Positions 1 through 46,890 of a stretch of 46,890 nucleotides of DNA are shown one piece after another. The notes beneath the pieces were generated by a model. The model was given only the letters and a program-made list of their open reading frames with translations. It had not been told where the DNA came from and ran no database searches. Positions within the stretch are counted from its first letter, which is position 1, and every line of letters starts with the position of its first letter. The translations under genes and the position numbers were made by a program. Source of the DNA: Alphaproteobacteria bacterium (GTDB taxonomy: Bacteria; Pseudomonadota; Alphaproteobacteria; UBA9655); NCBI GenBank assembly GCA_019749915.1, contig JAIEPE010000046.1, positions 1 to 46,890 on the forward strand, written 5' to 3'.

Positions 1-66
1 GTCTACGTGACCTATCGTCCCGATGTTACAGTGCGGCTTCGTTCTCTGAAATTTCTCTTTTGCCAT
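1..66 (-). CDS. tuf: Elongation factor Tu, N-terminal 22 codons (cut by window edge)
   Basis: The minus strand starts with ATG at position 66 and reads [20 protein letters not shown] before leaving the window. This is the canonical EF-Tu N-terminus up to the start of the first GTP-binding motif. EF-Tu is the cytosolic GTPase that delivers aminoacyl-tRNA to the ribosome. A purine-rich Shine-Dalgarno (GGAGAAGAGAG) lies just upstream, and only 14 bases separate it from the fusA stop, so it is the last visible gene of the rpsL-rpsG-fusA-tuf operon. Confidence 0.95.
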
Positions 67-80
67 CTCTCTTCTCCGTT

Positions 81-2156
81 CTAGGCGTACTTTGATTTAA
101 CTTCATCCGCAACATGTTGCGGAACTTGCTCATAATGGTCGAACTGCATGGTGAACTGGGCGCGGCCTTGGCTCATAGAGCGCAAGGTATTCACATACCC
201 AAACATATTAGCCAAAGGCACAAAAGCGTCAACAACTCTTGCATTTCCTCGCTGATCCATACCAGAGACTTGACCACGGCGACTATTTAAATCTCCAATG
301 ATGTCTCCCATATACTCCTCTGGCGTCACAACTTCAACCTTCATTATGGGCTCTAGCAATTTAGGGTCAGCCTTTGGAACCCCCTCTCTAAAAGCAGCAC
401 GAGCTGCAATTTCAAAAGCAAGAACGCTTGAGTCCACATCATGGTACGCACCGTCAAAAAGAGTGACCTTGTAGTCAATCATAGGGAAGCCCGCAATAAC
501 GCCGTTATCCATAGCTTGGATCAATCCCTTTTCAACGCCTGGGATATATTCCTTTGGAACAGCACCTCCAACGATGGAGTTCACGAAAATATAACCTTCA
601 CCAGGAGCCACAGGCTCAAAGCGCAACTTAATCCGCGCAAACTGCCCTGCACCACCACTTTGTTTTTTGTGCGTGTAATCAACTTCAGCTGCCTTCGTAA
701 TGGTTTCACGGTAAGCCACTTGAGGCGCCCCCACATTGGCTTCTACCTTAAACTCGCGTCGCATACGATCCACGATAATATCAAGGTGTAACTCGCCCAT
801 TCCTTTAATAATGGTCTGGCCCGATTCATAATCGGATGTCACCCGAAAAGAAGGATCTTCTGCTGCAAGGCGGGAAAGAGCTATCCCCATCTTTTCTTGG
901 TCAGCCTTTGTCTTTGGCTCAACAGCAACTTCAATCACGGGTTCAGGGAAAACCATGCGTTCAAGAATAATGGACTTGGAAGGATCACAAATCGTATCAC
1001 CCGTTGTGGTATTCTTAAGGCCACAAATGGCCACAATGTCACCAGCGCATGCTTCTTTGATATCTTCACGAGAGTTAGCATGCATCAAAAGCATACGCCC
1101 CACCCGCTCTTTTTCATCTTTAACTGAATTCAAGAGGTAAGATCCTGCACTAAGCACTCCGGAATAAACACGTACGAAAGTTAAGGATCCCACAAATGGA
1201 TCGGTCATAATTTTAAAGGCAAGCCCACAGAAAGGATCTGTGTCGGAAGGATTACGAACCAACTCCGTTTTACCGTCAATGGATTCCCCCTTCACCGCTC
1301 CAATATCAAGAGGGGATGGTAAGAAATCAACGACCGCATCCAACAAGGGCTGAACACCTTTATTTTTAAAGGCTGACCCACAAAGAACAGGCACAAACTT
1401 AGCCGCAACCGTTCCTTTACGGATACATTTCTTTAAGGTTTCAATACTGGGTTCTTCCCCATTCAGATAAGCTTCAAGAGCCGCATCATCTTGCTCTACC
1501 GCTGTCTCCAAGAGGCGAGCCCGATACTCTTCCGCTTGCTCTTTCAGGTCAGCAGGAATATCTTCGATGACAAATTCCGCCCCCATGGTCTCGTCTTTCC
1601 AGCGAATCGCCTTCATTTGAACAAGATCCACAATCCCCACAAACTCAGCTTCTGTACCAATTGGCAAATGGAGAACAAGAGGAACTGCTCCCAAGCGATC
1701 AATGATCATCTCAACGGTACGATAGAAATTTGCGCCCGTACGGTCCATTTTATTCACAAAACAAATCCGCGGCACATGGTATTTGTCAGCTTGACGCCAA
1801 ACAGTCTCTGATTGAGGCTCAACACCAGCAACGCTGTCAAAAACAGCCACTGCGCCATCTAAAACGCGCAAAGAGCGCTCAACTTCAATGGTAAAGTCAA
1901 CGTGACCAGGGGTGTCAATAATATTAATACGATGATCATTCCAAAAACAAGTTGTCGCCGCAGAGGTAATGGTGATACCACGCTCTTGCTCTTGCTCCAT
2001 CCAGTCCATGGTGGCCGCACCTTCATGAACTTCACCAATTTTATGAGATTTTCCTGTATAATAAAGAACGCGCTCTGTCGTTGTTGTTTTTCCAGCATCA
2101 ATATGCGCCATGATGCCAATGTTACGGTAACGGTTGAGGGGAGTTATACGTGCCAT
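81..2156 (-). CDS. fusA: Elongation factor G
   Basis: This is the translocation GTPase of the ribosome, 691 residues, normal for bacterial EF-G. The N-terminal G domain shows P-loop [13 protein letters not shown], switch I with [20 protein letters not shown] and NKMDRTGA. The middle and C-terminal regions carry the expected domain III-V sequence, with [15 protein letters not shown] and the end [16 protein letters not shown]. It lies between rpsG (16 bases upstream) and tuf (14 bases downstream), so it should be transcribed from the promoter upstream of rpsL. Nothing looks degraded or unusual. It is a single-copy translation gene in its standard context. Confidence 0.98.
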
Positions 2157-2172
2157 TTTAACTAATCACCCT

Positions 2173-2643
2173 TTACCATCTAAAGTGTGCAAATGCTTTG
2201 TTTGCATCTGCCATTTTGTGTGTATCGTCACGCTTTTTTACAGCTGCTCCGCGATTATTTGCGGCATCCAAGAGTTCAGCTGCAAGACGCGCTGTCATCG
2301 TCGTCTCCGAACGATTGCGTGCACTGCCAATAATCCAACGAATCCCAAGAGCTTGGGCACGCTCTGCACGAACCTCAACAGGAACTTGATAGGTAGCCCC
2401 TCCCACACGGCGGGAGCGCACTTCAACCGCAGGCTTTACGTTGCCAAGGGCTTCATGAAAAACCTGCAAGGAATCTTGAGAAGCTTTTGCTTTAATTTGA
2501 TCTAAAGCGCCATAGACGATGCTTTCTGCAACTGATCGCTTTCCTTCATACATTAAACAACTCATAAACTTTGAAAGAACCGTATCCCCGTATTTAGCAT
2601 CAGGCATTACAGGTCTTTTTTCAGCAGCGTGCCTTCTTGACAT
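2173..2643 (-). CDS. rpsG: 30S ribosomal protein S7
   Basis: S7 is a primary 16S rRNA-binding protein of the small-subunit head and contacts the E-site tRNA. The 156-residue length is normal. The start [20 protein letters not shown] and the later [20 protein letters not shown] are family hallmarks. The C-terminal end [14 protein letters not shown] is typical too. It sits 12 bases after rpsL and 16 bases before fusA, the classical str operon order, so it is probably translationally coupled. In Escherichia coli S7 represses this operon; no matching structure was identified here in the very short rpsL-rpsG gap. Confidence 0.97.
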
Positions 2644-2655
2644 GATTCTCTTCTC

Positions 2656-3027
2656 CTACTTCGGAAGCTTAGCGCCATACTTGGAACGTCCTTGGCGTCG
2701 TTTCTGAACACCTTGGGTATCAAGCGTACCGCGAATAATATGATAACGAACACCCGGCAAGTCGCGAACACGACCTCCACGAATCAACACAACAGAGTGC
2801 TCTTGAAGGTTGTGACCTTCCCCTGGAATATAACCTGTAACTTCATAACCATTTGTCAAACGAATACGCGCAACCTTACGCAAAGCCGAGTTTGGCTTTT
2901 TCGGGGTTGTTGTCATCACACGCGTACACACGCCTCGCCTTTGAGGGCAACTCTGAAGGGCAGGAACCGTATTACGCTCTTCCTTATCCTTACGAGGTTT
3001 TCTGATTAGCTGGTTAATTGTCGGCAT
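2656..3027 (-). CDS. rpsL: 30S ribosomal protein S12
   Basis: S12 lies at the decoding centre and helps control translational accuracy. The 123-residue protein starts [12 protein letters not shown] and carries [13 protein letters not shown] and [18 protein letters not shown], the segments where streptomycin-resistance changes usually fall. The lysines normally mutated to resistance are still lysine, so the sequence looks wild-type. It is the first gene of the rpsL-rpsG-fusA-tuf unit and has its own promoter upstream. In many relatives it follows rpoC directly; here a toxin-antitoxin pair and a terminator intervene. Confidence 0.97.
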
Positions 3028-3185
3028 TAAAACCGTTTCCTTTCAAAAAATTACAATTTTATAACTGGCATAAAGCTCAGGTATTCTTATACCCAACTCT
3101 TGTCCAAAAACAAGTATTTCTTTTAGCCAATCTTTCGAGCCGCGTCTAGACGGTTTGTCTACCACCAGCTCTCTAATGATGGCGA

Positions 3186-3214
3186 ATCTTAATCGGCCTC
3201 TGCGCAAGAGTCAA
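3186..3214 (-). promoter_or_regulatory. Likely sigma-70 promoter for rpsL-rpsG-fusA-tuf
   Basis: On the minus strand there is TTGACT (-35), exactly 17 bases, then TAAGAT (-10). The -35 matches five of six consensus bases and the -10 four of six. It lies about 160 bases upstream of rpsL, leaving a long untranslated leader (3028-3185) with a weak CTTGT/ACAAG hairpin and no recognised regulatory fold. An own promoter is needed because the rpoC terminator and the toxin-antitoxin genes separate rpsL from the rpoBC unit. Confidence 0.55.
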
Positions 3215-3269
3215 GCATTGGTTAAAAGTTTTTTTGCCCTGCAATAAATTTATCATTACAAAAAACATG

Positions 3270-3299
3270 TTGACTGAATACGTACTTATATAGTACATT
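3270..3299 (+). promoter_or_regulatory. Promoter and palindromic operator of the YefM-YoeB-type pair
   Basis: TTGACT (3270-3275) is followed after 18 bases by TACATT (3294-3299). Between them lies a dyad, GTACT-TATAT-AGTAC (3282-3296), overlapping the spacer and the -10. YefM-type antitoxins bind TGTACA-like palindromes and autorepress their operon; GTAC at both arms fits that pattern. The pair therefore appears to be driven independently of the surrounding operons. Confidence 0.5.
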
Positions 3300-3326
3300 T
3301 AAATTAGAAAGTATGGAGAAACAACT

Positions 3327-3581
3327 ATGGATGCAATTACTTACACGCAAGCGCGGAAAAACTTTACGGATACCATGAACCGAGTTTGCGAAGATCATAC
3401 ACCACTTATCATAACTCGCCAAAATCAAGATCCAGTTGTGATGCTATCCCTTGAAGATTATAACGCTATTGAAGAGACTCTTTATCTTTTAAGAAGTCCT
3501 CGCAACGCCCAACGTTTGCTCAAGGCTTTACAAGCCGTTGAAAGTGAAGAGTATACTGAAAAAGAACTCCTCGAGGATTAA
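3327..3581 (+). CDS. yefM: YefM/Phd-family antitoxin
   Basis: An 84-residue antitoxin of the YefM/Phd family. The N-terminus MDAITYTQARKNFTDTMNRV forms the DNA-binding fold, followed by the family core PLIITRQNQDPVVMLSLEDY and an acidic tail (ESEEYTEKELLED) that would wrap the toxin. In this family the antitoxin neutralises the partner toxin and represses the shared promoter. The toxin starts one base after the stop codon, so the two are translationally coupled. An AT-rich promoter with a GTAC dyad lies upstream. It reads opposite to the ribosomal and polymerase genes on either side. The antitoxin is well preserved, so the module is probably functional. Confidence 0.9.
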   Translation: MDAITYTQARKNFTDTMNRVCEDHTPLIITRQNQDPVVMLSLEDYNAIEETLYLLRSPRNAQRLLKALQAVESEEYTEKELLED

Positions 3582-3836
3582 ATGAACATTGCCTTTTTAG
3601 AAGACGCTTGGAATGATTATCTCTATTGGCAAACCTTCGATAAAAATATTCTTAAACGTATAAATAATCTTATTAAAGATATACAGCGCCAGCCCTTTCA
3701 AGGTATAGGAAAGCCAGAGCCTTTAAAATTTGATATGGCTGGTTGTTGGTCACGACGTATTACTGAAGAACATCGTCTGGTCTACAAAATTCATGACCAT
3801 AAAGTTATTATTCTTCAGTGCCGCTATCACTATTAA
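3582..3836 (+). CDS. yoeB: YoeB-family mRNA interferase toxin
   Basis: This is an 84-residue Txe/YoeB toxin, full length for the family. Family signatures are visible: AWNDYLYWQTFDKNILKRIN at the N-terminus, PFQGIGKPEPLKFDMAGCWS in the middle, then RRITEEHRLVYKI and the terminal CRYHY. YoeB binds the ribosomal A site and cleaves mRNA during translation; the conserved Glu, Arg, His and terminal Tyr residues implicated in cleavage are all present. It directly follows the antitoxin with no gap. The gene converges on rpoC, and a strong hairpin between them can stop transcription from both sides. No frameshift is seen. Confidence 0.92.
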   Translation: MNIAFLEDAWNDYLYWQTFDKNILKRINNLIKDIQRQPFQGIGKPEPLKFDMAGCWSRRITEEHRLVYKIHDHKVIILQCRYHY

Positions 3837-3854
3837 AATTAATAAAAAAAACCC

Positions 3855-3894
3855 AACCTTGACCCCGCGGAGAGAGCGCGGGATTGTCAAGGTT
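3855..3894. terminator. Strong Rho-independent terminator between rpoC and yoeB
   Basis: AACCTTGAC (3855-3863) pairs with GTCAAGGTT (3886-3894), and CCCGCG with CGCGGG inside it, with a 3-base bulge. Read on the minus strand the hairpin is followed by GGG and eight T residues, a textbook terminator for rpoC (stop at 3906). On the plus strand it is followed by TCTTT, so it probably also stops yoeB transcription, less efficiently. Confidence 0.85.
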
Positions 3895-3905
3895 TCTTTA
3901 AAGTT

Positions 3906-6900
3906 TTAAGCCCCAATCAACTGCTCATCTTGTTTTTCATGAGCAATCGCAGCAGTTTGCTTGGCCTTTGTCGATTGAATCTCATGATCCCGCTCAGCCG
4001 CAATAGCTTTCATGCGGTTGACAATGCTTCCTGTTCCCACAGGAATCAAACGACCAACGATGATGTTTTCCTTAAGCCCCTTGAGTTCATCAATCTTGCC
4101 AGAGACAGCTGCTTCCGTAAGAACACGTGTTGTTTCTTGGAAAGAGGCAGCTGAGAAGAAGGAACGTGTCTGTAAGGAAGCTTTTGTGATTCCTTGAAGA
4201 ACCGCATGAGCCTGCGCTGGACGATGACCTTCCGCAATGGTTTTCTGGTTTTCCTTTTCAAACTCCTGCCGGTCTACTTGCTCACCTAAGAGGAAAGTAG
4301 TCTCTCCTGGATTAATGATTTCCACCTTTTGCATCATCTGACGCACGATGACTTCCACATGTTTATCGTTAATAGGAACACCTTGCAAACGATAAACTTC
4401 TTGGATCTCATTGATCAAATAACTGGCTAATGCTTCAATACCCAAGATGCGTAGAATGTCATGGGGAACCATATTACCGTCCATAATAATATCACCGCGC
4501 TTAACTTGCTCACCTTCATGCACTGCGATGTGCTTACCCTTTGGAATCAGATATTCGATAGGCTCTAGAGTTTCATCATCGGGCACAATCATTACACGCC
4601 GTTTTGTCTTATGGTCTTTTCCAAATTCAATGTGGCCATCATATTCACTGATGATTGCCGCATCTTTTGGACGCCGGGCTTCAAAAAGCTCAGCCACTCG
4701 AGGCAGACCTCCCGTGATGTCACGGGTTTTACTGGATTCACGGGGAACACGGGTTAAGGTATCTCCTGCCTGAATGGTAGCATTATTTTCAACTTCCAAA
4801 ACTGCATCTGTTGACAAGAAATAACGCGCTTCTGCACCATTAGCGAAGAGAAGAGGTTCACCCTTCTTATCGCGCAATACAAGGCGCGGTTTTAAATCTG
4901 CTCCACGTGCGGATTGTTTCCAATCTGCTACAACACGCTTGGTCAAACCTGTTGTTTCATCCAAAGTTTCACGTACGGAAATACCTTCTACCAAGTCAAC
5001 ATAATGGACAATACCACTCACTTCAGAAATCACAGGAAGGGTATAAGGATCCCAATCAGCAAGTTTATCACCTGGTTTGACTTGAGCTCCATCATCCACC
5101 AACAAGCGTGAACCATATTGAAGCTTATAACTAGCGCGTTCTTGATTAGATGCATCCAGAATGCAAAGTTCGGAATAGCGACTCATAACGATATTTTCAC
5201 CCGCACTGTTCTTCACAACGCTACGGTTCTTAATCAAAATGGTTCCTTCAACGGAGGCTTCAATGCTGGACTGCTCAACAGCCACCTGGGCAGCACCTCC
5301 AATGTGGAAGGTCCGCATAGTCAGCTGCGTTCCAGGCTCACCGATAGATTGAGCCGCAATCACACCAACAGCCTCTCCCATATTTACGGGTGTTCCGCGA
5401 GCAAGATCTCGACCATAGCATTTACCACAAATGCCGTCTTTGGTTTCACAGGTAAGAACAGAACGAATCAGAATCTCATCAATACTTGTTTTTTCAATGG
5501 CATCAATGTGACTTTCTTCAATCAATGTGCCGGCAGGAACAATAACCTTATTAACAACGGGATCAACGATGTCAATGGCAGCTGTCCGTCCTAAAACGCG
5601 ATCTCCAAGTGGTGTGATAACCTCACCTCCTTCAACGACCGCACGCAGACTGATTCCTTTTTCCGTACCGCAATCTGGTTCAACAATGATGCAATCTTGA
5701 GCAACATCCACAAGACGGCGGGTCAAGTAACCCGAGTTCGCTGTCTTTAAAGCCGTATCAGTCAATCCCTTACGAGCACCGTGGGCTGAATTGAAATACT
5801 CGTTAACGTTCAATCCTTCCTTAAAGTTGGAAATAATTGGCGTTTCGATAATTTCACCCGATGTTTTCGCAATCAAACCACGCATCGCAGCCAACTGTCG
5901 CATTTGAGCAGTAGAACCACGCGCCCGTGAATGGGCCATCATATAAACGGAATTCACCTGCTCTCCAGGTCTAACTTCAGAGATGTCCTTCATCATAGCG
6001 TCAGCAACTTGTTCCGTGCACTTGGTCCAAGCGTCCGTCACTTTGTTATAGCGCTCACCATTGGTGATCAAACCATCCATATATTGTTGCTGGAATTCCC
6101 CAATTTTCTCGCGGGTATCGGCAACAAGCTTTTTCTTCTCTTCAGGCACCAAAAGATCATCTTTTCCAAAGGAGATCCCGGAAATTGTCGCATAACGGAA
6201 ACCGAGTCCCATTAAACGATCAGAGAAAATAACCGCTTCTTTTTGGCCGCAATTACGATAAATAAGATCGACCAACTTAGAAAGCTCGGTTTGGGTCAAA
6301 AGCTGATTGATAGCCTCAAACTTAACACCTTGATTCCTTGGCATAATTTCCCAAAGAAGCATACGGCCTGGGGTCGTTTTTACCCGCGCTGTTACCTTTT
6401 CCCCTTTATCATCAATGTATTCATAGCGTGCTGTAATGAGAGCATGCAAAGAAACCGTCTTTTGATAAAGAGCATGCTCAATCTCAGCAAGAGACGAGAA
6501 CATAGTTCCTTCTCCAAGTTCGCCATCTCGCTCCATAGTAAGGTAATAGAGGCCTAAAACGATATCCTTTGAAGGCGTAATAATTGGTTTACCACTGGCT
6601 GGATGAAGGATGTTGTTCGTTGACATCATCAAAACCCGTGATTCAAGTTGTGCTTCTAAGGACAAGGGCACATGCACAGACATGGTATCCCCGTCAAAGT
6701 CAGCGTTATAAGCTGCACAAACTAAAGGATGGAGTTGAATAGCTTTTCCTTCCACAAGGACAGGCTCAAAAGCTTGAATACCTAAACGGTGCAAGGTTGG
6801 GGCTCGGTTCAAGAGAACGGGATGCTCACGAATCACTTCTTCTAAAATATCCCAAACTTCAGGACGTTCCTTTTCAACCATCCGCTTAGCCGCCTTAATG

Positions 6901-8081
6901 GTATTGGCCAAACCATAACGCTCTAGTCGAGAGTAGATGAAAGGCTTAAAGAGCTCGAGAGCCATTTTCTTTGGCAAACCACATTGGTGAAGCTTCAACT
7001 CTGGCCCCACCACGATCACGGAGCGGGCTGAATAGTCAACGCGCTTTCCAAGAAGGTTTTGGCGGAAACGGCCTTGCTTTCCCTTTAACATGTCGGACAA
7101 AGACTTCAAGGGACGACGGTTGGTTCCGGTAATAACCCGCCCTCTTCTTCCATTGTCGAAAAGAGCATCGACAGATTCTTGAAGCATCCGCTTTTCATTT
7201 CGAACGATAATATCAGGAGCTCTCAACTCCATAAGGCGCTTCAAACGATTGTTCCGATTAATCACACGTCGGTAAAGATCATTCAAATCTGAAGTGGCAA
7301 AACGACCGCCATCCAAAGGCACAAGGGGGCGAATTTCCGGTGGAATAACCGGAACGACTTCTAAAATCATCCACTCTGGACGAGCCCCTGAATCAATGAA
7401 GGCTTCAATAAGTTTCAAGCGTTTGACGTATTTTTTGCGCTTCAGCTCGGATTTTGTCTCGTAAAGGTCAATACGAAGTTGCTCGCGCTCTTTTTCAAGG
7501 TCAATTGCCTTAAGCATATCTCGCAAAGCTTCAGCACCAATACTCGCTTCAAAAGCATCCACTCCATAATCATCTTGAGCTCTATAATATTCTTCTTCAC
7601 TCAAAAGTTGCCCTTTTTTCAGTGGTGTAAGGCCTGGTTCAAGGACAATATAGCTTTCAAAGTATAAAACCTTTTCCAAATCTTTAAGCATTAAATCAAG
7701 GAGAAGACCTAAACGGCTTGGCAAGGACTTGGTAAACCAAATGTGAGCAACAGGAGAGGCAAGCTCAATGTGGCCCATACGTTCACGACGCACTTTCGTA
7801 AGGGTAACCTCAACACCACACTTCTCGCAGATAATTCCCCGATACTTCATGCGCTTGTATTTGCCGCACAAACATTCATAATCCTTAATAGGACCAAAAA
7901 TTCGCGCACAAAACAAACCATCTCTTTCTGGTTTAAAGGTTCGATAATTGATGGTTTCAGGTTTTTTAATTTCTCCAAAAGACCAAGCACGAATTTGCTC
8001 CGGACTCGCAATAGCAATTCGAATATTGTCAAAGTGCTGAGGTCCTGGAACCTGACCAAAGAGATTCATTACATCGCGCAT
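3906..8081 (-). CDS. rpoC: DNA-directed RNA polymerase subunit beta prime
   Basis: This is the largest subunit of the core RNA polymerase, 1391 residues, typical of alphaproteobacteria. The N-terminal zinc-binding motif [20 protein letters not shown] is intact, and the catalytic magnesium loop [16 protein letters not shown] is present near the middle. The second zinc-binding cluster (around [20 protein letters not shown]) and the trigger-loop region ([19 protein letters not shown]) follow. It starts 23 bases after rpoB and must be co-transcribed with it. A strong terminator follows its stop codon. No frameshift or internal stop is seen. Confidence 0.98.
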
Positions 8082-8104
8082 TCTATTCTTCTCCTCATTT
8101 CTAC

Positions 8105-11100
8105 TTATTCATTCATTCCCAATTCAACGTTCAATCCCAAAGAACGAAGTTCTTTCATTAAAACGTTGAAAGATTCAGGAATGCCTGATTCAAAATTATC
8201 ATCTCCACGAACAATCGATTCGTAAACCTTTGTTCTTCCAGAAACGTCGTCTGACTTGACCGTCAGCATTTCTTGAAGGGTATAAGAAGCGCCATAAGCT
8301 TCCAAAGCCCAAACTTCCATTTCTCCGAAACGTTGTCCACCAAACTGTGCCTTACCTCCAAGAGGTTGTTGAGTCACAAGACTGTAAGGACCAACAGAAC
8401 GCGCATGGATCTTATCATCAACAAGATGATGAAGCTTAAGCATATACATGTAACCCACTGTTACTTTTCGATCAAAAGGCTCTCCAGTCCGTCCATCATA
8501 CAAAGTCACTTGCCCACTGGTGTCCAGATTAGCCTTTTTCAACTGATGGTTAATATCCGCTTCATGAGCGCCATCAAATGCTGGCGTTGCCATAGGAACG
8601 GCAGAGGTGAGATTTGTTGCAAGCTCCACCACATCGTAATCAGACATCCCTTGGATTTCCTTAACGATATCATTATCTTCGTAGACATGGTCTAAGGTTG
8701 TGCGCAAGGCCTTAATGTCCGTATGCTCAGCAATAGCCATTTTCGCAAGAGTATCGTTAATTTGCCGCCCTAAACCAGCTGCGGCCCACCCTAAGTGGGT
8801 TTCGAGAATTTGTCCCACATTCATACGTGATGGCAAACCAAGCGGGTTCAATACGATATCAACGGGCGTACCATCTTCAAGGTGAGGCATGTCCTCAACA
8901 GGAACAATACGTGAAACAACACCCTTGTTTCCGTGACGACCAGCCATTTTATCTCCCGGTTGTAACTTACGCTTTACAGCCACAAAGACTTTTACTTTTT
9001 TCAAAACGCCCGTTGGCAATTCATCACCTCGACGAAGCTTTTCTACCCGATCTTCAAAGCGAACTTGAAGAGCCGTCACACGCTCATCATGATGTTGTTT
9101 TGTCGCCTCCAAAGCAGACATTACCGCATCATCTTCAACCTTAATTTGGCGCCATTGTCCCTTTGACAAGGAATCCAAGAGTTCTTTTGTAACTGTGGTT
9201 CCCTTTTTAAGGCCTGTGGGGCCACTAACAATCTTTTGGTCCACAAGAAGCTCTTCTAAGGCCACAAAAAAGTTCCGGTCTAGAATTGAGCGTTCTGCAT
9301 CGCGATCCTTGGCATAGTTCTCAATTTCTGCCCTCTCAATAGCAAGAGCGCGCTCATCCTTCTCAACCCCTCGGCGAGAGAAAACGCGCACTTCTACGAT
9401 CGTGCCTTGAACTCCAGAAGGTAATCTAAGGGAAGTATCCCGCACATCAGATGCCTTTTCACCGAAAATAGCGCGCAAGAGCTTTTCTTCTGGAGTAGAG
9501 GGAGATTCACCTTTGGGTGTAACCTTACCCACAAGAATGTCACCAGGTTTTACGTCAGCACCAATATAGACGATTCCTGCTTCATCTAGATGCCGAAGTG
9601 CTTCATCGCCCACATTCGGAATATCTCGGGTTATATCTTCATTTCCAAGCTTGGTATCACGAGCATCCACTTCAAATTCTTCAATATGAATTGACGTAAA
9701 GATATCATCTTTCGCAATTCTTTCAGAAATAATGATGGAGTCTTCAAAGTTATAACCATTCCAAGAAACGAAGGCGACCAAAGCGTTCGATCCAAGGGCG
9801 AGTTCACCCATGTCCATACAAGGACCATCAGCAATAATATCGCCCTTTTCAACTCTGTCACCTACCCTCACAAGAGGTTTTTGGTTCACACAGGTCTTGT
9901 CATTGGAGCGTTGGAACTTCAAAAGATTGTAAATATCTACATTACTCGTTGTCATGGCACTGTCATCAGTGACACGAATGACGATACGCGACGCATCGAT
10001 TTGGTCGACCGTACCACCTCGTCTTGCAATTACAGCAACACCTGAATCACTCGCCACAGGAGCTTCCATTCCCGTTCCTACAAAAGGCGCTTCCGTCCTC
10101 AACAAAGGCACGGCTTGACGTTGCATGTTAGAACCCATCAAGGCACGGTTTGCATCATCGTTTTCAATGAAAGGAATCAATGATGCAGCAACAGAAACAA
10201 TTTGCTTTGGAGAAATATCCATTAAATCAATTTCAGTTGCAGGCGCGACCACAAATTCACCGTTACGACGGCAGTTGACAAAGTCAGCTATAAATTCCCC
10301 ATCTTTACTCAATTCAGCATTAGCTTGAGCAATGGTATGCTTATTTTCTTCCATAGCTGTATAATAGGCAATGTCTTTAGTGACCTTACCATCTACAACC
10401 TTACGATAAGGGGTTTCAATAAAACCATACTTATTCACGCGTGCATAGGTTGCCAATGAGTTAATCAACCCAATATTTGGCCCTTCCGGCGTTTCAATAG
10501 GACAAATACGTCCGTAATGGGTTGGATGCACGTCGCGCACCTCAAAAGTCGCCCGATCCCGCGTCAAGCCTCCTGGCCCGAGAGCAGACAAGCGGCGCTT
10601 ATGGTTAATTTCCGACAACGGATTGGTTTGATCCATAAACTGAGACAATTGGGAGGTGCCGAAAAATTCACGCACAACCGCAGCTGCAGGTTTGGCATTA
10701 ATCACATCATGAGGCATAACCGTATCAATTTCAACGGAGCTCATTCTTTCGCGAATGGCGCGCTCCATACGAGACAACCCAACGCGATATTGGTTTTCTA
10801 AAAGTTCTCCAACAGACCGTACGCGACGATTACCAAGGTTATCAATATCATCAATTTCGCCTTTTCCATCCTTTAATTCTAAAAGAACTTTGATGATGGA
10901 AATAATATCTTGCTTACACAAAACGCGCAGCGTATCAGGCAGGTCAAGACCCAATCTTGAATTCATCTTCACCCGACCAACGGAGGAAAGATCATATCTT
11001 TCGGGGTCAAAGAAGAAACCACGGAAAAGAGCTTCAGCGCCTTCAATTGTCGGCGGCTCTCCTGGGCGTAAAATACGATAAATTTCAATAAGAGCATCTT

Positions 11101-12277
11101 CCCTTGATTGATTTTTATCCGCCATCAAAGTGTTGCGCAAATAAGCTCCCACGTTAACGTGATCAATATCAAGGGTTGGAATATTTTTCAGGCCTTCATT
11201 AGCAAAAAGCTCTAGTAATTCTGGGGTAATCTCATCGCCAGCTTCTGCAAAGATTTCTCCTGTCTTTTCATTAATAAGGTCAGAGGCAATATAACGACCG
11301 ACCAAATCCTCTTCCGCCACGAGAACTTCTTTAAGCCCTTCTTCTTCTAGTTTACGGGCAAAGCGTGAATTCATCTTCGCGCCTTCAGCAGCAACAGCTT
11401 TACCGGTTTTGGCGTCAATTAAGTCTTGAGCCAGTTTCCCCACTTTTACGGATTCAGGACGAAAGGCCGTCTTCCAACCTTTTGCTGTTTTCACATACTC
11501 AACCGTACCGTAGAAAGCATTGAGAATTTCTTCACGGGACATACCTTGAGCCTCAAGAGGATCCAGTTGCTTGCCCTCTTCTGCTAAACGCGCCCTCTCC
11601 TTTTCCGTCTCTTGACTATCAAGGGCCATAAGGAAAGTGGTAATAGAAAGCTTACGTTTGCGATCAATACGCGCATAAACAATGTCTTTGGCATCAAATT
11701 CAAAATCAAGCCATGAACCACGATAGGGGATCACACGTGCTGAAAAGAGGTATTTTCCAGAAGAATGGGATTTTCCACTATCATGATCGAAGAAAACACC
11801 TGGGGAACGATGCATCTGAGAAACAACAACCCGCTCAATGCCATTGATAACGAATGTACCGTTCTCGGTCATAAGAGGGATGTCCCCCATATAGACATCT
11901 TGCTCTTTAATATCACGAATGGTCTTAGACCCTGTATCCTCGTCAATGTCCCAAACAACCAAACGGAAGGTGACACGCAAAGGGGCGGCATAGTTCATGC
12001 CCCGTTGTTTGCATTCGTCCACATCATATTTAGGGAGATCAAAATCATAACGGAAAAATTCAAGTTGAGATTTTCCTGAAAAATCAGATATGGGAAATAC
12101 AGACTGAAACACTTCCTGCAACCCTGCAGAAACTCGCTTTTCAGCAGGAATATCTCTCTGCAAAAAGTTTGCATAAGATGTTTTCTGAAGTTCAATCAGG
12201 TTAGGCAAAGGAGCGATTTCAGGAATCCTTGCAAAGCTCTTGCGAATTCTTTTACGTTCCGTATAGGTTCTAGCCAT
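8105..12277 (-). CDS. rpoB: DNA-directed RNA polymerase subunit beta
   Basis: Second large subunit of RNA polymerase, 1390 residues, as expected in alphaproteobacteria. The rifampicin-binding cluster reads [20 protein letters not shown] followed by [12 protein letters not shown]. The Asp, His and Ser that most often mutate to resistance are wild-type. The C-terminal half contains [20 protein letters not shown] and [20 protein letters not shown], both hallmark active-centre sequences. It follows rplL after a 127-base gap containing two hairpins and precedes rpoC by 23 bases. Confidence 0.98.
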
Positions 12278-12316
12278 TGATTCCTCTTAAATAATATCTA
12301 CATTCATCACGATCAC

Positions 12317-12365
12317 GCCTGGATACAGGCATGCCGACGCAGGAATACACCTATTCCCCGTCGGC
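12317..12365 (-). promoter_or_regulatory. Paired hairpins in the rplL-rpoB gap (attenuation or RNA processing site)
   Basis: Two stem-loops lie between rplL and rpoB. One is a long imperfect stem, GCCGACG with CGTCGGC, extended by an inner GGAATA/TATTCC pairing (12333-12365). The other is GCCTG-TATC-CAGGC (12317-12330). In Escherichia coli this gap holds an attenuator and an RNase III site that lowers rpoBC output relative to ribosomal protein L12. Neither hairpin here is followed by a clear T-run, so RNA processing is at least as likely as termination. Confidence 0.5.
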
Positions 12366-12404
12366 TATTTAGTTTAACGCAGTGGCGTCAAGTGACCCGT
12401 CAGG

Positions 12405-12782
12405 TTACTTTAACTCCACTTTTGCGCCTACAGCTTCAAGCTTCTTCACAATTTCATCAGCTTCTGCCTTAGGTGCGGCTTCTTTCAAAGTTTTTGGAGC
12501 GCCTTCAACTAAGTCTTTTGCTTCTTTCAAGCCAAGTCCTGTGATTGTACGTACTTCCTTAATAACTTCAATTTTCTTATCGCCAGCAGCAGCCAAAATG
12601 ACTTGGAACTCAGTCTTCTCTTCCGCAGGCGCTTCAGCAGCCATACCAGCTACCGCCGCAACAGCGACAGGGGCTGCTGCGCTAACACCCCATTTTTCTT
12701 CAAGTAACTTTGAAAGCTCTGCAGCTTCCATGACGGTTAATTCTGAAAGTTGTTCTACAATTTTATCTAAATTTGCAGCCAT
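12405..12782 (-). CDS. rplL: 50S ribosomal protein L7/L12
   Basis: Acidic stalk protein of the large subunit that recruits translation GTPases. It has 125 residues. The N-terminal dimerisation segment ([20 protein letters not shown]) is followed by an Ala/Pro-rich hinge. The C-terminal factor-binding domain contains [20 protein letters not shown] and [20 protein letters not shown]. It follows rplJ by 33 bases and precedes rpoB. The gene is complete and unremarkable. Confidence 0.97.
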
Positions 12783-12815
12783 TTTAATTTACTCCTTTGT
12801 TAGATTTAGGGTTTT

Positions 12816-13325
12816 TTATGCCGTTTTACCATAGGCAGAAAACACCCGAGCTAGTTGCCCTGCCGGGGCCTGCACAATTCCTGCAACGCGTGTTGCTGGA
12901 GTTGAAATAATACCAATAATTTTTGCCCGCAATTCATCAATGGAGGGCAATTTGGAGAGAGTCTCGATGTCTTTTGCATCTAAAAGCTTTCCATCTAATA
13001 TTCCTCCAACAACGTTGAACTTGTCATTATCGTTGGCAAATTTTACCGATATTTTTGCAGCCGCTACAGGATCCTTAGAATAAGCCAGCGTCGTTGGCCC
13101 AGAAAGCAAGGGAGTTATCCCTTCATTTTCTGTTCCAGCAACAGCCAAGCGCGCCAAAGTATTCTTGGCAACACGAAACTGTGCTCCTGCTTCGCGCATT
13201 TTACGTCTTAGATCTGAAACTTGTGCCACTGTAAGTCCTGTTTGATGGCTTACAACAACCAAGCTAGACTCAAGAAGTCCTTCACGCAAAGAAGAAACCA
13301 GCTGTTCCTTTTCGCTACGGTCCAC
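12816..13325 (-). CDS. rplJ: 50S ribosomal protein L10
   Basis: L10 anchors the L7/L12 stalk dimers to 23S rRNA. I take the GTG at 13325 as the start, giving 169 residues beginning (f)MDRSEKEQLVSSLREGL. This matches the family N-terminus and has GGAG seven to eight bases upstream. An in-frame ATG 36 bases earlier would add twelve residues not typical of L10 and would bury this ribosome-binding site. The family pattern AGAQFRVAKNTLARLA and the C-terminal L12-binding helix are present. A leader RNA matching the L10 autoregulatory element lies upstream. Confidence 0.93.
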   Translation of the reverse strand: MDRSEKEQLVSSLREGLLESSLVVVSHQTGLTVAQVSDLRRKMREAGAQFRVAKNTLARLAVAGTENEGITPLLSGPTTLAYSKDPVAAAKISVKFANDNDKFNVVGGILDGKLLDAKDIETLSKLPSIDELRAKIIGIISTPATRVAGIVQAPAGQLARVFSAYGKTA

Positions 13326-13435
13326 GATACGTCTCCATAGTTTAACCCTTGGAAAATCCAAAGGTTAGGTTACACTAAAAATCCAGTTTTCACTGGCTTT
13401 ACCCGTCCGCGAAAATCTTCATTCAGAGGCTAACT

Positions 13436-13560
13436 GCTCCTTAATCCGACTCTCCCGTCTATTGCAGGGGCTTTCACATTAAACTTTTTCTTGGTCTCCC
13501 AAGAAAAAATCCCTACAGTCTTGGACAGGCTGAAAAGGGTTTTCCCCTTTCCTTACTGCT
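13436..13560 (-). ncRNA. L10 leader (autoregulatory mRNA structure of rplJL)
   Basis: The 249 bases between rplA and rplJ contain a fold typical of the ribosomal L10 leader. On the minus strand, the CCTGTC of CCTGTCCAAGACTGTAGG pairs with a downstream GACGGG. The adjacent GTAGG pairs with CCTGC, leaving the unpaired AAGA and AATA segments opposite each other as an internal loop. L10 (with L12) binds such leaders to repress translation of rplJL. A second hairpin, TTTTTCTTGG with CCAAGAAAAA, sits in the apical part. I identified it by base pairing and position, not by a covariance search. Confidence 0.72.
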
Positions 13561-13574
13561 TTCGCAGTAATTTC

Positions 13575-14267
13575 TTAAGCTGACGCAAGGTCAGCAATAT
13601 CAATTCTCACAGATGGACCCATGGTCGAAGACAAAGAAATTTTCTTCACATAGGATCCTTTTATTCCTGTTGGTTTAGCTTTCATAATCGCATCTACGAA
13701 AGAACGCAAGTTTTTCTCGATATCTTCAGCAGAAAAACTTGCTTTTCCGATACCTGCATGAATAATTCCTGCTTTTTCAGCTCGAAATTCAACTTGGCCA
13801 CCCTTTGCCGCCTTAACAGCTTCGGCCACGTCCATGGTGACTGTCCCTAACTTAGGATTCGGCATAAGACCCCGGGGGCCCAACACCCGTGCAAGCTTTC
13901 CAAGCAAAACCATCATATCTGGCGTTGCAATGCAACGATCAAAATTAAGCTCCCCGGCTTGGACTTTTTCCGCCAGATCTTCATCACCCACAATATCTGC
14001 GCCCGCTTTCTTGGCTTCTTCTGCCTTTGGTCCTTTAGCAAATACAGCGACTCTTAGTGTTTTACCTGTGCCTGCTGGAAGTTGCGTCACGCCACGAATA
14101 TTCTGCTCTGATTTGCGAGGATCCACATTTAAATTCATGGAAAGCTCAATAGTTTCATCAAATTTTGCTGTTGCCCGCTCTTTAATAATGCGAACCGCTT
14201 CTTTCACACTCGCAACCGCCAATGCGTCGAGACCTTCATAGGCTTTACGTATACGTTTTCCTGCCAT
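13575..14267 (-). CDS. rplA: 50S ribosomal protein L1
   Basis: L1 forms the mobile stalk near the ribosomal E site and helps release deacylated tRNA. It has 230 residues, normal length. Signatures are [35 protein letters not shown] and the C-terminal [18 protein letters not shown]. It follows rplK with only 5 bases between, so the two are coupled, as in other bacteria where L1 represses the rplKA message. It ends just before the L10 leader. Confidence 0.97.
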
Positions 14268-14272
14268 TTTCC

Positions 14273-14701
14273 TTACCCCATAACCTCAATACCCATTGAC
14301 CGGGCAGATCCAATAATCATCTGAGATGCGGCGTCAATATCATTTGCATTCAGATCCGTCATTTTCGCCTTTGCAATTTCATGAACCTGCGCAAGCGTCA
14401 CCTTTCCAACGGTACCTGTACCGGGTGTTTGTGACCCTTTTTGCAGCCCAGCCGCTTTCTTAAGGAAATAACTGACGGGAGGAGTCTTTGTCACGAAGGT
14501 AAAAGTCCTGTCGCCATAGGCTGTAATCACAACAGGAATCGGCATCCCCGGTTCCATATTTTGTGTTTGGGCATTAAACGCTTTACAAAATTCCATAATG
14601 TTCAAGCCACGTTGACCTAAAGCAGGCCCTACGGGCGGGGACGGATTTGCTTTTCCTGCAGGGATCTGCAGCTTAATATATCCTTCAATTTTCTTTGCCA
14701 T
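14273..14701 (-). CDS. rplK: 50S ribosomal protein L11
   Basis: L11 lies at the GTPase-associated centre and is needed for stringent-response sensing by RelA. The protein has 142 residues, starting [20 protein letters not shown]. The N-terminal [20 protein letters not shown] contains the proline-rich thiostrepton/factor-binding helix, and [20 protein letters not shown] is the rRNA-binding C-terminal domain. It is 68 bases downstream of nusG. Complete and ordinary. Confidence 0.97.
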
Positions 14702-14769
14702 TTAAACTCCTCTTTTCTCTGAGTTTGCGGTACGGCGATGGCTCACCTTCCGCCGAATCCCACATGGGA

Positions 14770-15306
14770 TTACAATTTTTCAACTTGAACGTAATCTAAA
14801 TCTATGGGCGTTGAACGTCCAAAAATTGAGACAGAAACCTTAAGGCGTTGCTTGTCATCATCAACTTCTTCAACAATACCGTTAAAGGAACTGAAAGGTC
14901 CTTCACAAACACGCACCTGCTCTCCAACTTCAAAAATCAAAGATGACTTTGGTTTTTGAACACCTTCTTGAACTTGAGCTAAAATGCGATCTACTTCCAC
15001 TTGGTTCACAGGGGTTGGCTTACCGCGTGTGCCCAAAAATCCTGAAACCTTTGGTGTATGACGCACTAAATGCCAAACTTCATCAGAAAGGTGCATCTTA
15101 ATCAAGATATATCCTGGAAAAAACTGGCGCTCTGAGGTGACTTTTGCCCCCTTCTTAATCTCAACAACCTCTTCGGTCGGAACGAGTATGGTATCAATTT
15201 GCTCGGACAGACCTTTCTTTTCAGCTTGCTCACGAACGTACTCAGCAACTTTTTTCTCAAAACCTGAGTAAACATTGACAACGTACCAACGGAAATCTTG
15301 GGTCAT
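14770..15306 (-). CDS. nusG: Transcription termination/antitermination factor NusG
   Basis: NusG binds RNA polymerase across the clamp and couples it to Rho or to the ribosome. Its 178 residues comprise the N-terminal NGN domain ([20 protein letters not shown], then [10 protein letters not shown] and [14 protein letters not shown]) and the C-terminal KOW domain ([20 protein letters not shown]). It follows secE by 7 bases, the universal secE-nusG pairing. Length and motifs are normal. Confidence 0.97.
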
Positions 15307-15313
15307 TTTTTCT

Positions 15314-15511
15314 TTAAACTCCCATTCCTAAAATGAGCGAAACACCCCAGGCAAGGATGCGATCAACTACCAAAAAGAAGGCAGCACAAATGAACACCAT
15401 CAAAAAAACCAAAATGGTTGTGACGGTTGTTTCTTTGCGTGTCGGCCAGGTGACCTTTGACGCTTCTTGACGCACTTGGCGTATAAATTCGATAGGCGAT
15501 ATCTTAGCCAT
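15314..15511 (-). CDS. secE: Preprotein translocase subunit SecE
   Basis: This is the essential small subunit of the SecYEG translocon in the inner membrane. At 65 residues it is the short single-span form. A cytosolic amphipathic helix carries the signature [15 protein letters not shown], followed by one membrane helix (about residues 32-58). It precedes nusG by 7 bases. Upstream on the same strand there is now only the 3' half of tRNA-Trp and then foreign DNA, so the ancestral upstream region has been displaced. Confidence 0.95.
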
Positions 15512-15539
15512 AGTTCTACTTTCAGGTTAAACGCACCCT

Positions 15540-15568
15540 CTCATAGCAGAGTTCGTTAAAAATTACAA
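15540..15568 (-). promoter_or_regulatory. Possible promoter of the secE-nusG-rpl-rpo operon
   Basis: On the minus strand TTGTAA, 17 bases, then TATGAG lie between the tRNA fragment and secE. Both hexamers match only four of six consensus bases, so this is weak support. A promoter is needed somewhere close, since the tRNA-Trp gene that usually precedes secE is interrupted here by foreign DNA. A promoter within the element, reading left, is the alternative. Confidence 0.3.
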
Positions 15569-15574
15569 ACACTT

Positions 15575-15621
15575 TGGCAGGAGTGGAGGGACTCGAACCC
15601 CCAACCCCCGGTTTTGGAGAC
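15575..15621 (-). tRNA. 3' fragment of tRNA-Trp(CCA), attachment-site core
   Basis: Read on the minus strand, this stretch gives the anticodon loop CTCCAAA (anticodon CCA), the 3' anticodon-stem strand ACCGG, the variable loop, the T arm (GGGGG-TTCGAGT-CCCTC), the acceptor 3' strand CACTCCT, discriminator G and encoded CCA. The 5' half (acceptor 5' strand, D arm, 5' anticodon stem) is missing. The bases before the loop read GAGGTG instead of a CCGGT-like strand. tRNA-Trp normally precedes secE, so this is the native locus with the 5' half replaced: one att end left by integration into the tRNA gene. The fragment cannot make a tRNA. Confidence 0.85.
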
Positions 15622-15640
15622 ACCTCCAACGTTTCATTAA

Positions 15641-15670
15641 TAACAGCTTCTAACAGGTTATAACAGGCAA
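15641..15670 (+). repeat. Three tandem TAACAG decamers beside the att junction
   Basis: TAACAGCTTC, TAACAGGTTA and TAACAGGCAA start at 15641, 15651 and 15661, exactly one helical turn apart, about 20 bases inside the element from the tRNA fragment. Short phased repeats next to an att core are characteristic of arm-type integrase or excisionase binding sites; that role is inferred. Further right, TTGTAGT and ACTACAA form an inverted repeat at 15805-15825. Otherwise 15671-16018 holds no gene or RNA that I can recognise. Confidence 0.55.
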
Positions 15671-16018
15671 ATCAAGATCTTTCATAGTTTCTGGTGTTAC
15701 CGGTTGCTGGGATAAGTTACTGTTTTTTGTCTCCAAATGTCCCATGAGTGTCCCACTCCTACTTCAAAAATCTTTTTTTAAGTTGCCTCGAATGAGTAAA
15801 TTCTTTGTAGTAAGATTAACTACAAGAGGACGAACTCTTTTACTCCCAAACAGAACAGAGGTCTTGCATGCACTTGTATTCCACCCTCTGCTGTTAATGT
15901 ACGATTCCTAACCTTATTCTAAAACAAGTATTAAATAAATCCAATCCCTTAAAATTCTGCGCCCCAGTCTCCATATAAAAGGCAAACCTTATACAATAAT
16001 CCAAAAGGATCCCCCCCT

Positions 16019-16657
16019 ATGCCAAAAGACAATTCAAGCTTTCAAGATTTAGAAAAACAACTTGCTAAGGATGCTTTGGAAAAAGCTCTTAAGGACCTCC
16101 ATGGCGAGATCACGAAGGATATTGAGAAAAACAAAGCCACCTTTTCCAAGGAAATCCAGAAAACTCTCAATGCCTTTAAGGGTGATCTGGAAGACACCAT
16201 CTCAAAAGAATTGGACCAGAGAATCTCCGCCCACTTGAAAAACAACTTTTTGGATATTAGCACCAAGGTTACCACGAGCTTTTACGAAAGCTCTGCTCCC
16301 CTCTTAAAGAGGGCTGAAGAAGACCTCCAGCGCCTTCATAGGCAAGGAGAGGAGACTTTAAGCTCTTGGAAATCCATGATGAAGCAATACAGCCATTTGT
16401 GGAATAAACCCTTTATTCTTACATTTTTTGCGTCCGCCTTTACGGGAATGATTATTTTCTTTGTTTGTGCTTCCTTTTTGTGGATCAAGCATAATCAAGA
16501 AATCCAAAATTACGAAAAGAGACTTGCTTTCAATGAAAATATGCTTCTCTGGTATTTTGAAAAATATAAAAAGAGTTCCGAAGCCACAAAGAAGGGAAAT
16601 CAACTCACAAATAGCAGGCCTAAAATTCAAAGCCCAAATAAAAAAACAAAGAAGTGA
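16019..16657 (+). CDS. Coiled-coil membrane protein of unknown function
   Basis: I do not recognise this 212-residue protein. Residues 1-110 are highly charged, Lys/Glu-rich and likely coiled coil (for example LEKALKDLHGEITKDIEKNK). One hydrophobic segment follows (about residues 128-152, ILTFFASAFTGMIIFFVCAS), then a second charged stretch and a very basic tail. The layout suggests a single-pass inner-membrane protein with a long cytoplasmic coiled coil. AAGGA lies 9-13 bases before the ATG. It is the first gene inside the element next to the att junction, where small mobilisation or maintenance genes are common, but nothing in its sequence proves such a role. Confidence 0.7.
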   Translation: MPKDNSSFQDLEKQLAKDALEKALKDLHGEITKDIEKNKATFSKEIQKTLNAFKGDLEDTISKELDQRISAHLKNNFLDISTKVTTSFYESSAPLLKRAEEDLQRLHRQGEETLSSWKSMMKQYSHLWNKPFILTFFASAFTGMIIFFVCASFLWIKHNQEIQNYEKRLAFNENMLLWYFEKYKKSSEATKKGNQLTNSRPKIQSPNKKTKK

Positions 16658-16669
16658 AGAAGGAAATTA

Positions 16670-16691
16670 GAGAGGCCGCATTCAACCTCTC
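16670..16691. terminator. Possible bidirectional terminator hairpin between convergent genes
   Basis: GAGAGG pairs with CCTCTC around a 10-base loop between the convergent coiled-coil gene and merA. No strong T-run follows on either strand, so termination is plausible by position but weak by sequence. Confidence 0.35.
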
Positions 16692-16704
16692 ACCATTTGA
16701 TTAA

Positions 16705-18225
16705 TTAAAGATTAGAAAGCTCATCCGTATGGGAAGCGCAGCAAGAGAGCTTCTTCACATCTGTAAAGAATGTTTGTGCGCACAACTTTATACCTTCCAC
16801 CATAGTTAGATAAGGAAATAGCTGGCTTGCTAACTCACCGGCAGTCATGTTATTGCGGATAGCAAGAGCTGCTGTCTGAATGATATCCCCTGCTTCTGAA
16901 GCGACAATTTGAGATCCAAGAAGACGCTTTGTTTCTTTATCAGCGACGAGCTTAATAAATCCTCGTGTATCAAAGTTTGCCAAAGCTCTTGGAACGTTAT
17001 CCAACGTAAGAGTCCTTGTCTCAACCTCATAACCTCGTTCTTCGGCTTGTTTTGCTGAAAGTCCAACAGTCGCTACTTGTGGTTCAGTAAAAGTCACGGC
17101 GGGAACAATAGAAAGGTCTAATTTTGATTCTCCACCCGTATGTTCACTTAACATATTTATGGCGGCTTTATTGCCTGCTGCGGCGGCAACATAGACATAT
17201 TGAGGAAGCTGAGTACAATCTCCTACAGCAAAGATATTTGGCAAATTTGTTCGAAGGTAGTCATCAACTAAAATCCTTCCTTCAGAGTCAAGATTTAAAC
17301 CAATTTCTTCAAGACCTAAGCCCTTGGTATTCGCATGACGTCCTGTGGCCACAAGAAGATGGTCGCCAAGAATCGTTTCCTCTGCGAGATTAACGTGAAA
17401 GTCTCCTTCTACGTATCTTACTGATTGGGGAAGTGTATGAGTTAAGATTCTCATGCCTTCTCCTTCAAATATTCCTTTCAATCCAGTTCCGATCTCTGGA
17501 TCTTCTTTGGAAAGTAACGTGCTTCTGGCAAGCATGGTGACTTTTGAACCCAAGTGAGAGAAAGCTTGTGCAAGCTCAACAGCGACAACCGATCCTCCCA
17601 AAACAATAAGATGCTTCGGTACAATTCCACTAAAGAGAGCGTCTGTTGATGTCCAATAAGGCGTCTCTTTTAATCCTTCAATATCAAGAATGGTAGGAGC
17701 ACTTCCTGTTGCAATGAGAATTTTAGTGGGAGTGATCTCAAAAGAATCTGTCTCCGATGTTTTTATAAGTACTCTGCTTCTATCTTTTAGGCTTGCTCTC
17801 CCTTGGACAAATTTAATGTTGGGGTTTTGGGAGAGGATGCTTTCATATTTAGCTTCTCTAAGCTCTGAAACTCTCATCTTCTGTTGTTCCAGGAGTAACA
17901 TTGAGTGGATGACAGGTTCATGTTTTTCAATTCCCTCAAAAGGATGAAAGCGTTGAGAGTGAGCTATTTGTCCTGCACGAATTAAGATTTTAGAAGGAAC
18001 GCACCCCACATTAACGCAGGTCCCTCCTACAGTTTTTTCTTCTATCATAGTAACCTTCGCCCCTTTATTTGCAAGACGAATGGCGGCCGAAAAAGCCCCA
18101 GATCCACTGCCAATAATAGCAATATCCTCATCTTCGATTCCGCCCATTGCAGAAAGAGGATTAATATTTACGAACAGTGCGGTTGCTGCTGCCATAAATG
18201 ATTTAAATAATGATTTTGTTTTCAT
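16705..18225 (-). CDS. merA: Mercuric reductase (MerA-type), with an N-terminal signal-like segment
   Basis: MerA is the FAD/NADPH enzyme that reduces Hg(II) to volatile Hg(0). Seen here: FAD-binding IIGSGSGAFSAAIRLA, the redox motif GGTCVNVGCVPSK (Cys70, Cys75) and, near the C-terminus, the vicinal pair in KLSCCAS that hands Hg(II) to the active site. The start at 18225 is chosen because AAAGGAG lies 8 bases before that ATG; an earlier in-frame start lacks this. The 506-residue form has no N-terminal heavy-metal (GMTCxxC) domain. Instead, residues 1-27 look like a signal peptide (MKTKSLFKSF, then a hydrophobic stretch ending PLSA). MerA is normally cytosolic, so this is unusual. It is divergent from the merR operon. 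Confidence 0.88.
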   Translation of the reverse strand: MKTKSLFKSFMAAATALFVNINPLSAMGGIEDEDIAIIGSGSGAFSAAIRLANKGAKVTMIEEKTVGGTCVNVGCVPSKILIRAGQIAHSQRFHPFEGIEKHEPVIHSMLLLEQQKMRVSELREAKYESILSQNPNIKFVQGRASLKDRSRVLIKTSETDSFEITPTKILIATGSAPTILDIEGLKETPYWTSTDALFSGIVPKHLIVLGGSVVAVELAQAFSHLGSKVTMLARSTLLSKEDPEIGTGLKGIFEGEGMRILTHTLPQSVRYVEGDFHVNLAEETILGDHLLVATGRHANTKGLGLEEIGLNLDSEGRILVDDYLRTNLPNIFAVGDCTQLPQYVYVAAAAGNKAAINMLSEHTGGESKLDLSIVPAVTFTEPQVATVGLSAKQAEERGYEVETRTLTLDNVPRALANFDTRGFIKLVADKETKRLLGSQIVASEAGDIIQTAALAIRNNMTAGELASQLFPYLTMVEGIKLCAQTFFTDVKKLSCCASHTDELSNL

Positions 18226-18247
18226 GGTTTTTTCTCCTTTCTTCACC

Positions 18248-18279
18248 ATTCTGCCCCTTGAACTATGCTCTAAGGTCAA
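18248..18279 (-). promoter_or_regulatory. MerR-type promoter/operator for merA
   Basis: On the minus strand TTGACC and CAGAAT are separated by 20 bases. The overlong spacer contains an imperfect dyad (ACCTTAGAG with TTCAAGGG). Overlong spacers (19-20 bases) with a central dyad are diagnostic of promoters untwisted by MerR-family activators. It sits 23 bases upstream of the merA start. Confidence 0.65.
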
Positions 18280-18306
18280 GCACTTTTTTTCATGGAGTTA
18301 TTTTAT

Positions 18307-18338
18307 TTGACCTTGGAGCATACTCTAAGGTGTATACT
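18307..18338 (+). promoter_or_regulatory. MerR-type promoter/operator for the CMD-merR-merT operon
   Basis: TTGACC (18307-18312), a 20-base spacer, then TATACT (18333-18338). The spacer region carries the dyad ACCTTgGAGcaTACTCtAAGGT, a near-perfect MerR-family operator. The 20-base spacing resembles zntA-type promoters, slightly longer than the 19 bases of classical mer. Because merR is in this operon, the regulator would control its own synthesis. Confidence 0.75.
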
Positions 18339-18374
18339 TAAAAATAATAGGGAAAGAGATATAGGGAGGATGTT

Positions 18375-18761
18375 ATGACTATTGATCCTAAAAAAGTTGA
18401 TCCCGCTTTTGGACATTTAAGAGAGTTTTCAAAAGTAGGGTTGAAAACAACGACCTTACTTCACGAAATGCGGGAAGAAGTTATCTTTAAAGATGGGACC
18501 TTTGAAGCAAAGTACAAAGCCCTCATCGCTTCTTTGTGGGGTGTGAGTATGCGCTGTGAGCCTTGTTTAACCTATTATATGCTTAGAGCAAAGGAATTAG
18601 GTATTACAGAAGAAGAAGTGGGGGAGATCTTAGCCATTGGATCCACGATGGGAGGATGTGTTGGAGAAACATGGGCCTTGAAGGCCTATAAAGCCTTTAA
18701 GGAAGAAAGTGCTTCTTCAGCTGAATGTACTTGTGAGCTTCCCTCAAAGGACAAAAGATGA
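18375..18761 (+). CDS. Carboxymuconolactone decarboxylase (AhpD-like) family protein
   Basis: This 128-residue protein belongs to the CMD/AhpD family of small all-helical proteins with a redox CxxC. The motif is CEPC (Cys61, Cys64) after SLWGVSMR. AhpD proteins usually have His four residues after the second Cys; here the residue is Tyr68, so the proton-relay part of AhpD chemistry may be missing. The C-terminus adds another Cys-x-Cys (ECTCEL), a possible metal-thiol site. It is the first gene after the MerR-type promoter and overlaps merR by 4 bases, so it is co-induced with mercury genes. It may supply thiol redox or metal handling, but the substrate is unknown. Confidence 0.82.
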   Translation: MTIDPKKVDPAFGHLREFSKVGLKTTTLLHEMREEVIFKDGTFEAKYKALIASLWGVSMRCEPCLTYYMLRAKELGITEEEVGEILAIGSTMGGCVGETWALKAYKAFKEESASSAECTCELPSKDKR

Positions 18762-19174
18762 AGAACTATTTGATCGGTCAACTCGCAAAGGACGTTCAGG
18801 TTAAAACCGATACGATTCGCTTTTATGAAAAAATTGGTCTTATGCCCAAGCCGTTGCATACCCAAAGTGGTTATCGGCATTATATCCTAGAAGATTTGAA
18901 GCGATTACGATTTATTATTCGTGCAAAAGAAATGGGGTTTACGTTGGCTGAAATCAAGGAATTACTTGCCATTAAGATTTCTTCAAAAGACACCTGCGAA
19001 GCTGTTTATGCACAATCTCAAAACAAGATAAAAATAATTAATCAAAAAATGAGCGAACTTAAAAAAATGAAAAATGCATTAGGGCAGTTAATGAAACAAT
19101 GTCATCTCGAAAATCATTACCAGGAAGAATGTCCGATTCTAGATGCATTAGAAATAGAGGAGGAAATATCATGA
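18758..19174 (+). CDS. merR: MerR-family metal-responsive regulator
   Basis: This is a 138-residue MerR-family activator. The N-terminal winged helix is clear (IGQLAKDVQVKTDTIRFYEK then SGYRHYILEDLKRLRFI), followed by a dimerisation helix and a metal-binding C-terminus. Its cysteines, Cys80, Cys115 and Cys125, have almost the same spacing as the three Hg(II) ligands of Tn501 MerR (35 and 9 residues there; 35 and 10 here). ZntR-like metals cannot be excluded, because that branch has cysteines at similar positions. It lies between the CMD gene and merT with 4-base overlaps on both sides, and two matching operators are upstream. Confidence 0.85.
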   Translation: MKNYLIGQLAKDVQVKTDTIRFYEKIGLMPKPLHTQSGYRHYILEDLKRLRFIIRAKEMGFTLAEIKELLAIKISSKDTCEAVYAQSQNKIKIINQKMSELKKMKNALGQLMKQCHLENHYQEECPILDALEIEEEIS

Positions 19175-19530
19175 AAAACAAATCTATTTGGGGAACTTTA
19201 ATAGGAGCTTTAGGGTCTTCTTTTTTAGCATCTTTATGCTGCATAGGCCCTTGGCTGATACTTACAGTGGGAATTGGAGGAACATGGGCAACTTATATTG
19301 GTTTCTTTGAGCCCTATCGTCCTTATATGATTGTCTTTGTAATGCTGTTATTTGGGTATTCATTCTATAAATTATACATGAAGCCCCCTCCTTGCGGGGT
19401 TGGTGCTGCTTGCATTTCTCCTAAGGTACTTTTCATCCAGCGAGGAATATTTTGGATTATCGTAGTCATATCAATCGCTCTCTTAGCTTTTCCGTGGTAT
19501 TCTGGGCTTCTATTTAAGATTTTGTACTAG
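19171..19530 (+). CDS. merT: Mercuric ion transporter MerT
   Basis: MerT is the inner-membrane protein that brings Hg(II) into the cytoplasm for MerA. The 119-residue product has three hydrophobic segments. Cys23-Cys24 (ASLCCIGPW) lie in the first, and Cys75 and Cys81 (PPCGVGAACIS) in the cytoplasmic loop; these match the functional cysteine pairs of MerT. EPYRP is also a family hallmark. I chose the ATG at 19171 with AGGAGG 7 bases upstream; it overlaps the merR stop as ATGA. A longer frame upstream lies wholly in merR. No merP (periplasmic binder) is present next to it. Confidence 0.9.
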   Translation: MKNKSIWGTLIGALGSSFLASLCCIGPWLILTVGIGGTWATYIGFFEPYRPYMIVFVMLLFGYSFYKLYMKPPPCGVGAACISPKVLFIQRGIFWIIVVISIALLAFPWYSGLLFKILY

Positions 19531-19646
19531 GAGTAACTTAAGATTTAAACACGTTATTTTAAGAAGAAGATCTTGGGAAAACTTTATTATTACACTTATG
19601 GACAAAGTCCAGTTGACCCGAGAGAGAGAAAAAAAAGAGGGAAAAA

Positions 19647-20993
19647 ATGAAACAAACATTTGATGTCATTGTTATCGGGGCGGGCAATGCCGGCTTAGCA
19701 GCTTCAGCGATTGCTAAAAAAGCTGGATTATCGGTTGCCATTATTGAAAAAGATGGCATAGGTGGCACTTGTCCCTTGAGGGGGTGTGTCCCCAAAAAAG
19801 TATTGGTGGCAGCAGCAGAAGTTATCGATAAAATCAATCACGCCTCCTCACATCATATCCATGTTGGAAAACCCTCTATTGATTGGCCTCAACTGATCAA
19901 GCGAAAGCGCGAAATTATCAGTCCCCTTTCATCCTCCTTCGAAAAAAGTTTACACCATAAAGGCATTGAATTAATTCGAGGATCAGCAGAGTTTGTTGAT
20001 GATCATACTGTTGTGATCAATAATTCTCTTTATGAGGCTAAGAAAATTGTTATTGCCACTGGGTCAACCCCACACTCTCTCCCTATTGAAGGATTTCATC
20101 ATGTTATCACCAGCGATGATATTCTTGAACTTGAGGAGCTTCCTCCCTCTCTCCTCTTCATTGGAGCAGGTGTGGTTAGCCTTGAGTTTTCACATGTTTT
20201 CGCTCGGGCAGGAGTTAAGGTAACCCTTCTAGAAGCAGCTTCACGACCGTTGCCCCAATGGGAGGAAGAAATTGTTGAAAAACTCGTTTTAGAGAGTGAA
20301 AAGCTTGGCATTACAATTATCACGAGCGTTGAGATTAAAAGTATTAAAAAGAATGATTCTGGGTTTGCAGTCCACTTTCTCCAGAACAGGCAAGAAAAAA
20401 GTATTCGGGCTGAGTTTGTGGCCAATGGAGCAGGACGGGTACCTAACGTTGATAAGCTTAATTTAGAAGCAGCCCATATAGAACATGAAGGCCATCGTAT
20501 CATCCTCGATGAATATCTGAGAAGTCGTTCCAATTCTGACATTTTTGTAGCAGGAGATCCAACAAGTAGTGCCCAACTTTCTCCTGTTGCAACGTATGAA
20601 GGAAAAGTAGTTGGCCATAATCTTACGAATGATAAGATGATTTCTCCCGATTATTCTTCCATACCCAGTTGTGTTTTTACCGTTCCAGCACTTGCTAGCG
20701 TTGGCCTTACTGAAACTCAAGCCAGGGAAAAGAATCTCGAATTTATCTCCAAAACAAATGATCTAACGTCTTGGCTTTCTGGACGTACCTATGCTGAATC
20801 AACGGCTTTTTCAAAAATATTGATTGAGAAAGGCACAAATCAGATCTTAGGAGCTCACATTATTGGCCATGATGGCCCTGAGCTCATCAATCTATTAGCA
20901 CTTGCCATGAAACATGGAGTCAGCTCTACCCAAATTAAAGAAATGGTTTTCGCATACCCAACTTTTGGCTCGGACTTAAGCTATATGGTGTGA
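19647..20993 (+). CDS. Glutathione-reductase-like FAD/NAD(P) disulfide oxidoreductase
   Basis: The 448-residue flavoprotein belongs to the class I pyridine nucleotide-disulfide family. It has FAD motif VIVIGAGNAGLAAS, redox motif GGTCPLRGCVPKK (Cys42, Cys47), an NAD(P) motif FIGAGVVSLEFSHVFARAG and the second FAD contact DIFVAGDPTSSAQ. In glutathione reductases and lipoamide dehydrogenases the C-terminal HPTxxE supplies the catalytic His-Glu pair; here the sequence is AYPTFGSD, lacking both. The reaction is therefore uncertain: it may act on a small disulfide, a thioredoxin-like partner or a metal. It is 116 bases after merT and has its own GAGGG ribosome-binding site, so co-expression with the mer operon is possible. 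Confidence 0.78.
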   Translation: MKQTFDVIVIGAGNAGLAASAIAKKAGLSVAIIEKDGIGGTCPLRGCVPKKVLVAAAEVIDKINHASSHHIHVGKPSIDWPQLIKRKREIISPLSSSFEKSLHHKGIELIRGSAEFVDDHTVVINNSLYEAKKIVIATGSTPHSLPIEGFHHVITSDDILELEELPPSLLFIGAGVVSLEFSHVFARAGVKVTLLEAASRPLPQWEEEIVEKLVLESEKLGITIITSVEIKSIKKNDSGFAVHFLQNRQEKSIRAEFVANGAGRVPNVDKLNLEAAHIEHEGHRIILDEYLRSRSNSDIFVAGDPTSSAQLSPVATYEGKVVGHNLTNDKMISPDYSSIPSCVFTVPALASVGLTETQAREKNLEFISKTNDLTSWLSGRTYAESTAFSKILIEKGTNQILGAHIIGHDGPELINLLALAMKHGVSSTQIKEMVFAYPTFGSDLSYMV

Positions 20994-21087
20994 TGATTGC
21001 GCAAGGTGATGATTGTGCACTTGTGGTGTATTTTGATTGGCCTTACAATTTCTTTACCTATTGACACATTACAAGGCAAAAACAACA

Positions 21088-21996
21088 ATGATATTCCGAC
21101 ACCTTCGATATTTTGTCTCAGTAGCTGAACTCAAGAGTTTTACAGCAGCAGCCTATGCTCTTAACATCACTCAACCTTCAATCAGCCAACAGATTGCAGA
21201 TCTAGAGAAGACACTGGGGTTTAGCCTTTTTAAGCGGAGTAGCCGCTCTGTAAAGTTAACAGTAGCGGGCGAAGTTTTTTTAAAAGAAGCAAAAGAAATC
21301 TTGCGGTTGACTGAAAATGCTATTGAAAAGGCAACAAAAGCCTTTAAGGGATACAGTGGAGAACTAAGGATAGGAGCGCTTGAACCAGCAGTTGTGGGTT
21401 TTCTTCCAAGGGTTATTCGCACCTTTAAAAAAAAACATCCTGATGTCGTCGTTACAATTCAGCACATGAATCCTGAGGTGCAATTAAAAGCTTTTCAAGA
21501 GGAAAAAATAGATATCGGATTTACGAGATTTTTTGCCCAAGAAAACTCTCTCAATCTTCAACAAGATCTTATATATGAAGACAGTATTGTGGCTGTTCTT
21601 CCCAAAGATCATCCTCTTTCCAATCAAAAAGCGATTTCAATTACAGAATTAGCAGGGGAATCCTTTATCTTGTTTAATCGAGTAGAAACAAAATGTTTCT
21701 TTGATGTTATTGTTCGTTTCTGTCAAGAAGAAGGGAAATTCGATCCTTCGATTACCCATGAACCTAATTTACTCCAGACATTATTTCTATTGATAGAGTC
21801 TGGATTGGGGGTTTCTCTTGTTCCAGCTTGTGTGCGTCATCTCAATATTCCTAACATCCAATTTGTTGATCTCAAAGAAGAAACTCCGATTATTCCTCTT
21901 ATGATTTCATATCAGAATGAACCTTCCCCAGTGACAAAGGCTTTTTTAAAGACGTTTCGAGAAATCCATCCTTCAATGACAAAAAAGAACATGTAG
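21088..21996 (+). CDS. LysR-family transcriptional regulator
   Basis: A 302-residue LysR-type regulator. The N-terminal winged helix is typical: RHLRYFVSVAELKSFTAAAY, then NITQPSISQQIADLEKTLGF and LFKRSSRSVKLTVAGE. A two-lobed effector-binding domain follows (ELRIGALEPAVVGFLPRVIR onward). The start at 21088 matches the family N-terminus; a longer frame adds seventeen non-homologous residues. It follows the reductase gene in the same direction with a 94-base gap. LysR proteins usually respond to small aromatic or organic acids; the inducer and target here are unknown. The neighbouring reductase is a candidate target. Confidence 0.88.
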   Translation: MIFRHLRYFVSVAELKSFTAAAYALNITQPSISQQIADLEKTLGFSLFKRSSRSVKLTVAGEVFLKEAKEILRLTENAIEKATKAFKGYSGELRIGALEPAVVGFLPRVIRTFKKKHPDVVVTIQHMNPEVQLKAFQEEKIDIGFTRFFAQENSLNLQQDLIYEDSIVAVLPKDHPLSNQKAISITELAGESFILFNRVETKCFFDVIVRFCQEEGKFDPSITHEPNLLQTLFLLIESGLGVSLVPACVRHLNIPNIQFVDLKEETPIIPLMISYQNEPSPVTKAFLKTFREIHPSMTKKNM

Positions 21997-22205
21997 TGGC
22001 TTACTATAAGCGTTATTAAGATTTTTCCTATTGTGTAGCTTCATAAACCCCTGTTTTTTAAACCCACTTAAATTGGAAAATTTACTTCTTAAGTGTCTTT
22101 AAGGTAATACTCTCTAAAAATTTTGTAAATAGTTTTTGCAAATTTTAGATAATATTTGTAACTTCCCAGGTTGGGCGTACCTCACTACTGTCCGGTGAGC
22201 CACGT

Positions 22206-22380
22206 TCTTTTTTTGGAACCAGTGAAAACCCTGTTAAAACACAAATTTGGATTGCGATGGGGTTTACGTGCTGGTTGCAATTGTTAAGAAACGCTTGAAG
22301 AGTGAATTGTCGCTCTACACAATTTTACAAATTTTCGGCTTTCAAAGCCAATGGTTTTGACTCCCTGATTCAAGGATAAA
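22206..22380 (+). pseudogene. Remnant of an IS4-family transposase
   Basis: The plus strand reads SFFGTSENPVKTQIWIAMG, then after a +1 frameshift VYVLVAIVKKRLKSELSLYT followed by ILQIF, then decays. This is the conserved C-terminal end of IS4-type DDE transposases. Upstream, CACTACTGTCCGGT (near 22183-22197) resembles a terminal inverted repeat of such elements, joined directly to the C-terminal coding part, which suggests an internal deletion. The rest of the LysR-DUF488 gap (21997-22205) is AT-rich and shows nothing I recognise. The remnant overlaps the end of the DUF488 gene by a few bases. Confidence 0.65.
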
Positions 22381-22897
22381 AAATTTTAATGGGCCGTTTG
22401 GTTCGATCAATGACAGCAAATGGGGTTAGGGTATGAGAGCGGAGAGTTGTTTCACTCATAATATGGAAAACCCTTATGTGCCGAATAATTTCAGCGTCTG
22501 CAATAAGGGAGCGATGACAACGCCAAGGCACCGCTTCAGCGCACATAATAACGACATTTTTATTTTCTTTTATAATTTTATTCAATTTCTTCAGTGCTGC
22601 ATAAAATTCAGGGGTTTGCATGTAATCTGCAAATCCCCGGAAACTGGCATTATGCCATCCTTGATTAATAGAATTTTTGTGTGTATGGCGTAATCCCCCC
22701 AGTTCCAGCATATGAGTATAATGGATTTTTTCTTTCTCTAGAGCCAACTTTAAAGGAGTTTCATTAAACCAAGGCACATGACGAGATTTAGGAATCGTAC
22801 GAATATCAACCAGATGGGTAATATTATAGGCATGCAATATTGCCGTAAACTCATTTAGGGCTCGGGTTGAATGGCCAATTGTATAGAGCTTGGGCAT
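22370..22897 (-). CDS. DUF488 family protein
   Basis: This is a 175-residue member of the uncharacterised DUF488 family. It begins MPKLYTIGHSTRALNEF, with the family TIGHS motif, then VDIRTIPKSRHVPWFN, and a late CAEAVPWRCHRSLIAD motif whose two cysteines and His are conserved. The function of the family is not established; the Cys/His cluster suggests metal binding or a nuclease/phosphatase-like activity, but this is speculation. It starts 7 bases after the adc stop on the same strand, so it is the last gene of the ketone-body operon. Its 3' end abuts the transposase remnant, so the natural C-terminus may have been altered. Confidence 0.8.
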   Translation of the reverse strand: MPKLYTIGHSTRALNEFTAILHAYNITHLVDIRTIPKSRHVPWFNETPLKLALEKEKIHYTHMLELGGLRHTHKNSINQGWHNASFRGFADYMQTPEFYAALKKLNKIIKENKNVVIMCAEAVPWRCHRSLIADAEIIRHIRVFHIMSETTLRSHTLTPFAVIDRTKRPIKIFYP

Positions 22898-22904
22898 ATA
22901 ACGC

Positions 22905-23645
22905 CTATTGTTTCAAATAATCCCAGACAATCTTTCCATAAGGGAGGGTTAAATCGGTTATGACATGTGTAGCTGAGATAACTCGTCTAATGGGAAGATT
23001 GGCTACTGGGGCCATAGCATGGGGAATAAGGTGGAGAGCAGCGGGACCACTCCACGCACCTTTGACGGTTACGTTTTCTAAATAATACTCAACGAGCTCA
23101 CAAATGCGGGGCGATCCATCCACATGTGGGATTATTTTAAGCAGATAATTTGGTGTGAGGAGAGCTTTGTGTATATCTTGAATATCCAAATCATTGAACT
23201 TATACCCCATCGTGCCTAAGGCAACTTGACAGTTTTCATAATGGAGTTGTCCGACAAGCGTTTCTTGTGTAATGCGCAAGCTTGGATTTGCTAATTTTTT
23301 AGGAAAACCCCAGATTTCTCGTCCCCCAGCAATGGGTGCTTCATCATTAAGGTACATAGCATGGAAATAAGAACCCTTTTTTCCGTTAAAGGTCACGGGA
23401 ATGATTTGTCCTGATTCCGTATAATCCCCAAAGCCTGTTGAATCAGGCATACGAATGAATTCAAACTTAACAAGAGGGTCCGTCACTTCCAGAGGTTCAG
23501 GAACAACTTCTTTCAGCTTATCTATATCTGTTTCGTAGGTAATGGTCAAAAATTCACGATTAATAAATCTGTAGGGCCCTCTCGGATAGGTTGGAGACAT
23601 TAAGGGCATAGAAAAGGCATTCTTCTTTACGTCTGCTATTTTCAT
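22905..23645 (-). CDS. adc: Acetoacetate decarboxylase
   Basis: The enzyme converts acetoacetate to acetone and CO2 through a Schiff base on lysine. The 246-residue protein carries [15 protein letters not shown] with adjacent Lys116 and Lys117, matching the catalytic Lys115 and pKa-lowering Lys116 pair of the clostridial enzyme, plus the substrate-pocket region [16 protein letters not shown]. It is 22 bases downstream of bdhA. Together they would take 3-hydroxybutyrate to acetoacetate and then to acetone, or supply or remove acetoacetate during PHB turnover. The family also includes members acting on other beta-keto acids, so the exact substrate is not certain. Confidence 0.87.
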
Positions 23646-23667
23646 CTTGTTTATCCTCTCTTCAGAT

Positions 23668-24450
23668 CTACTGCATAAACCAACCGTGACTTACAATGAG
23701 GGATTGCCCCGTCAAGGCATTGGAATCAAAGGAAGCAAAAAACAAAGCAACATCTGCAACATCTGCTGTGGTGGTGAATTCTCCATCAACCGTATCTTTT
23801 AACATGACTTTTTTGATCACATCTTCTTCACTTATCTCTAAATCCTTGGCTTGTTCTGGGATTTGTTTGTCCACAAGGGGTGTCCTGACATAACCTGGAC
23901 AAATCACATTGGCTCGAACATTGTGCTTGGCACCTTCCTTTGCAACGACTTTGCATAAACCTATTAATCCATGCTTAGCCGTAACATAAGGCGCTTTTAG
24001 GGCAGAAGCTTCTTTAGAATGGACCGAGCCCATATAAATGATGCTCCCCCCTTTTCCTCTCTTGTACATGTCTTTTATGCAGGCACGTGTAGTAAGAAAC
24101 CCTCCATCAAGATGAATAGCTAAGAGTTTTTTCCACTCCTTAAATGGTAAATCTTCGATGGGAGAAATGAATTGGGTTCCCGCATCGCTCACAAGGACAT
24201 CAACGCCACCATAGGTCGAAACGACCTTTGCTATTGCTGAATCAACTTGTTCCTCATTCGTCACATCCATCGCAACAGCCATGGCCTCATGGCCACTTTT
24301 TTGAATCTCTTTAACGGTGACTTCGGCTGCACCTAAATCAATATCGGCTATGACAACTTTTGCTCCTTCTTGAGCAAATTTTTCGGCAATGGCTTTTCCA
24401 ATGCCGCTTCCCGCTCCTGTGATAACGGCAACTTTATCTTTTAAACGCAT
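23668..24450 (-). CDS. bdhA: 3-hydroxybutyrate dehydrogenase (SDR family)
   Basis: Cytosolic NAD-dependent short-chain dehydrogenase, 260 residues, interconverting (R)-3-hydroxybutyrate and acetoacetate. Visible are the cofactor motif [10 protein letters not shown] (residues 11-20), VSDAGTQ (the usual NNAG position), catalytic Ser142 and YVTAK (Tyr155, Lys159). [18 protein letters not shown] and the C-terminal GWFMQ are typical of this dehydrogenase subfamily. It lies between patatin and adc, the usual place in PHB clusters, with gaps of 26 and 22 bases. The usual NNAG is VSDAG here, a mild departure from the family. Confidence 0.9.
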
Positions 24451-24476
24451 ATGTTTTCTCCTTTTATAAATTATTA

Positions 24477-25646
24477 TTAATCAGCGCCATCTTTCGTAAA
24501 ATCAAAAGTTGAAACAGGTTCTTTATTAGGGGTTCGTTCGAGGCTTTCAGGATGACGGAGGGTATGAATAGTATCAAAATAACCTGAATCCCAATGATCT
24601 CCCATGCTTAATCGAGAAAATTCATAGTCTTTTGAATGGCCTTCATAGTTTTTGGGACGATAGATCAAATGAACGATATTATAAATCTTACGGATAGCAA
24701 TTGACTTAAGAAACTCACCCTCTGGTATATCTTTTAAATTATCCGGAAGAGTATCCAGAAAGTTAGCAACAGCATAACGCATTTTCTGGATATCCCTAAA
24801 TCTTTCCGTATTACTACGGGTGCGGCTTGAATACTGAATTTCTTTAAGACGTGTCATTACCTCTGGCATATTTCGAGGTAAGTTACCTCGTGCGCTCCAC
24901 AAATCAACTTGAAATATTAATGTATCCTCGCAGGGGCTTCCATCTAAAACCCATTGCAATGGAGTGTTAGAAATAAGACCACCATCCCAGTAAGGCTCAC
25001 CTTCAATTTCAACAGGCGGAAAACCTGGCGGAAGAGCACAGGAGGCCATTATATGTTCAGGAGCAATGGTATGGGTTGTTGTATCGAAATAAATAGAATT
25101 TCCACTTCTTATATTTACCGAACCAATACTCAATCTCATTTTCTCTGAATTAATACGATTAAAATCTATAAATCGCATCAACGTTTCTCTAAGCTCTGTA
25201 TTATCGTAATAGCTTCTTGCTTCCGAAGTACCCCATCGTTGAAAGAAAGGTAAAAGGGGCCATGGCTTAAACAATCCATTAACGCCTCTTGAAGCTGCAG
25301 CAATTGAACTCATTTCATTTAAATAACTTCGAGCTACATCTCCCTTACTTAAATCAGGGAAAAAGAATTTTAAGCTATCTGGAATATATTGAGTTGTAAT
25401 ATACTCCCAGAATTCTCTAAGCTTTTGAACCCGTTTGTCCGGGGGGTTGCCAGCTATAATCGCTGCATTAATACTACCAATTGATGTGCCTGAAACCCAA
25501 TCAGGATGAATGTTAACTTCTGCTAATGCTTGGTAAACGCCGCCTTGATAAGCTCCTAGAGAACCTCCACCTTGCAACAATAAAGCAATGGTTTGAAATG
25601 GTGGGCGTTTCAGATTCTTATCCAATTTTTGTAATCTTGTTACCAT
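24477..25646 (-). CDS. Patatin-like phospholipase with DUF3734 region
   Basis: This 389-residue protein has the patatin fold: oxyanion motif [20 protein letters not shown] (about residues 23-42), nucleophile elbow GTSIGS (Ser55) and the catalytic [12 protein letters not shown] (Asp near 224). The C-terminal 150 residues match the DUF3734 region commonly fused to patatins in proteobacteria. It has no signal peptide, so it probably acts in the cytosol as a lipid acyl hydrolase. It is in the same direction as bdhA and adc and downstream of phaC, suggesting a link to PHB granules or membrane lipid turnover; a role in host interaction is possible for intracellular bacteria but not shown. Confidence 0.86.
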
Positions 25647-25753
25647 ATTTGATCCCTGAGATCCTGTTTTTTAATGTTTCAAGGCTCTTATGCTTTTACT
25701 TCTTTTTCTAATTTAAAAAATATTTCATCCTTAACGTTACTCTTTTCCCTTTT

Positions 25754-25891
25754 TTACCAAAGTTGCTCATGTACAACTTTATCGTTGCCATTATAGATGG
25801 CGACTACATTATATCCGGCTTCCCTTAAATTTCGAGAAATAGCGGCGCCAATACCCCGTATTCCCCCTGTGACCAAAGCCACTTTTTTCAT
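25754..25891 (-). pseudogene. phaB: Truncated acetoacetyl-CoA reductase (phaB remnant)
   Basis: From ATG at 25891, with GGAG upstream, the minus strand reads MKKVALVTGGIRGIGAAISR and continues through VVAIYNGND to a TAA after 45 codons. This is the N-terminus of PhaB, the NADPH-dependent reductase that makes 3-hydroxybutyryl-CoA for PhaC, including the TGGxxGIG cofactor motif. The remaining roughly 200 codons, including the Ser-Tyr-Lys active site, are absent; 25647-25753 does not encode them in any frame I could read. It lies 110 bases after phaC, the standard phaC-phaB order, so it is a decayed gene rather than a small protein. Confidence 0.8.
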
Positions 25892-26001
25892 AAACTTCTC
25901 CATGTTATTCACAAGTTGACTTAATTTATCAACTAAGGGTTAACAAGCAGTTAAGCGAAATACTATTGTATAAAAAGTCTTGAATTCCTCCATCATTTCC
26001 T

Positions 26002-27840
26002 TCATTTCTCCATGACATAAAGTCCTGGAGCATCTCGCAAAATCCTATATCCTTTTGTGGGTTGGCCCATTGGAGGAGGAGCTTCTTTATGAGTTGAATG
26101 CTCGGTGATCCATTGTTCCCAAGCTGGCCACCATGAACCTTGATGGTGTGGTGTTCTTTCAAACCATTCATCTGGGAACAGATGTTTAGCAGACTTTTTG
26201 TGTGTTGACATTTGATAACTTCGATGGGGATGCCCAGGTTCACTGATAATACCTGCATTATGCCCTCCACTTGTGAGCAAGAACGTGATCTCGCTACTTG
26301 TAAATAAATGAATTTTATAAACGGATTTCCAGGGAGAAATATGATCTTTTTGTGTTCCAACTGCAAAGATAGGTGTTTTGATGTCGTTAAGGGCAATGGG
26401 CCTGCCTCCGATTGTAAACCTGCCATTCGTGAGCCTGTTATGAAGAAAAAGTTTGCGCAGGTATTCTGAATGCATTTTATAGGGCATTCGTGTTGTATCC
26501 GCATTCCATGCCATTAAATCAGTAAAGTGAAGCCTTTTGCCTAAAAGATATTTTTCGATTGCTTTTGACCACACAAGATCATAAGAACGCAACATATCAA
26601 ATGTACCGGCCAGACGAGAGGCATCGAGATACCCTTTCTCCCACATCACATCCTCTAAAAATGTAATTTGGCTTTCATCTATAAAGAGAAGGAGCTCGCC
26701 TGCATCTTCATAATCAACTTGGGAGGCTAAGAGTGTTATGGTTTGTAATCGATCATCTTTTTTGTGTCCCATCCGAGCCGCAGCCATGGAGAGCAATGTT
26801 CCACCCAAGCAATAGCCAAGGGCATGTACTTTTTTCTTTGGCATAATGGTTGATATTGCTTCCAAAGCCTCCATAATTCCTAAATTTAGATACTCCTCAA
26901 AGCCAAGATCCCTATCTTTAGAGGTGGGATTTTTCCAAGAAATCATAAAAACTGTATGGTTGTGCTTGAGAAGGTATTTTACGAGTGAATTATGGGGGGA
27001 TAAATCTAAGATATAATATTTCATAATCCATGCAGGTATAATAAGAATGGGCTCCCCATAGACGTCATCCGTTAATGGAGAATATTGAATCAATTCAATA
27101 AGCCGATTTTGATAAATGACTTTTCCTTTCGTGACTGCCACGGTTTTCCCGACCTTGAATTTTTCCATCCCTACAGGTGGCTCCTTTTTTAGATAGCGGG
27201 TCACATCTTCTCTAAAATTTTTCGCTCCCTCTACTAAATTGACCCCTTTGAGCTGAACGGTTGTCCGAACAACTCGTGGATTCGTAAAAGGAAAGTTAAG
27301 AGGAGACCACATATCCAGATATTGACGGGTTAAAAAAGGAAAAACGGCAGAATGATGCTGAGAGACGCCTCTTACTGTGCCCGTCGCCTCATTCCACCAA
27401 TCTTCAGTTAATAAAAAGGCTTGTTGATAGATATTGTATGGCCAAGTTTGCCAATCCTTATCTTCAAACCTTCTATCCTGGGGAAGAGGATGAATGCAGC
27501 ATTCTGTTTTTATTCCACTTGTCACCCATAGGCTGTAATCAATTAAATTCATACTTTTTCGCATGGCACTTTCCACGAGGGATAGTTGCTTTCCAGGTAA
27601 CATGGATAGATGGATAAACCAGTCGAAATAGGTCCCTGTAAGGGATGCAGGCGAGAAAGCCCAAAATTTTCCAAGTTTTGCATGAAAGTCTCTATCAAAA
27701 GCCATTGTAAACTGATGATCAGAAGTTGGGAGAGAAGTATTAAAAGAGCGCAGAGGCTCAGACTGAAATGAGCCTACATTATCACGTTCAGGACTGCTCA
27801 CTTTTATTGATTTTTCTTTATCTCTTTCCTCTGAAGACAT
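26002..27840 (-). CDS. phaC: Poly-3-hydroxybutyrate synthase (PhaC)
   Basis: PhaC polymerises 3-hydroxyacyl-CoA into storage polyester at the granule surface. The 612-residue protein has class I/III-like length. The lipase-like box is GYCLGG with Cys344 as nucleophile; the catalytic Asp lies in VGTQKDHISPWKSV and the His in SGGHNAGIISEPG. The pocket motif MAWNADTTRMPYKMHSEYLR is also present. The first 45 residues are Ser/charged and poorly conserved. A phaB remnant, patatin, bdhA and adc follow on the same strand. With phaB broken, the monomer must come from elsewhere. Confidence 0.93.
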   Translation of the reverse strand: MSSEERDKEKSIKVSSPERDNVGSFQSEPLRSFNTSLPTSDHQFTMAFDRDFHAKLGKFWAFSPASLTGTYFDWFIHLSMLPGKQLSLVESAMRKSMNLIDYSLWVTSGIKTECCIHPLPQDRRFEDKDWQTWPYNIYQQAFLLTEDWWNEATGTVRGVSQHHSAVFPFLTRQYLDMWSPLNFPFTNPRVVRTTVQLKGVNLVEGAKNFREDVTRYLKKEPPVGMEKFKVGKTVAVTKGKVIYQNRLIELIQYSPLTDDVYGEPILIIPAWIMKYYILDLSPHNSLVKYLLKHNHTVFMISWKNPTSKDRDLGFEEYLNLGIMEALEAISTIMPKKKVHALGYCLGGTLLSMAAARMGHKKDDRLQTITLLASQVDYEDAGELLLFIDESQITFLEDVMWEKGYLDASRLAGTFDMLRSYDLVWSKAIEKYLLGKRLHFTDLMAWNADTTRMPYKMHSEYLRKLFLHNRLTNGRFTIGGRPIALNDIKTPIFAVGTQKDHISPWKSVYKIHLFTSSEITFLLTSGGHNAGIISEPGHPHRSYQMSTHKKSAKHLFPDEWFERTPHHQGSWWPAWEQWITEHSTHKEAPPPMGQPTKGYRILRDAPGLYVMEK

Positions 27841-27955
27841 CTCTAAATTCTCCCATTCTAAGGTGATTTACCATCGTCTGAATGAATAAAAATGGTCCTT
27901 TAAGACATAATACTAACATTATATATATTATAATACTTCACATTAGTTAATATTT

Positions 27956-27996
27956 GTATAATGCAATTATAAGCTTATAAAAATAAATTGCTATAC
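27956..27996 (+). promoter_or_regulatory. Nested palindrome upstream of norB, possible operator
   Basis: A perfect 14-base palindrome, TTATAAGCTTATAA (27967-27980), is nested within a wider imperfect dyad whose arms read GTATAATGCAATT and AATTGCTATAC (27956-27996). It sits about 65-105 bases upstream of norB in the 220-base, strongly AT-rich gap between divergent phaC and norB. It does not match the NsrR, NorR or FNR consensus that I know, so the binding protein is unknown. The remainder of the gap shows several TATAAT-like sequences but no clear promoter. Confidence 0.35.
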
Positions 27997-28059
27997 ATTT
28001 CCATATGTTTGCTATTTCTTAAAAAAGTTTTTTATAGACTTAAAAGAGAAAAATGTCAT

Positions 28060-30381
28060 ATGTTGATTAAAAAAAATAATAGGCGAAAAATGCCGACTAA
28101 AAATATTTCTTTACTTCCTCCGCAGGACAAAGTGTCCCGTATCCTTATTAATGTTTTGATTCTTGTTGTTATTGGTTGCTGGGGAACAATGATATGGGCC
28201 ACCTACTGCACCTATTTGGGAGCGCCTCCCATTCCAGAACGTTTTATAAGTCCTGCTGGAGAATCCATCCTCACAAAAGAAAATATCATTGCTGGAAAAG
28301 GAGGATTTCAAAAAGCAGGACTCATGGATTATGGCAGTCTTTATGGAATGGGTTCTTATTTTGGAGAAGATTATACGGCCCATTACTTGGTTGCTTTAGG
28401 TAAAGATGTTTCTTCCAATATTGCTATGGAAAAATACGCTAAGTCTTTAGAATTTTTAACTCCCGAGCAAAGTGATGTGGTGCAAAAGGAAACACAAACT
28501 CTTTTAAAAAAGATCACTCTAACTGATGCAGATGTTGTTTTATCGGAACCAGTTGCCAAGGCTATTATGGATTTACGCCAAGGTATAGTCACCAAACTAT
28601 TAAAGAATGATTTTGTAAAAGGGTGGACGAAAGCCTCAAGTCTTTCACCTTCAGAGGCTCTCCAGACAGCAGATTTTCTTCTTTATTCATCTATTACAAC
28701 AGTGGCAAATAGACCTGGGAAAGATTATTCTTGGACAAACAACTGGCCTTATGAACCTTCATTAGGAAATACGCCCACGAAGAGTGTTTTTATATGGACC
28801 TGGGCCTCTTTGACGCTTTTATTTTTTGCAATCGGCACCGTTCTTGTTGTTTTTCGTCTTTGTATTGAGCATAAGGGCTCTCATGAGACGACCCAAGGAT
28901 TTTTAACTACTTTTTCTCCTTTAACGCCGAGTCAAACTGCTCTTGGAAAATATTTTATTGTGGTGGCTTTATTGCTCTTAGTGCAAGTAGGGGCCGGAGC
29001 TCTTTTAGCCCATTATTATGTTGATCGGATGAGTTTTTATGGTTTTGATATTGGCACCTATTTGCCATTCTCTTTTTTAAGAAGTGTACATCTCCAAACA
29101 CCTATTGTCTGGATAGGCCTTGGCTGGATAGGATCCGCTCTTTTTCTCGCTCCTCTCATTGGAAGGAATGAACCCAAAGGACAACGCGCATTAGTCAATG
29201 TCATTTTTTGGACGCTCGTTGTTATCGTAGGAGGAGCGCTCATTGGGAATTATTTAGGAATCCAAGGCATCATTCAGAAAGGATGGTTTTGGTTTGGAAA
29301 CCAAGGTCTTTCCTATATCGAACTTGGACGATTTTGGCAGATTCTTTTCTTCATTGCTCTTCTCATCTGGAGCCTTGTATTATTACGTACAATGTGGCCA
29401 ACCCTGATGGGGCTGATTTCTTGGAGATCCTACTACAGCTTATTTCGCGCCGAACATCTCTTATGGTACAGCACTATGGGAGTTGCCTTGATTTATGCTT
29501 TTGGTATGATTCCCTTAACCAAAATTGGATCTTCGTTCACTCTGACTGATTTTTGGCGTTGGTGGGTCGTTCATCTTTGGGTCGAGTGGGCCTTTGAGCT
29601 ATTTGCAGCTGCTATTACTGCTTATTTCCTAATGGCTGTTGGTCTCGTTTCCCGTCAATTAGCTGAGCGTACCATCCTCCTTGAGTGGATTCTTATCTTA
29701 GGCAGTGGAATTCTTGGTACTGGTCATCATCTTTATTGGGTAGGCGGGCCAGATATTTGGATATCTCTTGGGAGTATGTTTTCTTTTCTGGAAGTACTTC
29801 CACTCTTCCTCCTCATATTAGAAGCCATTGAGCATTTCTTTATTATCAAGAATCATGATAAGTTTCCTTACCGTTTACCTTTTCTATATATTCTAGGGGC
29901 AACTTTCTGGAATTTCGTGGGAGCTGGTGTATTTGGAAGTGCCATTAATGCACCTTTAGTGAATTATTATGAACATGGAACCTTCTTAACCTTAAACCAC
30001 GCCCACACCTCTTTTTTCGGTGCTTTTGGTTTGCTCTCCATTGGGCTTATTTACTTGACCTTACGATACATGACAGGTGATCGAACAGACTGGGATGATC
30101 GTTTAGGGGTTTGGGCATTTTGGCTCTATAATGCAGGTTTGGTGTTATGGGTTTTGCTCAATTTCTTCCCCATTGGTTGGCCACAGCTTATGGCTGTCTA
30201 TGAACATGGCTACAACTATGCTCGTAGTTTAGAATTCTATAACACAACCTTATTATGGCAATGGATGCGTATGCCTGGCGATATTGTTTTTGCTTTAGGC
30301 GCAGTGCTCATGGCCTGGGATTTTATACGTAAAATTAGGCCCTTTAAGCATTTTCATAAACATGCTAATTATATAGACTAA
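28060..30381 (+). CDS. norB: Quinol-dependent nitric oxide reductase (qNOR, NorB)
   Basis: This is an inner-membrane NO reductase that oxidises quinol and reduces NO to N2O, without a separate cytochrome c subunit. About 774 residues from this start (764 if ATG 28090 is used). After one N-terminal membrane helix it has the long periplasmic qNOR insertion (about residues 60-250), then twelve or so helices. Haem/iron-ligand histidines are visible in RSVHLQTPIVW, RWWVVHLWVEWAFEL, GTGHHLYWVGGP and LNHAHTSFFGAFG; the conserved Glu cluster occurs in VEWAFE. ATG 28060 gives a purine-rich upstream region; 28090 is an alternative. It heads the NO-stress operon. NO detoxification is more likely than respiration, as no nir or nos gene is seen. 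Confidence 0.93.
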   Translation: MLIKKNNRRKMPTKNISLLPPQDKVSRILINVLILVVIGCWGTMIWATYCTYLGAPPIPERFISPAGESILTKENIIAGKGGFQKAGLMDYGSLYGMGSYFGEDYTAHYLVALGKDVSSNIAMEKYAKSLEFLTPEQSDVVQKETQTLLKKITLTDADVVLSEPVAKAIMDLRQGIVTKLLKNDFVKGWTKASSLSPSEALQTADFLLYSSITTVANRPGKDYSWTNNWPYEPSLGNTPTKSVFIWTWASLTLLFFAIGTVLVVFRLCIEHKGSHETTQGFLTTFSPLTPSQTALGKYFIVVALLLLVQVGAGALLAHYYVDRMSFYGFDIGTYLPFSFLRSVHLQTPIVWIGLGWIGSALFLAPLIGRNEPKGQRALVNVIFWTLVVIVGGALIGNYLGIQGIIQKGWFWFGNQGLSYIELGRFWQILFFIALLIWSLVLLRTMWPTLMGLISWRSYYSLFRAEHLLWYSTMGVALIYAFGMIPLTKIGSSFTLTDFWRWWVVHLWVEWAFELFAAAITAYFLMAVGLVSRQLAERTILLEWILILGSGILGTGHHLYWVGGPDIWISLGSMFSFLEVLPLFLLILEAIEHFFIIKNHDKFPYRLPFLYILGATFWNFVGAGVFGSAINAPLVNYYEHGTFLTLNHAHTSFFGAFGLLSIGLIYLTLRYMTGDRTDWDDRLGVWAFWLYNAGLVLWVLLNFFPIGWPQLMAVYEHGYNYARSLEFYNTTLLWQWMRMPGDIVFALGAVLMAWDFIRKIRPFKHFHKHANYID

Positions 30382-30479
30382 ACGCATGCTCGATATCTAA
30401 CCTAAATTGAGGATTTTTAAAATTTTCTTAAATCAAAAACTTCTAGAATTATAAAAAATAAACAAGCAGGGAGAATTAT

Positions 30480-31202
30480 ATGACCATTTACAATATTGAA
30501 TTTTTAAAACATGAAGAAGTTGCAGAAGGAACAATGGCGTTTCATTTTAAAAAACCAGAGGGATTTTCATTTAAAGCTGGGCAGTTTGCTGATTTTACAC
30601 TGATTAATCCTAAAGAAACAGATGAAGAAGGAAACGTGCGGGGTTTTTCACTTACTAATCCTCCTTATGAGAATGATATAATGATTGCAACCCGTATGCG
30701 AGATACGGCGTTTAAGCGCAATTTAAAGAGCTTACCAAGCGGGTCTATTCTCAAATTTGATGCTCCCTATGGTTCATTTACCTTACATAATAATTCAGAG
30801 ACGCCCGCCGTTTTCCTAACAGGAGGGATTGGCATCACACCTGTTAGAAGCATCGTCTTACAAGCCGCAAAAGATAAATTACCCCATCATATTTTTCTCT
30901 TTTATTCAAATAAGCGCCCAGAAGATGCGGCGTTTTTAGAAGAGTTAGAAGTCCTTGAAAAGGAAAATTCCAATTATAAATTTATTGGAACGATGACAGA
31001 TATGGAAAAATCTCATCAGAAGTGGGCCGGTGAAACAGGTTATATAAATAAGGAAATGTTGCTTAAACATGTTCATGATTTAAAAAAGCCTATTTATTAT
31101 ATTTCAGGACCTGCAGCTATGGTTGCTGCTATGCGACAAACTTTAAATGCAGCTGGCGTTGATGATGATAATATTCGTACAGAGGAATTTTCTGGGTATT
31201 AA
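30480..31202 (+). CDS. Ferredoxin-NADP reductase-like FAD/NAD oxidoreductase
   Basis: A 240-residue cytosolic reductase of the ferredoxin-NADP reductase superfamily. The FAD domain (residues 1-100) carries GQFADFTL and RGFSLTNPP (equivalent of the RxYSL FAD motif). The NAD(P) domain has LTGGIGITPVRSIV and the late ISGPAAMVAAMRQTLNAAGV with C-terminal EEFSGY. It lacks a [2Fe-2S] or globin domain, so it must pass electrons to a separate partner. The truncated globin encoded four genes on is the obvious candidate: together they could function as a two-piece flavohaemoglobin. It is 98 bases after norB, with AGGGAG 7 bases before the start. Confidence 0.86.
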   Translation: MTIYNIEFLKHEEVAEGTMAFHFKKPEGFSFKAGQFADFTLINPKETDEEGNVRGFSLTNPPYENDIMIATRMRDTAFKRNLKSLPSGSILKFDAPYGSFTLHNNSETPAVFLTGGIGITPVRSIVLQAAKDKLPHHIFLFYSNKRPEDAAFLEELEVLEKENSNYKFIGTMTDMEKSHQKWAGETGYINKEMLLKHVHDLKKPIYYISGPAAMVAAMRQTLNAAGVDDDNIRTEEFSGY

Positions 31203-31214
31203 TGATCACTCGTG

Positions 31215-32147
31215 ATGCATAAGACATCTTTTGTTTTAAATCCTCTGCCTCCTTTTAGGCTTGACCTAACCGTATGGGCATTGAGAAGAAGAAACAGAAA
31301 CATTATAGATTCATGGGATGGCACTCAATACATAAGGATATTTATCCTCAATAATACTCCCGCTAAAGTTATGATTAGGCAAGAAGTTGGACAATCAAGC
31401 CTGATCATAACGGCTCATAGTTTGCATTCCATCTCTGCATTAAAAGAGACGTTAACTTTAGTGTTAAACAGGATGCTAGGGTTAGAGGTTAATTTAAAAG
31501 AGTTTTATGCATTTGCTAAAAACAATAAAAAACTCTATCCCCTCGTTCTCAAATTTAAGGGTTTAAAACCCCCGTGCTTTCCGAGTCTTTTTGAAGCGCT
31601 TACGAATGCCATTGCATGCCAACAGTTTTCTCTTGAATCAGGACTCAGCATGCTGAATCGTTTGTCTCAACACTATGGTTTGCCTTTTCAAGAAGGTAGT
31701 CAAACAAATTATGCTTTTCCAGAAGCAGTCAAGATTATGAATTGTGCTCCCGAGGAGCTCAAAAAGTTAGGATTTAGCCAGCATAAAAGCGAAGCTCTTA
31801 TTAACCTGGCCACTGAGGTTAATAAACATGAAGAACTCTATGCCAACCTTGAACATAAATCTGATCAAGACATTTCTTTGTTTCTCTCCCATTTAAAAGG
31901 AATTGGTCGCTGGTCAATTGAATATGCTTTATTACGGGGAATGGGAAGGTTAGACGTTCTACCTGGAGATGATGTTGGAATTAAAAAAAACTTAAAAAAT
32001 CTACTCGAGCTTGATGAAATTCCTGGCTATGATAAGATTAAGGAAATAGAAAAAAATTGGTATCCACATGCAGGGATGATTTATTTCCATTTATTGCTTC
32101 AAAAATTATATGAGAAGGGACTAATTTCACAATCCAGGAATATCTAA
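31215..32147 (+). CDS. AlkA-type DNA-3-methyladenine glycosylase
   Basis: This is a 310-residue HhH-GPD base-excision DNA glycosylase of the AlkA type. The N-terminal hundred residues resemble the AlkA TATA-like domain. The central region has FEALTNAIACQQFSLESGLS, then a helix-hairpin-helix LKGIGRWSIEYALLRGMGRL, and the catalytic Asp region DVLPGDDVGIKKNLK. AlkA removes alkylated and also deaminated bases such as hypoxanthine and xanthine, which NO-derived species create. ATG 31215 is preferred; a GTG one codon earlier is equally possible. It follows the reductase by 12 bases and overlaps the next gene by one base, so it belongs to the NO operon. Confidence 0.83.
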   Translation: MHKTSFVLNPLPPFRLDLTVWALRRRNRNIIDSWDGTQYIRIFILNNTPAKVMIRQEVGQSSLIITAHSLHSISALKETLTLVLNRMLGLEVNLKEFYAFAKNNKKLYPLVLKFKGLKPPCFPSLFEALTNAIACQQFSLESGLSMLNRLSQHYGLPFQEGSQTNYAFPEAVKIMNCAPEELKKLGFSQHKSEALINLATEVNKHEELYANLEHKSDQDISLFLSHLKGIGRWSIEYALLRGMGRLDVLPGDDVGIKKNLKNLLELDEIPGYDKIKEIEKNWYPHAGMIYFHLLLQKLYEKGLISQSRNI

Positions 32148-32602
32148 TGTTTAAAATCTCTTTTCTCTATGCTCTATTTATTCTGTGGGCAGGGATAATA
32201 TTAGGAGTATCCTTTATTGCAACTCCTGTGAAATTTATGGCTCCCCATTTGACTATGCCTGTGGCTCTTGAAATAGGGAAGGTAACCTTTCATCTTTTCA
32301 ATAAGATTGAATGGGGGATTTGCTTGTTTGTTGTTTTGATTACAGCAAATATCAGAGCAAGTTCTTTTAAATGGTTTTTTACCGGAATTTTGCTAATTAT
32401 TCTTATACTGGAAACTTTTTGGCTTTTACCTGCGCTGGATGTAAGAGTAGAACAAGTTATTTCCGGTGGGCCATCAACCCCAAGCCTACTGCATTGGTTT
32501 TATATTGGTGCGGATATTCTGAAAGTTATGATTGCATTAATGGGAGCCTATTGGATTACATATCAGTATCAGGTGAAAGATGAGAGAAGATCGTATTACT
32601 GA
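32147..32602 (+). CDS. Four-helix membrane protein of unknown function
   Basis: The 151-residue protein has four predicted membrane helices: near residues 5-27, 57-75, 77-95 and 120-140. The first loop contains SFIATPVKFMAPHLTMPVAL and GKVTFHLFNKIEWG; His and Glu in this loop are the only charged residues close to the membrane. I have seen the ATPVKF...LFNxxEW pattern in uncharacterised bacterial membrane proteins but cannot assign a function. It overlaps the glycosylase gene by one base and the globin gene by 23 bases, so it is expressed with them. A role in NO or haem/copper handling would be a guess from context. Confidence 0.78.
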   Translation: MFKISFLYALFILWAGIILGVSFIATPVKFMAPHLTMPVALEIGKVTFHLFNKIEWGICLFVVLITANIRASSFKWFFTGILLIILILETFWLLPALDVRVEQVISGGPSTPSLLHWFYIGADILKVMIALMGAYWITYQYQVKDERRSYY

Positions 32603-32972
32603 AGCAAGCATCCGGCGACTGGTGGATACCTTTTATTCAAAAGTCAGAGCAGATAGTACACTTAACCCAATCTTCTCCCAAGCTATAGGTGCCGATCCAA
32701 AAGCATGGGAACCCCATATGCAAAAGATGTATGATTTTTGGTCATCCGTAATGATAAGTGGAGGTCGTTACCAGGGCAATCCTCTTCAAAAACATCGGAA
32801 CTTACCCACTTTTGACATAAAATTATTTGATCGTTGGTTGGCTTTATTTGAGGAAACAGCCCGTCAACTCCACACAGAAGAAATTGCAAATCATTTTGTA
32901 GAGAAAAGCAAGCGCATCGCAGAAAGCCTCAAGTTAGGCCTCTACCCTACATTGCCAAAGAGTGAAAAATGA
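32580..32972 (+). CDS. Group III truncated haemoglobin
   Basis: A 130-residue truncated (2-on-2) globin of group III. ITEASIRRLVDTFYSKVRAD forms helices A-B; MYDFWSSVMISGGRYQGNPL and KHRNLP follow, with His72 the expected proximal haem ligand. Trp54 in DFWSS is a family residue and Trp at the G helix (FDRWLALF) is typical of group III. These proteins bind O2 and NO, and several protect against nitrosative stress, but a reductase partner is needed to cycle. It overlaps the gene before by 23 bases and the cupin after by 4 bases. The FAD/NAD reductase in the same operon could be the partner. Confidence 0.93.
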   Translation: MREDRITEASIRRLVDTFYSKVRADSTLNPIFSQAIGADPKAWEPHMQKMYDFWSSVMISGGRYQGNPLQKHRNLPTFDIKLFDRWLALFEETARQLHTEEIANHFVEKSKRIAESLKLGLYPTLPKSEK

Positions 32973-33244
32973 AACCACTACCTGATGATGTAAAATCCTA
33001 TAAACTTACCCCAATGTTTACGCATGAAACTGTTCCACCAGGTTTTTTAAAAAACCATAGAACAAAAGAAAATGTGTGGGGATTAATCCAAGTTGTCGAG
33101 GGAAAACTTGAATATAATATTGAAAACGATGAAACCTACATATTAGAACCTGGAAAAAACGGAGTTATTGAACCAAAAATTACGCACAGTATACGGCCGT
33201 TAGGTCAAGTAACTTTCTTTATTGAATTTTATAAAAAAGTTTGA
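32969..33244 (+). CDS. DUF1971 cupin (YeaR/TehB N-terminal-like)
   Basis: This 91-residue protein is a single DUF1971 cupin-like domain, as in Escherichia coli YeaR and the N-terminal part of some TehB proteins. It begins MKPLPDDVKSYKLTPMFTHE and has VPPGFLKNHRTKENVWGLIQ, LEYNI, and the terminal PKITHSIRPLGQVTFFIEFY; all are characteristic. The function of YeaR is not defined, but in E. coli it is induced by nitrate and NO through NsrR and NarL. It is the last gene of the NO-stress operon and overlaps the globin gene by 4 bases, consistent with such regulation. Confidence 0.85.
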   Translation: MKPLPDDVKSYKLTPMFTHETVPPGFLKNHRTKENVWGLIQVVEGKLEYNIENDETYILEPGKNGVIEPKITHSIRPLGQVTFFIEFYKKV

Positions 33245-33316
33245 AATTTTAAGGTCTTTATTAATTTAATTTCATTAAGCTTGCATTTTAACCTGATAAT
33301 AGATAACGGGTTTCGG

Positions 33317-35641
33317 ATGCAGAATAAAAAAACCGGTCTTACAACACAAGAAGCTCAGGAACGCTTACTACAACATGGGCCCAATCTTGTTGAAGAAGAA
33401 AAGAAACATAAGCTACTTTTATTTCTTGAAAAATTTTGGGCACCTGTCCCCTGGATGCTTGAAACGACCATTACTCTCCAATTTTTCTTAGGCAAATATG
33501 AGGAAGCCCTCATTATTTTGATCTTATTATTTTCCAATGCTACTTTAAGTTTTTTCCAAGAGGAACGTTCGAATAAAGCGATTGTCCTCCTCAAAAAGCA
33601 CTTAGCCATTAAATCACGGGTCTTAAGAGACTCAAAATGGAAAATGATTCCTGCAGAAGATTTAGTCCCAGGAGATATTGTTCATTTACGAATGGGAGAT
33701 ATCTCTCCAGCAGATATTCAGGTCTCTGATGGAAAGATCTCCCTAGATCAATCTGCCCTTACGGGAGAATCCTTACCCTTTGAATGTGGTGTCGGAAAAA
33801 GCTCCTATTCAGGCTCTATCGTTGTACAAGGAGAGGCCACAGGTGAAGTAACGGCAACGGGGGAGCAGACCTATTTTGGCAAAACAGTTAGCTTGCTACA
33901 AATATCTGAAACAAAAAGCCATATTAAGGATATTATTTTTAAAATTGTGAGATATCTTGTTACAATAGATATCTTCTTTGTTCTTCTTGTTTGTGGATAT
34001 GCGATTTTTATAAGCCACCCTTTCACGGAAATAATCCCCTTTGTCTTGATGCTCATTGTGGCATCTCTTCCTGTTGCTCTTCCCGCAACCTTTACCTTAG
34101 CAACAGCCATTGGAGCGCAACATCTAACAAAACGTGGGGTGCTTGTGACTCGTTTGTCTGCGATTGAAGAGGCAGCAACCATGGATATTCTCTGTCTTGA
34201 CAAGACAGGGACCATTACGCAAAATTCTCTTGAACTCGCAACGGTGAAGCCTTTTGCCTCCTTTCAGGAAGAGCGTTTGCTAGAATTGGCGGCCCTTGCA
34301 AGCCAGGAAGAAACCCAAGATCCAATAGACAAAGCCATTCTGGAGGCCGCTCAATTAAATAATTTTCTTAATTCAAAATCAGAGATTATTGAATTTATTC
34401 CTTTTGATCCTTCACTTAAAAGGACTGAAGCTACGTTCAAGGAAAAGGGACACAAGTACCGTGTTCTCAAGGGTGCTCCTCTTGTCATTAGTAAGCTCAC
34501 AGAAAAAAAACCAAATTTAAAGAAAGAGATCTCCCAATTAGCTGCAAAGGGTTATCGTATCCTTGCTGTCGGTGTGACAGGAGCAAATAAGAAAAGTTTA
34601 GAGCTGGCAGGACTTCTTGCCTTTTATGATCCTCCTCGAGAGGATTCTAAAACCATTCTCAAAACTTTAAAAAAGTTAGGTCTACGTATTCTTATGATCA
34701 CAGGGGATGGAATACAAACTGCTAAAACGATTGCAGCAGAAGTCGGCATTGGCAAGAGGGTTTGTTCTTCAGACATTATTCACAAAAACAAAGGTCACGC
34801 TCTCCTCGATTGTGATGTTTTTGCGGGGGTATTCCCAGAAGATAAATTTCAGCTTGTAAGGGATTTTCAGAAACTTGGGCATACGGTTGGAATGACTGGA
34901 GATGGCGTCAATGATGCGCCGGCCCTTAAACAAGCCGAAGTCGGTATTGCTGTTGCCAATGCCATGGACGTTGCAAAAAGTTCAGCTTCTATTGTTTTAA
35001 CCGAACCGGGGTTATCCGGCATCCTTTCCGCAATCAGAACAAGTCGGCGCATTTATCGTAGAATGCTGACCTACACACTCAACAAGGTCATGAAAAGTTT
35101 GGAAATCATCGTCTTTCTTAGCTTAGGCTTTATCTTGGCTGATGATTTGATCCTTACCCCGCTTCTCATGGTGATTCTGCTTTTTACAAACGATTTTGCA
35201 ACGATGGCCATTGCAACCGACAATGCCTTGGCCTCCCCTAAACCTGCCCGTTGGAAAATTGATAAACTGATGATGGCTGGTGGAGCGTTAGCGTTTCTGG
35301 TATTGATCTTTTCCTTCTCCGTCTTTCTTGTTGGGAAAGACATTCTGCTTCTTCCCTTGCCAGAGCTTCAAACCCTTGTCTTTTTGACCCTTGTGTTTAC
35401 GGGTCAAGGCAACATTTACCTTGTCAGAGAACGGAATCATTTTTGGAACTCTCGACCCTCAAATTGGCTTTTCTTTATCACTATTGCAGATATTTTGATT
35501 ATAAGTTTAATGGCGACCTTTGGGGTTCTTCTTACGCCTATAAGTCCACTCATCATTCTGATTCTTTTTATGTGCACGGCATTTTACCTCTTCATTATAG
35601 ATTTCCTGAAAATCCAAGTGTTTACCTTTCTAAATTTCTGA
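33317..35641 (+). CDS. P-type H+-ATPase (P3A, plasma-membrane type)
   Basis: A 774-residue P-type ATPase resembling yeast and plant plasma-membrane proton pumps. The actuator domain has SALTGESLPFE, the phosphorylation site is CLDKTGTITQN (Asp295), and the hinge is MTGDGVNDAPALKQAEVGIA. It has ten helices and an N-terminal cation-ATPase domain (TGLTTQEAQERLLQHGPNLV). No metal CPx motif is present, so heavy-metal export is unlikely; proton pumping is favoured, though magnesium-type members cannot be excluded. ATG 33317 is preferred over a TTG 36 bases upstream with no ribosome-binding site. It precedes cfa by 92 bases; both point to acid or membrane-stress protection. Confidence 0.87.
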   Translation: MQNKKTGLTTQEAQERLLQHGPNLVEEEKKHKLLLFLEKFWAPVPWMLETTITLQFFLGKYEEALIILILLFSNATLSFFQEERSNKAIVLLKKHLAIKSRVLRDSKWKMIPAEDLVPGDIVHLRMGDISPADIQVSDGKISLDQSALTGESLPFECGVGKSSYSGSIVVQGEATGEVTATGEQTYFGKTVSLLQISETKSHIKDIIFKIVRYLVTIDIFFVLLVCGYAIFISHPFTEIIPFVLMLIVASLPVALPATFTLATAIGAQHLTKRGVLVTRLSAIEEAATMDILCLDKTGTITQNSLELATVKPFASFQEERLLELAALASQEETQDPIDKAILEAAQLNNFLNSKSEIIEFIPFDPSLKRTEATFKEKGHKYRVLKGAPLVISKLTEKKPNLKKEISQLAAKGYRILAVGVTGANKKSLELAGLLAFYDPPREDSKTILKTLKKLGLRILMITGDGIQTAKTIAAEVGIGKRVCSSDIIHKNKGHALLDCDVFAGVFPEDKFQLVRDFQKLGHTVGMTGDGVNDAPALKQAEVGIAVANAMDVAKSSASIVLTEPGLSGILSAIRTSRRIYRRMLTYTLNKVMKSLEIIVFLSLGFILADDLILTPLLMVILLFTNDFATMAIATDNALASPKPARWKIDKLMMAGGALAFLVLIFSFSVFLVGKDILLLPLPELQTLVFLTLVFTGQGNIYLVRERNHFWNSRPSNWLFFITIADILIISLMATFGVLLTPISPLIILILFMCTAFYLFIIDFLKIQVFTFLNF

Positions 35642-35733
35642 CAAGCGGCTTGTGTCCAGCGTGATCCGCTTAATCAATTTTTAAGCAATTAATGGTTCAA
35701 TTATTTCCTAGAGATAACTTAGGGAGGAGGCCT

Positions 35734-36993
35734 ATGCTTTTTCATCATTTTTTGAAACAATTTGTAAAAGTAGGGACGTTGAATGTCATCGATACAAAAG
35801 GAAAAAATTATTCTTATTCTGCAACACCAACACCAGAAATTACGATTCAGATTCATTCTAAAAGTTTAGAAAATTGTTTGTGTTATTCTCCCATGCTCGC
35901 TTTAGGAGAAGGGTATATGGAAGGGACCCTCACCATTGAGAAGGGAGATATATATGACTTCCTTTCTTTTTGTGCTGTTAATCTCAGACAGGTCCATTTC
36001 CCTTTAGTACAAAAATTGACGAATCAATTATCGGCTTTCCGCCATCTTTTGCATGAAAAAAATCCTATCCATCGGTCTCATCAAAATGTGGCCCACCATT
36101 ATGATCTTTCGGAAGATTTGTATCGGCTCTTTTTGGATAAGGATATGCAATATTCTTGTGCCTATTTCACAAGCCTTGATGATGACCTTGAAACGGCACA
36201 GATCAATAAAAAACGTCACTTAGCCGCAAAACTTCAGCTAAAGCCTGGACAAAAAGTCCTTGATATTGGCAGTGGTTGGGGGGGCCTTGCCATAAGCTTG
36301 GCCAAAGAAGCGGATGTGGATGTCACGGGCCTTACCCTATCAGAAGAACAGCATCGCGTAGCAACAGAGCGGGTAAAAGCAGCTGGTCTCGAAAAACGTG
36401 TCCGCTTTCTCTTGCGGGATTATCGCGAGGAAACAGGAACCTATGACCGCATTGTTTCTGTTGGCATGTTCGAGCATGTTGGCGTCAAGCATTACAATGA
36501 ATTTTTCTCGCAAATTTCTTCTCTTTTAAGACCCGATGGTATTGCATTGTTGCATTCCATTGGATGTGCTACAGGTCCTTCAACGCCCAACTCCTGGCTT
36601 AATAAATATATTTTTCCAGGAGGGTATGCTCCAGCCCTTTCTGAAACTCTGAGTGCCCTTGAGCCTTCAAAACTCTATGTGACAGATATCGAAGTGCTTC
36701 ATCAGCATTATGCAGAAACTCTGCGCCATTGGCGACAACGTTTTCTCGCTCACCAAGACAAAGTAAAAAAAATTTGGGGGGAGAAATTTTTTCGCATGTG
36801 GGACTTTTACCTCGCCAGCTGTGAGGTCGCTTTCCGCAAACGGGGCTACATGGTTTTTCAAATTCAAATGATGCGGAATGCTGAGCTAACACCTCTCACA
36901 CGGGACTATATTTGGGAGAAAGAAGAATGGATGGCGCAAAAGAAAAATGTAAAATTCTCTGCCGTAAGTGGGAAGGCACACAATGACCTCTGA
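35734..36993 (+). CDS. cfa: Cyclopropane-fatty-acyl-phospholipid synthase family protein
   Basis: This 419-residue enzyme transfers a methylene group from S-adenosylmethionine to phospholipid acyl double bonds, making cyclopropane acids that stiffen membranes. The SAM-binding site is VLDIGSGWGGLAISLAKEA, and the other family motifs are GLTLSEEQ, SVGMFEHVG and HSIG. An N-terminal lipid-binding region of about 120 residues precedes it. ATG 35734 is chosen because GGGAGGAGG lies 3-11 bases upstream; an earlier ATG at 35692 would add fourteen non-homologous residues. The last eleven bases overlap the transporter gene, so it is in one operon with the next three genes. Confidence 0.9.
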   Translation: MLFHHFLKQFVKVGTLNVIDTKGKNYSYSATPTPEITIQIHSKSLENCLCYSPMLALGEGYMEGTLTIEKGDIYDFLSFCAVNLRQVHFPLVQKLTNQLSAFRHLLHEKNPIHRSHQNVAHHYDLSEDLYRLFLDKDMQYSCAYFTSLDDDLETAQINKKRHLAAKLQLKPGQKVLDIGSGWGGLAISLAKEADVDVTGLTLSEEQHRVATERVKAAGLEKRVRFLLRDYREETGTYDRIVSVGMFEHVGVKHYNEFFSQISSLLRPDGIALLHSIGCATGPSTPNSWLNKYIFPGGYAPALSETLSALEPSKLYVTDIEVLHQHYAETLRHWRQRFLAHQDKVKKIWGEKFFRMWDFYLASCEVAFRKRGYMVFQIQMMRNAELTPLTRDYIWEKEEWMAQKKNVKFSAVSGKAHNDL

Positions 36994-38200
36994 AACACTT
37001 ACCGCTGAAGATGTAACCATCCCTCAAGAAGGGAGCTATATCAAACGGGTTATACTGTCCTGTATGGTTGGAAATGCCCTCGAATGGTATGATTTTGCCC
37101 TATATGGGTATTTTGCAACGACCATCGGCTCCCTTTTCTTTCCAAAATTCAGCACTGTTGCTTCACTTTTAGCCACTTTTGGTATTTTCGCAGCAGGTTT
37201 TATTATGCGCCCCCTAGGAGGAGCTATTTTTGGTCATATAGGAGATAAAATTGGTCGTAAAAACGCGCTCCTGTGGTCAATCTATCTTATGGCTATTCCC
37301 ACGACTCTTATTTGCTTACTGCCCACCTATGAGCAGATAGGGTGGCTGGCACCCCTTCTTTTAACCTTTATTCGTTTAGCCCAAGGATTATCCATGGGTG
37401 GTGAGTTTACGGGATCCATGGTCTTTGTGGTCGAAAATGCCCAGCAGGGAAACCGGGGTCTTGATGGAAGTTGGGTCGTTTTTAGTCTGCTCATCGGGAT
37501 TTTGGTGGGCTCCGCAGTCGCAACGACGACCTGTTATCTGCTTTCTGAAGATTCACTGATGAGTTGGGGGTGGCGCATACCTTTTCTCATGAGTATGGTG
37601 GGTGGATTCATAGAATCGATTATGCGCCATACCTTGCGAGAGCCGGAAGAATTTACCCAAGCTAAAATTCATCACAAAGAACTCGCTGCGCCCGTTAAGA
37701 AGTCGTTCAAGCATCACGCCAAAACGATTGCTTATGTTGTTACCATCGAGCTTGCCCTTGCTATTAGCTTTTATCTCATCGTGACCTTTATTAACAACTT
37801 TCTGACCGCCTTTCTAGAAATGGATAAGGTCACAAGCCTCAGGATGACAAGTATCAGTATGATAGCCATGGGAATAGCTATTCTCTTTGGGGGGTGGCTT
37901 TCTGATAAAATCGGCCGCAAAGCGGTTCTTATTCCCAGTGGGCTGGGATTTGCCTTTTTTTCCTATCCGCTCTTCCTAGGCCTTGAAAGTAGCTTTGAAG
38001 GAGCCCTATTGGCTCAAATTGCTCTTTCCTTAATAATGGGCGTCTTCTTTGCCCCCTTTATTGCAACAAGTCTTATCCACCTAACAAACAATAATGCCGC
38101 ACCTGCTCTCTATTTAAGCGTGGCTTCAGTCATTTCTGTCATTGCTCTTTTCTTTATGAAAGATGGCTATCGGGAGAAAATTGAAGAGGCGTCTTCATGA
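36983..38200 (+). CDS. MFS transporter, metabolite:H+ symporter (MHS) family
   Basis: A 405-residue inner-membrane transporter of the MHS branch of the major facilitator superfamily (ProP, KgtP, ShiA relatives). Family signatures: GNALEWYDFALYGYFATTIG near the N-terminus, then GHIGDKIGRKNAL (loop 2-3 motif) and RLAQGLSMGGEFTGSMVFV. It has twelve predicted helices. These proteins import organic acids or osmolytes with protons. The substrate is unknown, but the next two genes (MmgE/PrpD and ComA-like) overlap it by four bases each and may use what it imports. ATG 36983 is preferred: GGGAAGG lies 6-12 bases upstream. Confidence 0.88.
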   Translation: MTSETLTAEDVTIPQEGSYIKRVILSCMVGNALEWYDFALYGYFATTIGSLFFPKFSTVASLLATFGIFAAGFIMRPLGGAIFGHIGDKIGRKNALLWSIYLMAIPTTLICLLPTYEQIGWLAPLLLTFIRLAQGLSMGGEFTGSMVFVVENAQQGNRGLDGSWVVFSLLIGILVGSAVATTTCYLLSEDSLMSWGWRIPFLMSMVGGFIESIMRHTLREPEEFTQAKIHHKELAAPVKKSFKHHAKTIAYVVTIELALAISFYLIVTFINNFLTAFLEMDKVTSLRMTSISMIAMGIAILFGGWLSDKIGRKAVLIPSGLGFAFFSYPLFLGLESSFEGALLAQIALSLIMGVFFAPFIATSLIHLTNNNAAPALYLSVASVISVIALFFMKDGYREKIEEASS

Positions 38201-39573
38201 CGGAAGTTCAAGAACTTGCTCAATTTGTCGTAACAAGAGATATAAATGACCTCTCTAAAGAAGTTATTGAGCAACTCAAAATTAGAATTCTCGACAGTTT
38301 AGGGTGCGCCATTGGCGCTCTTAAGGGAGAGCCCATTTGCTTGATCCGAGACCATATTGATGAGTTCGGGGGAAACCCCATAGCATGCCTTATCGGGGGT
38401 GGGAAAACGGCTCCTGATAGAGCTGCATTTTATAATGGTGCCTTGGTTCGATATTTGGATTTTATGGATAGCTATCTCGCTAAAGGCGAAACCTGCCACC
38501 CGAGCGATAACCTAGCACCCCTCTTAGCTGCAGCCGATTATGCCCATGTTGGAGGGAAGGAACTCCTCACTGCCTTAGCCATGGCTTACCAAATCCAATG
38601 TCGGCTTTGTGATGAAGCTCCCGTGCGTGCAAAAGGTTTTGATCATACCACCCAAGGGGCTTATGCCATCGCTGCAGGTGTGTCAAAAGTCTTACGCTTA
38701 GATCAGGAAAAAACAGCCAATGCTATTGCCATTAGTGGGACTTCCAATATTGCTCTTAGAGTTGCGCGTACAGGCTCTCTCTCCCATTGGAAGGGACTGG
38801 CCTATCCCAATACGGCTTACATTGCCACCCATGCTGCTTTCCTCGCTCGTCGTGGCATTACAGGTCCTCTTGAAGTCTTTGAAGGAAACAAGGGGTTTAA
38901 GGAAACCATCTCTGGGCCCTTTACAATTGATTGGCCTAAGGAAGATCTGGAAAGGGTGAACCGAACAATCGTCAAAAAATATAACGCCGAGATCCATTCC
39001 CAATCTGCGATTGAAGGCACCCTTGAATTAAGAGCCCAACATGGATTCAGTGGAAATGAAGTTGAAGCAGTGGAAATCGATATTTTCGACGTTGCGTATC
39101 ATATCATTGGAGGCGGTGAGGAAGGGGATAAGAAAAGCGTCCGTACAAAAGAAGAAGCGGATCATAGTCTTCCCTATATGGTGGCTGTGGCTCTTCTTGA
39201 TGGGGAACTTTTACCCCAACAATATGCGCCTCAGCGCATCAAAAAGGATGATGTGCAAAATCTGTTACAACGGGTTACGGTGAGAGAAAATCCTTCCCTC
39301 TCCGCAAGGTTTCCCAGTGAACTTCCTTGCAACGTAAAGATCCAGCTGAAAGATGGTCAAACCTTTAGAATTGAGAAAAAAGATTACGAAGGATTTTTTA
39401 CCCGCCCTTTTTCTTGGGAAGACATTACCAAAAAATTTCATCAACTCGCAGAGCCATTTGCCTCAAAAGAAATTCGCAATAAAATTGTACAAATTGTCCA
39501 TCATATAGAAACTGTAAAAATAGAAGATTTAACCAACCTTTTCAGCCAAATTAACCAGGAGAAAAAATCATGA
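38197..39573 (+). CDS. MmgE/PrpD family protein
   Basis: The 458-residue protein belongs to the MmgE/PrpD superfamily, which includes 2-methylcitrate dehydratase and cis-aconitate decarboxylase. Family hallmarks seen are ILDSLGCAIGAL, ALVRYLDFMDSYLAKGETCH followed by PSDNLAPLLAAADY, GFDHTTQGAYAIAAG, SHWKGLAYPNTAYIA, and KKYNAEIHSQSAIEG. These carry the conserved His, Lys and Tyr/Asp active-site positions. Which reaction it catalyses (dehydration, decarboxylation, isomerisation or another) cannot be read from the sequence. It starts inside the transporter gene (4-base overlap) and ends overlapping the ComA-like gene by 4 bases, implying tight coupling. No prpB, prpC or acnD is nearby, so the methylcitrate cycle is unlikely. 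Confidence 0.85.
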   Translation: MTEVQELAQFVVTRDINDLSKEVIEQLKIRILDSLGCAIGALKGEPICLIRDHIDEFGGNPIACLIGGGKTAPDRAAFYNGALVRYLDFMDSYLAKGETCHPSDNLAPLLAAADYAHVGGKELLTALAMAYQIQCRLCDEAPVRAKGFDHTTQGAYAIAAGVSKVLRLDQEKTANAIAISGTSNIALRVARTGSLSHWKGLAYPNTAYIATHAAFLARRGITGPLEVFEGNKGFKETISGPFTIDWPKEDLERVNRTIVKKYNAEIHSQSAIEGTLELRAQHGFSGNEVEAVEIDIFDVAYHIIGGGEEGDKKSVRTKEEADHSLPYMVAVALLDGELLPQQYAPQRIKKDDVQNLLQRVTVRENPSLSARFPSELPCNVKIQLKDGQTFRIEKKDYEGFFTRPFSWEDITKKFHQLAEPFASKEIRNKIVQIVHHIETVKIEDLTNLFSQINQEKKS

Positions 39574-40388
39574 GTGAACGTGCCTTTTCCTTTATACCAC
39601 TAAATTCCCGCCAAGGAAAACCCCGTACCCAAGGGGTGACGGAAATTCGTGGACCCTACTATTCCGTAATGGGAATCCGCTATCTCACAGATATTTTAGA
39701 AACCATGGGCAAATACGTTGATGGATTGAAATTTGCTGGTGGATCTTTTGCGCTCATGCCAAGAGATGAGGTTAAGAAGATGATCGACCTTGCCCATAAG
39801 TATGACGTGTATGTTTCAACAGGAGGGTGGATTGAACATATTATCAGACATAGACCAGAAGATGTTGAGAAATATATGAAGGAAGTCCACGCTCTTGGTT
39901 TTGATGTCATTGAAATCTCAGCAGGATTCATCAGCTTACCCGTGGATGATATGGTTCGCTTAGTTGAAAAAGCTCAAAAAATTGGCCTTAAAGCAAAGCC
40001 AGAAGTCGGCATCCAATTTGGAGCGGGAGGAGACACCCCTCCAGAAATCCTTGAAGCTGAAGGTACTCGAGACGTGCAATGGGCCATCAACCTTGCTCAA
40101 CGATGCCTCGATGCTGGAGCCTACATGATTATGATCGAATCGGAGGGTATTACGGAAGATGTAAAAGTCTGGAAAACGGATGTCGCTGCCAGGATTATCA
40201 ATAGCCTTGGCTTAGAAAAGGTCATGTTTGAGGCGGCAGATCCAAAGGTTTTTGAATGGTACATCAAGAACTACGGCCTAGATGTGAACCTTTTTGTTGA
40301 TCATAGCCAAATTGTCCAATTAGAATGCCTCCGCTCTGGCATTTGGGGGACAAAAAATACCTGGGGTCGAATTTGTTCCTATCGGTAA
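39570..40388 (+). CDS. Phosphosulfolactate synthase-like (ComA/HSA32 family) protein
   Basis: This 272-residue TIM-barrel protein is in the ComA family. Archaeal ComA adds sulfite to phosphoenolpyruvate, the first step of coenzyme M synthesis; plant relatives (HSA32) have other roles. Signatures: GKYVDGLKFAGGSFALMPRD, YVSTGGWIEHIIRHRPEDVE, KPEVGIQFGAGGDTPPEILE, MIMIESEGITEDVKVW and VDHSQIVQLECLRSGIWG. The barrel is complete. Coenzyme M biosynthesis genes (comBCDE) are not nearby, so the product is unlikely to be coenzyme M itself. It is four-base-overlapped with MmgE/PrpD. A C-C or C-S bond-forming step on an enol acid is the best guess. Confidence 0.83.
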   Translation: MSERAFSFIPLNSRQGKPRTQGVTEIRGPYYSVMGIRYLTDILETMGKYVDGLKFAGGSFALMPRDEVKKMIDLAHKYDVYVSTGGWIEHIIRHRPEDVEKYMKEVHALGFDVIEISAGFISLPVDDMVRLVEKAQKIGLKAKPEVGIQFGAGGDTPPEILEAEGTRDVQWAINLAQRCLDAGAYMIMIESEGITEDVKVWKTDVAARIINSLGLEKVMFEAADPKVFEWYIKNYGLDVNLFVDHSQIVQLECLRSGIWGTKNTWGRICSYR

Positions 40389-40411
40389 ATATCTAAGTAG
40401 AAAAAAGAAAA

Positions 40412-41641
40412 ATGACTATAACAACAGAAAAAATTTCTTTTCACGGGGCGCTTGGCAATACTCTATCTGCACGGCTAGATAGCCCTCAGGGAGAAATTAA
40501 GGCATATGCTCTTTTTGTTCATTGTTTTACCTGCTCAAAGGATTTTTTAGCAGCCAGCCATATTTCTTCTGCTCTTACGGAGAAAGGTATTGCTGTTTTG
40601 AGATTCGATTTTACAGGTCTAGGTAGCAGTGAGGGTGAATTTAGTAATACCAATTTTTCTTCAAATATCGAAGACATAAAAGCGGCTATAGATTTTTTAA
40701 AATCAAAAGATAAATCTCCTCAAATTTTAATTGGTCATAGTTTGGGAGGATCGGCTGTGCTTCGTGCTGCTGAATCCGTTCCAGATCTTAAGGCTCTCGT
40801 AACGATTAATGCACCTAGCGATCCAAGCCATCTCCGCCATTTGTTGAAAAACTCCCTTCCAGAGATTGAGGCACAAGGATATGCTAAGGTGGTTTTGGCT
40901 GGTCGAGAATTCCAGATACAAAAACAATTTATTGATGATTTGGAAAAACATAAGTCACTTTCCTATCTTAAAGACATTGGAGCGGCCCTCTTAATCTTTC
41001 ATAGTCCTCAAGATACAATTGTGGATGTGGATAATGCGAAAATGATTTTTACAGCTGCCCATCACCCAAAAAACTTTATTTCCTTCTATGAAGCGGATCA
41101 TCTGTTAACCCGACCTGCTGATGCTACTTATGTAGCCGATATCATCAAAAGTTGGGTAGACCGATATTTACCTGAAGAGAAAAAGTCAGGACCAAGCGAA
41201 AGAAAAAATAACGAAGTCATTGTCACCGAAATGGGAGATGGCAAATTTACTCAGCTTATTCAGGTTGGAGAACATACGTTAATGGCAGATGAGTCTCTAG
41301 AGATTGGGGGAAATAATAAAGGACCCAGTCCCTATGATTTCATTTTAGCAGGGCTTGGTGCTTGTACCTCCATGACGATAAGGATGTATGCTGATCGCAA
41401 AAAGATCCCTCTAGAAGGCATCAACGTGACCTTAGCTCATCAAAAAGTTTACAATGAAGATTTAACAAATTGTGTAGATAAAAATGAAAGATTGGATTTA
41501 ATTGAGCGTGTTCTCTTTTTAGAAGGAGACCTCACTTTTGAACAAAAAGAAGACCTGGTCCGAATTGCTGAAAAGTGTCCCGTTCATAAAACACTCACCC
41601 AATCTTCTATTATTAAAACAATGTTAAAGGTTGAACTTTGA
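40412..41641 (+). CDS. Alpha/beta hydrolase fused to an OsmC-like domain
   Basis: The 409-residue protein has two domains. Residues 1-250 are an alpha/beta hydrolase: nucleophile elbow GHSLGGSA, a PQDTIVD acid region and a His near EADHLL. Residues 265-409 are OsmC-like, with the catalytic cysteines of the family in LGAGTSMTIR-type context (here AGLGACTSMTIRMYADRKKI) and VRIAEKCPVHKTL. OsmC proteins reduce organic hydroperoxides. The fusion is a recognised architecture, found in several proteobacteria. It is 23 bases after the ComA-like gene, with its own start. It may repair oxidised or esterified lipids, but the substrate is unknown. Confidence 0.87.
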   Translation: MTITTEKISFHGALGNTLSARLDSPQGEIKAYALFVHCFTCSKDFLAASHISSALTEKGIAVLRFDFTGLGSSEGEFSNTNFSSNIEDIKAAIDFLKSKDKSPQILIGHSLGGSAVLRAAESVPDLKALVTINAPSDPSHLRHLLKNSLPEIEAQGYAKVVLAGREFQIQKQFIDDLEKHKSLSYLKDIGAALLIFHSPQDTIVDVDNAKMIFTAAHHPKNFISFYEADHLLTRPADATYVADIIKSWVDRYLPEEKKSGPSERKNNEVIVTEMGDGKFTQLIQVGEHTLMADESLEIGGNNKGPSPYDFILAGLGACTSMTIRMYADRKKIPLEGINVTLAHQKVYNEDLTNCVDKNERLDLIERVLFLEGDLTFEQKEDLVRIAEKCPVHKTLTQSSIIKTMLKVEL

Positions 41642-41811
41642 TGAAACAGAGCACCCCTTTATGGAACCCTTCTCTCTCTACAGGACTTTACTATTATCAG
41701 AGGAACAAAGCAAAAACGCTTAGGATTCCGGGGCAAGTCCCAGTGAAAAATTCGGACAACAAAAATAAATTTATTGTCCCTGTGAGTATTTCATTAAAGA
41801 TTATTATGTAG
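41641..41811 (+). CDS. Possible small ORF of 56 residues
   Basis: An ATG overlaps the hydrolase-OsmC stop codon (TGATG arrangement) and opens a 56-codon frame ending TAG at 41811. The product, MKQSTPLWNPSLSTGLYYYQ and onward, is basic and has no recognisable motif, signal peptide or membrane helix. The overlap would allow translational coupling, but no independent evidence supports expression. It could be a degenerate remnant. Confidence 0.28.
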   Translation: MKQSTPLWNPSLSTGLYYYQRNKAKTLRIPGQVPVKNSDNKNKFIVPVSISLKIIM

Positions 41812-41823
41812 GGATGTGCGAAC

Positions 41824-42039
41824 ATGAATAAAAAGATAATTTACATTTTTATGGTTTTCCCTCTCTTTCTGGGTGGATGTGTAAACGTTGAACCCTGGGA
41901 GCGAGAAAATCTGGCTAAAGGGAACATGCAACTAGTCCCCGAGGCGTTGCGCAATGCCTTTACAGATCATGTGAATTTCAGTCGGGAAGGAACAGAAGGG
42001 GGGTATGGTCTCTCAGGCGGGGGATGTGGCTGCAACTAA
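41824..42039 (+). CDS. DUF4266 small lipoprotein
   Basis: A 71-residue secreted lipoprotein. The signal peptide (MNKKIIYIFMVFPLFLGGC) ends in the lipobox LGGC, so the mature protein is anchored by Cys19. The rest matches DUF4266: VEPWERENLAKGNMQLVP, then VNFSREGTEGG and the cysteine-rich end SGGGCGCN. DUF4266 genes usually sit beside DUF3570, an ApbE-like FMN transferase and a thioredoxin-like gene, but none is here. It lies 87 bases from traA and faces the same way as the hydrolase gene. Function unknown. Confidence 0.8.
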   Translation: MNKKIIYIFMVFPLFLGGCVNVEPWERENLAKGNMQLVPEALRNAFTDHVNFSREGTEGGYGLSGGGCGCN

Positions 42040-42126
42040 TTTGAAAAAAACAGATTTGTTTTACGAATAGTGTAAATTGTCTACCTCAGGCTGTTTTTAA
42101 CGTCCATATAGGAGCAGGCTATATAA

Positions 42127-45100
42127 TCACAACGACATCCCACCTCGATCCATTTCTCTTATTTTTTGTTGCAGTTGCTTTTCTTGAGCGAGTTGTTTAA
42201 TAGTCTGGCTCATTTCGGGATCGATTTTTTGTATGTGTTCATACACTTCCTTGTTTTTGTAAAGAGATTTGCTGAGGTCGGCCCGCTCTTTCTCTAAGTC
42301 AGAATCGTATTTCTTCTCCAGCTCATAGTTAAGATCTTTGAACCGATAATAATGGGACAAACCGTTTTTAAGACTCTCTTGCCGTCTTTGCTCTTGTTGG
42401 GCTTGCAATTTAAGAGCTGCCTCTTTAGCTTGCAGGGCCTGCGCGTGAGCATCGTGTTTAGCCTTTTTGATGTCTTGGAGATCACATAAAAACTTTATAG
42501 TCTTATCGGGATCTTCAAAGGCAGCCTTGCGAGCGAGGTTCTTTGCTTTATCGGACATATAGCTTAAAAGTGGAGACTGGAGCGCCTGCTCAACTGTTTC
42601 CATCTTCTGCTCAAACACTTGTCTGTAAGGCTCGCTCTTTTCTTTCCAGTACTCAATGGAAGCAGCTTCTCCTTGAGTTTTGAGGCCTTTTGCATAGACC
42701 CGTTTGTAAAAGTCAGCCTCATGAAAGGCCGGATGTTTCATATCTCCCTGTACATCGTGGACGGTTTTGATCTCGGTACGTAGAGAAACAGGCCCCTTTT
42801 GAAGAATCTCCTGCGCCCTGGCTTCTTCTCGAACCGTTTCCGGCTTTAACAAAATAGACTTCTCTGAAGTTCGCCCTAGAAAATAATCGGCAACGTTTTT
42901 AAAGGCCTGTTTGGAGACGGCACCCATGGCATGAAGCTCATCCCCGAGACGAGTAAAGAGTTTCGTGAGAAGTCGGTCTTCCTCTTTCATAAGTTTAGCG
43001 AGAGAATTGGCATCCAAATAATCAGCTGCACCCAGTTTTTCCCCTGATTTAGAGAGAACAGATGGAAGTTTTTCGTCTCTCCAGAAGTCTAAGGTGCTGC
43101 CATAAACTTGTACAGAATCCCGGTGACGGGTCATGGCCACATAGGTCAGGTTTTGCGTCATCTCATGAGAAGCCAGAAGGAAACTTTTATCCACCGTTGT
43201 CCCTTGAGATTTATGAATAGTCACGGCCCATCCTTGATCAAAATAAGGATTGAGATTGGGCGCAAAGGAAACCTTTTGATCATCTGCGATCTTAACCTCA
43301 ATTTTTTGCGCATTAATCTCCGTAATAGTGCCGATGGTGCCATTCTTAACGCCAAGACCCGCATTGTTACGAGCAAAGACGAGCTTGTCTCCCTTTGAGA
43401 AAACCCGCTCTTCCTTAAAGATTTTCTTGCGGCCAAAATCGTCCTCCACCTCTCGGTGAATGGTGTGAGCAAAGTCTTTTTTATCAAGAACACCTACTTC
43501 CTTTAGGTAAGTGCGTGCCTGGACGTTAAGATCTCGCACATCCCGGTTACTGTAAGCCATCATGAGGAGGCTCTTCTCAGGAGAGTCTTGAAGATTTTGC
43601 TTCCAATCTTCAATCATGGCTGCTTTGGCACCGCTTCTGACCTCAATGGTTTGACCGGGAAGTTTCTCAAGACCTATAAGGTGACCAAGTCCCTTCTCCT
43701 TAAGAATGGAAGCAGCCTCATCATATTGCAACTTTTTAGTTTGTTTTTTGTTCACAAAAAGCCGTGCCATTTCCAGAGGGTCAATGTTTCGGGACTCAAG
43801 AACAGGCTTATACACCTCAGGGTTTGCTAAGATTTCTTTACCAGCTGTTTTTTGACACTCTTTCCATTTCAAAAACAGGTCGTAATCTTCATGCTGAGAA
43901 GCAAGAGAAGGCTCCGTAGGGTAACTACCCTTGACCTCTCGCATGATTTCCCGGAAGATCAGCCCTGACGCTCTTGCAGCCATCTCATAGCGAGTGACGA
44001 CGTCAGTAGGAATATGCTCATCTACAAGATGAACATGGCCTTTGTCCTGATAGGTCTGAATGGCTTTTTGTGATTCTTGTTGTCCAAATAAGACGGTCGC
44101 TTCTTTTTGCCAGTCTTCCTTTTGGCGGACGATTTCTTCAAGGCGAGAAACACCCACCCTTTCTGTAACTAAACGAAAAGCAGGTCCTGCTTCCACGGGC
44201 TGGAGCTGAGCCCCATCTCCCACCACAACGGCCTTAATCCCTAAGGTTTGAACAGCACCTAAAAATTTATCAAATCGCTCCACATCCACCATACCCGCTT
44301 CATCAAGGATAAAAATACTGCGCTCATTATACTGGCACCTTCCTTCCTCAAAGGACTTAAGAAACTTATGTAAGGTTTGAGATTTAATCCCACTGCCTTC
44401 AAGATTCTGCGCCGCTCTTCCCGTAGGCGCCAGGCCATACACCTTATAGCCAGCATCTTCCCAAATGTCGTGGCAGGCCTCCAAGGCCGTTGTTTTACCG
44501 GCGCCTGCATAGCCCACAATGCACTTGAGCTGCCCCTCATCCACCAAATGACGAATGGCCTGCTCTTGCCCCTCGCTCAGAGTATGACCTTCTTGGGCTA
44601 ATCCTGTCTTTAAACGCTCTAAGCCGTCTTCAAGAGAGGCGGAAGAAACCGAATGAGATTCATGACCCGCCAACATTTCAGCTGTTCCAACGAGCTTTTT
44701 TTCAGCTTTGAGCATGGTATGGGTGGTGTAGATTGCTTGCTCCCCATTGCCTTTTAACAAAATCAATTCTTTTGAATTCTGAAGTCGGGCATCTAACCTC
44801 TGGAAAAGAGTGCTATCATCAACGTACCGCCCCAAAATCTTCTGCACATCTCCCCACATAAAGGTCGCATGATGGCGGGTAACAATATCAAGGACTGTCT
44901 CTGGACGCCTCATAATCCTATAAAGATTACGAAGTTGAACTTCTCGAAAGGCTTGCGTTCGTTTTGTGGTAGGTGTTGATGCAACAAATCCCCCAATGTC
45001 TTCTGCATTCTCTTGATTCTTTGACAATGAACAACCTTCAATGCCGTCTGTCCGCTTTTCTTGCTCATTCACTCCTTTGCCCAATTTGACCTGAGGCTCA

Positions 45101-45753
45101 ATATCTAATCCCTGATCCTTATAGGACCGATGATCAAGGGTAATATCAAATCCATGCATTTTAAGATGAAAGCTGGCATATTGAGCCCATTGCTCGCGCC
45201 ACACTTCATGAACCTCCCGTGTATTCCAGTCGCGATTCTTTTTAGAGACGAGTCCTTGAGACGAGTTTCCTTCCACAAGTTCGCGCGTTAAAAAAAATGT
45301 GTGACAGTGGGGATTAAGTTCACCCGTTTCCTCACAGGTTTCTACATGAAAGCTTTGAATAGCGAGCATTCCTAAACCACAGAACTGATCTTGCACATAT
45401 TCTTGAGCCAAGGCCTTTCTTTGCTCATAGGTCAATTCCCGGGGAAGAGAAAACTCAATCTCACGATAAACTTGGGCATCAACGCGCTTTTCGGCAGCAT
45501 TGGCTATATTAGAAAGGAGCTGAATCCCTTTCTCGCGATCTGTTGAGACAAGCTGTTGAATTTCTTTGGCCCAGGCGGGCGCATTCTCAGGAAGCAAAAT
45601 CTGCACGTCTTGGACGGACTTATCCTGAAAATCAAAAACCTCGCCCGTATTCGGATCTGTAATCTGTATTCCTGAAATGTACGCAATGGTCTTTACAGGA
45701 TTGCCCCCGTTGCTGCGTCCAATCATGCGAGTGGTGTGGTGGTATATGGCCAT
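42127..45753 (-). CDS. traA: Ti-type conjugative relaxase/helicase TraA
   Basis: The 1208-residue protein joins an N-terminal MobA/MobL (MOBQ) relaxase to a RecD/TraI-like helicase. The likely catalytic Tyr25 is in VKTIAYISG, and the metal-binding histidines are in FHVE (His136) and NPHCHTFFL (His149, His151). The helicase has Walker A VGYAGAGKTT (about residues 411-420), Walker B FILDEAGMVD and later IHKSQGTT and VAMTRHRDSVQVYG. A basic coiled tail of about 250 residues follows. It nicks oriT and unwinds the transferred strand. It is divergent from traC and traD across an oriT-like gap, the arrangement in Ti plasmids. No clear Shine-Dalgarno precedes the ATG. Confidence 0.9.
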   Translation of the reverse strand: MAIYHHTTRMIGRSNGGNPVKTIAYISGIQITDPNTGEVFDFQDKSVQDVQILLPENAPAWAKEIQQLVSTDREKGIQLLSNIANAAEKRVDAQVYREIEFSLPRELTYEQRKALAQEYVQDQFCGLGMLAIQSFHVETCEETGELNPHCHTFFLTRELVEGNSSQGLVSKKNRDWNTREVHEVWREQWAQYASFHLKMHGFDITLDHRSYKDQGLDIEPQVKLGKGVNEQEKRTDGIEGCSLSKNQENAEDIGGFVASTPTTKRTQAFREVQLRNLYRIMRRPETVLDIVTRHHATFMWGDVQKILGRYVDDSTLFQRLDARLQNSKELILLKGNGEQAIYTTHTMLKAEKKLVGTAEMLAGHESHSVSSASLEDGLERLKTGLAQEGHTLSEGQEQAIRHLVDEGQLKCIVGYAGAGKTTALEACHDIWEDAGYKVYGLAPTGRAAQNLEGSGIKSQTLHKFLKSFEEGRCQYNERSIFILDEAGMVDVERFDKFLGAVQTLGIKAVVVGDGAQLQPVEAGPAFRLVTERVGVSRLEEIVRQKEDWQKEATVLFGQQESQKAIQTYQDKGHVHLVDEHIPTDVVTRYEMAARASGLIFREIMREVKGSYPTEPSLASQHEDYDLFLKWKECQKTAGKEILANPEVYKPVLESRNIDPLEMARLFVNKKQTKKLQYDEAASILKEKGLGHLIGLEKLPGQTIEVRSGAKAAMIEDWKQNLQDSPEKSLLMMAYSNRDVRDLNVQARTYLKEVGVLDKKDFAHTIHREVEDDFGRKKIFKEERVFSKGDKLVFARNNAGLGVKNGTIGTITEINAQKIEVKIADDQKVSFAPNLNPYFDQGWAVTIHKSQGTTVDKSFLLASHEMTQNLTYVAMTRHRDSVQVYGSTLDFWRDEKLPSVLSKSGEKLGAADYLDANSLAKLMKEEDRLLTKLFTRLGDELHAMGAVSKQAFKNVADYFLGRTSEKSILLKPETVREEARAQEILQKGPVSLRTEIKTVHDVQGDMKHPAFHEADFYKRVYAKGLKTQGEAASIEYWKEKSEPYRQVFEQKMETVEQALQSPLLSYMSDKAKNLARKAAFEDPDKTIKFLCDLQDIKKAKHDAHAQALQAKEAALKLQAQQEQRRQESLKNGLSHYYRFKDLNYELEKKYDSDLEKERADLSKSLYKNKEVYEHIQKIDPEMSQTIKQLAQEKQLQQKIREMDRGGMSL

Positions 45754-45794
45754 AGAGTATTTTTTGCTTATTTTGTTTATATTATTTGTAGAGA

Positions 45795-45860
45795 AGTCGT
45801 CGTTGCGTGCAACAGAGCGCGGTTATATTTATATAACGTATCAGCGCGCCTAGCAAGATT
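45795..45860. other. oriT: Candidate oriT
   Basis: The gap between divergent traA and traC has two inverted repeats, GTTGC-GT-GCAAC (45802-45813) and GTTATAT-TT-ATATAAC (45822-45837), followed by GCGCGCCTAG (45844-45853). Ti-type oriT also has inverted repeats beside AT-rich sequence and a GCGCCC-containing nick region and lies in the same gap. The match is to layout and a short core only; the nick site is not proven. Confidence 0.45.
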
Positions 45861-45912
45861 TAAAAATAATCTTACAGCGGACTGACTTATATTTTTGTGT
45901 TTTTTGTTGTTT

Positions 45913-45934
45913 TATAATATGTTAGATCTAACAT
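45913..45934 (+). promoter_or_regulatory. Perfect palindrome at a -10 upstream of traC, tra-box-like
   Basis: TATAAT (45913-45918) is followed immediately by ATGTTAGATCTAACAT (45919-45934), a perfect 16-base palindrome. The Ti-plasmid tra box, bound by TraR, is an 18-base palindrome ATGTGCAGATCTGCACAT at the same divergent traA/traC position. The outer ATGT/ACAT and core AGATCT are shared; the total length is two bases shorter. A regulator binding here could block or activate traCD. The rest of 45935-46038 is AT-rich with no other element recognised. Confidence 0.45.
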
Positions 45935-46038
45935 CTTTTCTTTTTTCTCTTTTTTGAAGCCTTCTTGACGATTGAAAGAAGATTTGATAATTTTATATCA
46001 AATATTTCAAAAAAGCTTTAAACAGGAAAAAAGGCCTC

Positions 46039-46341
46039 ATGGACGACGATATCTCCAAAATTGAAGACAAGATAAATTTACTCCGGCAAAAAAGAGAAAA
46101 GATGAAAACACAAAAGGCTATGCTCTTGCTTAAAGAAGCTCAGGGGATTCTTTCTGATAACTTCTCTTATGAGCTCGTCCTTTCCATTCTTAAAAACTCT
46201 TGGGGCTCTGCCTCAGAGAAACAAAAGGAGGAATGGATAAAATCCGCCAAGCAATTTCGCAGAGACTCCAGCAAACGAAACGCAAAGAGAATTGCAACGC
46301 CTCAAAGTGAAGTGCCTCAAAATACAGCAGAGAATCCATAA
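46039..46341 (+). CDS. traC: TraC-like conjugal transfer protein
   Basis: A 100-residue, highly charged protein resembling Ti-type TraC. It begins MDDDISKIEDKINLLRQKRE, a coiled-coil segment, then AQGILSDNFSYELVLSILKN and a basic C-terminal tail. TraC is an accessory DNA-processing protein that assists relaxase action at oriT. It begins about 180 bases from the oriT-like element and is divergent from traA, the standard Ti traA-oriT-traCD layout. Its 3' end overlaps traD. The family is poorly characterised and identity is low, so the name rests partly on context. Confidence 0.72.
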   Translation: MDDDISKIEDKINLLRQKREKMKTQKAMLLLKEAQGILSDNFSYELVLSILKNSWGSASEKQKEEWIKSAKQFRRDSSKRNAKRIATPQSEVPQNTAENP

Positions 46342-46681
46342 AGCGGAAAGGCTTAAAAGAATGAAAGAGGGTCTTAATAAAACGTCTTCTTCCGCTAAAA
46401 GGCGGGCACGAACTCGAAGTTTGATCCAGCTGGGAGGCCTATTAGAGCTCGCAGGCACCCTTGATGTTTTTGATATTCCTCTCGGCGTTGATTTGCAAAA
46501 GGACATCTCTGTCAAAAACAACATCGCAGCTCTCTTTAAAGGACTGCTGGAGCTGAATAAATTGACAAAATCCTCAGACGTAGATCTCAAACTTTGGGCC
46601 CTTCAAGGGTTAGAGGCTTTTAAATCAAGAGGTCTGTCAGAAACAAGACCCCTCGATAAACAAAAGGAGGTCATTATGTAA
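46292..46681 (+). CDS. traD: TraD-like conjugal transfer protein (Ti type)
   Basis: The 129-residue protein matches the small Ti-type TraD, not the F-type coupling protein. The diagnostic segment is RARTRSLIQLGGLLELAG followed by a second helix region LGVDLQKDISVKNNIAALF and GLLELNKL. Residues 1-40 are basic and helical. I use TTG at 46292, preceded by AAAGAGAA, because it gives the usual N-terminal coiled segment; the next in-frame ATG at 46361 is possible. It overlaps traC by 50 bases. Its precise function in DNA transfer is unknown. Confidence 0.75.
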   Translation: MQRLKVKCLKIQQRIHKAERLKRMKEGLNKTSSSAKRRARTRSLIQLGGLLELAGTLDVFDIPLGVDLQKDISVKNNIAALFKGLLELNKLTKSSDVDLKLWALQGLEAFKSRGLSETRPLDKQKEVIM

Positions 46682-46803
46682 AAGGATATCTATGGAAAAA
46701 AATCGAGGAAAACTCGACAATAAAAACTTATCCTCAAAGGATTTCAAGGCAGAATTTAATAAGTTTACTTGAAAGACGAAGAGGAAAAAAACAAGCGCAG
46801 TGC

Positions 46804-46890
46804 ATGAGTCTCCACAACCCACACACTGCTATCACAACCAAATCTGTCAAAGGAGATTTGATCAGGAGAGTAAAACTGCCAGATCACTCC
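46804..46890 (+). CDS. Partial open frame at the right edge
   Basis: From ATG 46804 a frame of 29 codons (MSLHNPHTAITTKSVKGDLI and onward) stays open to the window end. No motif is recognised; a GAGG lies 14-17 bases upstream, too far to be convincing. Between traD and here, 46692-46772 has a 26-codon frame starting MEKNRGKLDNKN that ends in TGA; it is too short to judge. The next transfer gene would be expected here. Confidence 0.3.
   Translation, partial: MSLHNPHTAITTKSVKGDLIRRVKLPDHS

Follow-up and report, generated by a model that had tools for sequence, protein, structure and literature searches.

The window, by which we mean the whole 46,890-nucleotide stretch of alphaproteobacterial DNA analysed here (contig JAIEPE010000046.1), comes from a genome of 2.1 Mb that is 97% complete and carries a run of four genes, cfa, a symporter gene, an MmgE/PrpD-family gene and a ComA-like gene, all on the + strand. 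Their successive overlaps of 11, 4 and 4 bases, reported by the first-pass annotation, were confirmed, and its family calls hold at the Pfam level. The run and its neighbours are as follows.

33281-35641, + strand: plasma-membrane proton-efflux P-type ATPase (NCBIfam TIGR01647, 737 bits vs a cut-off of 615.5)
35692-36993, + strand: cfa, cyclopropane fatty acid synthase (Pfam CMAS, 307 bits)
36983-38200, + strand: MHS-family symporter copy (Pfam Sugar_tr/MFS_1; ATG start)
38197-39573, + strand: MmgE/PrpD-family enzyme, 458 aa (PF03972, MmgE_PrpD_N, 247 bits; PF19305, MmgE_PrpD_C, 160 bits)
39570-40388, + strand: ComA-like TIM-barrel enzyme, 272 aa (PF02679, 283 bits, cut-off 25.2)
40412-41641, + strand: alpha/beta hydrolase-OsmC fusion (Pfam Hydrolase_4 and OsmC)

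The P-type ATPase gene ends about 50 bp before cfa and has the status of a neighbour only, while a ribosome-binding-like AGGAG precedes the ComA-like gene. The hydrolase-OsmC gene, which the first-pass annotation had not mentioned, begins 23 bp 3' of the ComA-like gene and is possibly the last gene of the operon; it is not conserved with the two genes before it. All four ORFs of the run score below the cut-off of the nearest functional NCBIfam model, although their Pfam assignments hold (Cfa, for example, reaches 548 bits against the Brucella-type Cfa model, with a cut-off of 600). The GC content of 44.4%, compared with 42.1% for the window, gives no foreign signature.

The last two genes of the run, encoding MmgE and the ComA-like enzyme, are found together very widely. 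Relatives of the ComA-like protein at 62-72% identity occur in Chloroflexota, Actinomycetota, Acidobacteriota, Nitrospirota, deltaproteobacterial lineages and Bacillota, as well as in Balneolota, Verrucomicrobiota, Planctomycetota, Chlamydiota and Hyphomicrobiales, and plasmid-borne relatives at 53-69% occur in Methylosinus, Methylocystis, Salinibacter and haloarchaea. In most of those lineages the gene adjoins an MmgE that is mostly 55-66% identical to the one in the window; MmgE lies upstream on the same strand in 69 of 89 loci, at a distance of -4 to 915 bp (median 62 bp for the 65 full-length pairs). Among 350 Chloroflexota genomes, 23 have both genes, 2 the ComA-like gene only, 4 MmgE only and 321 neither (Fisher 8.5e-30, a value that ignores phylogeny and treats non-independent genomes as independent). 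The MmgE/PrpD-ComA neighbours for which the first-pass annotation had suggested surveying other genomes are therefore repeated far too widely for their co-occurrence to be called rare. The identities of the two proteins also co-vary across loci (Mantel r 0.81, 0 of 2000 permutations), as expected under joint inheritance. When 129 neighbouring ORFs were clustered and scanned with Pfam, no family had more than 4 members, and hence no third conserved partner emerged; no family of sulfite or sulfonate genes is repeated among these neighbours, cfa and MHS genes were not found beside the pair at high identity in other genomes, and a search of IMG/VR for viral carriage gave no relative. The pair is thus a stand-alone module, kept across bacterial phyla and haloarchaea independently of cfa and the symporter, and we regard it as very probably a functional unit. 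The first-pass annotation knew of no described pathway with the gene set of the run, and among the papers searched none was found that joins phosphosulfolactate (PSL) synthase with MmgE/PrpD. Where the ComA-like gene has no adjacent MmgE, 11 of 14 genomes (some of them incomplete MAGs) yielded no close MmgE orthologue, which suggests that the ComA-like enzyme can function without MmgE or with a true PrpD.

The ComA-like protein shares its fold and Pfam family with ComA, the PSL synthase known from Methanocaldococcus jannaschii (1qwg), Bacillus subtilis (1u83) and bacterial coenzyme M clusters. Its predicted model (pLDDT 83), for which the structure-prediction alignments were built from loci other than the plasmid-record sequences, matches 1qwg with a Z of 27.2 (241 residues, 2.5 A). 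However, it is only 22-28% identical to these enzymes, scores 103 bits against the archaeal NCBIfam model arch_ComA (TIGR03849, cut-off 280), and falls into a separate clade. In the alignment, the archaeal, spore and coenzyme-M synthases have GGTL-like, SDG/SNG and E-x-RESG motifs, whereas the window clade reads GGW/GGF, SAG/SSG and ESEGITE at the corresponding positions; E-x-RESG is present in 1qwg, 1u83 and the homologues at loci L148, L149, L151, L177 and L092. In a tree of 54 sequences, a single branch (support 99/98) lies between the RESG-type synthases and every homologue linked to MmgE. The same division runs through the gene neighbourhoods, where an MmgE/PrpD gene lies within 3 kb of 85 of the 118 RESG-less homologues, the rest being without a nearby MmgE, and of none of the 38 with RESG (156 homologue loci; Fisher 6e-17, a value inflated because sequences are related and a few of the loci overlap). 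K54, E115, E145, E190, E221 and N240 are invariant, and the barrel lysine and glutamates among them (K54, E115, E145, E190, E221) are also common to ComA.

By motif and clade, the ComA-like protein is therefore placed outside the PSL synthases, and from the loss of the synthase motifs it may require neither PEP nor sulfite as a substrate. For the same reason its description in the first-pass annotation as a sulfite-to-enol-acid synthase is doubtful. Its partner differs as well, being MmgE/PrpD where that of ComA is ComB or the XcbC lyase. Synthesis of coenzyme M or sulfolactate was considered and rejected, as the ComA in clusters for it is of the RESG type and is accompanied by ComB or a fumarate lyase, unlike in the pair. 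For many bacteria and haloarchaea, the database label 'phosphosulfolactate synthase' would thus be misleading, as it points to a sulfonate or coenzyme M metabolism.

The MmgE of the window belongs to a subfamily specific to the pair. Active-site mapping gives a PrpD-type pattern (D88, H101, D149-H150, K199, K260 and E265), in which H101, D149-H150, K199, K260 and E265 match 1szq (PrpD). With the 2-methylcitrate dehydratases of the PrpD/MmgE type it shares the fold, the D-H motif and a Glu at the position of H277 in cis-aconitate decarboxylase (CAD), but it differs from them in falling below the cut-offs of the NCBIfam PrpD models (117-181 bits, cut-offs 458-950) and in having no PrpB or PrpC partner. 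It is 25-26% identical to the solved PrpD and CAD, and its fold matches CAD (Z 36.2), iminodisuccinate (IDS) epimerase (35.1) and PrpD (34.1) within a range of 33-36, so that fold alone does not discriminate between the three. With CAD (ACOD1/IRG1) and IDS epimerase it has family, fold and the H103-equivalent base in common, the latter being H101; mammalian CAD, however, has H277 and Y318, where the window protein has Glu and a mismatch, respectively. Both residues are important in human CAD (PMC7347537). Mammalian-type itaconate formation was rejected on this mismatch, and the formation of itaconate by an enzyme like cis-aconitate decarboxylase, a family member named in the first-pass annotation, is not favoured because the active site is PrpD-like. 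Since B. subtilis IRG1 is also without equivalents of H277 and Y318, decarboxylation by the window enzyme may still occur. More generally, a PrpD-like signature is compatible with more than one substrate, because the MmgE/PrpD enzymes include epimerases and decarboxylases.

Further clues to the substrate come from gene context. At three Nitrospirae loci (L034, L067 and L074), a ComA-like gene of the same clade stands directly before prpB and prpD, both of which exceed their functional thresholds at L034 (prpB 488 bits, cut-off 353; prpD 846 bits, cut-off 575). In 3 of the 4 Chloroflexota genomes with MmgE only, this MmgE, of the same subfamily as that of the window, adjoins a PrpB-like lyase of the ICL/PEP-mutase superfamily (298 bits to TIGR02317, cut-off 354) and/or an HMG-CoA-lyase-like gene. 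RESG-less homologues that are only about 26-34% identical have MmgE neighbours too: L174, L179 and L180 combine the distant homologue with three or four tandem MmgE genes and a TctC receptor, L184 with MmgE, PrpF and isocitrate/isopropylmalate-dehydrogenase-family genes, L191 with a CaiB CoA-transferase and MmgE, and L150, from Bradyrhizobium, with MmgE-PrpF. The MmgE proteins at these distant loci are of other subfamilies (20-27% identity), so that each of the two partners is drawn from more than one subfamily. A tricarboxylate-type substrate for the pair seems rather probable to us. The host genome itself has one citrate synthase and gives no PF13714 match for a PEP mutase/methylisocitrate-lyase-family protein; a classical methylcitrate cycle, of which the first-pass annotation saw no genes nearby, is thus not evident in the host, and methylcitrate itself would need to be imported, the adjacent importer being probably broken as described below.

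We infer the substrate class, reaction, step order and physiological role of the pair as follows. As the ComA-like protein is without the synthase signature, the pair probably acts on a citrate-like acid in a step not described before. MmgE would act like a 2-methylcitrate dehydratase, dehydrating or hydrating a citrate- or methylcitrate-like hydroxy-polycarboxylate, and its product would be an alpha,beta-unsaturated acid. The ComA-like barrel would then act on this unsaturated acid or its enolate, in place of PEP and sulfite, by conjugate addition or elimination (with water or sulfite as the nucleophile) or as a C-C lyase. This two-step mechanism is proposed tentatively, and we would put somewhat less than even trust in it, given the variety of reactions in the MmgE/PrpD family, the need to import methylcitrate and the ComA-like genes that occur with no MmgE nearby; the pairing with a PrpD-like dehydratase in any case defines a small, testable two-enzyme module.

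The ComA-like enzyme could alternatively replace methylisocitrate lyase, cleaving a C-C bond to give pyruvate- and succinate-like acids or catalysing the reverse condensation. Such a role is suggested by the Chloroflexota, where MmgE without a ComA-like gene sits with the PrpB-like and HMGL-like lyases, and by the resemblance of the ComA-like fold to pyruvate-enolate barrels, but TIM-barrel likeness is generic, and the true prpB beside the Nitrospirae genes means that the enzyme is not simply a substitute for prpB there, which makes the replacement unlikely. The chemistry of the ComA family is the addition of sulfite to an enol acid, and this in itself speaks for a sulfonate route, a modified form of the one suggested in the first-pass annotation, in which the ComA-like enzyme adds sulfite to the unsaturated polycarboxylate made by MmgE or catalyses the reverse desulfonation; the distant RESG-less homologue at L174, moreover, adjoins a TauE/SafE-family protein together with its three MmgE genes and TctC receptor. 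However, TauE/SafE, a family that carries many solutes, appears at this one locus only, no sulfite or sulfonate family recurs by the pair, and the RESG and SDG/SNG motifs are missing from the window protein, so that we consider this route quite unlikely.

The ComA-like protein was also compared with HSA32 of Arabidopsis, for which, to our knowledge, no enzymatic activity has been assigned. An approximate HSA32 sequence has 45% identity to the window protein across 260 residues, against some 22-23% to 1qwg and 1u83, and has the RGPYYSV and VDHSQI-LECLR stretches in common with the window protein; the likeness is a lead only, because letters of the HSA32 sequence used could be wrong. HSA32 differs in being eukaryotic, in having no MmgE operon and, in the sequence used, at the equivalents of E145, Q149, E190 and E192 of the window protein. 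It is a plant heat-stress memory protein that stabilises HSP101 (PMC11840417), and Liu et al. (2006), cited in PMC5415614, name it as PSL-synthase-related and report that it has no role in sulfolipid synthesis. The Pfam ComA family could consist of true PSL synthases and of a second, RESG-less half whose members, together with MmgE/PrpD enzymes, would catalyse a polycarboxylate reaction not described before, in bacteria, archaea and, through HSA32, plants, a generalisation that we regard as possible but rather unlikely. If it is true, the MmgE partner would provide, for HSA32 and heat-stress memory, the first indication of a substrate. If the HSA32 sequence used is right, the clade of the pair would be the prokaryotic relative of the plant heat-memory protein, and if the link holds, the pair would supply a defined class of substrates on which that protein could be assayed.

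The same likeness (45% against 22-23% for true ComA) and the stabilisation of HSP101 by HSA32 in plants (PMC11840417) would also fit a protective or regulatory role, with the ComA-like protein as a non-catalytic or detoxifying stress protein and the pair clearing a toxic unsaturated acid. The H+-ATPase, cfa and OsmC genes near the pair in the window, and Dps, DsrE, DUF488 and Usp near several other pairs, point the same way, but none of the stress families is frequent in the neighbouring genes, and the invariant K54, E115, E145, E190, E221 and N240 argue for catalysis, which leaves a purely protective role improbable.

The first-pass annotation had taken the overlaps to imply that all four genes form one pathway or complex, an idea that did not survive comparison with related genomes. 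An alignment with six congener copies, each of 435 aa, revealed in the symporter an in-frame deletion of 34 residues (102 bp), unmentioned in that annotation, between 'FFAP' and 'APFIAT'; the lost segment includes the conserved ELFPxxVRYSGLS stretch. The copy scores 333 bits against TIGR00883 (cut-off 443) and, judged from its sequence, is probably non-functional, with transport lost. All genomes sampled from the genus contain many copies of the MHS family, with 18 matches in the host genome and nearest congener copies at 78-80% identity to that of the window. Cfa homologues are present at 60-74% in several congeners, a second copy in the host genome stands at 70%, and the closest Cfa and MHS homologues of congener G002 lie on separate contigs. 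From these relationships, cfa and the symporter are assigned to the native repertoire of the genus and are operon neighbours of the pair only, not part of the conserved module. A single four-gene pathway, in which one acid is taken up by the symporter and converted by MmgE and the ComA-like enzyme, with Cfa in the complex, has the overlaps in its favour but is extremely improbable and was ruled out by the symporter deletion and the genus-native cfa and MHS genes, which do not accompany the pair elsewhere.

The history of the pair itself appears to be different. The ComA-like gene is present in 0 of 14 congeners, and among the 385 genomes searched of the host's class only the window's own genome matched; in the tree, the window protein groups with Hyphomicrobiales sequences (branch support 100/96). 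Taken together, these observations lead us to read the pair as probably acquired by the host lineage through horizontal transfer, in which case it would have been inserted behind the native cfa and the broken symporter gene. Both of these upstream genes have a second in-frame start candidate, at 35734 for cfa, the start chosen in the first-pass annotation, and at a GTG at 36968 for the MHS gene.

The MmgE/PrpD-ComA-like pair (38197-39573 and 39570-40388, both plus strand) is flanked on its 3' side by two features:

40412-41641, fused alpha/beta hydrolase-OsmC protein, directly 3' of the pair
42127-45753, minus strand, large TraA-type relaxase/helicase-like protein, the likeness being judged by eye

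The TraA-like gene lies about 0.5 kb past the putative operon and, on this visual likeness, possibly marks a mobile-element boundary. On the other side of the pair, searches starting from the MHS symporter gene (36983-38200) revealed a strong expansion of this family in the genus: G000 and its congeners each have some 4 to 19 matches, several of which carry in-frame stop codons.

A ComA-family gene above the cut-off was found in 136 of 398 sampled Bacillota genomes; all 30 of the best-scoring loci inspected are of the type carrying the E-x-RESG motif of phosphosulfolactate synthases, and several have a ComB-like neighbour. A sulfolactate locus of this RESG type also lies on a Legionella lytica plasmid (L092), where a 2.9 kb gene with a ComA domain is followed by a 2-phosphosulfolactate phosphatase gene.

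Around RESG-less ComA homologues at three other loci (L174, L179 and L180), three or four tandem MmgE/PrpD genes occur with a TctC receptor. L174 also has a TauE/SafE gene, and L179 and L180 each have a gene of the ornithine cyclodeaminase/mu-crystallin type. In Chloroflexota, the pair's MmgE subfamily is found without a ComA-like gene (L141, L142 and L144), clustered with PrpB-like and HMGL-like lyase genes in what appears to be a dicarboxylate or CoA-ester catabolic operon; L141 and L142 also contain CoA-transferase genes.
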